Assembly: GCF_012163145.1 (NCBI RefSeq)
Contig: NZ_JAAVTX010000005.1
Span: 434,001 to 498,000 of the forward strand
Reading direction: 5' to 3'
Origin: Falsiroseomonas frigidaquae
GTDB lineage: Bacteria > Pseudomonadota > Alphaproteobacteria > Acetobacterales > Acetobacteraceae
DNA length: 64,000 nt
In this document: one piece after another, positions 1 to 64,000 of the stretch
Layout: each line of letters opens with the position of its first letter
Numbering within the stretch: position 1 is the stretch's first letter
Position numbers and translations under genes: made by a program
The notes under the pieces: generated by a model
What the model was told of the DNA's origin: nothing
Database searches by the model: none
What the model saw: the letters and a program-made list of their open reading frames with translations, nothing else

Positions 1-2033
1 CCTCCCCGCAGGGAGTCCGCGCCCGCGCCACCGAGCAGCAGATTTCCGAGGGTGTTGCCGGTTATCCGATTGGCCAGGCTGTTGCCGAACCCGGAAACAG
101 CGGCTCCCAGCAGGACGAGGTGTTCGAGATTCGGCGGCAGGGTGTAGCCGCCGCTGGGCAGAACCGCCCATATGGTGTCGGTGCCTGCGCCGAGCTCCTC
201 AAACACCTGATCGTCGCGCCCATCCAAGAGATAGAGGTCGTCGCCGGTGCCACCGAAGAACCACCCGACCAGCCGATCCGCGGCAGTCCCATCCAGCGTA
301 TCGGCGCCGCCCCCGCCACGCAGCACGTCGCCCGCACCGAGGCCGGCGCGCAGCAGGTCGTCGCCGTCGCCGGCCTGCAAACGGTCGGAGCCGCCACCGC
401 CATCGAGCGTGTCCGCCCCTACACCTCCGTCCAGCCTGTCGCTGCCATCGCCACCCTGCAGCAGGTCGTCGCCATCGCCGCCGACCAGCACGTCATCGCC
501 AACGCCGCCGTCCAGCGTGTCGTGACCGGAACCGCCAGCCAGCAGATCCACGCCGGCCTGCCCCATCAACCGGTCGTTTTCAGCGCCGCCCGCCAGCAGA
601 TCATCGCCGTCGCCTCCATCCAGCGAATCCGCACCACTTCCACCCAGCAGCAGATCGTCGCCCTCCGCGCCCACGGCCGTGTCGTTGCCCTCATCACCGA
701 GCAGCATGTCATCACCGGCACCACCAAGGCTCCGGTCGTTGCCGGCACCGCCGAACGCCGTGTCGGCGCCCTCCCCCGCCAGGATTGTGTCCGCCCCGGC
801 ACCACCCACGAGCGAATCCGCGCCTGCGCCCGCATCAAGCAGGTCATCGCCGATGCCGCCCGAGAGCGTATTGCGCGCTTCATTGCCGTACAGGGTGTCG
901 TTGCCCACGCTTCCGAATGCGGAAACATCACCGGCACCGGATCTCAACCTGAGCCTTTCGAAATGCTCAGGAAGCGTCATCGTCCAACCGGTCACCAACT
1001 CATCGATGCCTCCCGCCGCCAGTTCGAGCCAAGTGTCCGTCTGGCTCCGAAGCAGGTAGATATCGTTGCCCGCGCCGCCGATCAGGCGGTTACCGCCGGC
1101 GCCTCCGCCATCCAGCGTATCGGCACCATCGCCTCCCACAAGGCGATCAATCCCTTCTCCTCCGTCCAGCAAGTCGTCACCGGCATCACCAAACAGGCTG
1201 TCCGCCCCATCGCCGCCGAATATCCGGTCGACACCGTCGCCGCCGCGGACCGTGTCCGCGTCTGCATCGCCACGCAGCGTGTCACCGCCCGCACCGCCGA
1301 GGAGGCTGTCCGCACCCGCGAGGCCTGAGAGATGATCGTCTCCCGCATGGCCAATCAGCGCGTCGGGGGCGGCGGCGCCCAGCAGGGTATCAGCCAGGAG
1401 TGAGCCGTCCTGCACGGCGAAGGGAGAGGGTGGGCCTGGCGCCAGAACGGTCACAGGGATGCTGAAGCTGGCCAGGTTCCGGCCGTCCGAAACCTCGATC
1501 ATCACCTCGCGCACCGTGCCGCCCAGTCCCGTCAGGTCCACGCCCGGCCGCAGGCGCAATTCGCGGTCCACAATCTCGAACCAGGCCGAATCCGGCCACG
1601 CGACGCTGTACTCGAGCGGCCCATCGGTGTCCGGGTCCGTTGCGGACAGGGTGCCGATCGGTGCGCCGACGTCGTTGGCCAGCACGACACCGCCCGATGC
1701 AAAGACCAGATCCTGCGGCGGGGCGTCATCGACCCCCAGGAGCCGCACGGTGAAGCTATTCGGCAGTGCTCCCCAGCCTGACGACGTCCTGGCGCTGAGG
1801 CCGAAGGTGAATTGCCAATCGTCTCCCCAGTGCTCGGAGTCGAACGCCTGCATGGGCCTGATCGTCATCAGGCGGCTGCCAGTGCTGAAGGTGGAGACGA
1901 AATGGCGCGCATCGCGGCCGGAAAGTGCCGCGGAGGTTATCGCCGGGACGAAGGTGAGGTAGGCGACCCAGTCTCCGCGGATCGCGTTCTCATAGATCGT
2001 GTCGGGTACCGTACCGACAAACGACGTGGACAT
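1..2033 (-). CDS. Large RTX (hemolysin-type Ca-binding repeat) protein, N-terminal part, cut by window edge
   Basis: Translating the reverse strand from the ATG at 2033 gives one open frame to base 1 with no stop, about 677 residues; the C-terminus lies outside the window. Residues about 95-190 look like a cadherin/dystroglycan-type beta domain (SATDPDTDG, then VEVSDGR-like spacing). From about residue 215 onward come dozens of nonapeptide RTX repeats (GGxGxDxLx, for example GGDGDDLLQGG), interrupted twice by the linker common in such proteins (GNDIYLL...EHFERLRL and GDDLYLLDG...NLEHLVLLG). Such proteins are usually secreted by type I systems through a C-terminal signal, which cannot be seen here, and fold on binding calcium outside the cell. 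A GGGG run 7 nt before the ATG may be the ribosome site. Adhesin or surface-layer role is possible; the exact function is unknown. Confidence 0.85.
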   Translation of the reverse strand, partial: MSTSFVGTVPDTIYENAIRGDWVAYLTFVPAITSAALSGRDARHFVSTFSTGSRLMTIRPMQAFDSEHWGDDWQFTFGLSARTSSGWGALPNSFTVRLLGVDDAPPQDLVFASGGVVLANDVGAPIGTLSATDPDTDGPLEYSVAWPDSAWFEIVDRELRLRPGVDLTGLGGTVREVMIEVSDGRNLASFSIPVTVLAPGPPSPFAVQDGSLLADTLLGAAAPDALIGHAGDDHLSGLAGADSLLGGAGGDTLRGDADADTVRGGDGVDRIFGGDGADSLFGDAGDDLLDGGEGIDRLVGGDGADTLDGGGAGGNRLIGGAGNDIYLLRSQTDTWLELAAGGIDELVTGWTMTLPEHFERLRLRSGAGDVSAFGSVGNDTLYGNEARNTLSGGIGDDLLDAGAGADSLVGGAGADTILAGEGADTAFGGAGNDRSLGGAGDDMLLGDEGNDTAVGAEGDDLLLGGSGADSLDGGDGDDLLAGGAENDRLMGQAGVDLLAGGSGHDTLDGGVGDDVLVGGDGDDLLQGGDGSDRLDGGVGADTLDGGGGSDRLQAGDGDDLLRAGLGAGDVLRGGGGADTLDGTAADRLVGWFFGGTGDDLYLLDGRDDQVFEELGAGTDTIWAVLPSGGYTLPPNLEHLVLLGAAVSGFGNSLANRITGNTLGNLLLGGAGADSLRG

Positions 2034-2115
2034 TCATGGGCCCCATCCTGGTGCCGCGATAGAAGGGGCATTCCTGGTTGAGATCGCGTCAACGTGGCGA
2101 CGATTCGACTGTCGC

Positions 2116-2874
2116 TCAGGCCACCAGGCGCACCGCCATGGTTCCCAGAAGCGCAGCATTGACCAGGAACAGAACGCCGCCAACCAACTGGGTCATCGGT
2201 CCCGATCGCCGCAGGAACAATCGGCCGAGCAGCGCCACGCCGATAAGGGCAGGTATGGTGCCCAGCGAGAAGGCGAGCATGGCCAAGGCACCCGCCAATG
2301 CGCTCCCGGTCGCGGCCGAGGCGGCCAGTGCGGCGTAGAGCAGGCCACAAGGCAGCGCCGATAGCAGCAGCCCCAGGCCGAACCCGTTCCAGCCACCGGG
2401 GTTGGCAAGCAGGCTGCTGATGGGGCGCAGCAGGAAGCCCGGGTAGGCGGATCCAACGCCGCCCGATGACAGGCGCTGCCACGGCCATACCCGGTATCGC
2501 GGGGGAATCAGGCGCGCCAAAGCCTGTCGGGCCATCAACAAGGCCGCCAGTAGCAGAAGCGCCGCCAGAATCTGGCGCAGGCCGGTCACCTGGCTGACCA
2601 CCCCCGCGCTGGACCCGGCCACGGCACCCAGCGCGGCATAACCGACGATCCGGCCCAGGTGATAGGGGAGCAGCGCCGCACCCGCCAACCTGGAGAGAGT
2701 ACCGGGCCCGACCCGTCCGGCGACATTGCCTGCCTGCGCCAGCACGAAAGGCGCGCACATTCCGGCACAATGCGTCACGCCACCCGCCAGCCCGGCAAGC
2801 AGCATGGCCAGCGCGACCGACGCCAGGGCACCAGCACCAAGCGCGGTCAGATCATGGAGGCAGTTCGCGAGCAT
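2116..2874 (-). CDS. Sulfite exporter TauE/SafE-like (UreH-type) membrane protein
   Basis: A 252-residue, very hydrophobic protein with about six membrane spans. Near the N-terminus it has the HCAGMC motif in the first helix, typical of the COG2836 branch of the TauE/SafE-DsbD transmembrane superfamily, members of which are often found beside cbb3 oxidase or copper genes. That points to metal or thiol handling in the inner membrane, not proven sulfite export. I chose the ATG at 2874, preceded by GGGGG 11 nt upstream; an in-frame GTG at 2892 would add six residues. The upstream 242 bp to pdxA carry no gene. No cbb3 genes are visible nearby, so its partner is unknown. Confidence 0.75.
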   Translation of the reverse strand: MLANCLHDLTALGAGALASVALAMLLAGLAGGVTHCAGMCAPFVLAQAGNVAGRVGPGTLSRLAGAALLPYHLGRIVGYAALGAVAGSSAGVVSQVTGLRQILAALLLLAALLMARQALARLIPPRYRVWPWQRLSSGGVGSAYPGFLLRPISSLLANPGGWNGFGLGLLLSALPCGLLYAALAASAATGSALAGALAMLAFSLGTIPALIGVALLGRLFLRRSGPMTQLVGGVLFLVNAALLGTMAVRLVA

Positions 2875-3116
2875 GGCACACGCTACCCCCACGGCCTCGT
2901 ACCCATCTTGCGGCAGGTCAATCAGATCGCAGCAAAGATGAGGTAGAAATTAAGAACTACGCCTGGACGGCCGCTGTCCCGGCGCCACATGCACCGGCGC
3001 CATCCGGATGCGACCATGCCCAATCTGACGCACCATTCTGCCCGGTTTTCCGAAGCCAGGCCCACCGCGCCTCCGCCTCACTTTCCCTGCGGCCGCTAAC
3101 CGTCTACGCCGGATTC

Positions 3117-4103
3117 ATGACACGTCATCCCCTGTGCCTGACCATGGGCGAGCCGGCCGGCATCGGCGCGGAGATCGCGGCGAAGGCCTGGCACCGCCTA
3201 CGCGCGGCAGGACCTGTCTTCTTCTTCATCGGTGATCCTGTCAGCGTGCAGGATGCGCCGGTGGCGCTGATCGAGACGCCGGAGCAGGCCGCTGAGGCCT
3301 TCTCGCAGGGCCTGCCTGTGCTGCCGCTTTCCCTGCCGGTGGTGCCACAGCCCGGGCGGCCGAACCCGGCCAATGCGGCTGCCGTTATCGCCGCAATCGA
3401 GACCGCGGTGCGTCTATGCCTCGATGGTCGCGCCAGCGGGGTGGTGACCAATCCCATCCAGAAATCCGTACTGACGGGTGCCGGTTTCCGTCACCCCGGG
3501 CACACTGAGTTTCTCGGTGAGTTGGCGGGGCGCGGCGTTCCACCCGTAATGCTGCTGGCCTGTCCCGGACTGCGGGTGGTGCCGGTGACAGTCCATGCCG
3601 CCCTGGCGGACGCCATCCGCAGCCTGACCACGGACCTCATCATCGAGCACGGCCGCATCGTGGCTGATGCGCTCCGGCAGGATTTCGGCATCGCGAGGCC
3701 GCGCATTGTGGTGGCGGGCCTGAACCCGCACGCCGGGGAAGCAGGGACAATGGGCCGCGAGGACATCGAGATTGTCGCGCCTGCGATCGCCGCCCTGCGC
3801 GAAGCGGGCATCGACGCACGCGGCCCCCTGCCCGCCGATACGCTGTTCACCCCGCGAGCGCGGGCCGCCTATGACTGCGCGTTGTGCATGTACCACGACC
3901 AGGCGCTCATCCCGATCAAGACGCTCGATATGGATGGCGGGGTGAATGTGACGCTGGGCCTGCGGATCGTACGCACCAGCCCCGACCATGGCACGGCGCT
4001 GGATATCGCTGGGTCGGGCCAGGCTGATCCGGGAAGTCTCATCGCCGCGCTGCACCTTGCCGCGGACATCGCCACCAGCCGATCAAGGGATCACCGCCCA
4101 TGA
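3117..4103 (+). CDS. pdxA: 4-hydroxythreonine-4-phosphate dehydrogenase PdxA
   Basis: 328 residues, normal family length. It oxidises 4-phosphohydroxy-L-threonine to the aminoacetone phosphate precursor used by PdxJ in the deoxyxylulose-dependent vitamin B6 pathway, in the cytoplasm. Visible signatures are MGEPAGIG at residues 10-17, GHTEFLGE in the middle, GLNPHAGE, and MYHDQALIPIK near residue 260, which together hold the metal-binding histidines. The stop overlaps the pdxJ start by 4 nt, so the two consecutive pathway steps are translationally coupled. Confidence 0.96.
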   Translation: MTRHPLCLTMGEPAGIGAEIAAKAWHRLRAAGPVFFFIGDPVSVQDAPVALIETPEQAAEAFSQGLPVLPLSLPVVPQPGRPNPANAAAVIAAIETAVRLCLDGRASGVVTNPIQKSVLTGAGFRHPGHTEFLGELAGRGVPPVMLLACPGLRVVPVTVHAALADAIRSLTTDLIIEHGRIVADALRQDFGIARPRIVVAGLNPHAGEAGTMGREDIEIVAPAIAALREAGIDARGPLPADTLFTPRARAAYDCALCMYHDQALIPIKTLDMDGGVNVTLGLRIVRTSPDHGTALDIAGSGQADPGSLIAALHLAADIATSRSRDHRP

Positions 4104-4837
4104 TGCCATTGCTGCTTTCAATCAATGTGGATCATGTGGCGACGCTGCGGAACGCCCGCGGCGGGCGGTTTCCAGACCCCGTGGCCGCCGCAAAGCTATG
4201 CCTGTCCGCCGGTGCAGAGGGCATCACCATCCATCTGCGCGAGGACCGGCGGCACATCCGCGACCAGGACGTGGAGCGCATGAAGGCCGAGGTACCGGCC
4301 AAGCTCAACCTGGAAATGGCCGCCACCGAGGAAATGGTCGCCATCGCCATCCGGGTGATGCCGGAGGCCGTGTGCCTGGTGCCCGAGAAACGCCAGGAGC
4401 TGACCACCGAGGGCGGGCTGGATGTGCTGCGGAGTGGCCCCGGCTTCGCCCAGGCCATCCAGCGCCTGACCGGCGCCGGCATCCGCACTTCCATCTTCGT
4501 CGAGGCTGATCGCGCTCAGATCGAGGCCGCTGCCAGGCTGGGCGCCAACTGCATCGAACTGCACACGGGCACCTACGCCGACGCGATGCCCAGCGAACGC
4601 CCCGTGCATCTCACGCGCCTGGCACAGGGGGCGCGTGACGCCGCGGCGGCAGGCCTGCTGTGCCATGCCGGCCATGGTCTGGATTTCGACTGCATCGGCG
4701 GCGTCGCGGCCTTGCCGGAGGTTTCCGAGGTCTCGATTGGGCACTTCCTGATCGGCCAGAGCGTCTTCGAGGGATTGCCCTCGGCCGTACGGCGGATGCG
4801 GGACCTCATTGACGCGGCGCGGCACTCCCAGGGCTGA
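4100..4837 (+). CDS. pdxJ: Pyridoxine 5'-phosphate synthase PdxJ
   Basis: 245 residues. Condenses 1-deoxy-xylulose 5-phosphate with the PdxA product to make pyridoxine 5'-phosphate. Family signatures: INVDHVATLRNARG at the N-terminus, HLREDRRHIRDQDV, and the C-terminal phosphate-binding segment EVSIGHFLIGQSVF. The gene begins inside the pdxA stop (ATGA overlap); a second ATG follows immediately, so the protein may start one codon later. The pair forms a dedicated B6 operon with no other recognisable member. Confidence 0.96.
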   Translation: MMPLLLSINVDHVATLRNARGGRFPDPVAAAKLCLSAGAEGITIHLREDRRHIRDQDVERMKAEVPAKLNLEMAATEEMVAIAIRVMPEAVCLVPEKRQELTTEGGLDVLRSGPGFAQAIQRLTGAGIRTSIFVEADRAQIEAAARLGANCIELHTGTYADAMPSERPVHLTRLAQGARDAAAAGLLCHAGHGLDFDCIGGVAALPEVSEVSIGHFLIGQSVFEGLPSAVRRMRDLIDAARHSQG

Positions 4838-4949
4838 GCGCCCGTTGGGCTGCCCTTGCATTTTGCATGGCCTGATGTTTGCTCGGTCTTCTGACAGCAA
4901 CGACTGCGGCAGGATGCCGGCAGCGGTGATTGCAGGATGCGAGGCGACA

Positions 4950-5243
4950 ATGGCGGCCGCGGCAAAGGCAAGGCAGACGATTCCGCTCTGGTCAGTGCGG
5001 CCGGGCCTACCGGATCAATCGACCGCCCCCCCTCCGCGCTCGGCCACTGTCATCCCCCTGCCCCTGGGCGTGGCGCGGAGCCGGCAGGTCCTCACCTATC
5101 CGGCCGCCATCACGGTGCCGCCTCGCTGCCCGGAGCAACCCGCAACCGCGGAGCAGCCGCTGGCCGCCCTGCCGCTGCTCGCACTCTCAGCACCGACAGC
5201 GCTGATCGGCGCCTGCATGATGCTTTTCCAGATCCTCGGCTGA
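4950..5243 (+). CDS. Hypothetical small protein (doubtful)
   Basis: The 433-bp stretch from 4838 to 5270 between pdxJ and the binding-protein gene holds no recognisable gene. The best candidate is a 97-residue frame starting at the ATG at 4950 with GAGG 5 nt upstream. It is proline- and alanine-rich in the middle and ends in a hydrophobic stretch (about residues 70-97) that could be one membrane span. In-frame starts also exist at 4914 and 4875. Two other open frames overlap it, as expected by chance in GC-rich DNA, and no family is recognisable. Confidence 0.22.
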   Translation: MAAAAKARQTIPLWSVRPGLPDQSTAPPPRSATVIPLPLGVARSRQVLTYPAAITVPPRCPEQPATAEQPLAALPLLALSAPTALIGACMMLFQILG

Positions 5244-5272
5244 TCCCCAGGCTTCGGCTGATCCCCAGGCTC
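5237..5272. repeat. Tandem 18-bp direct repeat (two copies)
   Basis: Two head-to-tail copies of an 18-bp unit beginning CGGCTGATCCCCAGGC, 17 of 18 bases alike, immediately downstream of the stop of the binding-protein gene on the other strand. Most simply a local duplication in the convergent intergenic space. No function can be assigned. Confidence 0.6.
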
Positions 5273-6065
5273 AGGCACTGACACCCCATTTCTGGCCGAG
5301 TTCGGCAAAGAAGCCGCTCGCCTGCCGGATGGTGACCCAGGCGTTGAGGAAGTTCAGGAAGACCGGATCCTGCAGCGGCGCCATGAACGCCATGGGGATG
5401 GGGTTGCGTGGCTGGTCGCTGAAAAGCGAGACAAGATCCGGATATTCCCGCGTGAGGAAGGCGGCCTCAATCACCGTCGACATGGTGGCGTCCACCCGGC
5501 CGCCCAGCAGTTCCTGCCAGTCTCGCGCCGGACTCTCCACGCGGCGAAGGGTTGCGGCCGGCAAGGCCTGCTGCACGAATTGCTCCATCGTGGTGCCGAG
5601 ATTGGTGCCGACGGTCACGCCCCGCTGGTTCAGGGCTTCCCATGTGGCGAAGCGGCCCGCGTTGCGGCGGGTGGTCAAGGGGATGAAGCCGGTGCGGCCC
5701 CAGGGGATCGTGAAGCTCGCCGCCATCGCGCGGGCGATGGACATAGAGGTTCCGGTGAACACCACATCATACTGGTCGGCCTGCAGGCCGTTGATCAGCG
5801 TGCGCCAGTCGGTCGCCACGAATTCTGGCCGCACCCCCATGTCGCGCGCCAGTTGCTCCGCCGCCTCGATCTGATGGCCGCGATAGCTGCGCGTGGCCGG
5901 GTCGCGGAAGCTCATCGGGTTGAAGTCGCCCGTAGTGCCGATGCGGATGCGCCCGGCGGACTGGATCGCCTGGAGGCGCCCGCCATTAGCCTGCTGCGCC
6001 AGGGCCTGGGCGGGCAGCAGCAGGGATGCGGCAGCGGCGGCGGCCGGTATGTGGCGACGTAACAT
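5271..6065 (-). CDS. Polar amino-acid ABC transporter substrate-binding protein
   Basis: 264 residues from the ATG at 6065, which has GGAG 9 nt upstream and opens a clear Sec signal peptide (MLRRH, hydrophobic alanine/leucine core, cut near ALAQQA). The mature part is a family 3 solute-binding protein: RIRIGTTGDFNPMSF at the start of the ligand domain, YRGHQIEAAEQLARDMG, and EAAFLTREYPDL near the end. It should bind a polar amino acid or related small compound in the periplasm and deliver it to the permease gene that starts 121 bp away on the opposite strand. No ATPase gene is adjacent. Confidence 0.88.
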   Translation of the reverse strand: MLRRHIPAAAAAASLLLPAQALAQQANGGRLQAIQSAGRIRIGTTGDFNPMSFRDPATRSYRGHQIEAAEQLARDMGVRPEFVATDWRTLINGLQADQYDVVFTGTSMSIARAMAASFTIPWGRTGFIPLTTRRNAGRFATWEALNQRGVTVGTNLGTTMEQFVQQALPAATLRRVESPARDWQELLGGRVDATMSTVIEAAFLTREYPDLVSLFSDQPRNPIPMAFMAPLQDPVFLNFLNAWVTIRQASGFFAELGQKWGVSA

Positions 6066-6186
6066 GGGGAAGAGCTCCATCTGGGCAGGGCGGAGGTTGG
6101 TCCACCTTCGCAATTTGCAACGTCATACCCGACTTCCGCTGCGTGTCGCATCTCGCCCGAGCAGGGAAAGCGTGGGAAACAGCCAC

Positions 6187-6960
6187 ATGTCGACCCTCCC
6201 CTTCCCGCGACAGCCGCGTATTTGGCTGCCTTTCCCGCTGCTGATGCTGTCCGGCTGCGGCAGCAACTGGGGCTGGCATGTAGTCGACCCCACCGATGCC
6301 CGAGGCAGGGCCAATCTGGACTTCATGGTGGAGGGGCTATGGGCAACCGTCACACTTTCGGTTGCCGCGATCCTGCTCTCCGTCCTGATGGGCACGGGAA
6401 TTGCCCTGCTCGGCTTCTCGCGGCTGCGCCCTCTGCGACTGGCCAACCGTATTTGGGTCGAGCTGTTCCGCGCGGTTCCGATCCTGGTGCTCATCCTGTG
6501 GGTGTTCTACGGCCTGCCTGTGGTGCTGGGCATCCGGCTGGATGTCTTCACCGCGGCCCTGATCGCGATAGCTCTCTGCGACTCGGCGTTCGAGGCCGAA
6601 ATCCTGCGCGGTGGCATCCAGAGCATCGAGCAGGGCCAGCGGGAGGGCGCCGCCGCGCTCGGCCTGTCGCGCTGGCAGGCCATGCGCCTGGTCATCCTGC
6701 CACAGGCCATCCGCCGCATCCTGCCGCCGGTCGCCAACCAATTCGTCTATGTGGTGAAGATGAGCAGCCTGGCGAGCGTGATCGGCTACCAGGACCTGAC
6801 GCGCCGCGCCAATGAGCTCGTTGTGTCCGTCTTCCGACCGCTCGAGATCTATACAATCCTGATCCTCGAATACTTGGTGCTGATCCTGATCATCTCGGCA
6901 GGCGCCCGCTGGCTGGAACGGCGGCTTGGTGCGGACCAGACGCGGCGGCGGGACGGTTGA
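6187..6960 (+). CDS. Amino-acid ABC transporter permease (HisM/GlnP type)
   Basis: 257 residues from the ATG at 6187. Membrane subunit of a polar amino-acid importer with the BPD_transp_1 fold: about five spans, the ELFRAVPILVLI segment, and the EAA loop (REGAAALGLSRWQAMRLVI) that contacts the ATPase. The N-terminus is odd: a basic stretch, a hydrophobic run and LSGC at residues 21-24, which looks like a lipoprotein cleavage box, then GSNWGW. I recall similar N-termini in other members, so it may be a first membrane span. It is divergent from its likely binding protein, and the ATPase must be encoded elsewhere. Confidence 0.88.
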   Translation: MSTLPFPRQPRIWLPFPLLMLSGCGSNWGWHVVDPTDARGRANLDFMVEGLWATVTLSVAAILLSVLMGTGIALLGFSRLRPLRLANRIWVELFRAVPILVLILWVFYGLPVVLGIRLDVFTAALIAIALCDSAFEAEILRGGIQSIEQGQREGAAALGLSRWQAMRLVILPQAIRRILPPVANQFVYVVKMSSLASVIGYQDLTRRANELVVSVFRPLEIYTILILEYLVLILIISAGARWLERRLGADQTRRRDG

Positions 6961-6991
6961 CGGGCCGCCCCCGGGCAGCCAGCGTCCGGGG

Positions 6992-8032
6992 ATGACAGAC
7001 ATCCTCCCGCCGACCGATGAGGCGGCAGCCGCCATCCATGCCGCGACGCTGACGCTCGACACCCATGTCGACGTGCCATGGCCGGCCACCCCTGACCCTG
7101 CGACGCAGACGGCACGGCGGGTCGACTACCCCAAGATGCAGGCCGGTGGCCTGAAGGGGGTGGTGTTCATCGCCTATGTGCCCCAGGGCCCGCTGACCCC
7201 GGAAGGTCACGATGCTGCAGGCGCGCGCGCCGAAGCCATGTTGCGGGCCATCGCCGCCACCGCCGGCGAGACACCGATGCGGCGGCGCCTGTGCACGACG
7301 CCGGACGAGTTGGAAGCCTGCGCGGCGGATGGCGCGCTGGCGATCCTGCTCGGTGTCGAGAATGGCTATGCGATGGGCGAGGATCTGTCGCGACTTGCGC
7401 TCTGGCGCCAGCTCGGCGCCATCTACCTGACCGTCACCCATGACGGGCACAACGCCCTATCGGATGCGGCCCGGCCGCGGGCCGACCTGGGCGATGCACC
7501 GACGCGTCATGGCGGCCTGTCCGCCCTCGGGCGGGCCGCGATCGGGGAAATGAACCGCGTCGGCCTGATCGTCGACGTATCCCATGTCGCGCGCAGCGCC
7601 ATGCTGCAGGCTGCGGAATTGTCGCGCACGCCCGTGGTTGCCACCCATGCCTGCTGCCGTGCCCTGCGGGACCATCCGCGGAACCTGGATGACGCACAGA
7701 TGGACGCGCTGCGGGATGTGGGCGGGCTGCTGCAGATCACCGCGGTGCCGAGCTTCCTGAAGGCGCCCGATGCGGATGGCACCGCTCGGGCGACCGTGTC
7801 CGACTACGCGGACCATGTGGACTACGCGGTGTGCCGCATCGGCATCGACCATGTCGGCCTGTCGTCCGACTTCGATGGCGGCGGTGGCGTGCAGGGCTGG
7901 CAGGATGCGTCGATGTCCGGGGCCGTCAGCGCGGAACTGCTGCGCCGCGGCTATGGGCCACGCGAACTCGGGCTGCTGTGGTCGGGCAATTTCCTCCGTG
8001 TCTGGCGCGCGACCCTGCGGGCCGCGCGCTGA
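6992..8032 (+). CDS. Peptidase M19 (membrane/renal-type) dipeptidase
   Basis: 346 residues. A zinc metallopeptidase that cleaves dipeptides, including ones with a D-residue at the second position. Metal-site signatures are visible: DTHVDVPW near residue 23, GVENGYAMG with its bridging glutamate, LTHDGHN, VDVSHVA, VATHACCRAL and HVGLSSDFDGG. I chose the ATG at 6992 because the upstream extension is not family-like; GGGG lies directly before it, which is a poor ribosome site. The start is 31 bp after the permease stop, so the two may be cotranscribed. No signal peptide is apparent, so it is probably cytoplasmic. Confidence 0.9.
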   Translation: MTDILPPTDEAAAAIHAATLTLDTHVDVPWPATPDPATQTARRVDYPKMQAGGLKGVVFIAYVPQGPLTPEGHDAAGARAEAMLRAIAATAGETPMRRRLCTTPDELEACAADGALAILLGVENGYAMGEDLSRLALWRQLGAIYLTVTHDGHNALSDAARPRADLGDAPTRHGGLSALGRAAIGEMNRVGLIVDVSHVARSAMLQAAELSRTPVVATHACCRALRDHPRNLDDAQMDALRDVGGLLQITAVPSFLKAPDADGTARATVSDYADHVDYAVCRIGIDHVGLSSDFDGGGGVQGWQDASMSGAVSAELLRRGYGPRELGLLWSGNFLRVWRATLRAAR

Positions 8033-8041
8033 CCGGCAGGC

Positions 8042-9082
8042 TCAGCCGTTGGTGAAGTTGATCCGCTCCATGCCGAAGAACTTCACGACCTGGCCATTGA
8101 TCGTGATCTGGCCATTCGACGGGCCGTTGAAGACGATGGAGTTGCCCTGGAAGCTGTAGGAGCCGCCTTCGTACATCATGATGTTGCCGGAGGAGATGCT
8201 GCTGAAGGGCGTCCCCTCGATGACCACCGAATCCTGGCCGGCGACGCCATGGAATTCATCATTACCTTCGCCGGGGCTCCAGTAGAACACGTCGTTGCCG
8301 TCGCCGCCGAAGGCCTTGTCGTCGCCAGCGCCCATGCGGAAGCTGTCATTGCCATCACCACCATGCGCCTGGTCGCTGCCGGCGCCGGCATTGAACTGGT
8401 TGTCACCGCTGCCGACCGGCTGCCAGCTGCCGTCACTTCCGGCACCCCAGGTGTTCGAACCCGCCAGGTTGTCTACACCCGAAGTCCCGGTGATCACGCT
8501 GCTGCCGGGGGTGGCCGGCGGCGTCACGGGCGGCGTTACAGGCGGCGCCACCGTGGTGTCGGGCATGGTCAGTTGTTCGACACCGAAGAAGCGAACGGTT
8601 TCGCCATTCACCGTGAACTGGCCGTTGGCTGGACCATTGAAGACAATGCTGTGGCCGACGATCGAATAGCTGCCTTGGTAGAGCTGCAGCCCGTCGGTGA
8701 CCTGCTGGAGCGAGAGCCCCTCCACCATCACGTTGTCGGCCCCGGTGCCGCCGTGCAGCTCGTCATTGCCGTCGCCGGCGCGCCACCACAGGGTGTCATT
8801 CCCGTCGCCGCCAAAGACCTTGTCGCCATCGCCGGTGCCGCCGCGAAGGTGATCATGGCCATCGCCGCCATGCAGTTCGTCGGCCCCACCGCCGCCAGCG
8901 AGCACGTCGTTGCCGCTGTTCACGGGCTGGTCGCCGGCCCAGGTGGCCGATCCCATAAGCTTGTCCCCGCCGTCGCCACCGACCAGCGTGTCGTCGCCCG
9001 CGCCACCGGATCGTTCGTTGAAACCTCCAACCACAATCTCAAGCGTCTTAATATCGATTACATGCGGCTTTTTGGTGGACAC
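8042..9082 (-). CDS. Double-glycine-leader RTX repeat protein, likely exported substrate
   Basis: 346 residues starting at a GTG with GGAAG 8 nt upstream. Residues 1-20 form a leader ending IDIKTLEIVVGG: hydrophobic residues at -12 (Ile), -7 (Leu) and -4 (Val) and Gly-Gly at -2/-1, the pattern cut by C39 peptidases. The rest is an internal duplication: module A (about 28-174) and module B (about 199-346) each hold RTX nonapeptides (GGDGNDTLWW, GGDGNDVFYW) followed by a near-identical region (SIVFNGPANGQFTVNG and SIVFNGPSNGQITING, then FFG). A proline linker (about 179-192) joins them. There is no cysteine. It lies divergent to an HlyD/C39-ABC/ABC operon, its probable exporter. Biological activity is unknown. 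Confidence 0.85.
   Translation of the reverse strand: MSTKKPHVIDIKTLEIVVGGFNERSGGAGDDTLVGGDGGDKLMGSATWAGDQPVNSGNDVLAGGGGADELHGGDGHDHLRGGTGDGDKVFGGDGNDTLWWRAGDGNDELHGGTGADNVMVEGLSLQQVTDGLQLYQGSYSIVGHSIVFNGPANGQFTVNGETVRFFGVEQLTMPDTTVAPPVTPPVTPPATPGSSVITGTSGVDNLAGSNTWGAGSDGSWQPVGSGDNQFNAGAGSDQAHGGDGNDSFRMGAGDDKAFGGDGNDVFYWSPGEGNDEFHGVAGQDSVVIEGTPFSSISSGNIMMYEGGSYSFQGNSIVFNGPSNGQITINGQVVKFFGMERINFTNG
9023..9082 (-). other. Predicted double-glycine leader peptide (20 codons)
   Basis: Codons 1-20 of the RTX gene. The predicted cut is after Gly20, leaving FNERSGG at the mature N-terminus. The leader is short and contains Lys4, Lys5 and Lys12, more like a bacteriocin-type leader than the long nitrile-hydratase-like leaders usual for NHLM systems. 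Cleavage is inference from the motif and from the intact C39 domain encoded next door. Confidence 0.6.
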
Positions 9083-9194
9083 GGATCGATCTTCCCAAAG
9101 CGTCTCGAAATACTTTATCGTTGCGCCCTTGGCGTATCAACACAGAATGAAACCGATTGCGTTAAGGTTCGGGCAGAGACGCAGGTTCCCAAGC

Positions 9195-9220
9195 CCGTGC
9201 AACTCCGTCACTCTGCACGG
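9195..9220. promoter_or_regulatory. Inverted repeat in the divergent promoter region of the RTX/export locus
   Basis: Arms CCGTGCA (9195-9201) and TGCACGG (9214-9220) are perfect complements around a 12-nt spacer, inside the 183-bp region separating the RTX gene (leftward) from the HlyD gene (rightward). A T-run (TTTTTT) follows about 12 nt later, too far for a classic terminator. It could be an operator for a dimeric regulator or a leader hairpin; no regulator gene is adjacent. Confidence 0.3.
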
Positions 9221-9265
9221 CCGCTGGAATCTATTTTTTGACGTAGCGGGGAATGTCTGGAAACG

Positions 9266-10555
9266 ATGTCTGCCCCTCCCCTGTTCCGCCGCGAGGCCGT
9301 CGCCGAGGCCGCGGCACCCGACCGATACGATGAGGCGCTGCGGGTCATGCGCCCGCTGAGCTGGGTCATTGGCGGCGTCCTGCTTGGCATGGCCCTCATT
9401 GGCCTGGTCTGGGCGTCCCTCGTCGACGTGCCGGTCAAGGTCGCCGGCCGGGGGATTCTTCTGCCGCCGGGCGGTGTGGTCGACATCGTGGCCGACACGG
9501 ATGGCCGAATCGAATCCCTCATGGTGCGGCCGGGCGATCGCGTCGAGGCCGGCAGGCCGGTTGCGCAGGTCGACCAGTCCGAGGTCCGGCTGCAACTGGC
9601 GCTCGCCGAGGGCCAGGCCGCCGACGCGGCGCGTCATCGCCGCGAGCTGCTGGATTTCCATCGGCGGGAAGAGGCAGCCGCCGATGCTTTCAGGATCGCC
9701 CGCGACGCCGCCCTGACGCAGAACCTCCGCCTCCTCGAGGAACGCCTGGGGATGATGCGGGAGCGGGAGGATGTGCTCCGCGGCCTGTCGCAACAGAACC
9801 TGGTGAATCGTGACCGTGCCCTGTTCGCGCGGGTGGAGGTGTTCCAGGTCCGGGAACAGATCGCCGCGGCGCGCAACGAGCGGGAGCAGCTGATCCTCGA
9901 CCAGGCGCTGAAACGCACGCAGCGAGAGCGGGAGACGATGGAGTCCGAGCGCCGGGCGGATGAGACCGGCCGCCAGGCGCAGGCCCTCCGCGACCGGCTG
10001 CTGCGGCTAGGGGTGGTGATGGCCCCCTATTCGGGCATCGTCGTCGAATCCAAGGTCAATGAAGGCCAGGTGATCCAGCGCGGCACGCCGCTGCTGACCA
10101 TCGAGCGCGATCCCGAAAGCGGTCACGGCGGTCCGGTCGCCGTCGTCTATGTCACGGCACAGGATGGCAAGCGCCTGGCGGAAGGCCTGCGGGTCGAGGT
10201 TTCACCGTCCTCGACGCGGCGGGAGGAGCATGGCTTCGTCTACGGCCGTGTCATCCGCGTCGCCCATGTGCCCGCATCCTCCGCCGGCCTGCTGCGGACG
10301 CTGCAGAACGACCAGCTCGTCCGCAGCTTCACCACGGGGCTGGGCACGCCTTTTGAGGTCGAAGTGGCGCTGGAGCGCGATCCGTCCACCCGAAGCGGCT
10401 TGCGCTGGTCAACCGGTAGCGGCCCCGATTTCGCTGTTGAGTCCGGGACCTTGGCCGAAGCGGAGTTCACCGTGCGGTCGGTGCGCCTGATCGGCCTTGC
10501 CTTCCCTGCAGTCCGTGGCTGGCTCACCCGCTCGGCAGACGCCGGCACGCTATGA
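9266..10555 (+). CDS. HlyD-family periplasmic adaptor of NHLM-type export system
   Basis: 429 residues: a cytoplasmic N-terminus, one membrane span at about residues 34-54 (WVIGGVLLGMALIGLVW), a biotinyl/lipoyl-like half (ADTDGRIESLMVRPGDRVEAG), a long arginine/glutamate-rich coiled coil (about 110-240), the second half (VVMAPYSGIVVESKVNEGQVI), and a beta-barrel end. Such adaptors link inner-membrane ABC exporters to an outer-membrane channel; no TolC-type gene is in the window. The stop overlaps the start of the peptidase-ABC gene by 4 nt. Gene order adaptor, C39-ABC, ABC matches the NHLM (nitrile hydratase leader microcin) transport set. Confidence 0.88.
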   Translation: MSAPPLFRREAVAEAAAPDRYDEALRVMRPLSWVIGGVLLGMALIGLVWASLVDVPVKVAGRGILLPPGGVVDIVADTDGRIESLMVRPGDRVEAGRPVAQVDQSEVRLQLALAEGQAADAARHRRELLDFHRREEAAADAFRIARDAALTQNLRLLEERLGMMREREDVLRGLSQQNLVNRDRALFARVEVFQVREQIAAARNEREQLILDQALKRTQRERETMESERRADETGRQAQALRDRLLRLGVVMAPYSGIVVESKVNEGQVIQRGTPLLTIERDPESGHGGPVAVVYVTAQDGKRLAEGLRVEVSPSSTRREEHGFVYGRVIRVAHVPASSAGLLRTLQNDQLVRSFTTGLGTPFEVEVALERDPSTRSGLRWSTGSGPDFAVESGTLAEAEFTVRSVRLIGLAFPAVRGWLTRSADAGTL

Positions 10556-12723
10556 CGGATGATGTGGCCAGCACCCCCCGCACGGCCCGGCGGGTTCGCA
10601 CGCCGACGGTGCTGCAGATGGAGGCGGTGGAATGCGGCGCGGCGGCGCTGGGCATCATCCTCGGCTTCTACGGCCGCTGGGTGGCGCTTGAGGAATTGCG
10701 CGTGGCCTGCGGCGTGTCGCGTGATGGCAGCCGCGCCAGCCACCTGGCCTCCGCGGCCCGCCAGTACGGCATGCAGGTGCAGGCCTTCCGGATGGAGCCG
10801 AGCCACATCCCCGGCATGCGGCTGCCGCTGATCGCCCATTGGGGCATGAACCATTTCGTGGTGATCGAGGGCATCGGCCCGCGCTACGTCCACATCAACG
10901 ACCCCGCCAGCGGCCCTCGCCGCATCACGCGGGAGGAGCTGGACCGCAACTTCACCGGCGTCACCCTGGTGCTGGAGCCTGGCCCGGACTTCCGCAAGGG
11001 CGGGGAGCCGCCGCGCGCGGTGGGCGGCATCCTGCGCCGCCTGCGCGGCAACGAGGCGAGCTTCGGCTTCCTCGTGGGCGTCAGCATGTTGCTGATGATC
11101 CCAGCCCTGCTGGTGCCTGCCTTTTCGCAGGTCTTCGTCGACGACGTGCTGGTCGGCCGCTTCGATTCCTGGCTGACGCCGCTGCTGCTCGGCATGGCAG
11201 GGGCAGCCGCGGCGATGGCCGTCGTCACCTGGCTGCAGCTCGACCTGCTGCTGCGGCTGGAGACGCGGCTCTCCGTTGCCGGCTCCGCCGCCTTCCTCGA
11301 AAGGCTGATGCGCCTGCCGGTCGCATTCTTCGCCCAGCGCCATCCGGGCGATGTCGCCGGCCGGGTGCTGCTGAACGACCGGATCGCGCGGCTCGTGTCC
11401 GGCGATGTGGGGCGCGGCCTGCTGGGGCTGATCACGGCGCTGGCCTACGCCGCGGTGATGGCCCTGTACGACCGGCAGCTGACAGGCGTGGTGATACTGG
11501 CCGCCATCATCAACCTGGCGGCCCTGGCATCGCTCAGCCGGTCGCTGAGCGACGACAACCAGCGCCTGCTGTCCCGCACACTGCGCTCCGAGGGCCTGGG
11601 CAAGCAGGGCCTGCAGATGATCGAGACCTATCGCTCCTCCGGCAGCGAGAGCCTTCTTCTAGCCCAGCTTGCCGGTACGCGCGCCGGCGTGGCCAACATC
11701 ACCCAAAGCCTGGCGCTGCGCCGCGGTGTGCTGGAGGGCCTTCCCGCCTTCGTCGCGATCGCCGCGGCCGCCGCTGTGCTGGTGCTTGGCGGATCCCGCA
11801 TCATGGAGGGCGCGATGACCGTCGGCCAGCTTGTCGCCTTCCAGGCGCTGACCGTGGGGTTCATGGGGCCGGTTGCGCAGCTGGTCGGCGTCGCGACGCA
11901 GATGCAGGACGCCAAGGCGAACCTGACTTTGCTGGAAGACACCATGCATCACCCGCTGGCCGCCGAATTCGGGGCAGCCCCGGCCCGTGCCGCGGCGGCC
12001 CGCTTCACCGGCCATGTGGAACTCCGCGACGTGGTCTTCGGCCATAGCCGGCTGGAGGCACCGCTGCTGGACGGCATCTCACTGACCCTGGAGCCGGGCC
12101 GCCGCCTCGGCATCGTGGGCGGGTCGGGGTCCGGGAAGTCGACTTTGGCGCTGCTGATCGCCGGCCTCTATCGCCCCTGGTCTGGGGAGATCCTGATCGA
12201 CGGCCGTCCCCTGGATTCCATCCCGCGTGAGGAATTGCGGAGAGAGGTCGCAGTCGTGGACCAGCAAGGCTACCTGTTCGACGGCACCATCCGCGACAAC
12301 ATCGCCATGTGGGATCCAACGCTGGCCGATGAGCGTCTTGTCGAGTGCGCCCAGGATGCGGCCATTCATGACGAAATTCTGGCGCGGCGCGGTGGTTATG
12401 CCGGGGTGGTGGCGGAGGAGGGCCGCAACTGGTCCGGTGGCCAGCGCGCCCGCCTGGAAATGGCACGCGCCATCGTCACCGATCCGTCGATCTTGGTGCT
12501 CGACGAGGCGACGGCCTCACTCGACAACCGATCCGAGGCGACGGTGATGCGGAACCTGCGCCGGCGCGGCTGCACCATGATCCTGATCGCCCATCGCCTG
12601 GCCCTGGTGCGCGATTGCGACGAAGTGATCGTGATGGAGCGCGGCCGTATCATCCAACGCGGCCGGCCGGAGGAGCTGGCCGGTGCTGTCGGTCCTTTCC
12701 GCAAGATGCTCGCCAGTGGCTGA
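10552..12723 (+). CDS. C39 peptidase-containing ABC transporter (NHLM-type, PCAT)
   Basis: 723 residues in three parts. The N-terminal C39 peptidase (about 15-145) is intact: Gln22 and Cys28 in LQMEAVECGAAALG, His101 in WGMNHFVVIEG, Asp117 in INDPASG. The transmembrane domain spans about 160-450. The ATPase domain has Walker A GGSGSGKST at about 524-532, signature WSGGQ at about 627, and Walker B ILVLDEATASLD at about 646-657. Enzymes of this class cut substrates after a Gly-Gly leader and pump the mature part across the inner membrane. The likely substrate is the RTX protein encoded divergently. Overlaps its neighbour upstream by 4 nt and is 2 bp from the next gene, so all three are one operon. 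Confidence 0.93.
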   Translation: MTDDVASTPRTARRVRTPTVLQMEAVECGAAALGIILGFYGRWVALEELRVACGVSRDGSRASHLASAARQYGMQVQAFRMEPSHIPGMRLPLIAHWGMNHFVVIEGIGPRYVHINDPASGPRRITREELDRNFTGVTLVLEPGPDFRKGGEPPRAVGGILRRLRGNEASFGFLVGVSMLLMIPALLVPAFSQVFVDDVLVGRFDSWLTPLLLGMAGAAAAMAVVTWLQLDLLLRLETRLSVAGSAAFLERLMRLPVAFFAQRHPGDVAGRVLLNDRIARLVSGDVGRGLLGLITALAYAAVMALYDRQLTGVVILAAIINLAALASLSRSLSDDNQRLLSRTLRSEGLGKQGLQMIETYRSSGSESLLLAQLAGTRAGVANITQSLALRRGVLEGLPAFVAIAAAAAVLVLGGSRIMEGAMTVGQLVAFQALTVGFMGPVAQLVGVATQMQDAKANLTLLEDTMHHPLAAEFGAAPARAAAARFTGHVELRDVVFGHSRLEAPLLDGISLTLEPGRRLGIVGGSGSGKSTLALLIAGLYRPWSGEILIDGRPLDSIPREELRREVAVVDQQGYLFDGTIRDNIAMWDPTLADERLVECAQDAAIHDEILARRGGYAGVVAEEGRNWSGGQRARLEMARAIVTDPSILVLDEATASLDNRSEATVMRNLRRRGCTMILIAHRLALVRDCDEVIVMERGRIIQRGRPEELAGAVGPFRKMLASG

Positions 12724-12725
12724 CC

Positions 12726-15668
12726 ATGCCTGACACACTGCCCGCGAATCTGGCCGCGCCGCCACAGCCGGCCGAGCCCCATACGCTGCCGGCGCATGCG
12801 CCCCTGCATCTGGACGACGCTTCCGCACGCTGGCTGGTCACGTCTGGCACGGTGACCCTGTTCGCCACCCGCCCGGCGCGCGCGCCAGCAACCGAGGGGC
12901 CGCGGCGCTACATCGGGACCGTCACCGCGGGCGGGCTTCTCTGCGGGCTCGGCGTCGATGACATGGGTGCCAATCTGATTGCGGTTGGCACCGCCGAGAC
13001 CCGCATCGCGCCGCTGGAGCAGCCCCCTTCGCCGCTGGATGCGGAGTGGAGCAACCGGTTGGCGCAGGCGACCACCCTTTGGTGCAGGACGCTCGCGGAG
13101 GGCCTGGCCCGGCCCATGGCGCCGCGGCCTCGTGCGGATGTCGCGATAAGCGCAGCGCTCGGCACAGTCCAGACCGCGCCCAACGCAACGCTCGCTACTC
13201 GTGGGCCGCCCATCTGGCTGCGCCTACCGCCTGGTTCCTGGCTGTTCCTGGGACTGGAGCCGGTTGCCGGCCTGGTGCCGCTGCCAGCGGAAGCCTGGCT
13301 GACCGGCAGCGGCGGCCTGGTCGCTGCAGTGCCGGCTCTCGACGCCATGGCGGATCCCGCCTGGGAAGCTGGGCTCGCAACCTACAATGCCGCCTGCCTC
13401 GGCGCCCTGTCCTCGGCACTGGCGCTCGACGCTGCCGATGAACTGAACCGCCTGCGACTGCGGGCAGAGCGGGACGAGGAAGCTGGCGCGGAACAGCGGA
13501 CCGCCTTCGCCGCAATCCTTGGGAACCCGCCGGAAGTACAGGCCGCCGCGGATGGCGACCCGCTGATGCCGGTCTTCCGCATCATTGCCAGCCGTCTGGG
13601 CGTGCGTGCCAAGCGGCCGATCCGGGTGCGACGGGCCGATATCGACGCGGTTCCGACGCTGCAGGAACTCGCCCGGGCGTCCGGGCTGCGGCTGCGGCCG
13701 GCGCATCTGCCCGATGGCTGGTGGCGTGACGACCATGGCCCGCTGTTCGGCACGCTGAATGGCGCAACGGTGGCACTGCTGCCGCATCGCGGCGGCTACC
13801 GGCTGCACACGGCCGACAAGTTGGCGGGCCAACGCGTCGATCCAGCTCTGGCCCAACAAATCAGTCGGGAGGCGCTGGCGCCCATCATCCCGCTGCCGCG
13901 CAAGGCACTTGGGCTGACGGACCTGATCGGCAGCGGCATGCGCGGCAGTGGGCACGATGTCACCGCCATCTTCGCCACCATGCTGATCGGCGCGGCGCTG
14001 GGCCAGGCGGTGCCACTCGGCACGGGCATTGCTTTCTCGCTGCTGATCCCCGGCGGGCATCTGGGCGAACTGACGCAGCTTGGGCTTGCCCTCGTGCTCG
14101 TCGCGGCGGTGGGTTGGGCTGTGAAGCTGGGCAGCGAGATCGCCCGCCAGCGCATCGAGGCCAAGGCCGGACCGGCCCTTCATGCTGCTGTCTGGGACCG
14201 CGTCATGCGCCTGCCCATGGCGACGCTGAACCGGCAGACGGTCGGCGAAACCTCCGGCCGCGCTGGCTCGGCCATCAGCCTGGCCATGCAGTTGCGGGCC
14301 TTCAGCTTCACCATCATCAGCGCGGTGGCGACGATCCTGTCCTCCTGCGTCCTGATGCTGCTGTCCCAGCCGCTCGCTGCGGCGGTCGCCGTCGGCATGC
14401 TGGCGCTGCAACTGGCCGCGGCGAACCTGGCCGGCTGGCTGCAGGCCCGCGCCTTCGCGACGGGCGAGGCCCTGTCCGGTCTGGCCGACGCGATGGTGTT
14501 CCAGATCATCTCCGGCCTGGTGAAGCTGCGCCTGGCGGGGGCGGAAGCGCGTGCGCAGACGGTCTGGTCGGGACGCTTCGCCGAAATGCGCCGCCGCCTG
14601 GCCGCCGCCCGGCGCATCAGCAATGTCTATGATGCCTTCGCCGCCGGCTTCACCGTGCTGTCCACAGCCGCGGCCTTCCTGATCATCGCGATGATGCAGC
14701 AGGTGGAGATCGGCGAGCCGCCGCCCAGCCTGTCCTCTGTCATGACCTTCATCGCTGCCTACGGCCTGATGGTCGCGTCCGGCACGCAGCTGGCGAAGAC
14801 CATGTTCGCGCTGTGGTTCCTGATGCCGACGCGCAAATTCGCCCAGCCCCTGCTGGATGCCCTGCCGGAGGCAGATACCGGCAAGGTCGATCCGGGGCGG
14901 CTGAGTGGTGCGATAGACCTGTCGAACCTCGCCTTCCGCTACGGTCCGTCCGAATCCTGGATTTTCTCCGGCCTGTCGATGCGGATCGAGGCTGGCGAAT
15001 ATGTCGCAATCGTCGGACGGTCAGGCGCCGGGAAATCCACCCTTGTGCGCCTCCTGCTTGGTCTGGAGGAGCCCATCAGCGGCGCCATCTACATGGATGG
15101 GCACGATATCCGCGGGCTGGATCTCACCGTGCTGCGGCAGCAGATCGCAACAGTCCTGCAATCCGCACGCCTGCCCCCCGGGAGCCTGCGGGATGCGGTG
15201 CGCGGCCTGGCTCAGGTGAGCGAGGCCGAGATCTGGCACGCGCTGGAGCAGGCCGCCTTGGCTGCGGATGTGCGCGCGATGCCGATGGGGCTTGAGACCA
15301 TGCTGACCGATGCCAGCCGCGTGCTGTCCGGCGGCCAGGTGCAGCGCCTGCTGTTGGCGCGCGCCTTGCTACAGAAGCCCGCGGTTCTGATCCTGGACGA
15401 GGCGACCAGCGCGCTGGACAACATCACCCAGCGCGCGACCATGCGGGCCATCCGCACGATGCCGGCGACCCGCATCGTCATCGCGCATCGCCTGTCCACC
15501 ATCCGAAATGCGGACCGCATCATCGTGCTCGATGGCGGTCGCATCGTGGAGAGCGGCAGCTTCGAGCAGCTCCTGCAGCGCAAGGGCGGGTTCTTCGCCC
15601 GCCAATACGCCGAGGAAGCCCGCTGGCAGGCCGCAGCGGGCGCGGACCAGGAGGGCGGGGCTGCCTGA
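12726..15668 (+). CDS. Second ABC transporter of NHLM-type export system (no peptidase)
   Basis: 980 residues. An N-terminal region of about 400 residues begins with a cyclic-nucleotide-binding-like beta fold (LDDASARWLVTSG...RRYIGTVTAGG) and carries no C39 catalytic cysteine. Then come a six-helix ABC exporter domain (about 430-715) and an ATPase with AIVGRSGAGKST, signature LSGGQ, and VLILDEATSALD. This architecture matches the second ATP-binding protein of NHLM bacteriocin-type exporters, thought to pair with the peptidase-bearing partner. Start chosen at the ATG 2 bp after the partner's stop. A heterodimer with the upstream transporter is inferred, not shown. Confidence 0.9.
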   Translation: MPDTLPANLAAPPQPAEPHTLPAHAPLHLDDASARWLVTSGTVTLFATRPARAPATEGPRRYIGTVTAGGLLCGLGVDDMGANLIAVGTAETRIAPLEQPPSPLDAEWSNRLAQATTLWCRTLAEGLARPMAPRPRADVAISAALGTVQTAPNATLATRGPPIWLRLPPGSWLFLGLEPVAGLVPLPAEAWLTGSGGLVAAVPALDAMADPAWEAGLATYNAACLGALSSALALDAADELNRLRLRAERDEEAGAEQRTAFAAILGNPPEVQAAADGDPLMPVFRIIASRLGVRAKRPIRVRRADIDAVPTLQELARASGLRLRPAHLPDGWWRDDHGPLFGTLNGATVALLPHRGGYRLHTADKLAGQRVDPALAQQISREALAPIIPLPRKALGLTDLIGSGMRGSGHDVTAIFATMLIGAALGQAVPLGTGIAFSLLIPGGHLGELTQLGLALVLVAAVGWAVKLGSEIARQRIEAKAGPALHAAVWDRVMRLPMATLNRQTVGETSGRAGSAISLAMQLRAFSFTIISAVATILSSCVLMLLSQPLAAAVAVGMLALQLAAANLAGWLQARAFATGEALSGLADAMVFQIISGLVKLRLAGAEARAQTVWSGRFAEMRRRLAAARRISNVYDAFAAGFTVLSTAAAFLIIAMMQQVEIGEPPPSLSSVMTFIAAYGLMVASGTQLAKTMFALWFLMPTRKFAQPLLDALPEADTGKVDPGRLSGAIDLSNLAFRYGPSESWIFSGLSMRIEAGEYVAIVGRSGAGKSTLVRLLLGLEEPISGAIYMDGHDIRGLDLTVLRQQIATVLQSARLPPGSLRDAVRGLAQVSEAEIWHALEQAALAADVRAMPMGLETMLTDASRVLSGGQVQRLLLARALLQKPAVLILDEATSALDNITQRATMRAIRTMPATRIVIAHRLSTIRNADRIIVLDGGRIVESGSFEQLLQRKGGFFARQYAEEARWQAAAGADQEGGAA

Positions 15669-15674
15669 TCGGCC

Positions 15675-18047
15675 TCAGCCGGCTTTCGGCGCCGACTGAA
15701 TCGCCTGCCACACGCGCTCCGGCGTCGCCGGCATGTCGATGTGGCGGATGCCATGGGCGGAAAGCGCATCCACCACCGCATTCATCACCGCTGGCAGCGA
15801 TCCTGCGCAGCCAGCCTCGCCGCAGCCCTTGGCGCCGAGAGGATTGGTGGTAGCGGGAACCGGGTGGCTGACGAAGGTGATGTCAGGCATGTCACCTGCC
15901 CGCGGCAGCGCATAGTCGAGGTAGCTGCCGGTCTGCATCTGGCCATCCTCGCCGAAGGCCACGCTCTCCATCAGCGCCTGGCCGATGCCCTGGGCGATAC
16001 CGCCATGCGCCTGGCCGGCAACCAGCATCGGGTTCACGATGACGCCGAAGTCATTCACCGACAGATAGCGGTCGATGCTGACGATCCCGGTCTCCGGATC
16101 GATCTCGACCTCCGCGACGTGGCAGCCATTCGGGTAAGCCTGCGGCGCCTGGTCGAAGACATGGGTCACATCGAGCGTCGCGGGCACCCCCTCCGGCAGC
16201 GCCGGCGCCTGTTGCAGCCGGGCGGCCAGCTCCATGATGCCGACGCCACGGTCGGTGCCGGCGATCAGGAAGCGGCCTTCGCCGGACTCAGGATGCGCCT
16301 CGAACTCGATATCCGAAACGGCCGCCTCCAGCGCCCAGGCCGCGGCTGCACGCCCCTTCTCCACCACCAGTTCCGAAGCCTCGACGATGGCGGCGCCGGA
16401 GGCCATGAGCGACTTCGACCCGCCGGTGCCGCCACCGGCCACCAGCTCGTCCGAATCGCCCTGCTTCAGGCGGATCTGGTGGAAGGGAACGCCTATGGAT
16501 TGGTGCAGCACCTGGGCGAAGGCACTCCAATGCCCCTGCCCGTAGTCCAGCGTGCCGGTGACGATGGTGACGGTGCCGTCCTTCTCGAAGCGGATGCCGC
16601 CCTGTTCCTTGGTCGGCGGTGCCGTACATTCGAGGAAATTGCCGATTCCGAGGCCGCGCAACAGGCCCTTCTCCGCGCTTGCCGCCTTGCGGGAAGCGAA
16701 GCCGGGCAGGTCGGCGGCCGTGATCGTCTGGTCCAGCAGCGCAGTGAAGTCGCCGCCGTCATAGTTGCTGCCGGACGCGGCAGCGTAGGGCATTTCCTCC
16801 GGTCGGATGTGGTTGCGGCGGCGCAGCTCGATGGCGTTCAGCCCCATCTCCTTCGCCGCGGCTTCGATCAGCCGTTCCATGAAGTAGTTGCCTTCCGGCC
16901 GGCCGGCGCCGCGATAGGCGGAGACGGGGCTCGTGTTGGTCAACAGGCTCCGCGTCACCACCTCGATCAGCGGCGTGCGGTAATTGGACTGCACGTTCTT
17001 CCAGAAATTCGCGGTGCCCATCAGCGGCGCGACGGTGGACAGGTAGGCCCCCATATTGGCGAAGGAGGTCAGCCGCACGGCCAGGAAACGGCCCTGGGCA
17101 TCCAAGGCAAGCTCGGCCTCCACCTCATGGTCCCGGCCGTGCTGATCGGAGAGGAAGCTGCTGGTCCGCTCATCCGTCCACTTCACTGGCCGGCCGAGTT
17201 CCTTCGCGGCATGCAGCAGGCAGATGTATTCGGGATAGGCATTAGCCTTCATGCCGAAGCTGCCGCCGACATTGCCGGTCAGGATCCGCACCTGCTGCGT
17301 CGGCACCTTCAGGACCTCGTTGGCCATCTGCGCGCGCAGCCCGAAAACGCCCTGGCAGCCAACGCGCAGCACGTAGCGGCCATCCTCGAAGGATCCGATG
17401 GCGCTGCGCGGTTCCATGGCGCAGACCACGATGCGGTTGTTGCGGATGCCCAGGCGCGTGACATGTGCGGCCGACGCGAAGGCCTCGGCCACCTTGGTGC
17501 TGTCGCCCTGCTGGAAATCCAGCACGAGATTGCCCGGGATGTCGTCATACAGCTGCGGTGCACCAGGCTCGGCGGCGGCGGAGGCCTGGGTGACAGCCGG
17601 CAGCATGTCGATGTCGAGCTCGACCATTTCCGCAGCGTCCTTCGCCTCGGCGCGCGACTCCGCGACGACAAAGGCCACGGGGTCGCCGACGAAGCGAACC
17701 TTGTCAGTGGCCAGCGCGTGCCGATAGGTCGTCCGGATGGGCGAACCATCGCGATTCTTCAGCGGCATGCCACACTTCATCGGGCCATAGCCGGCGGCCA
17801 CCAGGTCCGCGCCGGTCCAGACGCCCAACACCCCCGGCATGGCGCGTGCAGCGTCCGTACCGATGCCGCGGATCACGCCATGGGCATAGGGGCTGCGCAC
17901 CATCACGCACCAGATCTGGCCCGGCAGGGCGATGTCATCCGTGTACTGGCCTCGTCCGGTCAGCAGAATCGGGTCCTCGGCGCGCGGCACGGACTGCCCG
18001 ATTCCGAACTTCAGGCGCGTCGCGTCCAGCATGTTGGTGTCGGGCAT
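15675..18047 (-). CDS. Xanthine dehydrogenase-family molybdopterin subunit, CoxL-like form II
   Basis: 790 residues, normal for large molybdenum-hydroxylase subunits. N-terminal aldehyde oxidase/xanthine dehydrogenase a/b hammerhead region (RAEDPILLTGRGQYTDDI); the active-site loop at about residue 375 reads AYRGAGR, the form II signature, not the AYxCSFR of true CO dehydrogenase. A catalytic-glutamate segment GCGEAG lies near residue 740. It probably oxidises an aldehyde or N-heterocycle; true CO oxidation is unlikely. The usual FAD (CoxM) and iron-sulfur (CoxS) subunit genes are not adjacent, which is unusual. Start ATG has GAGGA 5 nt upstream. Confidence 0.85.
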   Translation of the reverse strand: MPDTNMLDATRLKFGIGQSVPRAEDPILLTGRGQYTDDIALPGQIWCVMVRSPYAHGVIRGIGTDAARAMPGVLGVWTGADLVAAGYGPMKCGMPLKNRDGSPIRTTYRHALATDKVRFVGDPVAFVVAESRAEAKDAAEMVELDIDMLPAVTQASAAAEPGAPQLYDDIPGNLVLDFQQGDSTKVAEAFASAAHVTRLGIRNNRIVVCAMEPRSAIGSFEDGRYVLRVGCQGVFGLRAQMANEVLKVPTQQVRILTGNVGGSFGMKANAYPEYICLLHAAKELGRPVKWTDERTSSFLSDQHGRDHEVEAELALDAQGRFLAVRLTSFANMGAYLSTVAPLMGTANFWKNVQSNYRTPLIEVVTRSLLTNTSPVSAYRGAGRPEGNYFMERLIEAAAKEMGLNAIELRRRNHIRPEEMPYAAASGSNYDGGDFTALLDQTITAADLPGFASRKAASAEKGLLRGLGIGNFLECTAPPTKEQGGIRFEKDGTVTIVTGTLDYGQGHWSAFAQVLHQSIGVPFHQIRLKQGDSDELVAGGGTGGSKSLMASGAAIVEASELVVEKGRAAAAWALEAAVSDIEFEAHPESGEGRFLIAGTDRGVGIMELAARLQQAPALPEGVPATLDVTHVFDQAPQAYPNGCHVAEVEIDPETGIVSIDRYLSVNDFGVIVNPMLVAGQAHGGIAQGIGQALMESVAFGEDGQMQTGSYLDYALPRAGDMPDITFVSHPVPATTNPLGAKGCGEAGCAGSLPAVMNAVVDALSAHGIRHIDMPATPERVWQAIQSAPKAG

Positions 18048-18119
18048 CGGGTCCTCACGGCAGGTTCGGTAGGGAATTGGGTGGAGGTGCCACCCTGGGA
18101 AGGGGCGGCTGCCTCCGGA

Positions 18120-19148
18120 TCAGCCTCGTGGCGGCGTGGCCGCGGCGGCGAATCTTCCGTCCATCCGCCGCAGCCAGTTCGCATAGTCGGCATAGGCAGC
18201 CTCCGGTGCAAATCGCGGCGCCCAGCCAAGAGCCCGGGCGCGTTCGATCGTCATCAAGCCGCGCGGGCGCATCTCGTTGAAGGGGATGTTCGGCGCCTCC
18301 CCCGCCGCCGCGTGGCGCCAGGTGAAGCCGGGTATCTCGGCCGCCAGACTGTCGCAGCAGGCAGCCGCATGCGGCGACCAATCCTGTGCGGAGGCAAGAT
18401 TGAACACGCGGGCGGGCGGGTCGGCGCAATCCAGCAGCGCGAGCAGCCCCGCCACCAGATCCTTCACATAGATCCAGTCGTAGCGGGGCAGAGGCGCCGG
18501 CGGCAGGATGGCCACATCGCCACGGGCGGCGGCCTGAAAGATCGCCAGATGCGGGCTGAGCGTATCGCGCAGCCCGGTATCACGCTCCCACGGCCCGTAG
18601 GTGGCGCCGATCCGCGCAGCCACCGCATCCAACCCCCACAGATCGGCCAGCCGCAGCCCGGCCCGCTCCACCGCATACTTCGTCACGCCATACAGGCTGA
18701 TCGGCATGCAGGGCGTCGTCACCTCGTCCAGCCAGTCATGGTTATAGGCCGATTCGCCATAGACGGCGGAGGAAGCCGGCAGCACCACGCGCCGCACCGT
18801 GCCGGCATCCCGCGCCGCCGCCAAGGTCGCGATCACGCCATGCAGGTTCACATCCAGCACCAGGCCAGGCGCGGCTGCTTCCCGGGCCGGGCCGGCGGTG
18901 ACAGCCGCGAAGGGAAAAACGCGGTCGATGCGGTGGCTGGCGAACAGCGCGGCCAGGGCCGCGGCATCACGCACATCGCCTGTCACGACATCGAGCCGCC
19001 CCGGCAGGTCGCCAAAAACCTCCGCTGCAGGGGCCGGCAGTGCGGCTTCCTGACCAAAGACGACCACATGCTCGCCGCGCCCGAGCAACGCCTCGACGAG
19101 GTTCAGGCCGACGAACCCGGCGCCTCCGGTGACGAGAACGGCAGACAT
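18120..19148 (-). CDS. NAD-dependent epimerase/dehydratase (extended SDR)
   Basis: 342 residues. Rossmann motif TGGAGFVG at residues 7-14, catalytic serine in LPASSAVYGES, and the YxxxK pair in SLYGVTKYA, the standard set of nucleotide-sugar epimerases and dehydratases. The substrate cannot be told from sequence. It is transcribed toward the CoxL-like gene with 72 bp between; no sugar genes flank it. Confidence 0.85.
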   Translation of the reverse strand: MSAVLVTGGAGFVGLNLVEALLGRGEHVVVFGQEAALPAPAAEVFGDLPGRLDVVTGDVRDAAALAALFASHRIDRVFPFAAVTAGPAREAAAPGLVLDVNLHGVIATLAAARDAGTVRRVVLPASSAVYGESAYNHDWLDEVTTPCMPISLYGVTKYAVERAGLRLADLWGLDAVAARIGATYGPWERDTGLRDTLSPHLAIFQAAARGDVAILPPAPLPRYDWIYVKDLVAGLLALLDCADPPARVFNLASAQDWSPHAAACCDSLAAEIPGFTWRHAAAGEAPNIPFNEMRPRGLMTIERARALGWAPRFAPEAAYADYANWLRRMDGRFAAAATPPRG

Positions 19149-19209
19149 GGGGCGACTCCTTCACAGCCCCCCCTGGATATCCCGGTCGCCACGCCGCAGA
19201 AAGCCGCCC

Positions 19210-20445
19210 ATGACCGAAGCCCGCCTCGCACCGCCTTCCTCCGCCGCCCCCTCCGGACGGGTTGTCGTCATCGGCGCTGGTCCGGCCGGACTCATGGCGG
19301 CCGAGCGCCTTGCCAGCGCGGGGCTGGCGGTGACGGTCCATGACCACATGCCGTCCGTCGGACGGAAGTTCCTCATGGCCGGCCGTGGCGGCCTGAATCT
19401 CACGCATTCGGAGGAACTGGAGCTTTTCCTCACCCGCTTCCGCCCAGCGGCCCCGCCCCTTCTGGCGGCCATCCGCGCCTTCCCGCCCAGCGCACTGATC
19501 GCCTGGTGCGAGGGACTCGGCATCGGCACCTTCCGCGGCAGCAGCGGCCGCATCTTCCCGGAAAGCCACAAAGCCTCGCCACTGCTGCGCGCTTGGCTGG
19601 CCCGGCTCGCGGGGCTGGGTGCGGGCCTGAAGCTGCGCAGCCGCTGGCTGGGGTGGACCGAGACGGGAGCCCCTCACTTCAGTGACGCAGCCGAGGCTGA
19701 TAGGCCGATCGCCACCGTACTGGCCGTGGGCGGCGCTTCCTGGCCCCGACTTGGTTCGGACGGGACCTGGCCCTCCCATCTGCCGGGCGTTGCGGTCGCG
19801 CCCTGGGCGCCGGCCAATATGGGCTTTGCCACCCCCTGGTCGGAGCACTTCCGGGCCCGGCATGAGGGTACGCCACTGAAGCGCATTGCCATCCGCTTCG
19901 GCACGGTGACGGTGCGGGGGGAAGCGTTGATCACGTCGACCGGCCTTGAAGGCGGCGCACTGTATGCGCTGTCGGCGCCGCTGCGCCAGGCGATCGCCGA
20001 GCAGGGAAGCGCCGAAATCACCCTGGACCTGCGCCCCGATCTGACGGCGCGGGAGGTCACCGACCGCCTGGCAGCACGCCCCCGCGCCGAATCGCTGGCG
20101 AACGGGCTGCGGAAGGCCCTTGCCATGCCACCGGCCGCCATCGGCCTGGTGCAGGAGGCGCTGCGCGCGGGTGACGGCAGCCCCACGGAATTGGTGAAAA
20201 GCCTGCCGATCCGCCTGACTGGCACCGCCGCGCTGGACCGCGCGATTTCCTCCGCCGGCGGCCTCGCCTGGTCGGAGCTGGATGCGCGCCTCATGCTGAA
20301 GGCCCGCCCCGGTGTCTTCGCCTGCGGCGAGATGCTGGATTGGGAGGCACCGACCGGCGGCTACCTGCTGCAGGGCTGCTTCAGCACCGGCGTCGCCGCC
20401 GCGAACGGGGTTCTCGCCTGGCTGGCGGACCAGGAGCGGATCTGA
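19210..20445 (+). CDS. FAD-dependent flavoprotein, HI0933/PP_4765-like
   Basis: 411 residues from the ATG at 19210. Dinucleotide-binding motif VVVIGAGPAGLMAAERL near residue 17, then GRKFLMAGRGGLNLTHSE, the signature of the HI0933-like flavoprotein family, and near the C-terminus a second FAD contact CGEMLDWEAPTGGYLLQGCFSTG. These soluble flavoproteins are widespread, but no reaction has been firmly assigned. Convergent with the Lrp-type gene, stops 4 bp apart. Confidence 0.85.
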   Translation: MTEARLAPPSSAAPSGRVVVIGAGPAGLMAAERLASAGLAVTVHDHMPSVGRKFLMAGRGGLNLTHSEELELFLTRFRPAAPPLLAAIRAFPPSALIAWCEGLGIGTFRGSSGRIFPESHKASPLLRAWLARLAGLGAGLKLRSRWLGWTETGAPHFSDAAEADRPIATVLAVGGASWPRLGSDGTWPSHLPGVAVAPWAPANMGFATPWSEHFRARHEGTPLKRIAIRFGTVTVRGEALITSTGLEGGALYALSAPLRQAIAEQGSAEITLDLRPDLTAREVTDRLAARPRAESLANGLRKALAMPPAAIGLVQEALRAGDGSPTELVKSLPIRLTGTAALDRAISSAGGLAWSELDARLMLKARPGVFACGEMLDWEAPTGGYLLQGCFSTGVAAANGVLAWLADQERI

Positions 20446-20449
20446 AGGG

Positions 20450-20923
20450 TCAGATCGGTACCGCGCCTGGTGGCTTGAGCGCCATCAACACGAAGGAGCT
20501 CCGCGTTTCCTTCACGCCCGGCATCCGCAGCAGGGCCTTCAGCGCGAATTCGGCGTAGGCCTCGAAATCCGACGCGACGACATGCAGCATGTAGTCCATG
20601 CCGCCGCTCATGGCGTAGGCCGCGACCACCTCGCTCCGCGCCTCGAGCGCCCGATGGAACGCCGCCGCAACCTCCTCGGCATGGGAGGACAGGGCGACCT
20701 GGACGAAGGCCTGGATCGGCAGGCCTACCCTCGTCGGGTCCACCACCGCTGTATAGCGGGCGATCACCCCCGCCTCCTCCATCCGCCGGATGCGCCGCAG
20801 GCAGGGGGTGGCGGACAAACCCACCTGCTCTGCAAGCAGCGTAACGGCGATGCGGCCATCCTGCTGCAGCGCGCGCAGGATCCGGCGATCTATCTCGTCC
20901 AGGCTGATGGTGGATTTCGCCAT
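20450..20923 (-). CDS. Lrp/AsnC-family transcriptional regulator
   Basis: 157 residues: N-terminal winged helix-turn-helix (LDEIDRRILRALQQDGRI, then LAEQVGLSATPCLRRIRRME) and a C-terminal RAM ligand-sensing domain (SGGMDYMLHVVASDFEAY). It is divergent from hppD across 117 bp full of inverted repeats, so it most likely controls tyrosine/phenylalanine catabolism and itself, with an aromatic amino acid as effector. That assignment is from context. Confidence 0.9.
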   Translation of the reverse strand: MAKSTISLDEIDRRILRALQQDGRIAVTLLAEQVGLSATPCLRRIRRMEEAGVIARYTAVVDPTRVGLPIQAFVQVALSSHAEEVAAAFHRALEARSEVVAAYAMSGGMDYMLHVVASDFEAYAEFALKALLRMPGVKETRSSFVLMALKPPGAVPI

Positions 20924-20939
20924 GGCTGCGCACCCCGAT

Positions 20940-20983
20940 GGTCAATTTGCCTATTTTGACCACATTTTGTGGCGTATTTCGCC
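20940..20983. promoter_or_regulatory. Cluster of inverted repeats, candidate Lrp-type operator
   Basis: Three inverted repeats lie side by side in AT-rich DNA between the Lrp-type gene and hppD: GGTCAA-N10-TTGACC (20940-20961), CCACA-TTT-TGTGG (20960-20972) and GGCG-TATTT-CGCC (20971-20983). They touch or overlap, as expected for a multimeric Lrp-family protein that binds several sites and represses its own gene. Which arms are bound is unknown. Confidence 0.5.
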
Positions 20984-21040
20984 GAATTTCACCCCTGCAT
21001 TTGTCCTATTTCTGGAAGCACCCTGAACGGAGTGCACGCC

Positions 21041-22147
21041 ATGGATGTTCCGCCCGATCGCAGCGCCTATGCCGGCCGCATCTCGGACGCCAATCCGATG
21101 GGCACGGATGGCTTCGAGTTCGTCGAGTTCACCGGGCCGGACATCCCCTATCTGGAGGCGCTTTTCAGCCGCCTCGGCTTCGCCGCCGTGGCCCGGCACC
21201 GGTCCAAGGCCGTGACGCTGTGGCGTCAGGGTGACGTCAACTTCCTGATCAATGCCGAGCCGGAAAGCTTTGCCCAGGCCTTCGCCCGGCTGCACGGCCC
21301 CTCTGCCTGCGCCATGGCATTCCGGGTCGCGGACGCTGCAGAGGCCTATAAGCGCGCCATCGCGCTCGGCGCCAAGCCCGTGACCGGCAAGGTCGGCCCG
21401 ATGGAGCTGAACATCCCGGCCATCGAGGGCATCGGTGGATCGCTGCTGTACTTCGTGGATCGCTACGGCGCGCGCGGCAACATCTACGACGTGGATTTCC
21501 GCTGGATCGGCGAGCGTGACCCGCACCCGGTCGGCGCTGGGCTGACAGTGATCGACCACCTGACCCACAACGTCCATCGCGGCCGCATGGATGTGTGGTG
21601 GCAGTTCTACGCCAAGCTCTTCAACTTCAAGGAAATTCGCTACTTCGACATCGAGGGCAAGCTGACCGGCCTCAAGTCCCGCGCGCTGACATCTCCCTGC
21701 GGGCAGATCCGCATCCCGATCAATGAAAGCTCTGACGACCGCAGCCAGATCGAGGAGTTCCTCCGCGCCTATCAGGGCGAAGGCATCCAGCATGTTGCCC
21801 TCGGCGCAACAGACATCCACGCCAGCGTCGAGCGGATGCGCGATGCTGGCGTAGCCTTCCTCGATACGCCTGATACTTACTACGAGCTGCTGCCGAACCG
21901 CCTTCCGGGCAGCGAGCAGTGGCTGGAGCGTCTGCGCCGCAACCGCATCCTGATGGATGGCGCCCCAACGCCAGAGGGTGGTCGGCTGCTGCAGATCTTC
22001 ACCGGCAACGTCATCGGACCGATCTTCTTCGAACTGATTCAGCGGCAGGGCGACCAGGGCTTCGGCGAGGGCAATTTTCGCGCGCTGTTCGAGAGCATCG
22101 AGCTGGACCAGATCCGACGCGGCGTCCTCAAGCCGACGGAGGCTTGA
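21041..22147 (+). CDS. hppD: 4-hydroxyphenylpyruvate dioxygenase
   Basis: 368 residues from the ATG at 21041 (GGAG about 9 nt upstream). Converts 4-hydroxyphenylpyruvate to homogentisate in tyrosine breakdown. Two vicinal-oxygen-chelate halves are visible; the C-terminal half supplies the iron ligands: His in IDHLTHNV, His in GIQHVALGATDI, and Glu in the last motif FRALFESIELDQ. The segment FFELIQRQGDQGFGEGNF is diagnostic. No homogentisate dioxygenase gene is adjacent. Its last 20 nt overlap the end of the fliJ-like gene on the other strand. Confidence 0.95.
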   Translation: MDVPPDRSAYAGRISDANPMGTDGFEFVEFTGPDIPYLEALFSRLGFAAVARHRSKAVTLWRQGDVNFLINAEPESFAQAFARLHGPSACAMAFRVADAAEAYKRAIALGAKPVTGKVGPMELNIPAIEGIGGSLLYFVDRYGARGNIYDVDFRWIGERDPHPVGAGLTVIDHLTHNVHRGRMDVWWQFYAKLFNFKEIRYFDIEGKLTGLKSRALTSPCGQIRIPINESSDDRSQIEEFLRAYQGEGIQHVALGATDIHASVERMRDAGVAFLDTPDTYYELLPNRLPGSEQWLERLRRNRILMDGAPTPEGGRLLQIFTGNVIGPIFFELIQRQGDQGFGEGNFRALFESIELDQIRRGVLKPTEA

Positions 22148-22538
22148 CCGGGCGCCCACCCAAATCGCCCAGCAGCCGGTCCGCCCTGGCATGCCGGGCG
22201 GCGCGGCGGTCCCGGGCGCGCCGCGCCGCCTCCTCCACCACCAGCTGCTCGGCGCGGGAGGCTACTGCAACGGCCTGCTGCGCCACCGTCAGCGCCGCAT
22301 CGGTGGCGGTATGGAGCGTGGCGGCCTGCGCCACCCGCGCGCGGGCGCCGGGCAGCCAGGCTGCATAGGCTGCCGCCGCCGCCCCGCCGACCTCGGCGGC
22401 CAGTTCCTGCGTCACCCGATCGAGCGCCACGGCGGCGCGATCCTCCGCACGCAGCTTCCCGGCGAAGCTACGACGCGCCTCCTCCAGTTCCAACCGGCGC
22501 AGCAGGCCCAGGGCGCGGAGCGGATCAGGCCGGGGCAT
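22128..22538 (-). CDS. fliJ: FliJ-like flagellar export chaperone
   Basis: 136 residues from the ATG at 22538, which has GGAGG 9 nt upstream and lies inside the 3' end of fliI. The protein is almost entirely helical, rich in alanine, arginine and glutamate with coiled-coil heptads (LRRLELEEARRSF, AEQLVVEEAARRAR). No strong motif exists for this family; the call rests on size, coiled-coil character and its place directly after fliI. FliJ would connect the FliI ATPase to the FlhA export gate. Confidence 0.55.
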   Translation of the reverse strand: MPRPDPLRALGLLRRLELEEARRSFAGKLRAEDRAAVALDRVTQELAAEVGGAAAAAYAAWLPGARARVAQAATLHTATDAALTVAQQAVAVASRAEQLVVEEAARRARDRRAARHARADRLLGDLGGRPVKPPSA

Positions 22539-23862
22539 CGGCCAGGGCCTCCGCAAGGCCGTTGAACGCCTGGTCTAGGGTCGAGACATCCCCGCGCGCC
22601 TGATGCAGCATTGCCTCGATCCGTGGCGCCAGGCGCAGCGCCGCATCGGTCTCCGGGTCGGTGCCGGGCCGGTACGCGCCAAGGCGGACCAGATCCGCCA
22701 CGTCATCCCGCAGCGCCAGCAGGCGCCGGGCTCGCCGGGCCAGGCCCGCCTGGTCCGCGGTCAGGCAACCGGGCACGGAGCGCGATAGGCTGCGCAGCAC
22801 TTCCACCGCGGGGAAACGACCGGCCTCGGCGATCCGCCGCTCCAGCACCACGTGCCCATCCAGGATGCCACGCACGGCGTCCGCGATCGGCTCGTCATGG
22901 TCGTCGCCTTCCACCAGCACGGTCAGCAGCGCGGTGATGCTGCCGGACCCGGGGCCGCCAGGTCCGGCGCGTTCCAGCAGAGCCGGAAGTTCACGAAACA
23001 CGCTGGGGGGATAGCCGCGCGTCGCCGGCGGCTCCCCGGCCGCCAAGCCGATCTCGCGGCAGGCAAGGGCGAAGCGGGTTACCGAATCAAGCAGCAGCAG
23101 AACGCGCTGGCCAGAGTCGCGGAAGTACTCGGCCACCGCGAGGCTGGCATAGCCCGCCTCGCGCCGCATGGCCGCGGAGGCGTCGGAGGTGGCACAAACG
23201 ACGACGCTGCGCGCCAGGCCCTCCGGCCCGAGATCATCCTCGATGAATTCGCGCAGCTCACGGCCGCGCTCCCCGATCAGCGCCAATACGACAGTGTCGA
23301 AAGACGCGGCCCGGGCCATGGTGGCCAGCAGCGTGGATTTGCCGATGCCCGAGGCGGCGAACAGGCCCAGCCGCTGGCCCTCGCGCATCGTGCAGAAAGC
23401 GTCGATCACGCGAACGCCGACGCCGATTGGGGGGCCAAGGCGCTGTCGTTGAGCTGCATTCGGCGCCGCAGCGCGGGTCGGGCGTGCCTGCTGTCCGCTA
23501 AGCAGCGGACCTTTGCCATCCATGGGGTTGCCCAGCGGGTCGATGACCCGGCCCCGCCATCGCTGGCCGATCCGCAGGCCGACGCGGGGAATCACCTCCA
23601 CCGGCAGGCCTTCGGCAATCGAAGCGGTTGCGCCGAAGACAACCGTGCGCGCGCTCGTTGGCCCGACACTCACAACCTCGGCGAGTCCCGTGTCGTCGTC
23701 CGTACTCTGAATACGAAGCCTGTCGCCGATCGCCAGATGCGGTCGGGCGCCGACGACATCGACGGTCAGCAGGTCAGCACCGCGCACCTGCCCCCGGCGC
23801 AGATGGCGTGGCGCACCGCGCAGGATACCACCGGCGAGGCGCCAGGGATGAGTTCCCATCAT
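22525..23862 (-). CDS. fliI: Flagellar protein export ATPase FliI
   Basis: 445 residues, full length for a type III export ATPase related to F1 beta. Walker A AASGIGKST at 169-177, GERGRELREFIEDD at 198-211, Walker B LLLLDSVTRFA at 255-265, and GYPPSVFRELPALLERAG at 284-301. It drives export of flagellar rod, hook and filament subunits. A non-flagellar type III ATPase is possible by sequence alone, but chemotaxis genes lie next door. No convincing ribosome site precedes the double ATG. Divergent from ctrA across a 132-bp AT-rich region with a CtrA-box-like sequence. Confidence 0.88.
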   Translation of the reverse strand: MMGTHPWRLAGGILRGAPRHLRRGQVRGADLLTVDVVGARPHLAIGDRLRIQSTDDDTGLAEVVSVGPTSARTVVFGATASIAEGLPVEVIPRVGLRIGQRWRGRVIDPLGNPMDGKGPLLSGQQARPTRAAAPNAAQRQRLGPPIGVGVRVIDAFCTMREGQRLGLFAASGIGKSTLLATMARAASFDTVVLALIGERGRELREFIEDDLGPEGLARSVVVCATSDASAAMRREAGYASLAVAEYFRDSGQRVLLLLDSVTRFALACREIGLAAGEPPATRGYPPSVFRELPALLERAGPGGPGSGSITALLTVLVEGDDHDEPIADAVRGILDGHVVLERRIAEAGRFPAVEVLRSLSRSVPGCLTADQAGLARRARRLLALRDDVADLVRLGAYRPGTDPETDAALRLAPRIEAMLHQARGDVSTLDQAFNGLAEALADAPA

Positions 23863-23876
23863 CGTCTAAAAATCAT

Positions 23877-23891
23877 TTAAATTACTATTTA
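23877..23891 (+). promoter_or_regulatory. Candidate CtrA box between fliI and ctrA
   Basis: TTAA-N7-TTTA at 23877-23891, seven of eight bases matching the TTAA-N7-TTAA site recognised by CtrA in Caulobacter and relatives. It lies 15 bp upstream of the fliI start and 103 bp upstream of the ctrA start in clearly AT-rich DNA. Suggests CtrA control of fliI and autoregulation; inference from one site. Confidence 0.4.
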
Positions 23892-23994
23892 TCAGTTTAT
23901 CGCTCAACCAGGATGCATTTTTTCGGTGAATAAGGCCTTCACATATCGCGCAGAGGTGGTATTCCTACACGCAGAAAGTGTGTGGAGGCCTTCC

Positions 23995-24729
23995 ATGCGT
24001 GTCCTTTTGGTTGAAGATGATACAATTGTCGCTCGCGGCGTCACCCTTGCGCTCAAGGCCGCGACGATGATTGTCGATACGGCCGATACGGGCGAGGAAG
24101 CTCTGGAACTGGCTCGGCTCTATGACTACGACATCGTGGTCCTCGACCTGATGCTGCCGGACATGGAGGGCTACGAAGTCGTCAGGCGATTGCGGGCCGC
24201 ACGATTGGAAACGCCGGTCCTGATCCTTTCGGGCCTCACGAGGCCCCAGGCCAAGGTGCGAGGCTTCGGCATGGGTGCCGATGACTACATCACCAAGCCC
24301 TTTGACCAGCAGGAACTGGTGGCCCGCATCCAGGCCATCGTCCGGCGTGCGAAAGGCTTCAGCCAGCCCACCCTCTCCGTCGGTCCGTTGACGCTCAACC
24401 TCGGTTCTCGAGAAGTCCTGGTCGATGGCAGGGCCGTACACCTGACCGGCAAGGAATATGCAGTGCTGGAGCTGCTGACCCTGCGAAAGGGCGTCGTGCT
24501 GACCAAGGAGGCCTTCCTGAACCACCTCTACGGCGGAATGGACGAGCCGGAAGTGAAGATCATCGACGTCTTCATCTGCAAGCTGCGCAAAAAGCTGGCC
24601 AGCGCGGGCGCGGCCGAACTGATCGGGACGGTCTGGGGGCGTGGCTACGTCCTGCGTGAACCGAACGGCACCATCCGGCTACCCTCCGGCCCGGATGGCC
24701 GGGGCGGCCCCGCCAGCGCTGCAGCCTGA
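23995..24729 (+). CDS. ctrA: Cell-cycle response regulator CtrA
   Basis: 244 residues from the ATG at 23995 (GGAGG 6 nt upstream). OmpR-type response regulator: receiver domain MRVLLVEDD with phospho-acceptor Asp in [14 protein letters not shown] (about residue 51) and Lys in ITKPFD, then a winged helix whose segment [19 protein letters not shown] and end VWGRGYVLR are almost as in Caulobacter CtrA. In alphaproteobacteria CtrA is phosphorylated through CckA-ChpT and controls flagellar, chemotaxis and division genes; here it sits among exactly such genes. The usual two-alanine C-terminal degradation tag is matched by the ending SAAA. Confidence 0.9.
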
Positions 24730-24740
24730 CGCAGTGACTA

Positions 24741-24767
24741 GGCCCCTCGCCCGGAAGGCGAGGGGCC
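24741..24767. terminator. Bidirectional terminator-like hairpin between ctrA and cheR
   Basis: Perfect 11-bp stem GGCCCCTCGCC / GGCGAGGGGCC with a 5-nt loop, 12 bp after the ctrA stop and about 30 bp from the stop of the convergent cheR gene. No T-run follows on either side, so termination would rely on the very stable GC stem. Confidence 0.65.
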
Positions 24768-24798
24768 GGTCCGGCCAGCCCGCCTCAGCCGGCCGGCC

Positions 24799-25623
24799 TC
24801 ATGCGGCGGCCTTCTGTGCCGACACGCCATAGGCGCCGCGCTCACCGGGGATCGGCACGAGACGATCCGTCAGCCCAAGCACCGTCTCCGCCCCGCCGAG
24901 ATAGAGCACACCATCCGGCGACAGACGCCGTGCCAGCGCCTCAAGCACGCGCGTCTTGGTGGGCGCATCGAAATAGATCAGCACGTTGCGGCAGAAGATC
25001 GTGTCGAACCGACCAAGCGACGAAAGGTCGTTCAGCAGGTTCCGCTCCTCGAATCGAACCATCGCCCCCAGCTCCGGCGCAATGCGCCACTTCGCCCCAT
25101 CCTGCCGGAAATGCTTGACGAGTGACCGGATGGGCAGACCGCGCTGAACTTCGAACTGAGTGAAGACACCCTGTCTCGCCCGCTGAAGGATCTCCGCCGA
25201 GATATCGGTCGCAAGAATCTCTACCCGGCAATCCGTCCGGCCAGCCAAGGCATCCGCTACCAGCATAGCAATCGAGAAGGGTTCCTGCCCCGTCGAACAT
25301 GCTGCCGACCAGATGCGCAGCGGTGCGCCAGGCGAACGGCCCGAGATGAGGCGGGGCAGAAGCTTTGCCAGATGTTCGAAGGGTTTGCCGTCCCGGAAGA
25401 ACGACGATTCATGCGTGGTCAGAGCCTCGACCACCGCACGCTCCAGCACCTCATCCGGCCGCTGCCGCAGCTTCTGGCCGAGTGCCGAAAGCGACGGCAG
25501 CTTGAACCGTGACAGGATGGGCCCGAGACGCGTTTCCAGCAGATACGCCTTATCGCTGGTCAGAACGATGCCCGAGCGCCGGCGCACAACGCCGGCGATC
25601 TCCGCGAACTCTTCGTTGTTCAT
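24799..25623 (-). CDS. cheR: Chemotaxis receptor methyltransferase CheR
   Basis: 274 residues. Transfers methyl groups from S-adenosylmethionine to glutamates of chemoreceptors. N-terminal helical domain (EFAEIAGVVRRRSGIVLT), TTHESSFFRD, SAM-binding IWSAACSTGQEPFSIAML, ATDISAEILQRARQG, FCRNVLIYFD, and GVLYLGGAETV. Last gene of the che operon; its start overlaps cheB by 4 nt. The opposing CheB activity is encoded by the preceding gene. Confidence 0.95.
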   Translation of the reverse strand: MNNEEFAEIAGVVRRRSGIVLTSDKAYLLETRLGPILSRFKLPSLSALGQKLRQRPDEVLERAVVEALTTHESSFFRDGKPFEHLAKLLPRLISGRSPGAPLRIWSAACSTGQEPFSIAMLVADALAGRTDCRVEILATDISAEILQRARQGVFTQFEVQRGLPIRSLVKHFRQDGAKWRIAPELGAMVRFEERNLLNDLSSLGRFDTIFCRNVLIYFDAPTKTRVLEALARRLSPDGVLYLGGAETVLGLTDRLVPIPGERGAYGVSAQKAAA

Positions 25624-26720
25624 GTCCGCTTCCCGTCTGCACCAGCCACAAGGATGCGGCCTGCGATGTCTTCAATGTTGAGAATGGCTGATGCGATGCC
25701 CGCCTTCGCGACCGCGCCCGGCATGCCCCAGACCACCGAGGTGGCCTCGTCCTGTGCCAGCACAGACCCGCCGGCGCTGGAGACGGAGCGGCAACCCGCC
25801 AAGCCGTCGCTGCCCATCCCGGTGAGGATCGCAACCAGAAGCTTGCCCTGGCAGGCCGCCACCAGGCTCCGGAGCATGGGATCGACAGCCGGCCGACAGA
25901 AATTCTCCGGCGGCCCATCGCCCAGATGGGCGATGAGGGTACCCGCCACATCCTTGATCAGAAGGTGCTTGTCACCAGGTGCGATATAGAGCCGGCCGGG
26001 CAAGAGCTTCTCGCCCTCCTTCGCCTCACTGCACGGCAGCGTCCCGATCCGATTGAGGTGGTCCGCCAGCAGCGTCGTGAATCCCGCGGGCATGTGCTGA
26101 ACCACGATCACCGGCACCGCCAGTGGCCGGTCAAGCCGCGCGACCAGGGTTGCCAGCGCCTGCGGCCCGCCCGTCGACGAGCCGATGGCGATCGCGCGCG
26201 GGCGAACCACCGGACCGCCCGCACGCTCCGCCATCAATGGCCTGGCCACCGGCAGCCGCGAGGTCCCTGTGGCCGACGAGGACGGGGCCCGCCGCATGCG
26301 GGCCCACCCCTTGATCTTCGCCAGCAGTTCCGCCTGGAACTGGCCGCCACTCATGCCGCCCGCAGAGGCGGAAGGCTTCGGAACGTAGTCCACCGCTCCG
26401 GCGCGCAGTGCCGCCATGGTGGCGGTGGCACCACGCTGGCTCAGTGCGCTGGCGACGATGATGGCCGTGCCCGGTGCCGCCTTCAGCAGCAGCGGCAGTG
26501 CGGTCATGCCGTCCATGCGGGGCATTTCCAGGTCCAGCAGCACGACCTGTGGCCGATCGCCCGCTGCCATGGCCGTCAACTGCGCCAACGCATCGCCACC
26601 ATCAACCGCCTTGGCCACCACCTTGATGTCCGGGTCGGTCGCCAGCATGCGGGACATGACACCGCGGGCTGCCGCACTGTCGTCGCATAGAAGGACCCGG
26701 ACAGGCCCAGCGGCGATCAC
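25620..26720 (-). CDS. cheB: Chemotaxis methylesterase/response regulator CheB
   Basis: 366 residues, GTG start overlapping the cheY stop. N-terminal receiver domain (LLCDDSAAARGVMSRML; phospho-Asp in LLDLEMPRMDG) and C-terminal methylesterase with the catalytic triad: Ser in IGSSTGGPQAL, His in VQHMPAGFT, Asp in MGSDGLAG. Removes receptor methyl groups when phosphorylated by CheA. Full length. Confidence 0.95.
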   Translation of the reverse strand: MIAAGPVRVLLCDDSAAARGVMSRMLATDPDIKVVAKAVDGGDALAQLTAMAAGDRPQVVLLDLEMPRMDGMTALPLLLKAAPGTAIIVASALSQRGATATMAALRAGAVDYVPKPSASAGGMSGGQFQAELLAKIKGWARMRRAPSSSATGTSRLPVARPLMAERAGGPVVRPRAIAIGSSTGGPQALATLVARLDRPLAVPVIVVQHMPAGFTTLLADHLNRIGTLPCSEAKEGEKLLPGRLYIAPGDKHLLIKDVAGTLIAHLGDGPPENFCRPAVDPMLRSLVAACQGKLLVAILTGMGSDGLAGCRSVSSAGGSVLAQDEATSVVWGMPGAVAKAGIASAILNIEDIAGRILVAGADGKRT

Positions 26721-27118
26721 GCGGCGGCAGCCTGAAGCAGGCCGATCTGTGCGAGCTTGCTGCCCAGGATCTCCGCATCGAACGGCTTCATGACATATTC
26801 CTGCGCGCCGGCCTCAAGCGCCTCCATGATCCGTTCGAAAGCGATCTCCGTGGTGCACAGGATGATCACGGGCTGGTCAGGGCCGAACTCCGCGCGCGCG
26901 GCGCGAAGGAAGGTCACGCCATCCATCACCGGCATGTTCCAATCGAGCAGCACGACCTCGGGCAGCAACTCGCGGCAGGCCGTCAGCGCCTCGCTGCCGT
27001 CGGCCGCCTCGCGTACCGTGAAGCCGAAGCCTTCCATGAAACGCCGCGCAGCCTTCCGCACAACGCGGCTGTCATCGACCACCAGGCACTGGCGCACCGC
27101 CGCCTCAGACCCGCTCAT
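26717..27118 (-). CDS. cheY: Chemotaxis response regulator CheY
   Basis: 133 residues, a single receiver domain: acidic pair in LVVDDSRVVRK, phospho-acceptor in VLLDWNMPVMDG, Thr in LCTTE, Lys in VMKPFD. It should carry the CheA signal to the flagellar switch. Overlaps cheW upstream and cheB downstream by 4 nt each, so it is firmly part of the operon. It could alternatively be a phosphate sink. Confidence 0.92.
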   Translation of the reverse strand: MSGSEAAVRQCLVVDDSRVVRKAARRFMEGFGFTVREAADGSEALTACRELLPEVVLLDWNMPVMDGVTFLRAARAEFGPDQPVIILCTTEIAFERIMEALEAGAQEYVMKPFDAEILGSKLAQIGLLQAAAA

Positions 27119-27579
27119 CGGCCACCGCCGATCGCGAGAACCCGCTCCACGTCAAGCACGATGAGCAACTGGCCATCTCGCCGATGAACCCCCTTGGAAA
27201 CCTCACGCCACACCGGATCAAGCGTCGGCGGATTGGCGGCCGAATCATCCTGCCGAAGTGGCACCACCTCGCCGACCTGGTCAGCCAGCATGCTGTAGAG
27301 CTCGCCCGCCATTTCAACGACGATGCTCATCGGCTGTATGTCCGCCGGCCTTGGCGGCAGACCGAGCCGGCGGCGGAGGTCAACCGCTGTCACGATGCGC
27401 CCGCGCAGATTGAGGCTTCCTGCAACCTCAGGCGGTGCCAAAGGAATACGCGTGATGATCTGGGGGCCGAGGACATCCCGCACCACAAGTACGGGAACCC
27501 CACAGGCCTGCCCCGCCACCGTCAGCGTCAGGAAGAGATCGGCATCGGTTACGGCCGATGTTGTCGTCTGAGTACGCAA
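27115..27579 (-). CDS. cheW: Chemotaxis coupling protein CheW
   Basis: 154 residues. SH3-like CheW fold recognised from LTVAGQACGVPVLVVRDVLGPQIITRIPLAPPEVAG, SLNLRGRIVTAVDLRRRLGLP and LLIVLDVERVL. Couples chemoreceptors to CheA in the polar array. Lies between cheA (16 bp) and cheY (4-nt overlap). Confidence 0.93.
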   Translation of the reverse strand: MRTQTTTSAVTDADLFLTLTVAGQACGVPVLVVRDVLGPQIITRIPLAPPEVAGSLNLRGRIVTAVDLRRRLGLPPRPADIQPMSIVVEMAGELYSMLADQVGEVVPLRQDDSAANPPTLDPVWREVSKGVHRRDGQLLIVLDVERVLAIGGGR

Positions 27580-27595
27580 GATCAGTTCCTCCGCT

Positions 27596-30238
27596 TCAGG
27601 CCGCGACCGGCACGGCCAGGCATTCCGTCAGGCTGCCGAGCAGCGCCTCGCGGTCGTACTTGCCGACGTAATCCGTAAAGCCGGCGGCGCGTCCGCGCGC
27701 CACGGCCGCCGGTTCAACCCTGCCGGTAAGAGCGATCATCGGCAGGTCCTGCCACGCCCCGTTGTCACGGACCTCGCGCGCGAACGCATAGCCGTCCATC
27801 TCAGGCATCTCGATGTCGGACACGATGGCATCGAACAGCTCGCCCCGCTCACGTAGGCGCAGAGCCTGCGCCGCCCCCTCCACCGCGACCACCTCGTAGC
27901 CCTCCGCAGCCAGGGCCGGCACCACCAGTTCACGGAAGAAGGCGCTGTCCTCGACCACCAGAAGGCGGCGGATGGCAATCGCCGAGGCCGCCGGCCGGAA
28001 CCAGTCGCCCCCGCCCTGCCCCAGCCACCACGCGGTATCGATCACATCCGTCACCTTGCCGGCGACGACGGCCGAACCGAGGAAGCCCGGCCGGCCTTGG
28101 CCTGCCTGCACACTGAGAGCTTCGTCAACTACATCCAGGATGGCATCCACCATGATGCCGAGACTGCGCTCGCCCTCGCTGAAGACGAGAACCGTCTGCC
28201 GGGTCCGCGCCTCGTCCTGCGGGGCAAACCCGCCCGACATAGATAGCAACGGCATGAGCTGCCCCCGATACTGCACCACCGGCGTACCGCCCGAATTCTC
28301 GATCTGCTCGACGGGAATGTCGTCCAGACGCGCGATCAGGCCAAGCGGCACCGCCTTCGGCGTGTCGTCACCGGCTCGGAACAGCAGCAGCGATGTTTTC
28401 TCGTTGGAGCGCACCGCGCTGGCCACCTTGCTATCGGCCGCGCGCTGGCCGGCTCCGTCCGCGACAACACCCGTGACGCGCGCGATGCCGTTCGGGTCCA
28501 GGATCATGATGACGCTGCCATCGCCGAGGATCGTATTGCCGGAGAACATGCCGATGTGACGCAGGATGGGCGCCACAGGCTTGACGACGATCTCCTCCGT
28601 GTCGAACAACCGGTCGACGATGATGCCGAAGACATTGGCGCCGACCTGCGTCACGACGACGAAGCCCGTATCTCCGGACGTATCGAGCGGCTCGCTCGAC
28701 TCGTCCAGCCCCAGAACGCGGCCCAGAGAAACGAGCGGTAGCAGGCGGTCGCGCAGCCGCAGCACAGGTGCGTCCTTGATCCGCTCGACGCGGGAGCCGG
28801 AGCCGCCACCGACACGCACCAACTCCAACACGCCGATCTGCGGAATGGCGAAGCGTTCGCCTGCCACTTCCACGATGAGCGCCGAGACGATCGCAAGGGT
28901 CAGCGGGATCTTGATGGTGAAGCCCGTTCCACGGCCTTCGACAGAGGTCACATCAATGGTGCCGCCGATGCGCTCCACATTGGTCTTGACGACGTCCATG
29001 CCGACGCCACGACCCGAAACCGCCGTTACCGCGGCGGCCGTGGAGAAGCCGGCGCGGAAGATGAAGCGCTGGATTTCGCCCTCGCTCATCCCAGCGATCT
29101 CGGCCTCGCTCGCCAGACCCTGCGAGATCGCCTTCTGCTTGATGCGTCCGATGCTGAGACCGCGCCCGTCATCGGAGATCTCAATGAGGATATGCCCGCC
29201 TTCGTGGTAGGCGTTCAGCGTGATGCGCCCTGTCTCCGACTTGCCGGCCTTGCGACGATCCTCCGGTCCTTCAAGGCCGTGGTCCCCGCTGTTCCGCACC
29301 ATGTGAGTCAGCGGGTCCTTGATCAGTTCCAGGACCTGCCGATCCAGCTCCGTATCGGCGCCGCGCATCTCGAGGTCGATCTTCTTGCCGAGCTCGATCG
29401 AGAGGTCGCGGACAAGCCGAGGCATTTTGGCCCACGCATTGCCGATGGGCTGCATCCGCGTTTTCATCACACCGTCCTGCAGGTCCGATGTGATGTGCGA
29501 AAGCCGCTGCAGCGGCACGCTGTAGGCGCCATCGCTTCGAGCGCGGGAAAGCTGCATGAGCTGGTTGCGCGTCAGCACCAACTCGCTGACCAGCATCATG
29601 AGGTCTTCGAGCACATCGACGGAAACACGGATGCTCTGCGGCGGAGTGCGACCGCCACTCGCATGCTCCTCCGGCGCCTGCTCCGCCGCCGCCTTGGAGG
29701 CGGTGCTGCGGAGCGGGGTGCTGACCGGGGCCGCCACCGGAACCTCTCGCACAGGCGCGTCCTGCGCGGCGAGATCGGTGGCGCCCGAGGTGGGTGCCTC
29801 GGTGATTGGCGCCGGCTCCGCGGCGAAGGCCGCCTCGCGCTCTGCCTCGGAGAACATGCCATCGCCGCCGGCCACGGCGTCGAGCTGGGAAATCAGCTCG
29901 GCATCATCGCCGTCAGGCTCAGTGCCGCCAGTCTCCAGCTTGCCGACGATTTCCTTGATCCGGTCAAGGGCGCGCAGGACCAGGCTGATTCCCGCCGGAG
30001 TGACCGCCAGAACTCCGTCGCGGTACATGCCGAGGATATTCTCGGCTGCATGCGCGACGCGTTCGAGCCGCGAGAGGCCGAGGAACCCACAAGTGCCCTT
30101 AATCGTATGCACAAGCCGGAAGATTTCCGACAAGGTGGGTTTGTCGTCGGGTGATTTCTCCAGCCTCAGCAACGCAACATCGAGTGCGACGAGGCCCTCA
30201 TGCGTCTCGGTCAGGAAGTCGGCCAGCAAGTCGTCCAT
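27596..30238 (-). CDS. cheA: Hybrid chemotaxis histidine kinase CheA with C-terminal receiver
   Basis: 880 residues, longer than enteric CheA (about 650). Domains in order: HPt (His44 in RLVHTIKGTCGFLG), an acidic/alanine-rich linker that lacks a clear CheY-binding domain, dimerisation and ATPase (PLTHMVRNSGDHGLE, DDGRGL, SGRGVGMDVVKTNV), a first CheW-like domain (ERFAIPQIGVLELV), a second CheW-like domain (about 640-750), and a receiver domain (LLVVEDSAFFREL, phospho-Asp in IVSDIEMPEMDG). It phosphorylates CheY and CheB and can probably phosphorylate its own receiver. First che gene after chpT, which is on the same strand 91 bp upstream. Confidence 0.93.
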   Translation of the reverse strand: MDDLLADFLTETHEGLVALDVALLRLEKSPDDKPTLSEIFRLVHTIKGTCGFLGLSRLERVAHAAENILGMYRDGVLAVTPAGISLVLRALDRIKEIVGKLETGGTEPDGDDAELISQLDAVAGGDGMFSEAEREAAFAAEPAPITEAPTSGATDLAAQDAPVREVPVAAPVSTPLRSTASKAAAEQAPEEHASGGRTPPQSIRVSVDVLEDLMMLVSELVLTRNQLMQLSRARSDGAYSVPLQRLSHITSDLQDGVMKTRMQPIGNAWAKMPRLVRDLSIELGKKIDLEMRGADTELDRQVLELIKDPLTHMVRNSGDHGLEGPEDRRKAGKSETGRITLNAYHEGGHILIEISDDGRGLSIGRIKQKAISQGLASEAEIAGMSEGEIQRFIFRAGFSTAAAVTAVSGRGVGMDVVKTNVERIGGTIDVTSVEGRGTGFTIKIPLTLAIVSALIVEVAGERFAIPQIGVLELVRVGGGSGSRVERIKDAPVLRLRDRLLPLVSLGRVLGLDESSEPLDTSGDTGFVVVTQVGANVFGIIVDRLFDTEEIVVKPVAPILRHIGMFSGNTILGDGSVIMILDPNGIARVTGVVADGAGQRAADSKVASAVRSNEKTSLLLFRAGDDTPKAVPLGLIARLDDIPVEQIENSGGTPVVQYRGQLMPLLSMSGGFAPQDEARTRQTVLVFSEGERSLGIMVDAILDVVDEALSVQAGQGRPGFLGSAVVAGKVTDVIDTAWWLGQGGGDWFRPAASAIAIRRLLVVEDSAFFRELVVPALAAEGYEVVAVEGAAQALRLRERGELFDAIVSDIEMPEMDGYAFAREVRDNGAWQDLPMIALTGRVEPAAVARGRAAGFTDYVGKYDREALLGSLTECLAVPVAA

Positions 30239-30282
30239 TCGGGGCTCCGGCGCCTTGTCTTGCCCGGAGCCTGCCCGAACGG

Positions 30283-30296
30283 ACCGAAAATTCGGT
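30283..30296. promoter_or_regulatory. 14-bp palindrome upstream of cheA
   Basis: ACCGAA-AA-TTCGGT, a perfect inverted repeat 45 bp before the cheA start, followed on the + strand by GTTAAC, which contains a CtrA-like half site (TTAAC). Could be an operator for the che operon; a full CtrA box is not present. Confidence 0.25.
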
Positions 30297-30329
30297 TAAC
30301 ACCCCGAAAGATCGGGCGCCCCGCCTGAT

Positions 30330-30944
30330 TCAGTTGCGCGTCGCGAGGGTCAACAGCAGCGGCGCCGCCCCCCCGCTACCGCCCATCATCAGGTCCAACC
30401 GTATGCCGGAGGATGCCGAGACAGCCAGCAGCAGCGGCACCGAAACGCTGCGAGGATTGAGCGGAACCGCCTCCCCGGCCAAGCCTGCGGCAAGGCCGGC
30501 GGGCCACGCGGCGCCGGGTCCGTCCGGCCAGATCGAGAGGCCCCCCTCGGTATCCCCACCGAGCCGGATCACGCCACCCCGCGGCAGCGCATCCACGGCC
30601 GTCCAACATGCGAGCAGCATGGCCTGGGTCAGATGTGCCGGAAATACGGCAGTGGGTTCGAGATCCGCCAGGTCGATGCTGGCGCGGCGCCCGAGGGTAA
30701 GCCCCTCCGCCATCTGGGCGATTTCCTCCACCCGGCAGTCACCGCAGCCCGCCCCGACCGCGGCGCGATAGAAACGGATCCGCCGGTCCATGATGCGCGC
30801 CGCATCGCGCGCGACATCCATCGCGTCGTCGCCCGGACCGTCCAGCAGGTCGAGCGCCCCTGCCAAAGCACCGGCAGGACCCCCAAGGTCATGGCATAGT
30901 CGCGTGCAGACGGCCTGGGCCAACGCGATCTTGTCAGGCAGCAT
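30330..30944 (-). CDS. chpT: Histidine phosphotransferase ChpT-like
   Basis: 204 residues. The N-terminal helix holds the phospho-His in ALAQAVCTRLCHDLGGPAGAL, closely like the RLCHDLxxPxGA motif of ChpT, followed by an HATPase-like C-terminal region (HLTQAMLLACWTAVDALPRGG) that in ChpT has lost ATP binding. ChpT passes phosphate from CckA to CtrA; ctrA lies 6 kb away in the same island. It is on the same strand as cheA and may be cotranscribed. An unrelated HPTransfase paralogue is the main alternative. Confidence 0.75.
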   Translation of the reverse strand: MLPDKIALAQAVCTRLCHDLGGPAGALAGALDLLDGPGDDAMDVARDAARIMDRRIRFYRAAVGAGCGDCRVEEIAQMAEGLTLGRRASIDLADLEPTAVFPAHLTQAMLLACWTAVDALPRGGVIRLGGDTEGGLSIWPDGPGAAWPAGLAAGLAGEAVPLNPRSVSVPLLLAVSASSGIRLDLMMGGSGGAAPLLLTLATRN

Positions 30945-31106
30945 TCATACCTCCGCAGCGCTTCGGCCAGCCCCGACGGCCAACCTCATGAGTCAAGCTT
31001 CCGGCATACCCAAGGCAGGTTGCCAGATCAGCAACGAGAAGTGGCAATTGAATGTTGCGACCCTGCGGCAGGCTAGTCGGGAGCGGCAGAGGAGCGTTAC
31101 CTTCAC

Positions 31107-31289
31107 GTGGTGTGGTCAGAACTCTCACCCGGCATGCGTGTCCGTCACCCTGATTGCCCAGAATGGGGGATCGGGCAGGTTCAATCCGTTGTCGGGGATC
31201 GGGTGACAGTCAACTTCGAGAATTGCGGCAAGGTGATGATCCGGGCGGGCCTTGTGGCACTTGTCCCGGTGGATCCTGATACACCTTGA
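31107..31289 (+). CDS. DUF3553 domain protein
   Basis: 60 residues, GTG start (a second GTG follows). Small beta-rich domain with LSPGMRVRHPDCPEWGIGQVQSV and VNFENCGKVMI, the core of DUF3553, which resembles the CarD/UvrD-C-terminal Tudor-like fold (VxHPxxGxGxV). No function is established. It overlaps the following TauE-type gene by 4 nt if that gene starts at TTG. Confidence 0.8.
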   Translation: MVWSELSPGMRVRHPDCPEWGIGQVQSVVGDRVTVNFENCGKVMIRAGLVALVPVDPDTP

Positions 31290-32041
31290 ACAGCATCCCA
31301 TTGGAAATGCTCGGCCTTCTGCAGGACTGGCGGATCTACGCCGCCATTGCGGTAACGGGCCTGGCGGGATTGATGCGCGGCTATTCCGGCTTCGGCACGG
31401 CTGTCCTGCTTGCGCCGGCCTATTCCGTGCTGTGGGGCCCGCGAATCGGCGTGCCGGTGATGCTCGTGATGGAGCTCGTCGTCTCGATGCAGCTCGTGCC
31501 GCGGGCCTTCGGCGAAGCCAATCGCAGGGTGATCCTGCCCATCGGTGCAGCCGCCTGTATCGCAACCCCGTTGGGCGCCTTCATCCTGATCACAGCTGAC
31601 CAGGACCTACTACGCCGCTTCATCGGCGGTTTCGTGCTGGTCTTCGGGCTGCTGCTGACCTCGGGTTGGCGCTACCATGGCTCCCGTCCCCTGGCGCTCA
31701 ACCTCGCCGTCGGCAGCCTCGCCGGATTGCTGAAGGGTGCCACGGGCATAAGCGGCCCGCCTGTCATTCTTTATCTTCTGGCGGGGCCGGAGGCGGTGAA
31801 GCAGCATCGGGCCAACCTGATCCTGTTCTTCGGAAGTATCGCAGTCATCTCCGTCATCCCCCCGGCCCTTGGCGGACTGATCGGCTGGACCACACTGGCC
31901 AAGCTGCTGCTTCTCTTGCCGGTGCTGATGTTGTGCGTCCCGATCGGCGCCCGTCTTTTCCATGTGCTGCCCGAACCGTGGTACCGGCGAGCCGCATTGT
32001 GCGTCCTGGTCGCTTCAGGCCTCATCGCGCTGCTTGCATGA
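31286..32041 (+). CDS. TauE/SafE-family membrane transporter
   Basis: 251 residues from TTG at 31286 (ATG at 31307 is an equally possible start, giving 244). Eight or so membrane spans in two related halves: AGLMRGYSGFGTAVLLAP in the first and AGLLKGATGISGPPVILYLL in the second, the paired signatures of TauE/SafE anion exporters. The substrate (sulfite, sulfoacetate or other small anion) is unknown. The TTG start would make a TTGA overlap with the DUF3553 stop. Confidence 0.85.
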   Translation: MNSIPLEMLGLLQDWRIYAAIAVTGLAGLMRGYSGFGTAVLLAPAYSVLWGPRIGVPVMLVMELVVSMQLVPRAFGEANRRVILPIGAAACIATPLGAFILITADQDLLRRFIGGFVLVFGLLLTSGWRYHGSRPLALNLAVGSLAGLLKGATGISGPPVILYLLAGPEAVKQHRANLILFFGSIAVISVIPPALGGLIGWTTLAKLLLLLPVLMLCVPIGARLFHVLPEPWYRRAALCVLVASGLIALLA

Positions 32042-32140
32042 CAGGTGGCACGCCTCGGCCCTTGCGCCCCTTGGGGGTGGCGGACCAAATGCGACAGGGA
32101 TGTACAGACCAAGACCGTTTCCACCGGGGGGGTCCACCGC

Positions 32141-33133
32141 ATGATCGATCCATTTGGCCGTAAGGTGAGCTACCTTCGCGTATCGGTCACCGACCGGTGC
32201 GACCTGCGCTGCGTCTATTGCATGGCCGAGGACATGACCTTCCTGCCAAAGGCGGAGGTGCTTTCGCTTGAGGAGCTTGATCGTCTCTGCGGCGCCTTCA
32301 TCAAGCTGGGCGTGGACCGTATCCGTCTGACCGGCGGCGAACCGCTTGTCCGCAAGAACGTCATCAGCCTGTTCCGCAGCCTGGGTGCGCGTCTGGGTGC
32401 AGGCGGGCTGCGGGAACTGACCACCACCACCAATGGCACGCAGCTTGTTCGCATGGCAGGCGACCTTCATGATGCCGGGGTGCGGCGGATCAATGTCAGC
32501 CTTGACACGCTGGATCCGGGCACCTTTGCCGCCATCACCCGCTGGGGGAAGCTGGAGCCGACCCTGGATGGCATTTTCGCGGCCAAGGCGGCTGGACTTG
32601 CCGTCAAGATCAACGCTGTGGCGATGAAGGGCGTGAACGAGGACGAGTTCGACCGCATGATCGCCTGGTGCGGGGAGCATGGATTTGATCTGTGCCTGAT
32701 CGAGACCATGCCACTCGGCGAGATTACCGGCGACCGCAACGATCAGTATCTGCCGCTCTCGGGCGTTCGCAGTCGCCTCCGGCAGAACTGGACGCTGGAC
32801 GACACCGATTACACGACCGGCGGGCCAGCGCGGTACTACACGGTTCGGGAAACCGGCCGGCGCATCGGGTTCATCACCCCGCTGACCCATAATTTCTGTG
32901 AGTCCTGCAACCGGGTTCGGGTGACCTGTACCGGAACGCTGTTCATGTGCCTGGGCCAGGATGATGCAGCAGACCTCCGCCGACCGCTTCGGGACGAGAC
33001 GCTGGACGCGGGTGGACTGGAGCAGGCTATCCTCGAGGCGATTTCCCGGAAGCCGAAGGGACATGATTTCGTGATCGATCGAAATCGCAAACAACCGGCG
33101 GTTGCGCGCCATATGAGCGTGACGGGCGGCTGA
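32141..33133 (+). CDS. moaA: GTP 3',8-cyclase MoaA
   Basis: 330 residues from the ATG at 32141 (G-run 9 nt upstream). Radical-SAM enzyme of molybdenum cofactor synthesis: N-terminal cluster [11 protein letters not shown]-binding LTGGEPL, C-terminal cluster cysteines in [18 protein letters not shown], and a C-terminal Gly-Gly needed for activity. It could feed the molybdopterin enzyme encoded at 15.7-18.0 kb. Other moa genes are not here. No clear Moco riboswitch was seen in the 99 bp upstream. Confidence 0.95.
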
Positions 33134-33522
33134 TGCTCCAGGATATCGTCACGGCGCTGACCCTGCCCGGCCTGCCTGACTGGTCAGGCCTGGTCGTGCT
33201 GGTGTTGCTCGCCCTTGTTGGGCTGGCCTATCTCCTGATGCCCTTCAGCGTTTTTGGTTTGAAGGGACGGCTGGAAGCCGTCGAGGCGCAACTGGATGAG
33301 ATCCAGGCCGAGATCCGCAGCCTGGCGCAGCGGATGCCGGAGCCGACGCGGCGTCGCCCCCCCGTCGAGGAGGATTGGGCCGAGCCGGCACCTGCTTACC
33401 GCGCAGCTTCGGATGGGGCGCCCCCCCGCCTCCACCCCCCCATCATACCGCCGGCCGCTTGGCCGGAGCGCGGCCCGGGCCGCTCCGAGCCCCGGCTGGA
33501 CTGGCCCCGCCAACCGCGCTGA
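33133..33522 (+). CDS. Hypothetical single-span membrane protein
   Basis: 129 residues; its ATG shares one base with the moaA stop. One membrane span (about 20-42, LVVLVLLALVGLAYLLMPF), then a short coiled coil (RLEAVEAQLDEIQAEIRSLAQRM) and a proline/arginine-rich tail. No family is recognised; coupling to moaA is by position only. Confidence 0.65.
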   Translation: MLQDIVTALTLPGLPDWSGLVVLVLLALVGLAYLLMPFSVFGLKGRLEAVEAQLDEIQAEIRSLAQRMPEPTRRRPPVEEDWAEPAPAYRAASDGAPPRLHPPIIPPAAWPERGPGRSEPRLDWPRQPR

Positions 33523-33696
33523 CCCGCTGTTTCCTGCCTGGCTTGCCGGCCAGCCCCGGGCCGGGCTTGATGCAGGCCTGCTGACCAGGAGCCTGCCCGA
33601 TGCGCCTTGACCTCGCCCCTCACAGCAGCAGTCCGGCGAAGCCCCTTGCAGGAGCCTGATGTCTGTCGGCCGTCGCCCGGCCTGGAGCCGGCGCGC

Positions 33697-34497
33697 ATGA
33701 GCGATCCGACGCAACTGCCGGATGGCGCAGGACTGGCCGGTCGGATTGCCATCGTCGCCGCCCCCACCGACCTGGCTGCGGAAGCCATGGCGCGACTGGT
33801 GGCTCAGTACGGCAATTCGACATTGGACCATGCCCGCGTGGTCGTCGCGCTGGGCGGTGACGGCCTTATGCTTGAGACACAGCACCGCCTGCTGGGCCGT
33901 AACCTGCCGGTCTATGGCATGAACTGCGGCAGTGTCGGCTTCCTGATGAACGATTTCCGGGACGAGAGCCTCCCCGATCGCCTGGCGCTGGCCCAGGCAG
34001 CGACGCTGCATCCACTGCGGATGCGCGCCTATGTCGGCACGGGTGATCCAGTCGAGGCGCTGGCCATCAACGAGGTATCCCTGCTGCGGGAGACGCGCCA
34101 GGCGGCCAAGATCCGGATTCTCATCGACGGCAAGAAGCGGCTGGACGAGTTGATTTGCGACGGGGTCCTGGTTGCAACGCCAGCTGGCAGTACCGCCTAT
34201 AATCTGTCCGCGCACGGGCCGATCGTTCCCCTCGGCGCCAACCTCCTGCCATTGACCCCGATTTCCGCCTTCCGCCCCCGCCGTTGGCGCGGGGCGCTGC
34301 TGCCCGCAGAAGCGCGTGTGGTGTTCGAGGTACTGGAACATGACAAGCGCCCGGTGGCGGCGGTGGCGGATTATACCGAGGTGCGCGACGTCCGGCGCGT
34401 GGAGGTCTGGGAGGACCGCGAGGTCGCGCTGACCATGCTCTTCGACCCCGATCACGGCCTGTCGGAACGCATCATCGCGGAGCAGTTCACTGTCTGA
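33697..34497 (+). CDS. nadK: NAD kinase
   Basis: 266 residues from the ATG at 33697 (GGAG 9 nt upstream). Phosphorylates NAD to NADP. Signatures: [35 protein letters not shown], and [23 protein letters not shown]. Slightly shorter than enteric enzymes, as is common in alphaproteobacteria. Lies upstream of hisG with a 157-bp gap. Confidence 0.94.
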
Positions 34498-34654
34498 AGC
34501 TCCGGCTGAAGCTCCGGCCAGCAAAGCAGCAGCGTCGCGAGGTTGACGCCGGCGCGCGCTTCTGCGATCCGCCGGGCGCATCCTGGTCGGGGTCATGGCC
34601 AGGTTGCCATTGAATCCGTGGCGGCCGCCCGCCGCCACGCTGCCAGGCCGGACC

Positions 34655-35374
34655 ATGGAAATCTCGACGACCGTGCCTCTTCCCGCCGATCCTTCCACCC
34701 CGGCAGAGGCGGGCGCCCCACTGGTGCTCGCCCTTCCGAAGGGCCGGATCCTGTCCGAACTGGGCCCGCTCCTGGCGCGCGCCGGCATCGCACCGGCCGC
34801 CGACTACGCCGACGAGGACAGTCGACGCCTACGCTTCGAGACCAACCATCCCAGCCTCGACGTGGTGCGGGTGCGGCCTTTCGACGTTGCCACCTTCGTC
34901 GCCCACGGCGCCGCGCAGATCGGTGTCTGCGGTGCGGATGTGCTGATGGAATTCGATTACGACCAGATCTACGCTCCGCTGGATCTGGGGATCGGACGGT
35001 GCCGGGTATCGGTCGCGGGTCCGCAGAGTTCCTCCACGGCTGAGGACATTGCTGCCTGGTCGCGCGTGACGGTCGCGACGAAGTACCCGACGATTGCCCA
35101 TCGGCACTTTGCCGCCAGGGGTGTCCAGGCCGAAATCGTGCATCTGAACGGCGCGATGGAGCTAGCGCCATCCCTGGGTCTTTCGCGCGTCATCGTTGAC
35201 CTTGTGCAGACCGGCTCCACCCTCCGCGCGAACGGCCTGGTGGAGACGGAGGTGATCGCGCAGGTCACCTCCCGCCTCATCGTCAACCGAACGGCGCTGA
35301 AGACCCGGCCGGAGGCGATCGGCGCCTGGATTGCCCGCTTCCGGGCAGCCATGGCGGAGCTTCACGCGCGATGA
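34655..35374 (+). CDS. hisG: ATP phosphoribosyltransferase, short form HisG
   Basis: 239 residues from the ATG at 34655; an in-frame ATG at 34595 exists but adds a non-family tail. First step of histidine synthesis. Signatures LALPKGRILSELGPLL, FDVATFVAHGAAQIGVCGADVL, and DLVQTGSTLRANGLVE. The C-terminal regulatory domain of long HisG is absent, so the enzyme should need a HisZ partner, not present here. Overlaps hisD by 4 nt. Confidence 0.94.
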   Translation: MEISTTVPLPADPSTPAEAGAPLVLALPKGRILSELGPLLARAGIAPAADYADEDSRRLRFETNHPSLDVVRVRPFDVATFVAHGAAQIGVCGADVLMEFDYDQIYAPLDLGIGRCRVSVAGPQSSSTAEDIAAWSRVTVATKYPTIAHRHFAARGVQAEIVHLNGAMELAPSLGLSRVIVDLVQTGSTLRANGLVETEVIAQVTSRLIVNRTALKTRPEAIGAWIARFRAAMAELHAR

Positions 35375-36678
35375 TCTGGCTCGATACCTCCGAACCCGGT
35401 TTCGAGACGGGCTTCCAGGCGCTGCTGAACGATGGGCGGGATACGACGACCCGCGTGGATGCAGCCGTTGCCGGCATCATCGAAGCCGTCCGGAAGGATG
35501 GCGACGCCGCATTGCTGGATCTCACCCGTCGCTTTGACCGCTGGAATCCCCCCACCGCCGGCGCGCTGCGGGTGCCGCCGGCGGAATTGGAAGCGGCGGC
35601 GGCAACCGTGCCGGCCGAACAGATCGCGGCGCTTCAGGTGGCGGCACGCAGGATCGAGGCCTTCCACAAGGCTCAGCTTCCCGCCGATATTTCAATGACG
35701 GATGCCGAGGGTGTGCGGACCGGCCTGCGCTGGGGTCCAATTGATGCTGTCGGTCTGTATGTGCCAGGCGGCAAGGCGGCCTATCCTTCCTCTGTTCTGA
35801 TGAATGCCCTGCCAGCGCGTGTGGGAGGGGTGCCGCGCATAGCCATGTGCGTGCCGACACCGGATGGCGCCCTGAACCCGCTGGTCATGGCCGCGGCCAA
35901 GCTGGCCGGGGTCAGCGAGGTCTGGCGCATTGGCGGCGCTCAGGCCGTCGCCGCACTCGCGTGGGGCACGCAGACCGTGGCGCCGGTGGATCGCATCGTC
36001 GGCCCGGGCAATGCCTATGTGGCGGAGGCCAAGCGGCAGGTCTTCGGCCGCGTCGGGATCGACAGCATCGCCGGTCCGTCGGAGGTGGTGGTCCTGGCAG
36101 ATGCCGAGAACAACCCGCGACATGTGGCCCTGGACCTGCTGGCCCAGGCCGAGCACGACGAAGCGGCCCAGTCCATCCTGATCACGGATGATGCCGAGTT
36201 CGGCCGCAGCGTGGTGGCGGCTCTCCGGGACGAGCTGACGCGCCTGCCGCGTGCGGCGATTGCCGGCGCATCCTGGGAACGACATGGAGCTGTCGTCGTG
36301 GTGCAGGACTGGCAGCAGGCGGTGGAGTTGACCAACCGGCTGGCGCCCGAACACCTGCAGATCATGACATCCAGCCCGCGCGAGCTACTGGCCGGCATCC
36401 GTCATGCCGGCGCGGCATTCCTTGGACGCTTCTGTCCGGAGGCCATTGGCGACTACGTCGCCGGCCCGAACCACGTCCTGCCTACCGGGCGTACCGCACG
36501 CTTCGCCTCCGGACTTTCGGTCTTCGATTTCCTCAAGCGCACCACCTGGGTGGAAACCGATGCAGCCGCTCTTGCGGCTATCGGCCCGGCAGCGGTGACG
36601 CTTGCGAGGGCCGAGGGTCTCGGCGCGCATGCGATGAGCGTGGCGGCTCGTTTGGAACTTAACGACCGGCGTCCTTGA
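35371..36678 (+). CDS. hisD: Histidinol dehydrogenase HisD
   Basis: 435 residues. Last two oxidation steps of histidine synthesis. Zinc- and NAD-binding signatures: GLYVPGGKAAYPSSVLMN, IGGAQAVAALAWGT, VDRIVGPGNAYVAEAKR, AEHDEAAQSILIT and PEAIGDYVAGPNHVLPTGRTARF. Standard length and translationally coupled to hisG. Confidence 0.96.
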   Translation: MIWLDTSEPGFETGFQALLNDGRDTTTRVDAAVAGIIEAVRKDGDAALLDLTRRFDRWNPPTAGALRVPPAELEAAAATVPAEQIAALQVAARRIEAFHKAQLPADISMTDAEGVRTGLRWGPIDAVGLYVPGGKAAYPSSVLMNALPARVGGVPRIAMCVPTPDGALNPLVMAAAKLAGVSEVWRIGGAQAVAALAWGTQTVAPVDRIVGPGNAYVAEAKRQVFGRVGIDSIAGPSEVVVLADAENNPRHVALDLLAQAEHDEAAQSILITDDAEFGRSVVAALRDELTRLPRAAIAGASWERHGAVVVVQDWQQAVELTNRLAPEHLQIMTSSPRELLAGIRHAGAAFLGRFCPEAIGDYVAGPNHVLPTGRTARFASGLSVFDFLKRTTWVETDAAALAAIGPAAVTLARAEGLGAHAMSVAARLELNDRRP

Positions 36679-36796
36679 CCGCGCGCCTCGCCGCGCTCAT
36701 GTTCCGCGCCACTTTGCGCCCCGGCGCGAAACCCCTCAAGTCGCGCTTTGCCGGCCTTGGCCGTGCGGGCCGTTATGACTCCGATGAAGGATCTGC

Positions 36797-37015
36797 ATGT
36801 CGAAAGAGGACATGATCGAGTTCAGCGGCACCGTTGTGGAGCTGCTGCCCAACGCGATGTTTCGCGTCAAGCTCGACAACGACCACATGGTGCTGGCCCA
36901 TACGAGCGGAAAAATGCGGAAGAACCGCATCCGAGTGCTGGCCGGTGACAGGGTGAACGTGGAAATGACACCCTACGACCTGACCAAGGGGCGTATCACC
37001 TTCCGCTTCAAGTAG
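36797..37015 (+). CDS. infA: Translation initiation factor IF-1
   Basis: 72 residues, exact family length, an OB fold beginning [20 protein letters not shown] and ending [18 protein letters not shown] 5 nt before the ATG is a strong ribosome site. Begins the infA-maf-rng-yacG block; the 118 bp before it likely hold its promoter, though no clear consensus was seen. Confidence 0.97.
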
Positions 37016-37024
37016 GCTGCGGAA

Positions 37025-37630
37025 ATGCCGGCTTCGCCTGGCAAGGTTCTGGAACGCCCCAGGCTCGTGCTCGCTTCTGCTAGCCCGAGGCGCCTGGAAC
37101 TTCTCGCGCGAATCGGTGTGACACCCGATGATGTGCGACCGACCGAGATCGACGAGACTCCCCTCAAATCGGAACTCCCGCGCTCCCTCGCCATCCGGCT
37201 TGCGGCGGGGAAGGCGCTGGCGGGTGCATCGCTGACGCCGGACGCCCTGGTGCTCGCTGCCGACACGGTGGTCGGCCTGGGACGGCGCGTTCTGGGAAAG
37301 CCGGCCGATGAAGCTGAGGCCGCTCGCTTCCTGGGCCTACTTTCCGGCCGCAGGCACCGGGTCATTACGGCGGTCTGCCTGGCTCATCCGGAAGGCCAGC
37401 GAACTGCGCGTCTGGTTACCACGGTGCTTGCCTTTCAGAGATTGACCCAGGCGCAGATCGAGGACCATGTCGCGTCCGGCGAGTGGCGCGGCGTCGCTGG
37501 CGGCTATCAGATCCAGCGGCGGGCCGAGATGTATGTGCGCTTCCTCTCCGGCAGCCACTCCAATGTCGTGGGACTTCCTCTGTTCGAGACGGCCCAGTTG
37601 CTCCGCGGAGCAGGTTGGCTTCGCCCGTGA
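37025..37630 (+). CDS. maf: Maf-family nucleoside triphosphate pyrophosphatase
   Basis: 201 residues. House-cleaning NTP pyrophosphatase that removes non-canonical nucleotides. Signatures LVLASASPRRLELLARIGV, ALVLAADTVVGLGRRVLGKP and GVAGGYQIQRRAEMYV. It starts 9 bp after infA and its stop overlaps the RNase gene start (GTGA). Confidence 0.93.
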   Translation: MPASPGKVLERPRLVLASASPRRLELLARIGVTPDDVRPTEIDETPLKSELPRSLAIRLAAGKALAGASLTPDALVLAADTVVGLGRRVLGKPADEAEAARFLGLLSGRRHRVITAVCLAHPEGQRTARLVTTVLAFQRLTQAQIEDHVASGEWRGVAGGYQIQRRAEMYVRFLSGSHSNVVGLPLFETAQLLRGAGWLRP

Positions 37631-38793
37631 CCGGCGACGCGGAGATCCGCGTCAGCGTCTCACCCGGCGAAGTGCGGGTCGCCGGCCTCCTTCGCGGCAC
37701 ACTTGAGGTAGCTTCCATCGAGCGGGCAGGTCAGCCTGACGGGGTGGGTGACCTGCACCTGGCGCGGGTCACGGCGATCCTGCCGGCCATGAGTGGCGCT
37801 TTCCTCCTCCTGGGCGACAATCTTACGGGCTTCCTTCCCGAGAGCGAGCTGCAACCGCCCCGCCAAGCCATCGCCAAGGCCTTGCATGAGGGTCAGACGC
37901 TGGCGGTGCGGATCATCCGCGCAGCCCAGGGCGGCAAGGGCCCCAGACTGACGGCCCGGCTGACCGCGGAGGAGCAGGCGGTTGCCCTGTCTGCCGAGAG
38001 GCGGGTACCGTGCCTCCTGAGCCGGGGCCCGAGCCCTGCATTGCGACTGGCACGAATGTGGCCAGACGCACCGCTGGTGACCGACGGGCCGGATTCAGCC
38101 GCGAGCCTTCGGAAGGCCTTGGGCACCGGGCGGGTGACCCTGCGCCTGGCTGGCGCTTTCGATCCTGAGTTGGAGGCCGATTTCGACAATCTGGCCAATC
38201 CGCGCGTGGCGCTGGAGGGTGGCGCGAGCCTACTCATCTATCCGACACCGGCGCTTACCGCCATAGATGTCGATTCTGGCAGTATTGCCGGCTCGCGAGA
38301 TGCGGCGGCCCATGCGCTTCTGAATCAGGTAGCCATCAACGCCGTGGCGCGGCAGATCAGATTGCGCAACCTTGCCGGTGCCATCCTCGTGGATTTTGCA
38401 GGGCTTCCCATCCGGCGCCGCGAGTCTCTGGTGGCGCCGCTCGCCGCCGCTCTTGAAACTGATCCTTTGGACGCAAAGCTGCTCGGCATGACCCGACTCG
38501 GATTGATGGAGATCGTGCGGCCTCGCATTCACCCGCCCCTTCACGAGATTTTGGGACTACCTCCCTCCCCCCTGACGCTGGGCCTGGCTGCGATGCGGCA
38601 GGCTCTGCGCGAGGTGGCGGCGCTTCAGGGTACTGCCCTCGCCCTGGTGGCCGCGCCGGAGGTCATTCAGGCGATCAGAGCTTCGCCAGATGCGGAGGAG
38701 GCCTATCGGCGCCAGGCAGGTCGCCCGCTGCTGCTGCGGCAGGATGCGTGTCTGCGGCCGGGTCAGGAGCAGGTGATGAGGGTAGAGGGATGA
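37627..38793 (+). CDS. rng: Ribonuclease E/G family protein (RNase G-like)
   Basis: 388 residues from a GTG inside the maf stop. S1-like N-terminal part ([34 protein letters not shown]) and the DNase I-like catalytic region with the two metal aspartates in [11 protein letters not shown] and [10 protein letters not shown]. It is shorter than E. coli RNase G (489), and I see no obvious CxxC zinc link, so processing activity is likely but not certain. Sits in a conserved alphaproteobacterial order with maf and yacG. Confidence 0.85.
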
Positions 38794-38978
38794 AGCCGCA
38801 GCAAGAACCGCCTCGGCGCGGCCGCCGGTGCCCGATCTGCAGCCGCGCTCTCACCAGCCCAGGCGCCCGCTTCTGCTCGGACCGCTGCTCGAACGTCGAT
38901 CTCGGGCGTTGGCTGAACGGCGACTACGCCATCCCCGTCCGGGACGATCCCGATGGCGAAACTGAGACCGAATCCTGA
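38790..38978 (+). CDS. yacG: DNA gyrase inhibitor YacG (zinc-binding)
   Basis: 62 residues from the ATG that overlaps the RNase stop. Four zinc cysteines in CPICSRAL and [19 protein letters not shown], the family hallmark. In E. coli it binds GyrB and blocks gyrase. Last gene of the block before tRNA-Phe. Confidence 0.92.
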
Positions 38979-39036
38979 GCCCCGTATGGGTGGACAGGGT
39001 GCCGACCTTCGGCTATCACGCGCGCCTCTGCCACGG

Positions 39037-39052
39037 CGGACCGCAAGGTCCG
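39037..39052. other. Short GNRA hairpin before tRNA-Phe
   Basis: CGGACC-GCAA-GGTCCG, a perfect 6-bp stem with a GNRA tetraloop, between yacG and the tRNA start 11 bp later. Possibly a termination or RNA processing element; no T-run follows. Confidence 0.3.
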
Positions 39053-39062
39053 ACCCGCTTGG

Positions 39063-39138
39063 GCCCAGGTAGCTCAGTTGGTAGAGCATGCGACTGAAAA
39101 TCGCAGTGTCGGTGGTTCGATTCCGCCCCTGGGCACCA
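39063..39138 (+). tRNA. tRNA-Phe (GAA anticodon)
   Basis: A 76-nt cloverleaf including an encoded CCA end. Acceptor arms GCCCAGG / CCTGGGC pair perfectly. D arm TAGCTCAGTTGGTAGAGCA; anticodon stem TGCGA/TCGCA around loop CTGAAAA (anticodon GAA); T arm GGTGGTTCGATTCCGCC. Phenylalanine identity follows from the anticodon. Confidence 0.97.
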
Positions 39139-39259
39139 TTCCCCGCGAACATCGCGTACTCTCCGCCGGTAGGCGCCGCAGTTCTGTCCTAAGCAGCACG
39201 CAGCAATGCACAGGCTGACCTAAGCCGCGACGTATACATTGCAGGCCGCCAAAAATTTC

Positions 39260-39282
39260 GATCAGGCTGACGCTGCCTGATC
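39260..39282. promoter_or_regulatory. Inverted repeat upstream of livH
   Basis: GATCAGGC-N7-GCCTGATC, a perfect 8-bp inverted repeat, in the 239-bp gap between tRNA-Phe and livH. Read on the minus strand it is followed by GAAATTTTTGG, terminator-like, yet no gene reads toward it. On the plus strand it may be an operator for the liv operon. The rest of the gap shows no gene. Confidence 0.4.
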
Positions 39283-39377
39283 TGGTGTCGCTTCGGGGTC
39301 GGCTCCAAAACCGCTTGCACAGACTGTCCTGTTGCGTGACGGTCGCCATATCGGTGCTGCCCCAGAAGGACTGAACC

Positions 39378-40292
39378 TTGGCCTACGCGCTCCAGCAATT
39401 GATCAATGGAATCAGCCTTGGGATGATCTATGGCCTGATCGCGGTTGGCTACACGATGGTCTATGGGATCATCGGCATGATCAACTTCGCCCATGGCGAC
39501 ATCTTCATGGTCGGCGCATTCGTGGCGCTGGTGGCGATCCTGATGCTCATGTCGGGCGATCTGATGCATGGGCCGGCGGCAATCCTGCTGGTGCTGGTCA
39601 TCTCGATGGGGTTCACGGCACTCTATGGCTGGACCGTGGAGCGCATCGCCTACAGGCCGCTGCGTGGCAGCTTTCGTCTTGCGCCGCTGATTTCCGCCAT
39701 CGGCATGTCCATCGTGCTGCAGAACTTCGTCCAGGTCAGCCAAGGTGCGCGGGTCAAGCCGCTGGAACCGCAGCTGGTAGGCGGAATCGAGTTGATGCGC
39801 GACGGTAACTTCGTCGTGCAATTGTCCTACATGCAGATACTGATCATCGTCTCGACTTTGACGGTGCTCACCGTGTTCACCTGGCTCGTCACGCGGACAG
39901 CTTTGGGCAGGGCGATGCGTGCCTGTGAGCAGGACCGCAAGATGGCATCTCTCATTGGCATCAATACCGACAGGACGATCAGTCTGGCGTTCGTCATCGG
40001 TGCTGCCCTCGCCGCAGTGGCCGGCACGCTTTACTTGCTGCGCTACGGGATCGCGGATTTCTTCATGGGCTTCATAGTAGGCGTGAAGGCATTCACCGCC
40101 GCGGTTCTTGGAGGCATCGGTAGCCTTCCGGGTGCGGTACTAGGCGGATTGCTCATCGGGCTCATCGAGACGTTCTGGTCTGCCTACTTCTCCGTTCAGT
40201 ACAAGGACGTAGCCGCCTTCGGTATTCTGGTACTCGCCCTTGTATTCCTGCCCACCGGCCTGCTTGGGCGGCAGGAGGTCGAGAAGGTATGA
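39378..40292 (+). CDS. livH: Branched-chain amino-acid ABC transporter permease LivH
   Basis: 304 residues. TTG start with AAGGA 7 nt upstream. About eight membrane spans; LivH signatures [31 protein letters not shown] and [24 protein letters not shown]. First of four genes, livHMGF, joined by 4-nt overlaps, that import branched-chain amino acids or related compounds. A periplasmic binding protein gene is missing here. Confidence 0.93.
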
Positions 40293-41605
40293 CCGCTCCG
40301 GCTGCGGTCCCTGCTCTAGGAATAACGGCTCGGCTGCGGGCCGCATTGGTGGACGCCTCCAAGGCGACGGTTGTGGCCTTCGGGTTGTTCTTCATCATGG
40401 TCGGGCTCCGCACGGATGTGAGTCCGACCGGGGCCTTGTTCCTGCGCACCCGGTGGCTCGATGTGGCGTTGCTCTGTGCGGCCGTGTTCGTTTCGCGGCT
40501 CGCGCTTGCCCTCTGGCTGGGTCGCCGAAAGCCGGAGGTCGGGCCTGCCTGGCAAGCCGCCGCACTCTCCCGCGCCGGCCTGCTGTTTGGCCCTGCGCTG
40601 CTTGCCCTGGCACTGATCCTACCTTTCGTGCCGGGTATCGGCCGCTACGAATTGGACCTGGGTATCCTGGTCCTGACCTATGTGATGCTGGGCTGGGGCC
40701 TCAACATCGTCGTGGGCCTGGCCGGCCTTCTCGACCTGGGTTACGTCGCCTTCTACGCCGTCGGTGCCTACGCCTATGCGCTGTTGGCACAGTATTTCGG
40801 ACTCTCGTTCTGGATCTGCCTGCCGCTCGCCGGCATCCTCGCCGCGTTCTGGGGCGTGCTGCTGGGCTTCCCGGTGCTGCGCCTGCGCGGTGACTACCTG
40901 GCTATCGTGACCCTGGCCTTCGGCGAGATCATCCGGATCGTGCTGCTCAACTGGGTCGAGCTGACCGGCGGACCGAACGGCATTTCCGGCATCCCCCGCC
41001 CCACTTTTTTTGGACTGCCCTTCAGCATGAGCGGCGGCCCGCAGACCTTTGCAGGATTCTTCGGCCTTGAGCCGAGCCCGTCGCACCGGGTCATCTTCCT
41101 CTACTACTTGATCCTGGCGCTTGCTCTGCTGACCAACTGGGTCGCCATCCGCATCCGCAGGCAGCCGATTGGCCGGGCGTGGGAGGCGCTGCGGGAAGAC
41201 GAAATCGCCTGCCGCGCACTCGGCATCAACATCACCAACACCAAGCTCACGGCCTTCGCCCTTGGCGCCATGTTTGCAGGCTTTGCCGGGGCCTTCTTCG
41301 CCACGCGACAGGCCTTCATCAGCCCGGAGAGCTTCACCTTCATCGAATCGGCCATCATTCTGGCGATCGTCGTCCTGGGCGGGCTCGGTAGCCAGATCGG
41401 CATTGCGGTAGCAGCGATCGTCATGATCGGCGGTTTCGAGCTGTTCCGAGACCTGGACGAGTACCGGATGCTGGTTTTCGGAGCCGCCATGGTGGTCATC
41501 ATGGTGCTGCGGCCACGTGGGCTTGTTGGCTCCCGCGCCCCCAGCGTGTTGCTGGGTGAGCAGCGCCGCATCGATGCCCGCTTCGTTGGCGAGGGCCGCG
41601 GATGA
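40289..41605 (+). CDS. livM: Branched-chain amino-acid ABC transporter permease LivM
   Basis: 438 residues, the long LivM form with an extra N-terminal membrane section (about 1-115) like E. coli LivM. Core signatures [33 protein letters not shown] and [21 protein letters not shown]. The stop overlaps livG by 4 nt. Confidence 0.92.
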
Positions 41606-42444
41606 ACGCGTCCAGACAGCACCAGCCCGGGGCCGAGATCCTGCGCGTAGATGGGATCAGCATGCGGTTCGGTGGGCTCCTGGCCGTCGACGCCGTGGAT
41701 TTCCAGGTGCAGCGCGGCAGCATCACCGCTCTGATCGGGCCTAACGGCGCCGGCAAGACCACGGTCTTCAACTGCATCACCGGCTTTTACCGCCCGACCG
41801 GAGGCCAGATCAGCCTTCGACGTTCCGACGGCAGCATTGCCAGCCTGCACAGGCTCAAGGACCACCGGATCGCCCGCGCCGGCGTCGCCCGCACCTTTCA
41901 GAACATCCGGCTATTCGCGGGCATGACGGTGCTGGAGAACCTGCTCATCGCACAACACGTCAAGCTGCAGAAGGCGACCGGCTTCGGCATTGGCGCCATG
42001 CTTGGCTTTCCTGGCTACCGCGCCGCGGAGGCGGAGGCGATTGACCGCGCGGTGGAATGGCTGCGGGCAATCAACCTGCTGGATCGTGCGGATGACGCCG
42101 CCGGCGGCCTGCCCTATGGCGCGCAGCGTCGTCTGGAGATTGCGCGGGCGATGTGCACGATGCCTGCGCTGCTCTGCCTTGACGAACCGGCAGCGGGGCT
42201 GAACCCGCGGGAATCAGACGATCTGGCCAAGCTGCTTGTCAGCATCCGCGACGGCACGGCCACACGCAGCGCTGCCACCTCCATCCTGCTGATCGAGCAT
42301 GACATGGGCATTGTCATGCGGATCTCAGACCATGTTGTCGTACTGGATCACGGCCGGAAAATCGCCGAAGGCACGCCGGAGCAGATCCGCAGCGACCGCC
42401 ATGTCATCGCCGCCTATCTTGGCGAGGATGAGGACGCGGCATGA
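41602..42444 (+). CDS. livG: Branched-chain amino-acid ABC transporter ATPase LivG
   Basis: 280 residues. Walker [13 protein letters not shown], the LivG-type loop [22 protein letters not shown], signature region [16 protein letters not shown] (LSGGQ replaced by YGAQR as usual in LivG), and Walker [12 protein letters not shown]. Overlaps livM and livF by 4 nt each. Confidence 0.94.
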
Positions 42445-43160
42445 AGACGACGATGCTGGAGGTCGACAACCTGGCGACCGGCTACGGTGCGGTCCAGGCC
42501 CTGAAGGGCGTGTCCCTGCATGTAGACCGAGGCGAGATTGTCACCTTGATCGGCGCCAACGGGGCCGGCAAATCGACCCTGCTGATGAGCATCTGCGGTG
42601 ATCCTCGCGCAAGGTCTGGCCGCATCATGCTGGATGGCGAGGACATAACTGCAAAGCCGACGCATGAGATCATGAGGAGCGGCGTCGCGCAGTCTCCTGA
42701 GGGGCGGCGCATCTTCCCACGCATGTCTGTACTGGAGAATCTGGTCCTGGGTGCGCAGGCCGCCGGCCAGGACCCCGCCCAGCAATTGCCGCGCGTATTC
42801 GACCTGTTCCCCCGCCTTCGGGAACGCCAGTCACAGCGCGGTGGCACCCTCTCCGGTGGCGAACAGCAGATGCTCGCGATAGGACGCGCGCTGATGTCGC
42901 GGCCGCGTTTGCTTCTTCTGGATGAACCATCTCTCGGACTGGCACCCCTGATATCGCGCCAGATCTTCGCCACAATCCGCGACCTGAATGAGCGTGAGGG
43001 GCTGACCGTGCTGCTGGTCGAGCAGAATGCGAACCAGGCGCTCCGCCTTGCCCATCGGGGCTACGTACTGGTTACCGGACGCATCACGATGAGTGGCAGC
43101 GGTGCGGAACTGCTGGCGCGGCCGGAGATTCGCGACGCTTACCTGGGCGGCGGCCACTGA
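42441..43160 (+). CDS. livF: Branched-chain amino-acid ABC transporter ATPase LivF
   Basis: 239 residues. Walker A GANGAGKSTLLM, GVAQSPEGRRIFPRMSVLENL (the LivF hallmark), signature TLSGGEQQMLAIGRAL, and Walker B LLLLDEPSLGLAP. Ends the liv operon; convergent with gluQ, stops 9 bp apart, no terminator hairpin seen. Confidence 0.94.
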   Translation: MKTTMLEVDNLATGYGAVQALKGVSLHVDRGEIVTLIGANGAGKSTLLMSICGDPRARSGRIMLDGEDITAKPTHEIMRSGVAQSPEGRRIFPRMSVLENLVLGAQAAGQDPAQQLPRVFDLFPRLRERQSQRGGTLSGGEQQMLAIGRALMSRPRLLLLDEPSLGLAPLISRQIFATIRDLNEREGLTVLLVEQNANQALRLAHRGYVLVTGRITMSGSGAELLARPEIRDAYLGGGH

Positions 43161-43169
43161 TCCGAGCGG

Positions 43170-44027
43170 TCAATCCGGAAAGCCGGCCAATGCCCTGACC
43201 TCAGCCGGGCTGGCGCCGCGGGCACTGAGGTCGCGTAGCGTCGGCGCCCCGTCGCGCTTCGACAGACGACGGCCGGCAGCATCGGCGAGCAGCGGATGAT
43301 GCGCGTAGCGTGGCTCCGGCCAGTTCATCAGCCGCTGCAGCAGGCGGTGCAGGTCTGTCGCCGGCAGCAGATCCTCGCCACGGGTGACCAACGTCACGCC
43401 ATCCTCTGCGTCATCATGGGTCACACACAGATGGTAGCTCGCAGGAACCTCCTTGCGCGCCAACACCACATCCCCGAACTGGGCCGGGTTGCACGCAATC
43501 CGGCCCCGCGTTGCTTCCTCGAAGGTGAGTGGCCCGTCTAGGCAGGCCAGCGCGCGCGACATGTTCAACCGCAGCGCGTGCGGTTCCCCGCTCGCCAAGC
43601 GAGCCGCCACCTTCGCCGGCGGAAGCCGTAGGCAAATACCCGGGTAGAGCGGTCCATCAGGTCCGTGCGGCGCCGAGGCGCTAGCAGCGATCTCGCGCGC
43701 GATCTCGCTGCGCGTGCAGAAGCAAGGGAACAGGAGGCCACGCTCTCGCAAGGACAGAAGCGTGCGCCGGTAGTCAGCCATATGACGCGACTGAATACGC
43801 ACCGGCCCATCCCAGTCGAGCCCAAGCCAGCGCAGATCCTCCAGGATCGCCTCCGTAAATTCCGGCCGGCAGCGGGTGCTGTCGATATCCTCGATCCGCA
43901 GCAGGAAGCGCCCCCTCCCCTGTCGCGCCGTCCGCCATGCCACCAGAGCCGCGTGGGCGTGTCCGAGATGAAGGAAGCCAGTCGGGCTAGGGGCGAAGCG
44001 CGTGACTGGGGGGCGGGTCGCGGTCAT
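43170..44027 (-). CDS. gluQ: Glutamyl-Q tRNA(Asp) synthetase GluQ
   Basis: 285 residues from the ATG at 44027. A truncated GluRS paralogue lacking the anticodon-binding domain; it attaches glutamate to queuosine of tRNA-Asp. FAPSPTGFLHLGHAHAAL (HIGH box), FLLRIEDIDSTRCRPEF, cysteines in FPCFCTRSE for zinc, and RRLSKRDGAPTL (KMSKS-like). An upstream in-frame extension was rejected as not family-like. Confidence 0.93.
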   Translation of the reverse strand: MTATRPPVTRFAPSPTGFLHLGHAHAALVAWRTARQGRGRFLLRIEDIDSTRCRPEFTEAILEDLRWLGLDWDGPVRIQSRHMADYRRTLLSLRERGLLFPCFCTRSEIAREIAASASAPHGPDGPLYPGICLRLPPAKVAARLASGEPHALRLNMSRALACLDGPLTFEEATRGRIACNPAQFGDVVLARKEVPASYHLCVTHDDAEDGVTLVTRGEDLLPATDLHRLLQRLMNWPEPRYAHHPLLADAAGRRLSKRDGAPTLRDLSARGASPAEVRALAGFPD

Positions 44028-44068
44028 GCTCCAGATGGCGTAGCCGAACCGCGGGAATCGGAGCAAGC

Positions 44069-44734
44069 ATGGCAACTGGTCTTGATGGTCCGCGCTGGGG
44101 GCCGGCTGCGGGCGGCGCACCCCGTCACCTCGTGCTTCTGCTGCATGGGGTGGGCGCCGATGGTTTCGACCTGATCGACCTGGCACCCGGCTGGGGCAAG
44201 GCGGTGCCTGAAGCGCTGTTTATTGCGCCACATGGGCCCGAGCCCTGCGACCTCGCGCCCTATGGTCGGCAGTGGTTCAGCCTGCAGGATCGGTCCGAAG
44301 CCATGATGCTGGCTGGCGTGGAGGCCGCAGCATCGGGGCTGGCCGCCGCCATTGCCGAGACCCTGCAGGAGCTGGGTCTGACGCACCAGGACCTGGCCCT
44401 CGTCGGCTTCAGCCAGGGCGCCATGACGGCGCTGCAACTCGGGCTACGCCATCCACCCGGTTGCGCTGCCATCCTCGCCTATTCCGGGGCGATGTTGGCG
44501 CCCGCCTTGCTCCCGCCGCCACCGGAACCGCAGCCGGCCATCCTTCTTGTCCATGGCGAGGCTGATGAGGTAGTTCCTGCCGAGGCCAGCCGCATCGCGG
44601 AACGCACCCTGACCGGCGCTGCCTACGTGGTCGAGAGCGTGTTATGCCCCGGCCTCGGCCACGGCATCGACGACACCGGCATCAGCCTTGGCGCGCTTAC
44701 CCTGCAGCGCGCTCTCCGGGGCAGGGCGGCATGA
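44069..44734 (+). CDS. Phospholipase/carboxylesterase-family alpha/beta hydrolase
   Basis: 221 residues. Cytoplasmic serine hydrolase: oxyanion region LLLHGVGADGFD, nucleophile elbow VGFSQGAMTAL, acid in HGEADEVVP, His in GLGHGID. Typical of the carboxylesterase/acyl-protein thioesterase group. Divergent from gluQ across 41 bp. Confidence 0.88.
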   Translation: MATGLDGPRWGPAAGGAPRHLVLLLHGVGADGFDLIDLAPGWGKAVPEALFIAPHGPEPCDLAPYGRQWFSLQDRSEAMMLAGVEAAASGLAAAIAETLQELGLTHQDLALVGFSQGAMTALQLGLRHPPGCAAILAYSGAMLAPALLPPPPEPQPAILLVHGEADEVVPAEASRIAERTLTGAAYVVESVLCPGLGHGIDDTGISLGALTLQRALRGRAA

Positions 44735-44741
44735 CCGATAC

Positions 44742-44837
44742 ATGAAAGCATCCATTCTGCAGGTTGCACCGGCGCGACGGCACTGGCATGAAGATCAGGT
44801 CAACGCGGCGCTGCCACAGTATCTGGGGCTTGCCTAA
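44742..44837 (+). CDS. Possible 31-residue peptide or gene remnant
   Basis: A short frame from ATG at 44742 to TAA at 44837, starting 7 bp after the hydrolase stop (MKASILQVAPARRHWHEDQV then NAALPQYLGLA). Codon choice is ordinary, but there is no good ribosome site. It may be a decayed fragment of a larger protein. The rest of the 152-bp gap before the HNH gene shows nothing else. Confidence 0.2.
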   Translation: MKASILQVAPARRHWHEDQVNAALPQYLGLA

Positions 44838-44886
44838 CGTTACGAGCACCAGATTTGTCCAGTGTCGCCATTCATAGGAGTGGCGC

Positions 44887-45462
44887 TTGCCTGACGGCGG
44901 ACACTTCCAGCTTGGTCAGTCATTTCCCGCGCTCGTGCTGAACGCGGATTTCCGACCGCTGTCGTATTTCCCCCTCTCGGTCTGGGCCTGGCAGGACGCG
45001 GTCAAGGCGGTTTTCCTCGACCGTGTGTCGGTGCTGTCCGAATATGAGACGGAAGTCCACTCGCCACGTGTGACGATGCGGCTGCCCAGCGTGATCGCGC
45101 TGAAGGATTACATTCCCGCCGCCCGGCGCCCGGCCTTCACCCGCTTCAACGTGTTCCTGCGCGACAGCTTCGAATGCCAGTATTGTGGCGAGGGCCGTCC
45201 CACCCAGGATCTGACCTTCGATCACGTTATCCCGCGCAGCCGTGGGGGCCGCACGACGTGGGATAACGTGATCACCGCCTGCGGCCCCTGCAATTTGCGG
45301 AAGAGCAACAAGCTGCCGCGCGAGTGCCGCATGTTCCCTCGCCAGGTGCCACGCCAGCCGACCAGCTGGGAGTTGCAGGAGAATGGCCGCTCCTTCCCAC
45401 CGAACTACCTGCATGAAAGCTGGCGGGACTACCTGTACTGGGACAGCGAGCTGGAGAGTTAA
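44887..45462 (+). CDS. HNH endonuclease-domain protein
   Basis: 191 residues from a TTG with AGGAG 6 nt upstream. N-terminal region (ALVLNADFRPLSYFPLSVW) and C-terminal HNH zinc finger: CQYCGEG, DHVIPRSRGG, WDNVITACGPCNLRKSN. This domain order is that of a widespread, chromosomally encoded HNH family in alphaproteobacteria; it is not tied to a mobile element here. The natural substrate is unknown. Confidence 0.87.
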   Translation: MPDGGHFQLGQSFPALVLNADFRPLSYFPLSVWAWQDAVKAVFLDRVSVLSEYETEVHSPRVTMRLPSVIALKDYIPAARRPAFTRFNVFLRDSFECQYCGEGRPTQDLTFDHVIPRSRGGRTTWDNVITACGPCNLRKSNKLPRECRMFPRQVPRQPTSWELQENGRSFPPNYLHESWRDYLYWDSELES

Positions 45463-45472
45463 GCGGCCGGTT

Positions 45473-46030
45473 TCAGACGCGCTCGCTCACCTTGATCGCC
45501 ACCTTGCACCCAACCTTGATTGCGGCGCTGAGCAGCCGGTAGGCTGGCGTCAGTTCCGCCTCATTCGCCAGACCGATTTCGCGATGTTCGAGTTCCTCGG
45601 CGCGAAAGCGCTCAATGTCCTCGCGCAGCGGCGTTTCGTCGTCACCCAGCGTCGCGGCCTGGTCTCGGTAGTGCTCATCGATCGCCTCCTCCACCGCAAC
45701 GGTGCAGGCCATGGCAGCCCGGTGTCCCATCAGGGCCGTCCCGACCCCCAGCAGGAAGCCCGCGACATGCCAGATCGGCAAGATGGCGGTCGGGCGCACG
45801 CGGCGTTCGGCGATCAGACGGCTGAAGGTGTCGAGGTGGACCTGCTCCTGCGCCTTCATATGCTCCAGGATCGGGCCGAAGCGCGTGCGGCCAAGCACGG
45901 CAATCTGCCCTTCATAGATGCGCTTCGCCCCGTACTCTCCCGCATGATCCACGCGGATTGTGCGGCTGACATAGTCACGCGGGGTCGGGTCGCCCGGCAG
46001 GCGACCCTCCACGGTCTCTCGGCTCGGCAT
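45473..46030 (-). CDS. coq7: Demethoxyubiquinone hydroxylase Coq7
   Basis: 185 residues. Di-iron enzyme of ubiquinone synthesis. Ligands visible: Glu in IRVDHAGEYGA, Glu and His in HMKAQEQVHLD, Glu in VAVEEAIDEHY, Glu and His in EELEHREIG. GAGGAGG 5 nt before the ATG is a strong ribosome site. The start shares one base with the dsbB stop, so the two are cotranscribed. Confidence 0.94.
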   Translation of the reverse strand: MPSRETVEGRLPGDPTPRDYVSRTIRVDHAGEYGAKRIYEGQIAVLGRTRFGPILEHMKAQEQVHLDTFSRLIAERRVRPTAILPIWHVAGFLLGVGTALMGHRAAMACTVAVEEAIDEHYRDQAATLGDDETPLREDIERFRAEELEHREIGLANEAELTPAYRLLSAAIKVGCKVAIKVSERV

Positions 46031-46521
46031 CAGAACCTCCTCTCGCGAAGCGCCTGGCGCAGCGTCCAGATGGTCAGCAGCGCTGCATAGATCAGGTTCA
46101 TCGCCGCGACGGAAAGGGGCAGGCCAGGGAACAGATAGGCCGGCTCATCACAGGGCTTGGTGGGCAGCGGCGCCATGTTCAGTAGAAGGTCGTCGACGCT
46201 GGTTCCGGCCCCGACGCCGGGCGCCAGGCAGGCCGGCAGCGGCGATGGCCACCAGCCCTGCTCCACACCCACATGCAGCGCCGCGATCGCTGCCGAGACG
46301 GCGATGGCCAGCCCCACTCCGCCGAGCAGCCAGGCTCGCCACCGCGGCGGCGCCGCCAGGGCCAGCAGGGCAAGCCCGGCCGCCACCCAATAGGGCCAGC
46401 GTTGCCAGAGGCAGAGGGCGCAGGGTGCGAGGCCCGGCCAATACTCGAAGCCCATGGCTGCAAGCGGCGCCGCCGCAGCCAGGATCGCGATGATGAGGGG
46501 AAGTGCCATGACCCGATTCAT
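46030..46521 (-). CDS. dsbB: DsbB-family disulfide bond formation protein
   Basis: 163 residues from ATG at 46521 (ATG at 46509 is also possible; neither has a good ribosome site). Four membrane spans; first redox pair in LAPCALCLWQRW and second pair at PACLAPG and KPCDEPAY in a periplasmic loop. Passes electrons from DsbA-type partners to quinone, a sensible neighbour for coq7. No dsbA gene nearby. Confidence 0.87.
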   Translation of the reverse strand: MNRVMALPLIIAILAAAAPLAAMGFEYWPGLAPCALCLWQRWPYWVAAGLALLALAAPPRWRAWLLGGVGLAIAVSAAIAALHVGVEQGWWPSPLPACLAPGVGAGTSVDDLLLNMAPLPTKPCDEPAYLFPGLPLSVAAMNLIYAALLTIWTLRQALRERRF

Positions 46522-46604
46522 CCGCCAGCACGCTGGCCGCGGCAACTGGACCCTTGGACGGCGCGGCCATACCGTAACGGCGTATCCTGAGGGGAATCGC
46601 CGAC

Positions 46605-47231
46605 ATGCTGCGCATCTGGGGCCGTGCCAACTCGTCGAACGTCATGAAGGTCCTGTGGCTTTGCGAGGAGCTCGGCCTGCCCTTCGAGCGGATCGACGCC
46701 GGCGGCGCCTTCGGCAAGACGCGCGAGCCCGTTTATCTCGCCATGAACCCAAACGCGCTGGTCCCCACCATTGTGGAAGCGGATGGATTTGCCCTGTGGG
46801 AAAGCAACGCCATCCTGCGCTATCTGGCGCGGTCGCGAGCGCCCGGCAATCCGATTTACCCTGCCGATCTGCGCCTCGCCGCCGATTGCGACCGCTGGAT
46901 GGATTGGCAGGTGGCAGCGGTGAATCGGCCGATGACCGCGGTTTTCTTCACCTACGTCCGCATCCCGGAAGCGGATCGTGACTGGCCCGCCACCCAGAAG
47001 GCGCGTAGCGAGGCGGAGACGCTCTGGGCCATGCTCGACAAGCACTTGGCTGGGCGCCCCTTCATCACCGGCGAAGACTTCACCCTCGCCGACATCGCGC
47101 TGGGTATCTACGCGCATCGCTGGTTTACCCTGCCGATCGAGCGGGCGGAGATGCCGAACCTGCGTGGTTGGTACGACCGCCTGCTGCTCCGCCCCGGCTG
47201 TGCCAAATATGCCTCCGGCCCGCTGACCTGA
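46605..47231 (+). CDS. Glutathione S-transferase
   Basis: 208 residues. N-terminal thioredoxin fold (MLRIWGRANSSNVMKVLWLCEELGLPFERID) with NPNALVPTIV and ESNAILRYLA glutathione-binding motifs, then an all-helical C-terminal domain (TGEDFTLADIALG N-capping box). Class-specific substrate is not predictable. Confidence 0.9.
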   Translation: MLRIWGRANSSNVMKVLWLCEELGLPFERIDAGGAFGKTREPVYLAMNPNALVPTIVEADGFALWESNAILRYLARSRAPGNPIYPADLRLAADCDRWMDWQVAAVNRPMTAVFFTYVRIPEADRDWPATQKARSEAETLWAMLDKHLAGRPFITGEDFTLADIALGIYAHRWFTLPIERAEMPNLRGWYDRLLLRPGCAKYASGPLT

Positions 47232-47235
47232 CGCC

Positions 47236-47789
47236 TCAGCGGCTGGCGCCCGGGGTCCAGGTCACATCCCGCGCGCCATTGCCGTTGAGCCGGCGCGACA
47301 GCACGAAGAGGTGGTCCGAGAGACGGTTCAGATAGCGGATCACGGCGGGGTTAACTGCGTCCGCGGTCGCGAGGGAAACGACATCCCGCTCTGCCCGGCG
47401 CACAATGGTGCGGGCAAGGTGGGCATGGGCCGCACCGGCGCTGCCGCCCGGTAGAACGAAGCTCCGCAGCGGCGGGACCAGCGCGTTCATCTCGGCCAGT
47501 TCAGCTTCCAGCCGCAGACACTGTGTGTCGCTCACCCGCAGCCTGTCCGCTCCCACACCGGGCACGCACAGATCCGCGCCGAGGTCGAACAGATCGTTCT
47601 GGATGCGGGCCAGCATGGCGTCGGCCACCCGGTCACCCTCCAGATGCAGACGCACCAATCCGATCACGGCATTGGCCTCATCCACCGTGCCATAGGCCGC
47701 CACGCGCAGCGCATCCTTCCGCACCCGGGACCCGTCGCCGAGCGAGGTCTCCCCGGCGTCACCGCCACGGGTCGTGATTACATCCAACC

Positions 47790-47796
<7 letters not shown>
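47236..47796 (-). CDS. PduO-type cob(I)alamin adenosyltransferase
   Basis: 186 residues. Makes adenosylcobalamin from cob(I)alamin and ATP. Signatures: TTRGGDAGETSLGDGSRVRKD (ATP loop), RVAAYGTVDEANAVIGL, RIQNDLFDLGADL, and VIRYLNRLSDHLFVLSR. AAGGAG 7 nt before the ATG. Overlaps the end of the TonB gene by 7 nt and lies in the same direction as metH, a cobalamin enzyme. Confidence 0.93.
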
Positions 47797-48677
<881 letters not shown>

Positions 48678-48710
48678 GAAGCCCGTGCTATGTCCTTGAT
48701 AGCGCGAGTA

Positions 48711-51700
48711 CTAGACCGAAAAGTACTTGGCGCGGGGGTGGTGCAGCACGATGGCGCTTGTCGATTGCTCTGGGTGAAGCTGCCACTCGTCGGAGAGCGA
48801 GACGCCGATACGCTCCGACTTCAGCAGCCGCAGCAGGCCTTCCTGGTCCTCCAGCTTGGGGCAGGCTGGATAGCCGAAGGAATAGCGACCGCCGCGATAG
48901 GATTGCTGGAGCATCCGGTCCATGTCGCGGTCGTCCTCTCCGGCATAGCCCAGTTCGGCGCGGATGCGCTTGTGGACGTATTCCGCCATCGCCTCCGCCA
49001 TCTCCACCGACAGGCCGTGCAGATAGAGGTAGTCCTGGTACCGGTTGTCCTCGAACCACTCCCGCGCGACGTCGGATGCCTTCTGGCCGACCGTCACCAC
49101 CTGCATGCCGATCACGTCACGGCCTTCGGGCCCTTCGTCGATGTCGCGCACGAAGTCGGCGATGCACTCGCCATCCGGCTTGGGCTGGCGCGGCAGGTTG
49201 AAGCGGCAGACCTCCGTCACGCCATCCTCGGCGAACAGCACCAGGTCGTTGCCCTGGCCGGCGCATTTCCAGTAGCCGTAGATGGCCTGCGGCTTGAGGA
49301 TCTTCTGTTCCTCCGCCAGCGCCAGCATGCGCTTCAGCACCGGGCGAAGTTCCTGCTTGGCCCAACCCAGGAAATCCTCCAGCGATCGGCCGGCCTTCCG
49401 GAAGCCCCACTGGAATTGGTACAGGCTGCGCTCATTGATGAAGGGAATGATCGCCTTCGGCGGCGCCTCCACCACCCGTGCGCCCCAGAAGGGCGGCACC
49501 GGCACGGCGCTTTCGGCCGCGACTCGGCGGCGCCGTTCCTGTGCATAGGCCAGGTCGACAGGCGCGAAACCGCGCGGATCGGCCTGGCCGAGCGTGCGCT
49601 TCTCGTTCTTCGCCTTACCGACGCGCTTCGCCTGCAGGGCGGAGAGATAATCCTCGAAGCCGTTGCCCATCACCTTGTCCATCAGGTGCAGGCCATCGAA
49701 GGCATCCCGCGCATAGGCCACGCGCCCGCAGGCATAGGCCTTCACGCAGTCATCCTCGACGTAGTTGCGGGTCAGCGCGGCGCCGCCGAGCATCACCGGA
49801 ATGTCGATGCCCTGGCGGCTCATCTCCTCCAGGTTCTCGCGCATTACGACTGTCGACTTCACCAGCAACCCCGACATGCCGATGGCATGCGCCTTATGTT
49901 CCTTGGCGGCTGCGACGATGTCGAGCAGCGGCACCTTGATGCCAAGGTTGACCACTTTGTAGCCGTTGTTGGTCAGGATGATGTCGACCAAGTTCTTGCC
50001 GATGTCATGCACGTCGCCCTTCACCGTGCCGAGCACGATGGTACCCTTCTCCTGGCCTTCGACCTTCTCCATGAGTGGCTCGAGGTAGGCCACGGCGGCT
50101 TTCATCGTCTCCGCAGATTGCAGCACGAAGGGAAGCTGCATCTTGCCGGCACCGAACAGCTCGCCCACGACCTTCATGCCGTCCAGCAGCACGTCGTTGA
50201 TGATCGACAGCGGCGTGTTGCCCTGGTCGAGCGCGACCTGCAGTTCCTCGCCCAGCCCCTTGCGGTCGCCGTCGACGATGCGGTCCTTGAGCCGGCCTTC
50301 GACCGTCTCGGCGCGGACCTTCTTGACGTTGTCGGCCGCCTTACGGCCCGAGAAGAGCTCCAGCACCTTCTGCAGCGGGTCGTAGCCCTCCCGCCTGCGA
50401 TCGAAGATCAGGTCCTCGACCACCTCCACCTCCTCCGGCGGAATCTGGTGCAGCGGCTTGATCTTGGAAACGTGGACGATGGCGCCGGTCATGCCCGCCT
50501 TCACGGCGTGGTCCAGGAACACGCTGTTGAGCACGTGCCGCGCCGCCGGGTTCAGGCCAAAGGAGATGTTGGACAGGCCGAGGATGATCTGGATGTCGGG
50601 GAACTTCTCCCGGATCATGCGGATGCCGTCCAGCGTCCACAGGCCGAGCTTGCGGTCATCCTCATTGCCGGTGGCGATTGTGAAGGTCAGCGGGTCGATC
50701 AGCAGGTCGGACTGAGCCAAGCCGTACTTGTTGCAGGCAAAATCCACCAGCCGCTCGGCAATGCGAAGCTTGTCCTCGGCTGTCTTCGCCATGCCAACCT
50801 CGTCGATGGTCAGCGCGATAACCGCGGCACCGAACTTCTTGGCCAGCTTCAGGCGATCATGCGCCGCCTCCTCGCCGTCCTCGAAGTTGATCGAGTTGAT
50901 GATGGGCTTGCCACCATGCAGCTTCAGCGCGGCCTCGATCACCGGCGTTTCCGTCGAGTCGATCACCAGCGGACTGTTCACGCTGCTGGTGAAGCGGCGG
51001 ATGACCTCGTCCATCTCCTGCGTCTCGTTGCGGCCGACGAAGGCGGTGCAGATGTCGAGGCTGTTCGATCCCTCCGCCACCTGCTCGCGCCCGATGGCGA
51101 CGCAGCCATCCCAGTCATGCGCCTCCTGGCGCTGCCGCCACAGCTTGGAGCCGTTGGCGTTGCAGCGCTCGCCGATCGAGAAGTAGCTGTTCTCCTGCCG
51201 CAGCGATGTCGCGCCATACAGGCTGGCGACGGAAGGCACCCAGATAGGCTTGCGCGGCACCGGCGCCGGCCGGTGCCGCGCACCACCCAGCTTACGCAGC
51301 AGCTGGTCCAGCGCCTGGATATGCGGGGTGGAGGTACCGCAGCAGCCGCCGATCAGGTTAAGCCCATCCTCGACGATGAAGCGTTCCATCCAGCTCGCCA
51401 GATCATTCGGCCCGAGCGGGTAATGCGTCTTGCCATCCACCAGTTCCGGCAGGCCCGCATTCGGCTGCACGCTGATCAGGCCGGGCCAGTTCTGCGACAG
51501 CCAGCGCACATGCTCCGCCATCTCCTGCGGGCCGGTGGCGCAGTTCAGGCCAATCAGCGGGACGTCGAGCGCATGTACCACCGTCGTCGCGGCCGCAATG
51601 TCCGGGCCGACAAGCAGAGTGCCGGTGGTCTCGACCGTCACCTGCACGAAGATCGGAATGTCAGACTTCGCCCGGGCGCGGGCGATCTTGGCGGCGTTCA

Positions 51701-52211
51701 CCGCGGCCTTGATGAACAGCGTGTCCTGGTTCGTTTCGGTCAGCAACGCATCCGCGCCACCGGCGATCAGCCCCTCGCATTGCAGGACCAGCGCCGCTTC
51801 CAGCGCGTCGTAACCGATATTGCCGAGGCTCGGCAGCTTGGTGCCCGGGCCGATATCGCCGATCACCCAGCGATGCCGGCCATCGGCGAAGCTCTCCGCC
51901 GCCTCGCGCGCCAGCTCGACCGACAGCTTGTTGATCTCGAACGCCTTGTCCTCCAGCTCGAACTCACCGAGCGTCACCGGGGACCCGCCGAAACTGTTGG
52001 TCAGCACCATGTCGGCGCCAGCCTCGTAGTAGCCGCGGTGGATTTCACGAACCAGGTCGGGGCGCGAGAGGTTCAGCACCTCCGTGCAGTTCTCCTTGCC
52101 CCAGAAATCGCGGTCGACATCCAGCGTCAGTGCCTGGACGCGGCTACCCATGCCGCCGTCGCACAGCAGAACCTGGTCCTTGAGCGCGTCGAGAAGATGC
52201 GGGCGAGACAT
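48711..52211 (-). CDS. metH: Cobalamin-dependent methionine synthase MetH
   Basis: 1166 residues from the ATG at 52211 (AAGGG 10 nt upstream). Transfers the methyl group of methyltetrahydrofolate to homocysteine. Domains in order: homocysteine-binding barrel with zinc cysteines in GLNCATGP and GGCCGTST; pterin-binding (INSINFEDGE region, ILGLSNISFGL); cobalamin-binding with the DxHxxG loop in VKGDVHDIGKNLVD and the SGLLVKS segment; reactivation domain with RGGRYSFGYPACP. Slightly shorter than E. coli MetH (1227) but complete. It follows the ArsR-methyltransferase gene by 14 bp, probably one transcript. Confidence 0.96.
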   Translation of the reverse strand: MSRPHLLDALKDQVLLCDGGMGSRVQALTLDVDRDFWGKENCTEVLNLSRPDLVREIHRGYYEAGADMVLTNSFGGSPVTLGEFELEDKAFEINKLSVELAREAAESFADGRHRWVIGDIGPGTKLPSLGNIGYDALEAALVLQCEGLIAGGADALLTETNQDTLFIKAAVNAAKIARARAKSDIPIFVQVTVETTGTLLVGPDIAAATTVVHALDVPLIGLNCATGPQEMAEHVRWLSQNWPGLISVQPNAGLPELVDGKTHYPLGPNDLASWMERFIVEDGLNLIGGCCGTSTPHIQALDQLLRKLGGARHRPAPVPRKPIWVPSVASLYGATSLRQENSYFSIGERCNANGSKLWRQRQEAHDWDGCVAIGREQVAEGSNSLDICTAFVGRNETQEMDEVIRRFTSSVNSPLVIDSTETPVIEAALKLHGGKPIINSINFEDGEEAAHDRLKLAKKFGAAVIALTIDEVGMAKTAEDKLRIAERLVDFACNKYGLAQSDLLIDPLTFTIATGNEDDRKLGLWTLDGIRMIREKFPDIQIILGLSNISFGLNPAARHVLNSVFLDHAVKAGMTGAIVHVSKIKPLHQIPPEEVEVVEDLIFDRRREGYDPLQKVLELFSGRKAADNVKKVRAETVEGRLKDRIVDGDRKGLGEELQVALDQGNTPLSIINDVLLDGMKVVGELFGAGKMQLPFVLQSAETMKAAVAYLEPLMEKVEGQEKGTIVLGTVKGDVHDIGKNLVDIILTNNGYKVVNLGIKVPLLDIVAAAKEHKAHAIGMSGLLVKSTVVMRENLEEMSRQGIDIPVMLGGAALTRNYVEDDCVKAYACGRVAYARDAFDGLHLMDKVMGNGFEDYLSALQAKRVGKAKNEKRTLGQADPRGFAPVDLAYAQERRRRVAAESAVPVPPFWGARVVEAPPKAIIPFINERSLYQFQWGFRKAGRSLEDFLGWAKQELRPVLKRMLALAEEQKILKPQAIYGYWKCAGQGNDLVLFAEDGVTEVCRFNLPRQPKPDGECIADFVRDIDEGPEGRDVIGMQVVTVGQKASDVAREWFEDNRYQDYLYLHGLSVEMAEAMAEYVHKRIRAELGYAGEDDRDMDRMLQQSYRGGRYSFGYPACPKLEDQEGLLRLLKSERIGVSLSDEWQLHPEQSTSAIVLHHPRAKYFSV

Positions 52212-52225
52212 GCGGGGCATACCCT

Positions 52226-53164
52226 TCAGCGAGACGGGACAGGAATGGAAACCGGCTGGCGCTCGGCCAACCAAAGCCGCACAGCAAGCGGCCCATCGAT
52301 GCTGCGCGCCGTACGCAGCGCACAGCCCGCGGCACCGAGCCAGCCAGCCATCTGCGCATCATCGAAACCAGGCCAACGATGTGCATGCCGGCCAAGCAGA
52401 TCGGCCCGCGCATGCGGCGCAAGGTCGACAATCAACAGCAGGCCTTCGGGCCGTAGGACTCGCGCCGCCTCGGCCAGTGCAGCGGCCGGATCCTCGGCGT
52501 AGTGCAGCACCATCTGCAGCGTCACGGCATCGAAGCCCGCATCCGGCAGTGGCAGGCGATACATGTCGGCCTGGCGCACCGAGCAGTGGCTCAGCCCCCG
52601 CTCCGCCAGGCGTGCGCGCGCCAGCGCCAACATCTCCCGGCTCGCATCGACACCAAGCGCGCCGGCGCAGCGGGGCGCGAGGATCTCCAGCAGCCGGCCG
52701 GTACCACTGCCGATATCCAGCAGCCGATCGAGACGCTCGGGAAGCGCCTGGAGCAGCGCTGATTCGATCTCGGCGGCCGGCAATTCCAGCGCCCGCATTT
52801 CGTCCCAGTCCGCGCCATGGCGCCGAAATGCATCCGAGGCTGCACGCGCCCGTTCCGCCGCCAGCCTGGCCGCGGCGCGACGGTCGGCCGCCAGAAGGGG
52901 ATCATCCTCCGGCAGCCGGGCCAGGATCTGGCGCGCCAGGTCGGCATCGGCCGGCAACTGGAAGAAGACGTTGGCGCCCTCCGGCATCCGCTCCAGCAAA
53001 CCTGCCTCCACCAGCAGCTTCAGGTGCCGGGAAAGCCGGGGCTGCGACTGGCCGAGAATGCCGCACAGGTCCGAAACGCAGAATGAACCGCGCCCGCAAA
53101 GCGACAGCAGGCGGAGCCGCGTCGGCTCGGCGGAGGCGCGAAGCTGGGCCAGGAGATCGTCCAT
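52226..53164 (-). CDS. ArsR-family regulator fused to SAM-methyltransferase domain, SahR-like
   Basis: 312 residues. N-terminal winged helix (TRLRLLSLCGRGSFCVSDLCGILGQSQPRLSRHLKLLVEAGLLE) and a C-terminal class I methyltransferase fold (LLDIGSGTGRLLEIL, VDASREMLALAR, FDAVTLQMVLHYAEDP). This architecture and position before metH match SahR, a described regulator of the S-adenosylmethionine cycle that senses S-adenosylhomocysteine. A 22-bp palindrome lies 13 bp upstream of its start. Function by analogy; the enzyme domain may be only a sensor. Confidence 0.85.
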   Translation of the reverse strand: MDDLLAQLRASAEPTRLRLLSLCGRGSFCVSDLCGILGQSQPRLSRHLKLLVEAGLLERMPEGANVFFQLPADADLARQILARLPEDDPLLAADRRAAARLAAERARAASDAFRRHGADWDEMRALELPAAEIESALLQALPERLDRLLDIGSGTGRLLEILAPRCAGALGVDASREMLALARARLAERGLSHCSVRQADMYRLPLPDAGFDAVTLQMVLHYAEDPAAALAEAARVLRPEGLLLIVDLAPHARADLLGRHAHRWPGFDDAQMAGWLGAAGCALRTARSIDGPLAVRLWLAERQPVSIPVPSR

Positions 53165-53176
53165 GCGCTTGCAAAT

Positions 53177-53198
53177 GACATAAAGATATCCTTATGTC
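53177..53198. promoter_or_regulatory. 22-bp palindrome, candidate SahR-type operator
   Basis: Arms GACATAA and TTATGTC flank a GATATC centre; 20 of 22 positions are symmetric. It lies between the ArsR-methyltransferase gene (start 53164, leftward) and the CobW-like gene (start 53205, rightward), close to both starts, so a bound dimer would block both. This resembles the AT-rich palindromes reported for SahR; I am recalling that motif from memory. Confidence 0.65.
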
Positions 53199-53204
53199 TA
53201 GCGC

Positions 53205-53576
53205 ATGACTTGGTCCCTTGATGCCCGCATCCCGTTGCGTCTGCTCAGCCCGCCTCACCTGGAAGCGGCACTCCAGGGCGCGCCCGCCACAGCCCTGCTC
53301 GTGGAAGGGGTCGGGCTTGAGCAGATAGCCGCGCCAGCGGTGTTCCAGATGCCGTTCCTACCTGGTGAGCAGACGCACAAGGTGGATTGCAGTTGCTGTG
53401 CCGGCCGCGGGGCGGTGGCGGAGGCATTGGACCGGATGTTCCAGGCCCGCATCCGCGGGCGCTGCGCCTGGTTTGATCAGGTAATCGGCGTGATCGGCAC
53501 CGTTGAAGCGCAGCGCGAGGTACTTGGAGCACTGGACCAGGACCCCCTAGCGCGCGCCCGATTCCGGCTCGTCTGA
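53205..53576 (+). CDS. CobW/COG0523-like protein lacking the GTP-binding P-loop
   Basis: 123 residues. The C-terminal half resembles the middle of COG0523 metal-chaperone GTPases: CSCCAGRGAVAEALDRMF corresponds to their GCxCC..RGDL..AL segment, and ALDQDPLARARFRL to the DPxLAxxFRL segment after the ETTGLADP region, here changed to IGTVEAQ. No GxxGxGKT loop exists, so it cannot bind GTP in the normal way. No ribosome site is visible upstream; translation may be leaderless. Divergent from the SahR-like gene across the palindrome. Real gene or decayed remnant cannot be decided by reading. Confidence 0.6.
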   Translation: MTWSLDARIPLRLLSPPHLEAALQGAPATALLVEGVGLEQIAAPAVFQMPFLPGEQTHKVDCSCCAGRGAVAEALDRMFQARIRGRCAWFDQVIGVIGTVEAQREVLGALDQDPLARARFRLV

Positions 53577-53593
53577 CGCCGAAGGTTCTGCCT

Positions 53594-54310
53594 TCAAGCG
53601 AAGCGGGACTCGACCTTCCCGATACCGGCGAACCGCGCCGCCAGCACACTGCCCACCTGCGGCGCCTGCGCGGGCGTGAGACCCGCCACAACCAGAACAG
53701 CGCCTGCCGGAAGCCCGCCCAGGGCTCGTGCGGATGTCGCCGCCTCCAGAAAGGCCGCGTCCAGATCCAGAAGGACACCCCGTGCCCGACTATCCGCGGC
53801 ACCCAGCGCAACCCGTACGTCAGATGACGGCCAGGGCCGCGACTTTCCAATGACGAGGTAGCCCAGTAACGCGAGATCCGCGATGCAGGAGGGTTCGTCG
53901 TCCGGCACCTCGGAAAAGCGGGTTGCAGCGAGGTCGATGGCCGGATGCAGGCGGGCCAGGATCGGCGGCCCGGCCTCCTCCGGTTCCAGGGAGGAAGCCA
54001 GCACCCCCAGAAGGGCCGCGGTTGCGGAGGTGTGGCGGAGCGAAGCCAACGCCACTGTCGCCGCCGCCGGCAAAAGCCGGCCCTCAGTCACCGGGCCGGC
54101 CAGGCTTGACCCGTCCGGCCGGCGCAAAATGCGAACGCCGCACGCTACATGCCCGGTCTGCTCGAGAATAGCGGCCGCAATCTCGGCGCCATCCAGCGCA
54201 TCGGCCGGAGCCAGCTCGGCTGGAAAAGGCGCCAGCGGGTTGCCCGATTCCAGCGCCTCGACCAGCCATCTGGCCGCGATCTCCGCGCGACCCTCACCTT
54301 CGTTCATCAA
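53594..54310 (-). CDS. Divergent 2-keto-4-pentenoate hydratase/MhpD-like protein
   Basis: 238 residues. Resembles the fumarylacetoacetase/MhpD fold in the segment HPAIDLAATRFSEVPDDEPSCIADLALLGYLVIG, which aligns with HPAIEVxxSRF...IADNxxxGxFVxG of hydratases, and in the ending GSVLAARFAGIGKV. The rest is diverged and the metal ligands are not certain, so activity is unsure. Lies 4 bp after the TRAP large permease and probably belongs to that operon, which hints at a keto- or hydroxy-acid substrate. Confidence 0.6.
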   Translation of the reverse strand: MMNEGEGRAEIAARWLVEALESGNPLAPFPAELAPADALDGAEIAAAILEQTGHVACGVRILRRPDGSSLAGPVTEGRLLPAAATVALASLRHTSATAALLGVLASSLEPEEAGPPILARLHPAIDLAATRFSEVPDDEPSCIADLALLGYLVIGKSRPWPSSDVRVALGAADSRARGVLLDLDAAFLEAATSARALGGLPAGAVLVVAGLTPAQAPQVGSVLAARFAGIGKVESRFA

Positions 54311-54314
54311 GCGC

Positions 54315-55727
54315 TCAATCTAGTGGAGGAAGGTCGGGCAGTTCGGGGACCACGAAGCCACCCTCCGGGATGGACATCAAATCCTGCACCGGTCCCGTTT
54401 GCACGTGGTCATAGAGGTAGGAGGGTAGCCACGTCGCGATGCCAGGGAAAATGTAAAGCAGCGCCATGCCAACCACGACGATGCCGACGAAGGGCAGGCA
54501 GCCGGCAAAGATCTCCGTCAACCGCACCTGCGGTGGTGCAACGCCCTTCAGGTAGTAGGCGGCCATCGCGACCGGCGGAGTCATGAAGGATGTCTGCAGG
54601 TTCAGGGCCACCAGAACGCCGAAGAAGATCGGATCGACGCCGAAGGTGTCCAGCAGCGGCAGGAAGATCGGCACGAAGATCAGCACGATCTCGGACCACT
54701 CCAACGGCCAGCCGAGCAGGAAGATGATGACCTGCGTCACGATCAGGAACGTCACCGTGTTCAGGCTCAACTGGTCGACGAACAGGTTCTCGATGACGTG
54801 GTGGCCGCCGAGATAGCCGAAGACGGAGGTGAAGATGTAGGCGCCCACGAACAGCCAACAGACCATCGCTGTGGTGCGGGCGGTCAAGAAGACGCTCTCC
54901 TTCAACCGCTGGAAGCTGAGCGCATTGTACAGCAAGGCCAGCAGGATCGACCCCATCGCGCCCATCGCCGCGGCCTCGGAGGGCGTGGCCAGGCCGAACA
55001 GGATGGCGCCGAGGACCGCGCCGATCAGCGCGGCCAGCGGCACGAAGGAGGTCACCAGCGCCCAGAGGATCGTGCCAACCGGCACGTTGCGCTCCTCCGG
55101 CGGCAGCCGCGGCGCCATGTTGGGCCGCAGCGTCGCGACAGCCAGCACATAAAGCATGTACAGCAGCGCCAGCCCCAGGCCGGGGAAGAACGCAGCGGCG
55201 TAAAGACGAGCCACCGACGTGCCGGCGGTTGCCCCGTAAAGGATCAGCATGATCGAAGGCGGGATCAGGATGCCGAGGCACCCGCCCGCACAGGTGACGC
55301 CGGCCGCGAGCCGCGGATCGTAGCCAGCCCGCAGCATGGCCGGGAAGGCCAGCAGCCCCATCAGGGTGACGACGGCTCCGACGATGCCGGTGGCCGTCGC
55401 AAACAGCGCACAGGTCGCAAGAGTGGCGATCGCCAAGGCGCCCGGCAATCCGCCGGAAGCCATCTGCAGGGATCGGAACAGGCGATCGAGGATATTCGCA
55501 CGCTCGATGACATAGCCCATGAAAATGAACAGCGGCACCGAGATCAGAACGTCATTCGCCATGACGGCATAGGTGCGCTGCACCAGCAGGTCGAAGACCC
55601 GCATTTCCATCGCGAGGTAGCCGAAGCCAATGCCCATCGCCATCAGCGTGAAGGCAACCGGAAAGCCGAGAAGGATGATGAAGATGAAGCTTCCCAGCAT
55701 GACCATGCCAAGGACCGGGTCGCTCAT
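54315..55727 (-). CDS. TRAP transporter large permease (DctM type)
   Basis: 470 residues with about 12-14 membrane spans. Typical features: GFPVAFTLMAMGIGFGYL, SVPLFIFMGYVIERANI, CAGGCLGILIPPSIMLILYGATAGTSVARLYAAAFFPG, and ATPSEAAAMGAMG. Driven by an ion gradient, it imports organic acids with its small permease and binding protein. Overlaps the DctQ stop by 4 nt. Confidence 0.93.
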   Translation of the reverse strand: MSDPVLGMVMLGSFIFIILLGFPVAFTLMAMGIGFGYLAMEMRVFDLLVQRTYAVMANDVLISVPLFIFMGYVIERANILDRLFRSLQMASGGLPGALAIATLATCALFATATGIVGAVVTLMGLLAFPAMLRAGYDPRLAAGVTCAGGCLGILIPPSIMLILYGATAGTSVARLYAAAFFPGLGLALLYMLYVLAVATLRPNMAPRLPPEERNVPVGTILWALVTSFVPLAALIGAVLGAILFGLATPSEAAAMGAMGSILLALLYNALSFQRLKESVFLTARTTAMVCWLFVGAYIFTSVFGYLGGHHVIENLFVDQLSLNTVTFLIVTQVIIFLLGWPLEWSEIVLIFVPIFLPLLDTFGVDPIFFGVLVALNLQTSFMTPPVAMAAYYLKGVAPPQVRLTEIFAGCLPFVGIVVVGMALLYIFPGIATWLPSYLYDHVQTGPVQDLMSIPEGGFVVPELPDLPPLD

Positions 55728-56320
55728 GCCATCTCCCTCGCCCGGTCAGCCTCGTATTGACGGCGCGCGGCTTCCAGCGCCAACACCTCCATCTCCTCGA
55801 CGTCATTCAGCTTCTGCGGCCACTCGCCCTCGCGAAGGCAGATCACGCAGCGGGCGATCTCGGCGAAGCCCTGGATGAGCACCACCACCGCGGCGAAGCA
55901 GATGACAAACTTGAAGGGCCAGATCAGCGGGCCATCCGGGCTGACCGAGGACTGCTCATTCTGTCCCAGGGAAATCAGGAAGAAATCCCAGCCATAGATG
56001 ATCATGCCAATCATCGCTGGCAGGAAGAACAGGATATAGAGCGCAAGGTCGAGGCCCGCCTGCACGCGAGGCGGCGCAAGGCGATACGCGAAGTCAGCGC
56101 GCACATGGCCGCCGCGTGACAGCGTGTAGGCGCCGGCCATCATGAACAGCGTGCCGTACAGCATGTACGAGACGTCGAACGCCCAACTCGTGGGCGCCCG
56201 AAACAGGTATCGCGCGAATACCTCGTAACAGATGGCCAAGGTCAGCGCGAGAATCAGCCAGGCAAAAACCTTGCCGATCAAGGCGCTGAACCGGTCCACC
56301 GTCAGCAGAACAGCCTGCAC
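55724..56320 (-). CDS. TRAP transporter small permease (DctQ type)
   Basis: 198 residues from a GTG at 56320, chosen because GAGGAGG stands 6 nt upstream; an upstream GTG at 56386 adds a non-hydrophobic tail. Four membrane spans (ALIGKVFAWLILALTLAICYEVF, AFDVSYMLYGTLFMMAGAY, ALYILFFLPAMIGMIIYGWDF, PFKFVICFAAVVVLIQG). GGHVRADF is a common TRAP small-permease segment. Confidence 0.9.
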   Translation of the reverse strand: MQAVLLTVDRFSALIGKVFAWLILALTLAICYEVFARYLFRAPTSWAFDVSYMLYGTLFMMAGAYTLSRGGHVRADFAYRLAPPRVQAGLDLALYILFFLPAMIGMIIYGWDFFLISLGQNEQSSVSPDGPLIWPFKFVICFAAVVVLIQGFAEIARCVICLREGEWPQKLNDVEEMEVLALEAARRQYEADRAREMA

Positions 56321-56407
56321 CAATTGCCTCCTCTCGTTCCTGCCCAGATCAAGAAAGACCCGCCCCTTGGCACAGGGCGGGTCCACGCGACGCGAAGTCG
56401 CGCCGGA

Positions 56408-57532
56408 TCAGTTCTGGCGCGCGAAGAAGTGGGTGAAGGAAATCGCGGCCGGCGCCTGGTAGCGAAGGTAGAAATTCCCTACGCGACGGCACCAGGCACG
56501 CTGGCTGTCTGTCACCTTCTTGAAGAACGGATCGCTTTCGAGGTTGGCGATCACCTGGTCCCAGGCGCGAAGCTGAGCTTCCAGGATGGGCCGGGGCGTC
56601 GGGCGCACCTGCACGCCCTGCGTCTGCGTCATCTCGATCAGGTCGCGGGAGTAGCGGTCCTGCTGCTTCCACGACATGTCGGAGGACGCAGCTTCCGACG
56701 CGTGGCGGATGATCGCCCGGATCTCCGTCGGCAGGCTCTCGAAGCGCGGCCGGTTGAACAGGATCTCGAAGGTTTCCGTGTTCTGATGGAAACTCTGGAT
56801 CATGTAGTTCTTGGCGACGTCCGGGAAGCCGAGGACACGGTCGGAGGAGGGATTGTTGAACTCCGCGCCGTCGATCACGCCGCGCTCCAGCGCCGGCACG
56901 ATCTCCCCACCCGGCAGGGCTGTCACGGCGGCGCCCATGGCGTTGAACAGGTCCGTCGCCAGGCCCACGGTGCGGTAGCGCAGGCCGCGCAACTGGTCGG
57001 CGCTGGTGATCGGGTTCTTGAACCAGCCGAGCGGCTGGGTCGGCATCGGCCCGGTCTGGAAGCCGACGACATTGACCCGCAGGATGTCGCGGATCAGCTC
57101 GTTGTACAGCGCCTCGCCACCGCCGTAGTGGAACCAGCCCAGATATTCATGCGCGTTGCCGAACCAGGCCGGCGGGGTGCCAAACAGGCTGAAGGCCTTG
57201 TTCTTGCCGAACCAATAGGCCGAAACGCCATGCCCGCCATCCAGCGTACCGGCCGAGACCGCGTCCAGCAGCTGGAATGCGCCGACCACGGCCCCGGCAG
57301 GCAGCAATTCCAGGCGCAGGCGCCCGCCTGCCATGGCGTTGACACGAGTAACGAAGTCATTGGCGAACTCGTGAAAGATATCACGCTGCGGCCAGGTCGA
57401 TTGGAACCGCAGATTGACGGTCTGCGCGCGGCTGACATTGGGAGTGGCCAGGACGGCCGTACCTGCGGCGCCAACGGCGGCCGCCTTGAGCAGGCCACGG
57501 CGGCCAGCCCCGTGCGAGGACTTCTCGTTCAT
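56408..57532 (-). CDS. TRAP transporter substrate-binding protein (DctP type), Tat-exported
   Basis: 374 residues from the ATG at 57532. Begins with a twin-arginine signal peptide (GRRGLLKAAAVGAAG, cut near SRAQT). Mature part is a DctP-family binding protein: LRFQSTWPQRDIFHEFANDFV, QPLGWFKNPITSADQLRGLRYRTVGLATDLF (carboxylate-binding arginine region), GVIDGAEFNNPSSD. First gene of dctP-dctQ-dctM-hydratase; the substrate is likely an organic acid of the mannitol/chloroaromatic/alpha-keto-acid subfamily. Confidence 0.9.
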   Translation of the reverse strand: MNEKSSHGAGRRGLLKAAAVGAAGTAVLATPNVSRAQTVNLRFQSTWPQRDIFHEFANDFVTRVNAMAGGRLRLELLPAGAVVGAFQLLDAVSAGTLDGGHGVSAYWFGKNKAFSLFGTPPAWFGNAHEYLGWFHYGGGEALYNELIRDILRVNVVGFQTGPMPTQPLGWFKNPITSADQLRGLRYRTVGLATDLFNAMGAAVTALPGGEIVPALERGVIDGAEFNNPSSDRVLGFPDVAKNYMIQSFHQNTETFEILFNRPRFESLPTEIRAIIRHASEAASSDMSWKQQDRYSRDLIEMTQTQGVQVRPTPRPILEAQLRAWDQVIANLESDPFFKKVTDSQRAWCRRVGNFYLRYQAPAAISFTHFFARQN

Positions 57533-57651
57533 GCTTCCCTCCGGACGTGCCGTCTGCCCACTTCGGAACATTCGACGGCTTGCTTCCCTTACCTCAATAG
57601 GCATCGCCAGATTGGCACGCAACAGTTAGCTGCGGGGAGGGAATTCAGCAG

Positions 57652-58464
57652 CTATTTCGTGACGAAGGCCTTCTCAACCACGTAGGTCGCCGGCCGGTTG
57701 TTGGCGCCCTCAGTGAAGCCGCGCGCCTCCAGGATGGCTCGCATATCCGCGTTCATCGCCTCGCTGCCGCACAACATGGCGCGGTCACGCTCAGGAGAAA
57801 GCGCCGGCAGGCCGAGATCAGCGGTGAGTCGGCCGCTCTCGACCAGGGTGGTGGGACGGCCCTGGTTACGGAACGGCTCCCGCGTCACGCTCGGGTAATA
57901 GACCAGCTTGTCGCGCACCAGTTCGCCCAGTAGCTCATGCTCCGGTAGGTCCCGGGAGAGCAGGTCATGGTAGGCCAGTTCGGCGACCTCCCGCACTGCG
58001 TGGACGACCACCACACGCTCGAACCGGTCGTAGGTCTCAGGTTCCCGCACCAGACTAAGGAACGGGGCCAAGCCGGTGCCCGTCGCGAACAGCCACAGCG
58101 TGCCGCCAGGAATGAGGTTTTCCGTCACCAGCGTGCCCGTGGATTTGCGGCCGATCAGAACCCCGTCGCCTGGCAGGATATGCTGCAGGCGGGAGGTCAG
58201 GGGGCCGTCCTGCACCTTGATGGACAAGAACTCCAGGTGCTCCTCCCATGGCGCGCTGACAACGGAGTAGGCACGCACCAGCGGCTTGCCCTCGACCATC
58301 AGGCCGATCATGGCGAACTGGCCAGCCACGAACCGGAAGTGCGGGTCGCGCGTGCAGGTGAAGGAGAACAGCCGGTCCGTCCAATGATGGACCGTCAGGA
58401 CCCGCTCCAGGAAGAACCCGGGCGGTGCGGCCACTGCGGCCGGAGGGGCGCTGGGGGAGGACAT
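57652..58464 (-). CDS. fpr: Ferredoxin--NADP reductase
   Basis: 270 residues from the ATG at 58464 (AGGGG 4 nt upstream). Bacterial subclass I flavodoxin/ferredoxin-NADP reductase: RAYSVVSAPWEE (FAD binding), GPLTSRLQHILPGD, LWLFATGTGLAPFLSLVR (NADP binding), AMLCGSEAMNADMRAIL and a C-terminal VVEKAFVTK ending as in family members. Full length. Confidence 0.93.
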   Translation of the reverse strand: MSSPSAPPAAVAAPPGFFLERVLTVHHWTDRLFSFTCTRDPHFRFVAGQFAMIGLMVEGKPLVRAYSVVSAPWEEHLEFLSIKVQDGPLTSRLQHILPGDGVLIGRKSTGTLVTENLIPGGTLWLFATGTGLAPFLSLVREPETYDRFERVVVVHAVREVAELAYHDLLSRDLPEHELLGELVRDKLVYYPSVTREPFRNQGRPTTLVESGRLTADLGLPALSPERDRAMLCGSEAMNADMRAILEARGFTEGANNRPATYVVEKAFVTK

Positions 58465-58591
58465 GTCGCCCCTATGCGACAAAGCAGCCTCTGCTGCAAT
58501 GCGATTGGTTTCGCGTCGACACCCGTCTCGCCTGCCACGCAAGCCTGCGGCATGGTGTGGCCACCGCACCCGCTAAAGGCACCATCCCCGC

Positions 58592-59293
58592 ATGACCAAC
58601 CAGCCGCCACTGGGCGTGCCCGTCGATGCAACGCCCCGCCCCCTGCCTGCGCGCGTCCCGCATCGCGGGCATGCCGTGACCCTCGAGCCACTTGCCGTCC
58701 GGCATGCGGCCGAGTTGTGGGAGGCGGCCCAGGCGGATGTGGACGGCGCAGGCTGGGCCTATCTGGGCTATGGGCCCTTTGCCGATGCCTCCGCGATGCA
58801 GCGGCACGTCGCAGCCTTCGCCTCGCAGCATGACCCGATGGCCTGGGCCGTACGCCCCCACAGCAGTGGCGCCGTTTCGGGCTGGCTTACCCTGATGGAG
58901 ATCCAGCCTGCCAACACGGCAATCGAGCTTGGCCACATCTGGTTTTCGCCCCGACTGCAGAGGACCCGGGCGGCAACCGAGGCAATGTTCCTGCTGATGC
59001 GCCACGCCATGGACGACCTCGGCTACAGGCGCCTGGTGTGGAAGTGCAACGCGCTCAATGCGCCATCGCGCCGCGCGGCCGTGCGGCTGGGCTTCATTCA
59101 TGAGGGCGAGTTGCGGGCCCATCTGGTGGTCAAGGGCCGGCGGCGCGATACGACCTTCTACTCGATCCTGGCCGATGAGTGGCCGGCACGACGCGACCGG
59201 ATTGCGGCCTGGCTCGACGACTCGAACTGGGACCACCAGGGGCGCCCACGCCGATCCCTGACAGAAGCCCCCCTGCCCCCCGCTGACGCCTGA
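58592..59293 (+). CDS. GNAT N-acetyltransferase (RimJ/RimL-like)
   Basis: 233 residues. GNAT fold with IELGHIWFSPRLQRTRAATEAMFLLMRHAMDDLGYRR (acetyl-CoA loop diverged) and WKCNALNAPSRRAAVRLGFIHEGELRAHLVVKGRRRDTTFYSI, the hallmark of the RimJ/RimL-type family that acetylates protein N-termini or small amines. Divergent from fpr across 127 bp. Confidence 0.87.
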   Translation: MTNQPPLGVPVDATPRPLPARVPHRGHAVTLEPLAVRHAAELWEAAQADVDGAGWAYLGYGPFADASAMQRHVAAFASQHDPMAWAVRPHSSGAVSGWLTLMEIQPANTAIELGHIWFSPRLQRTRAATEAMFLLMRHAMDDLGYRRLVWKCNALNAPSRRAAVRLGFIHEGELRAHLVVKGRRRDTTFYSILADEWPARRDRIAAWLDDSNWDHQGRPRRSLTEAPLPPADA

Positions 59294-59402
59294 CACGGAG
59301 CGTTGTCGGGGGTGGAGTAGATCAGCAGGCGCGGCCTGTTGTATTTAAATGCATCCTGCAGCAGGGTTTCATCCGATTCGGGATGGTAACGGAGGCATTG
59401 CC

Positions 59403-60599
59403 ATGCCGCGTGTCTTGGAAGATCGGGTTGGCGCTTTTGTGCCAGGCGCCTGGGTTGAATTGGCTGGTGCGACGGCAGGGCCGCTCGCCGGACTGGATTT
59501 TGCCGTCAAAGATCTTTTCGACGTTGCCGGCGTCACGACCGGATATGGCAACCCGGACTGGCAGCGGACCCATGCCCCTGCTGCGGCCACCGCGCCAATC
59601 ATCATGGCGCTGCTCCAGGCCGGTGCGGCTTTACGTGGCAAGACGAAGACGGTCGAACTCGCCTACGGCCTCACCGGCGAGAATGTGTGGTACGGCACGC
59701 CGATCAATCCAGCGGCGCCAGATCGCTTTCCCGGCGGCTCCTCCTGCGGGTCCGCGGCTGCGGTTGGAGCGGGCCTGGTCGATTTCGCGCTTGGCACCGA
59801 CACGGGCGGTTCGGTCCGGATTCCAGCGAGCTATTGCGGCATTTTCGGCATCCGCCCCTCCTGGGGCGCGGTGAACCTGACAGGTGCCTGCCCACTCGGC
59901 CCCAGCTTCGACACCGCCGGCTGGTTCGCAACGCACGCCTCGGTCCTGCGACGGGTCGGCGATGTTCTGTTGCCTCCGGGCGGAGAGGGCGCGCTGGGAC
60001 CGCTGATCAAGGTGCAGGAAGCCTGGGTTAACGCCGTGCCGCAGACGGCCACCGCCCTGGTCAGTGCCCTGGCAAAGATAGAGCGGGTTCTCGGCCCATG
60101 CCTTTCCATGCATCTCGCGCCGGAAGGTCTGACCCAGCTCTATGAGAATTTCCGGGCTGCTCAGGCTGAGGAAGCATGGGCAAGCCTCGGCTCCTGGGTC
60201 GAGGCGACCCGCCCCGCCTTTGGTCCAGGCGTAGGCGAGCGCTTCGCCGCCGCCAAGGCAACAGATCCGTCCTTGGCGGGGAAGGCGCGAGCATTCCGTG
60301 CGCAGTTCCGGCAGCGCGCGCAGGCCCTGCTCGCTGGCGGTGCCGTGCTTGTCTACCCGACCTCCCCCGTCCCGGCGCCGCTGCTGGATGTGAGCGCGGA
60401 CTCCCAGCAGGCGGTGCGGGAACGCACGATGGGGGTGACGGCGATCGCGGGCCTGGCGGGCCTCTGCGAGGTATCGCTACCTGTCGCCCGGGTGGATGGC
60501 GCGCCGGTGGGACTGTCCCTGGTAGCGGCGCCGGGCCGCGACCGCGCCCTGCTGGCGGTGGCGGAGCGCGTGGCCTCGGAGCTCCGTCTTCAGGTCTAG
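59403..60599 (+). CDS. Amidase signature-family hydrolase
   Basis: 398 residues from the ATG at 59403 with CGGAGG 8 nt upstream. Catalytic Ser-cisSer-Lys set visible: Lys in DFAVKDLFDVAG, GGSSCGSAAAVGAGLVDFALGTDTGGSVRIPAS. Similar to amidases that hydrolyse indoleacetamide or related amides; substrate not predictable. An AT-rich TTGTATTTAAAT just upstream may be its promoter. Confidence 0.9.
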   Translation: MPRVLEDRVGAFVPGAWVELAGATAGPLAGLDFAVKDLFDVAGVTTGYGNPDWQRTHAPAAATAPIIMALLQAGAALRGKTKTVELAYGLTGENVWYGTPINPAAPDRFPGGSSCGSAAAVGAGLVDFALGTDTGGSVRIPASYCGIFGIRPSWGAVNLTGACPLGPSFDTAGWFATHASVLRRVGDVLLPPGGEGALGPLIKVQEAWVNAVPQTATALVSALAKIERVLGPCLSMHLAPEGLTQLYENFRAAQAEEAWASLGSWVEATRPAFGPGVGERFAAAKATDPSLAGKARAFRAQFRQRAQALLAGGAVLVYPTSPVPAPLLDVSADSQQAVRERTMGVTAIAGLAGLCEVSLPVARVDGAPVGLSLVAAPGRDRALLAVAERVASELRLQV

Positions 60600-60670
60600 G
60601 CCGCCCGCGCTTGCCCCTCCGCGCCCGCCAGCCTAATCGCTGAGGCGTTGCTGCCTCCGGGACCCTGCCC

Positions 60671-61189
60671 ATGTTGATTCGTGACGCAATCGCGGCCGAT
60701 CTTCCTGCCATCACCGCGATCTACGCCCATCATGTGAAGCTCGGCACCGGAACCTTCGAGGAAGACCCGCCGGGTCCTGAGGAGATGGTGCAACGCATCG
60801 CCAAGGTTCAGGGCGCCGGCTGGGCTTGGCTGGTTGCGGAGCAGGAAGGCGTCGTCATCGGCTACGCCTACTTCAACCAGTTCCGGGATCGTTCCGCATA
60901 TCGCTTCTGCGCCGAAAACTCGATCTATGTGCGGGACGACGTGCGCGGGCAGGGCGTCGGCAAGGCCCTGGTGGAGATCCTGCTCCGCCGGGCCACCGAA
61001 TGCGGCTTCAGGCAGATGCTGGCGGTGATCGGCGACTCTGAGAATGTTGGCTCGATCGGCCTGCACGTCTCGCTCGGGTTCCGGCAGGCCGGTGTGCTCA
61101 AGGCAGCCGGTTTGAAATTCGGTCGCTGGGTGGATGTGGTCTTCATGCAGCGGGCCCTGGGCGAAGGTGATCGCACCTCGCCGCTGTGA
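60671..61189 (+). CDS. Phosphinothricin acetyltransferase-like GNAT protein
   Basis: 172 residues, normal for the Pat/Bar/YncA group: IRDAIAADLPAITAIYAHHV at the start, SIYVRDDVRGQGVGKALVEILL (acetyl-CoA loop), LAVIGDSENVGSIGLHVSLGF, GRWVDVVFMQR. In most bacteria such proteins acetylate methionine sulfone or similar amino acids and not the herbicide. Confidence 0.88.
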   Translation: MLIRDAIAADLPAITAIYAHHVKLGTGTFEEDPPGPEEMVQRIAKVQGAGWAWLVAEQEGVVIGYAYFNQFRDRSAYRFCAENSIYVRDDVRGQGVGKALVEILLRRATECGFRQMLAVIGDSENVGSIGLHVSLGFRQAGVLKAAGLKFGRWVDVVFMQRALGEGDRTSPL

Positions 61190-61192
61190 TTG

Positions 61193-61576
61193 TCAGGCCA
61201 TCACGAGGCTCAGCAGCAGCGCCAGGACCCAAAGCGCCAGGGCGACCGCGCCGACCTGCTCGGCGTGCCAGACCAGGCGCTGGCGAAGCGTACGTGCCAT
61301 AAGCCGCTGGGCCTCCGCGGCAGGCAGGCTCTGCACCAGGGCCGAGGCATGTTCCAGCAGCAGCGACCAGAGCTCGCTCCGCCGCAGGTTGCGCCGCGGC
61401 GTGCGCCAGGCGGCCCAGAGCAGGCCCAGGCAGACAAGGGCAAGAATGTTGCCTCCCGTCCGCAAAGCCAGTGGCAGGTCGTACGAAAGCGCCAGCATCA
61501 GCGTGACGACACCCAGCCCCGCAAAGCTCAAGGCGCGGCGGATGCTGTGGTCCGCCAATGTCTGCATCGTCTCCAT
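61193..61576 (-). CDS. Small hypothetical membrane protein
   Basis: 127 residues from the ATG at 61576, which has GGGAG 6 nt upstream (ATG at 61582 is a weaker start). Two membrane spans near residues 18-55 (LSFAGLGVVTLMLALSY, ILALVCLGLLWAAW) and one at the C-terminus (VGAVALALWVLALLLSLVM), with an arginine-rich segment between. No family recognised. Lies downstream of the LuxO-like gene on the same strand, so may be part of that operon. Confidence 0.65.
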   Translation of the reverse strand: METMQTLADHSIRRALSFAGLGVVTLMLALSYDLPLALRTGGNILALVCLGLLWAAWRTPRRNLRRSELWSLLLEHASALVQSLPAAEAQRLMARTLRQRLVWHAEQVGAVALALWVLALLLSLVMA

Positions 61577-61643
61577 CCGCATCTCCCGACGACCTCGGTC
61601 ACGACCGAAGCGCTGAAATCGTCCAATGGCTCCCGGCAGGTAC

Positions 61644-63170
61644 TCAGTGTCTGCTCGAAGCTGCCTCGCCGCGCCACGCTTGTAGCTTCCGATAGATGGT
61701 CGAAGGGTTGACCCCGAGCATCGCAGCAGCCCGCGGCACGTCCTGATCGGCCCGATCAAGCGCCGCGAGGATGTGGCGTTTCTCAACCTCTGCCAAAGAC
61801 TGAAACACTTCCTCATGATCGGGTCGCGCCTGCGGTGTGGCCGCGAAAGGCGTCTGCGGCGAACTGGAGAGCACCGCTTGGGGCTCAGTGGGGGCCGGAT
61901 ATGGTGGCTCTGACCGCTCGATCTCAGCCACCTTCGGATCCACCAGAGGGCAGCCAGCCTCCTCCACAGCCGCAACTGGCTGCCCGGTCGCGCCACGTAG
62001 AAGCATTGGTGGCAGCATGGACAACTCGACCCGGTCCCCATCATGCAGGACGGCGATGTTCCGCACCACATTCTGCAACTGGCGAACATTCCCTGGCCAG
62101 GCATAGGCAGCCAGGACCTGCTCCACAGCCCGCTCGAAGCCGCGCAGACGTTTGCGCTCCTCCCTCGCGAAAGCTGCCAGAAAGTGCGCCGCAATCAGCA
62201 GAACGTCCGAGCCCCGTTCACGCAGTGGCGGCATGTGCAGCGGCACGACGTATAGGCGGTAGTACAGATCCTCCCGGAACCGTCCCGCCTCGACCTCCAC
62301 CCATGGATCGCGATTGGTGGCGGACACGATCCGGACATCGACTTTCTCCGGCCGCGACGCGCCAACCGGTTGAAAGGTTCCCGTCTGGACAAAGCGCAAC
62401 AGCTTCACCTGCATATCGAGTGGCATTTCGCCAATCTCGTCGAGGAACAGCGTGCCACCGTCGGCCAGCTTGGCTGCGCCGGACCGATTGTCCGTGGCGC
62501 CGGTGAAGGCCCCCTTCACATGGCCGAATATTTCTGATTCCAGCAGGTCACGCGGAATCGCACCGCAGTTCAGGGTGATGAAGGGGCGTCCCTTGCGAGG
62601 GCTCGCATGGTGGACCGCCTCGGCCGCGAGTTCCTTGCCGGTGCCGCTTTCGCCGGTAATGAAGACGTTGGCCTTGCTGGCCGCAACGCTCTCGATCGTC
62701 CGGTACACAGCCTGCATCGCAGGCGATGCGCCAATGAAACCGAAGAAGCGATCGCGGCCAAGTTGCGCCTTCACCTCGCGCAATTCGGTCACGAGCGCAC
62801 GCTTCTCCAGCGCGTTCTGAAGCGTGACTGTCAGCCGCGCCTTGGCATAGGGCTTGACGATGAAGTCGACGGCGCCCTGTCGCATTGCCTCCACCGCATG
62901 ATTCACACTGCCATGCGCCGTGACGACGATGATGGCCGCCTCAACGCCTTCCGCGCGTAGTCGGCGCATGGCCTCGAACCCCGAAAAATCAGGCAGGTCC
63001 AGGTCCATCAGGATGGCATCCGGCCGCCAGGCCTGCGCCTGCTCGAGCGCGGCTGCGCCCGTCTCCGCGACGCGGACTTCAAGGCCGAGCGTCCGCAGCA
63101 AGGCGCCGGCAACCTCGGCCTGCGTCGGTGTATCCTCGACGATCAGGATCCGTGAAGCTGCCGCAGCCAT
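61644..63170 (-). CDS. LuxO-like sigma-54-dependent response regulator
   Basis: 508 residues: receiver domain (phospho-Asp56 in ILMDLDLPDFSG), AAA+ domain with Walker A GESGTGKE at 173-180, GAFTGA at 220-225 for sigma-54 contact, LFLDEIGEM, and a Fis-type helix-turn-helix at the end (AAAMLGVNPSTIYRKLQ). Segments such as FGFIGASPAMQAVYRTIES, SATNRDPW, EDLYYRLYV and WPGNVRQLQNVVRNIAVL closely resemble Vibrio LuxO. It is encoded directly after an HPt protein, as LuxO is beside LuxU. Its targets are unknown. Confidence 0.88.
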   Translation of the reverse strand: MAAAASRILIVEDTPTQAEVAGALLRTLGLEVRVAETGAAALEQAQAWRPDAILMDLDLPDFSGFEAMRRLRAEGVEAAIIVVTAHGSVNHAVEAMRQGAVDFIVKPYAKARLTVTLQNALEKRALVTELREVKAQLGRDRFFGFIGASPAMQAVYRTIESVAASKANVFITGESGTGKELAAEAVHHASPRKGRPFITLNCGAIPRDLLESEIFGHVKGAFTGATDNRSGAAKLADGGTLFLDEIGEMPLDMQVKLLRFVQTGTFQPVGASRPEKVDVRIVSATNRDPWVEVEAGRFREDLYYRLYVVPLHMPPLRERGSDVLLIAAHFLAAFAREERKRLRGFERAVEQVLAAYAWPGNVRQLQNVVRNIAVLHDGDRVELSMLPPMLLRGATGQPVAAVEEAGCPLVDPKVAEIERSEPPYPAPTEPQAVLSSSPQTPFAATPQARPDHEEVFQSLAEVEKRHILAALDRADQDVPRAAAMLGVNPSTIYRKLQAWRGEAASSRH

Positions 63171-63176
63171 AGAACC

Positions 63177-63524
63177 CTAGTCCGCCCCGGGCGGGTGCTC
63201 CGCCAATGCGGCGAGTTCGGCCAAGGCCTCGGATGCCTCCCGCCTCACCTGCAGTGCCAGGGCGCGCGGGTCGGCCGGATTGCGATGATCCATCGCAATT
63301 CGCGCCACCTGCTCCAGGCGCCGCGCGCCGACGGCTGCGGCCGCACCGGCCAGGCTGTGCGCCGCCCGCCGGTATCCATCCTCGTCGCCGTTGGCGACTG
63401 ATGTTTCGAGGATCCGGGCGAGCCGACCGAGATCATCCTCAAACGTCCGCACAATCCGAACGAAATCCTCGCGCGGCAGGTCCGACGCAAGCTGTCCGGC
63501 GATTTCGGGGTCTATTGCGCTCAC
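63177..63524 (-). CDS. HPt phosphotransfer protein (LuxU-like partner)
   Basis: 115 residues from a GTG at 63524 with AGAGG 6 nt upstream; an upstream ATG at 63551 is possible. A single HPt helical bundle with the phospho-His in RRAAHSLAGAAAAVGARRLEQVA. Stops 6 bp before the LuxO-like gene starts, so it very likely delivers phosphate to that regulator. The sensor kinase is not in the window. Confidence 0.82.
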   Translation of the reverse strand: MSAIDPEIAGQLASDLPREDFVRIVRTFEDDLGRLARILETSVANGDEDGYRRAAHSLAGAAAAVGARRLEQVARIAMDHRNPADPRALALQVRREASEALAELAALAEHPPGAD

Positions 63525-63596
63525 GATCCACCTCTCGCATTGCAAAGCCATGGGGTCAACGCATCCAGCGTCGTCAAGGTAACGAGGCAGTGCGAC

Positions 63597-64000
63597 TCAC
63601 GGAACGTGTTGGTCCAGGCGCCGGATGCCAAACAGATCCAGGGCTGCGGCGCGTGCCATCTTGCGGCTCGGCCGCTGCGCGAAGGCCGTCAGCCGGAGCA
63701 GCGCGGCCTGGACGCGCAGCCCCGCGAGCGCAGCGCCATCGGCTTCGAGCGTCAGATGACTGCTCCTGCAGTGCAACACGGCTTCCTGGTCCAGATGGCT
63801 GACTGGCAGGGCGTAGGCTTCGGCGACCCGACGCCGCGCAGTGCGCTGCGCCAGTCCCTCGCCACCCTCCGGATCCACCGCGCGCACCAGATGGTCCGCA
63901 AAGGTGCGCGGCAGGCAACCGACTGGTGCGCAAGCTGCGAGGTGGAGCCAGAGATCCCAATCCTCGGATCGCTGCAGTTGCTCATTGAAGCCGCCGACGG
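63597..64000 (-). CDS. Glycosyltransferase family 2, C-terminal fragment cut by window edge
   Basis: An open frame enters from base 64000 with no stop and ends at TGA 63597, giving about 134 residues. It begins VGGFNEQLQRSEDWDLWLHLA, split here as VGGFNEQL and RSEDWDLWLHLA, the GGFDExxxxSEDWDLWxRL catalytic-acid motif of GT-A family 2 enzymes. The C-terminal part is a helical tail of unknown role. The start lies beyond the window. Confidence 0.8.
   Translation of the reverse strand, partial: VGGFNEQLQRSEDWDLWLHLAACAPVGCLPRTFADHLVRAVDPEGGEGLAQRTARRRVAEAYALPVSHLDQEAVLHCRSSHLTLEADGAALAGLRVQAALLRLTAFAQRPSRKMARAAALDLFGIRRLDQHVP

What the first reader, a model, noticed from the sequence alone, without database searches (positions are those of the whole stretch)
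8042..15668. RTX repeat protein with a double-glycine leader paired with an NHLM-type peptidase-ABC exporter
Seen: an RTX protein whose first 20 residues end in IDIKTLEIVVGG, divergent from HlyD, an ABC transporter with an intact C39 peptidase (Cys28, His101, Asp117), and a second ABC transporter. Known: C39 transporters cut Gly-Gly leaders of small bacteriocins and, in NHLM sets, nitrile-hydratase-like leaders, while RTX proteins normally leave uncut through a C-terminal signal. Inference: this locus secretes a 326-residue calcium-binding repeat protein by leader cleavage, combining features of two export classes that are normally separate.
Basis: partly seen in the sequence, partly recalled or inferred. 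Interest (0 to 1): 0.8.

Follow-up and report, generated by a model that had tools for sequence, protein, structure and literature searches.

The report
RTX proteins with bacteriocin-type cleavable leaders
In Roseomonas-like bacteria, a family of calcium-binding repeat proteins appears to leave the cell through a peptide-cutting exporter that is normally linked with very small peptides, which would break the usual match between cargo type and export signal in this secretion route.

Summary
The window encodes a 346-aa RTX protein with a 20-aa double-glycine leader, divergent from an NHLM-type exporter set (HlyD, C39-ABC with Cys28/His101/Asp117, second ABC). It is not a one-off: of 68 distinct complete RTX ORFs collected from the window's family, 44 carry such a leader before the repeats. 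These 44 lack a published feature of RTX C-termini ("D[FL]" in the last 20 residues: 0 of 44, against 15 of 24 leaderless RTX ORFs); a second published feature does not differ. In a sample of 299 family genomes the leader-RTX family and one clade of C39 exporter occur in the same 5 genomes. They are adjacent in 7 of 9 loci read, in several gene orders. G008 and G015 have one C39 domain each yet at least 10 and 9 leader-RTX genes. A related exporter clade sits beside a different large leader protein (8 of 8 loci); more distant exporters mostly sit beside short precursors (10 of 14). A 2021 review limits active-C39 exporters to about 10 kDa cargo and ties RTX cargo to dead C39-like domains; mature lengths here are 14-44 kDa. 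New variant of a known kind. Cleavage and export are inferred, not shown.

The parts
8042..9082 (-). RTX calcium-binding protein, 346 aa, two similar RTX halves joined by a Pro/Thr-rich linker
   Evidence: AF2 model mean pLDDT 81.5, pTM 0.52
9023..9082 (-). double-glycine leader (20 residues): Ile(-12), Leu(-7), Val(-4), Gly-Gly; predicted cut after Gly20
   Evidence: blocks of mean pLDDT 61 and 50 in the model
9112..9140 (-). sigma-70-like promoter match upstream of the RTX gene
   Evidence: 1 found in 7900-15900, 0.4 expected; consensus match only
9266..10555 (+). NHLM-type HlyD membrane fusion protein (TIGR03794)
10552..12723 (+). NHLM-type ABC exporter with C39 peptidase (TIGR03796; Cys28, His101, Asp117)
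12726..15668 (+). second NHLM-type ABC subunit without peptidase (TIGR03797-like, below cut-off), with an N-terminal extension

Best explanation
A peptidase-containing ABC exporter (clade A of the NHLM type, with HlyD and a second ABC subunit) recognises an N-terminal double-glycine leader on a family of RTX proteins, cuts it with its C39 domain and exports the mature protein (14-44 kDa, median about 19), which then folds on extracellular calcium. One exporter serves an adjacent gene and, in several genomes, unlinked paralogues in trans. The N-terminal leader has taken the place of the C-terminal signal of ordinary RTX proteins. Shown: gene content, leader conservation, co-occurrence, linkage, absence of one C-terminal feature. 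Inferred: recognition, cleavage, export, folding outside.
For: Leader in 44 of 68 complete RTX ORFs. My pattern demands Gly-Gly and allows L/M at -7 and L/I/V/A/T at -4; within that, Leu(-7) is 44 of 44 and Val(-4) 39 of 44, and the acidic/Ser/Thr preference at -11, -10 and -8, which the pattern leaves free, agrees with the NHLP/N11P logo described in PMC2887384 section 10. Against the G008 orthologue, 10 of 20 leader residues changed with the key positions kept, while the mature part is identical at 275 of 324. Co-occurrence: RTX family and clade A ABC1 of 74% identity or more in the same 5 of 299 genomes; in the genus, the same 5 of 16; 4 of 4 genomes reached through RTX loci have it. Adjacent in 7 of 9 loci read, in three arrangements. 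One C39 domain each in G008 and G015. D[FL] in the last 20 residues: 0 of 44 with leader, 15 of 24 without, p = 3e-9; against the 12 leaderless ones of the same genomes, 8 of 12. Clade A is one group, support 99/99.
Against: No experiment. In G004 and G015 no RTX gene is adjacent: a dipeptidase gene comes directly next to hlyD. The published [FLI][VAI] ending does not separate the sets (7 of 44 against 7 of 24, p = 0.22). Leader models match weakly or not at all: TIGR01847 15.1 bits against 15.7 for L064, none for the window leader. Microcin V export fell sharply at 116 aa (PMC10231218). The tests treat related proteins and genomes as independent, and the family was collected by similarity to itself.
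Confidence: 0.85

Rival explanations
1. The RTX proteins leave through another type I exporter by a C-terminal signal, as RTX proteins normally do, and the N-terminal GG segment is incidental or only a processing site.
For: G000 has ABC matches to TIGR03796 besides its two C39 exporters (six matches, two C39 domains); the [FLI][VAI] ending is not significantly depleted.
Against: D[FL] present in 0 of 44 leader proteins against 15 of 24 leaderless ones; co-occurrence with clade A; key leader positions kept while half of the leader changes.
Confidence: 0.08
2. The exporter's true substrate is a short peptide that I missed, and the RTX genes are passengers.
For: More distant NHLM exporters in this family mostly sit beside short precursors (10 of 14). 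My pattern scan is limited to short leaders: it missed the NHLP peptide in L133, which the TIGR03793 model found. N11P precursors (TIGR03798) were not searched.
Against: In 7 clade A loci scanned (window, L064, L068, L128, L129, L137, L191) the pattern gave the RTX gene where present and otherwise only four frames that I judge not to be precursors (window 13198-13581, L068:3711-4037, L128:10531-11379, L129:17422-18222); L205 and L208 were not scanned this way. TIGR03793 passes its cut-off in 1 of 16 genus genomes, not in a clade A genome (below the cut-off it matches in 16 of 16). The RTX genes themselves carry the leader.
Confidence: 0.05
3. The leader is cut but the product stays in the periplasm or on the cell surface.
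For: Nothing here shows release; I did not look for an outer membrane channel gene.
Against: An HlyD partner points to passage through both membranes (general knowledge of type I systems).
Confidence: 0.1

Closest known systems
NHLM/NHLP export cassette (TIGR03794/03796/03797; PMC2887384, passages)
   Same: The three exporter genes; leader logo (Leu, acidic, Leu, Val/Leu, Gly-Gly)
   Different: No NHLP precursor above cut-off; cargo is a 143-437-residue RTX protein
Class 1 type I secretion / PCATs (CvaB, PCAT1, ComA)
   Same: Intact C39 and a GG leader with the same spacing
   Different: Described cargo up to about 10 kDa (PMC8277102 section 37, passages); here 14-44 kDa RTX proteins
RTX secretion through HlyB-type or PrtD-type exporters
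   Same: RTX repeats; model of a relative matches CyaA RTX and serralysin structures (best E 3.6e-6, low TM-scores)
   Different: Exporter has an active-looking C39 rather than a C39-like domain or none; N-terminal leader; no D[FL] at the C-terminus
LapA-type RTX adhesins (BTLCP-linked)
   Same: RTX protein with N-terminal proteolysis
   Different: There the cut is periplasmic, at dialanine, with C-terminal signals (told in PMC8861453, passages); here a short GG leader and a C39 exporter

Membership tests
NHLM/NHLP export system | HlyD of TIGR03794 | tested here: met
   248.9 bits, cut-off 156.2
NHLM/NHLP export system | peptidase ABC of TIGR03796 | tested here: met
   898.9 bits, cut-off 853.3
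NHLM/NHLP export system | second ABC of TIGR03797 | tested here: inconclusive
   604.2 bits over 1-679 of 686 positions, below cut-off 709.4
NHLM/NHLP export system | NHLP precursor (TIGR03793) | tested here: not met
   over cut-off in 1 of 16 genus genomes (G010:C66), not in G000; N11P precursors (TIGR03798) not searched. So NHLM-type exporter, not an NHLP system
C39 peptidase exporter (PCAT) | catalytic Cys, His, Asp and the preceding Gln | tested here: met
C39 peptidase exporter (PCAT) | cuts a GG leader | not testable with these tools
   needs biochemistry
RTX protein | GGxGxDxUx repeats | tested here: met
   PF00353 6.1e-20, five stretches
RTX protein as classical type I substrate | C-terminal secretion signal features | tested here: inconclusive
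   D[FL] in last 20 residues absent in 44 of 44 leader proteins; the [FLI][VAI] ending does not differ from leaderless ones
Double-glycine leader | hydrophobic -12, -7, -4 and Gly-Gly | tested here: met
   curated leader models match few members, weakly

The most novel reading that the evidence does not exclude
A branch of NHLM-type C39 exporters (clades A and B) has lost the size limit of bacteriocin exporters and works as a leader-cutting secretion system for full-size proteins: clade A for an RTX family with up to at least 10 mostly unlinked members per genome, clade B for a different leader protein of about 370-500 aa. It would be a further class of type I secretion that crosses today's classes 1 and 2.
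Probability: 0.68. Interest if true: 0.82.

Novelty: new variant of a known kind. Interest (0 to 1): 0.74.

Why it matters
A 2021 review states that the RTX domain in a cargo goes with a dead C39-like domain in the exporter and that active-C39 exporters carry about 10 kDa or less (PMC8277102, passages). This family looks like a direct exception with internal controls: 12 leaderless RTX ORFs from the same genomes, 8 of which keep the D[FL] feature. It makes the size-limit and signal-swap questions testable, and might offer a secretion route that leaves a native N-terminus on full-size proteins.

Tried and rejected
Chance leader: 3 of 310 window ORFs meet the pattern, one being the RTX gene. Leaders on RTX ORFs of genus genomes without clade A: 0 of the 10 complete ones held (26 more were cut by locus ends and dropped); the list is capped, but sorted by E-value. 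In one search, 26 of 27 RTX ORFs from clade A genomes had the leader; that set was picked by similarity to the family, so it is no unbiased rate, and the one miss (L071) has a leader that my filter dropped. Plasmids: no near DNA match of hlyD/ABC1; one leader-RTX relative on a Roseomonas marmotae plasmid record, whose genome I did not search. PHROGs: no match. PADLOC: ABC cross-matches and a marginal Csm3 match to the RTX protein, set aside. The C-terminal motif (4 of 44 against 19 of 24) was defined after I had seen, so I rest on the published D[FL] feature read; I had by then seen the C-termini. The other published feature failed and is told. Of the 15 loci outside Roseomonas-like bacteria (L218-L232), 7 had no pattern match and 8 matched only inside long ORFs, which I judged not to be leaders; they were left out of the 68. 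One RTX fragment, L078:8495-9163, showed no leader. The promoter scan found no terminator.
Full report
WHAT IS THERE. The window holds an RTX gene (8042-9082, minus strand) back to back with hlyD (9266-10555), a C39-containing ABC gene (10552-12723) and a second ABC gene (likely start 12726, end 15668). NCBIfam names the first two exporter genes NHLM HlyD and NHLM ABC1 above their cut-offs; the third matches NHLM ABC2 below its cut-off. Gln22, Cys28, His101 and Asp117 of the C39 domain are present. The RTX protein is 346 aa with a 20-aa leader ending LEIVVGG.

THE LEADER IS A FAMILY TRAIT. In the first 20 regions fetched, 17 further RTX relatives were found and 16 had a leader of the form hydrophobic(-12), Leu(-7), Val/Ala(-4), Gly-Gly. 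Over all loci of the window's family held later, plus one Roseomonas marmotae plasmid, 68 distinct complete RTX ORFs passed one filter; 44 have the leader before the repeats and 24 do not. The Gly-Gly and the residue classes are demanded by my pattern (L/M at -7, L/I/V/A/T at -4, L/I/V/M/F at -12); within it, Leu(-7) is 44 of 44 and Val(-4) 39 of 44, and the free positions -11, -10 and -8 lean to acidic, Ser and Thr or Ala, close to the logo described for NHLP/N11P leaders in PMC2887384 (passages). Mature lengths are 143-437 aa, median 191.5, or 14.5-44.5 kDa, all 44 above 10 kDa. Between the window protein and its G008 orthologue 10 of 20 leader residues differ while the key positions stay; the mature parts agree at 275 of 324. 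The AlphaFold model of a relative (L070) is strand-rich with pLDDT 89.4 and a weak leader (blocks 67 and 54); its PDB matches are CyaA RTX blocks and serralysins, best E 3.6e-6, TM-scores mostly 0.2-0.47.

LINK TO ONE EXPORTER CLADE. In a sample of 299 family genomes the RTX family model (E up to 1e-38, a threshold set from the genus survey; ten candidates scored per genome) rings in G000, G004, G008, G018 and G214. Close relatives of ABC1 (74% identity or more) occur in these five and in no other of the 299; 12 further genomes have only relatives of 39-46%. In the genus survey leader-RTX and clade A exporters are both in G000, G001, G004, G008 and G015, 5 of 16. A scan of named genomes with the C-terminal part of the family gave 32 loci: 17 from Falsiroseomonas, Roseomonas, Pararoseomonas and Pseudoroseomonas, 17 of 17 with leader; of 15 from other taxa, 7 had no pattern match and 8 only matches inside long ORFs. 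Four genomes reached that way (G308-G311) have clade A ABC1 at 72-80%. In the ABC1 tree of 36 rows clade A (11 rows) is one group, support 99/99; clade B (8 rows) is one group, 100/100; A and B group together, 100/100 (the tool warns of long branches, the outgroup's above all).

ADJACENCY. Leader-RTX genes lie beside the clade A exporter in the window, G008 (L064), R. rosea (L068), Roseomonas sp. SXEYE001 (L191), F. algicola (L137), P. deserti (L205) and Roseomonas sp. 18066 (L208): divergent, upstream on the same strand, or downstream on the same strand. In R. oleicola (L129) and F. tokyonensis (L128) a dipeptidase gene comes directly next to hlyD, without an RTX gene between, although these genomes hold at least 5 and 9 leader-RTX genes elsewhere. 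So 7 of 9; the surroundings of two more clade A rows (L234, L235) were not read. G008 and G015 have one C39 domain each, so if a C39 peptidase cuts these leaders it is this one. G008 holds at least 10 leader-RTX genes and G000 at least 6.

SIGNAL SWAP. A study of RTX C-termini reports D[FL] enriched and R, K, E, P depleted in the last 20 residues, and [FLI][VAI] enriched at the end (PMC8861453, abstract and passages). D[FL] is in 0 of 44 leader proteins and 15 of 24 leaderless ones (p = 3e-9); R+K+E+P have medians 4 and 2 (p = 4e-9); the [FLI][VAI] ending does not differ (7 of 44, 7 of 24, p = 0.22). Against leaderless ORFs of the same genomes only, D[FL] is in 8 of 12; in the others, 7 of 12. 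The tests treat related proteins as independent. In one search leaderless RTX proteins end SDFIL, SDFVFG or GDFQLF; leader-RTX proteins end ERIRLG or EQITIAG.

WHAT RELATED EXPORTERS SIT BESIDE. All 8 clade B loci examined have, directly upstream of hlyD, a leader protein of about 370-500 aa; the five read in full have an Ala-rich C-terminal part and no RTX repeats, and of two scanned in Pfam one has weak apolipoprotein-like matches. Azospirillum oryzae (exporter 53% identical) has a similar 365-aa leader protein upstream. Of 14 clade C loci scanned, 10 have short precursors nearby (51-119 aa in nine, an NHLP peptide in L133), one (L069) has two proteins of about 420 aa, and three (L065, L195, L198) gave nothing convincing. 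My scan sees only short leaders; it missed the NHLP peptide, which the TIGR03793 model found. That model passes its cut-off in 1 of 16 genus genomes and matches below it in 16 of 16 (probably true nitrile hydratases, my inference).

AGAINST WHAT IS KNOWN. A 2021 review says that active-C39 exporters carry substrates up to about 10 kDa, that exporters with C39-like domains carry RTX cargo above 50 kDa, and that the two go together; an earlier sentence there links C39 domains with RTX cargo more loosely, with a noncleavable C-terminal signal (PMC8277102, passages of section 37). With microcin V, secretion dropped at 116 aa (PMC10231218, passages). Cyanobacterial precursors of such clusters run from 28 to 164 aa (PMC3140520, passages). 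Legionella NHLP-type exporters are described as putative bacteriocin exporters (PMC6959600, passages). In ten full-text searches of the open library I saw no listing that names RTX proteins with GG leaders; I read passages of seven papers, not the other listed ones, and subscription papers are not covered.

VERDICT. Observation confirmed; interpretation supported by comparison. It works like class 1 type I secretion with class 2 cargo. It uses an NHLM-type exporter but is not an NHLP system. Cleavage, export and biological role are not shown.

Noticed in passing
L063:12360-13865(-); L131:5987-7096(+); L130:5097-6443(+); L265:5386-6483(+): A second, non-RTX family of about 365-500-aa double-glycine leader proteins directly upstream of clade B NHLM exporters (8 of 8 loci, plus Azospirillum oryzae); only weak leader or apolipoprotein-like Pfam matches in the two of these scanned.
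   Followed up: partly
L069:4226-5491(+) and L069:5765-7051(+): Two tandem leader proteins of about 420 aa upstream of a more distant NHLM exporter (G020).
   Followed up: no
L138:6905-7653(+): Two short glycine-rich leader peptides (core full of GGNGGN) upstream of a more distant C39 exporter in G013.
   Followed up: no
L267:14521-17682(-): Bradyrhizobium sp. CB82 plasmid: four short ORFs of 70-73 aa with the same leader, three with the same start of the core, downstream of an NHLM exporter.
   Followed up: no
L233:8950-9621(+): Leader-RTX gene near IS elements on a Roseomonas marmotae plasmid record; the rest of that genome was not searched for the exporter.
   Followed up: no
window 12726-13600 (+): The N-terminal extension of the second ABC subunit has no Pfam match; its role is open.
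   Followed up: no
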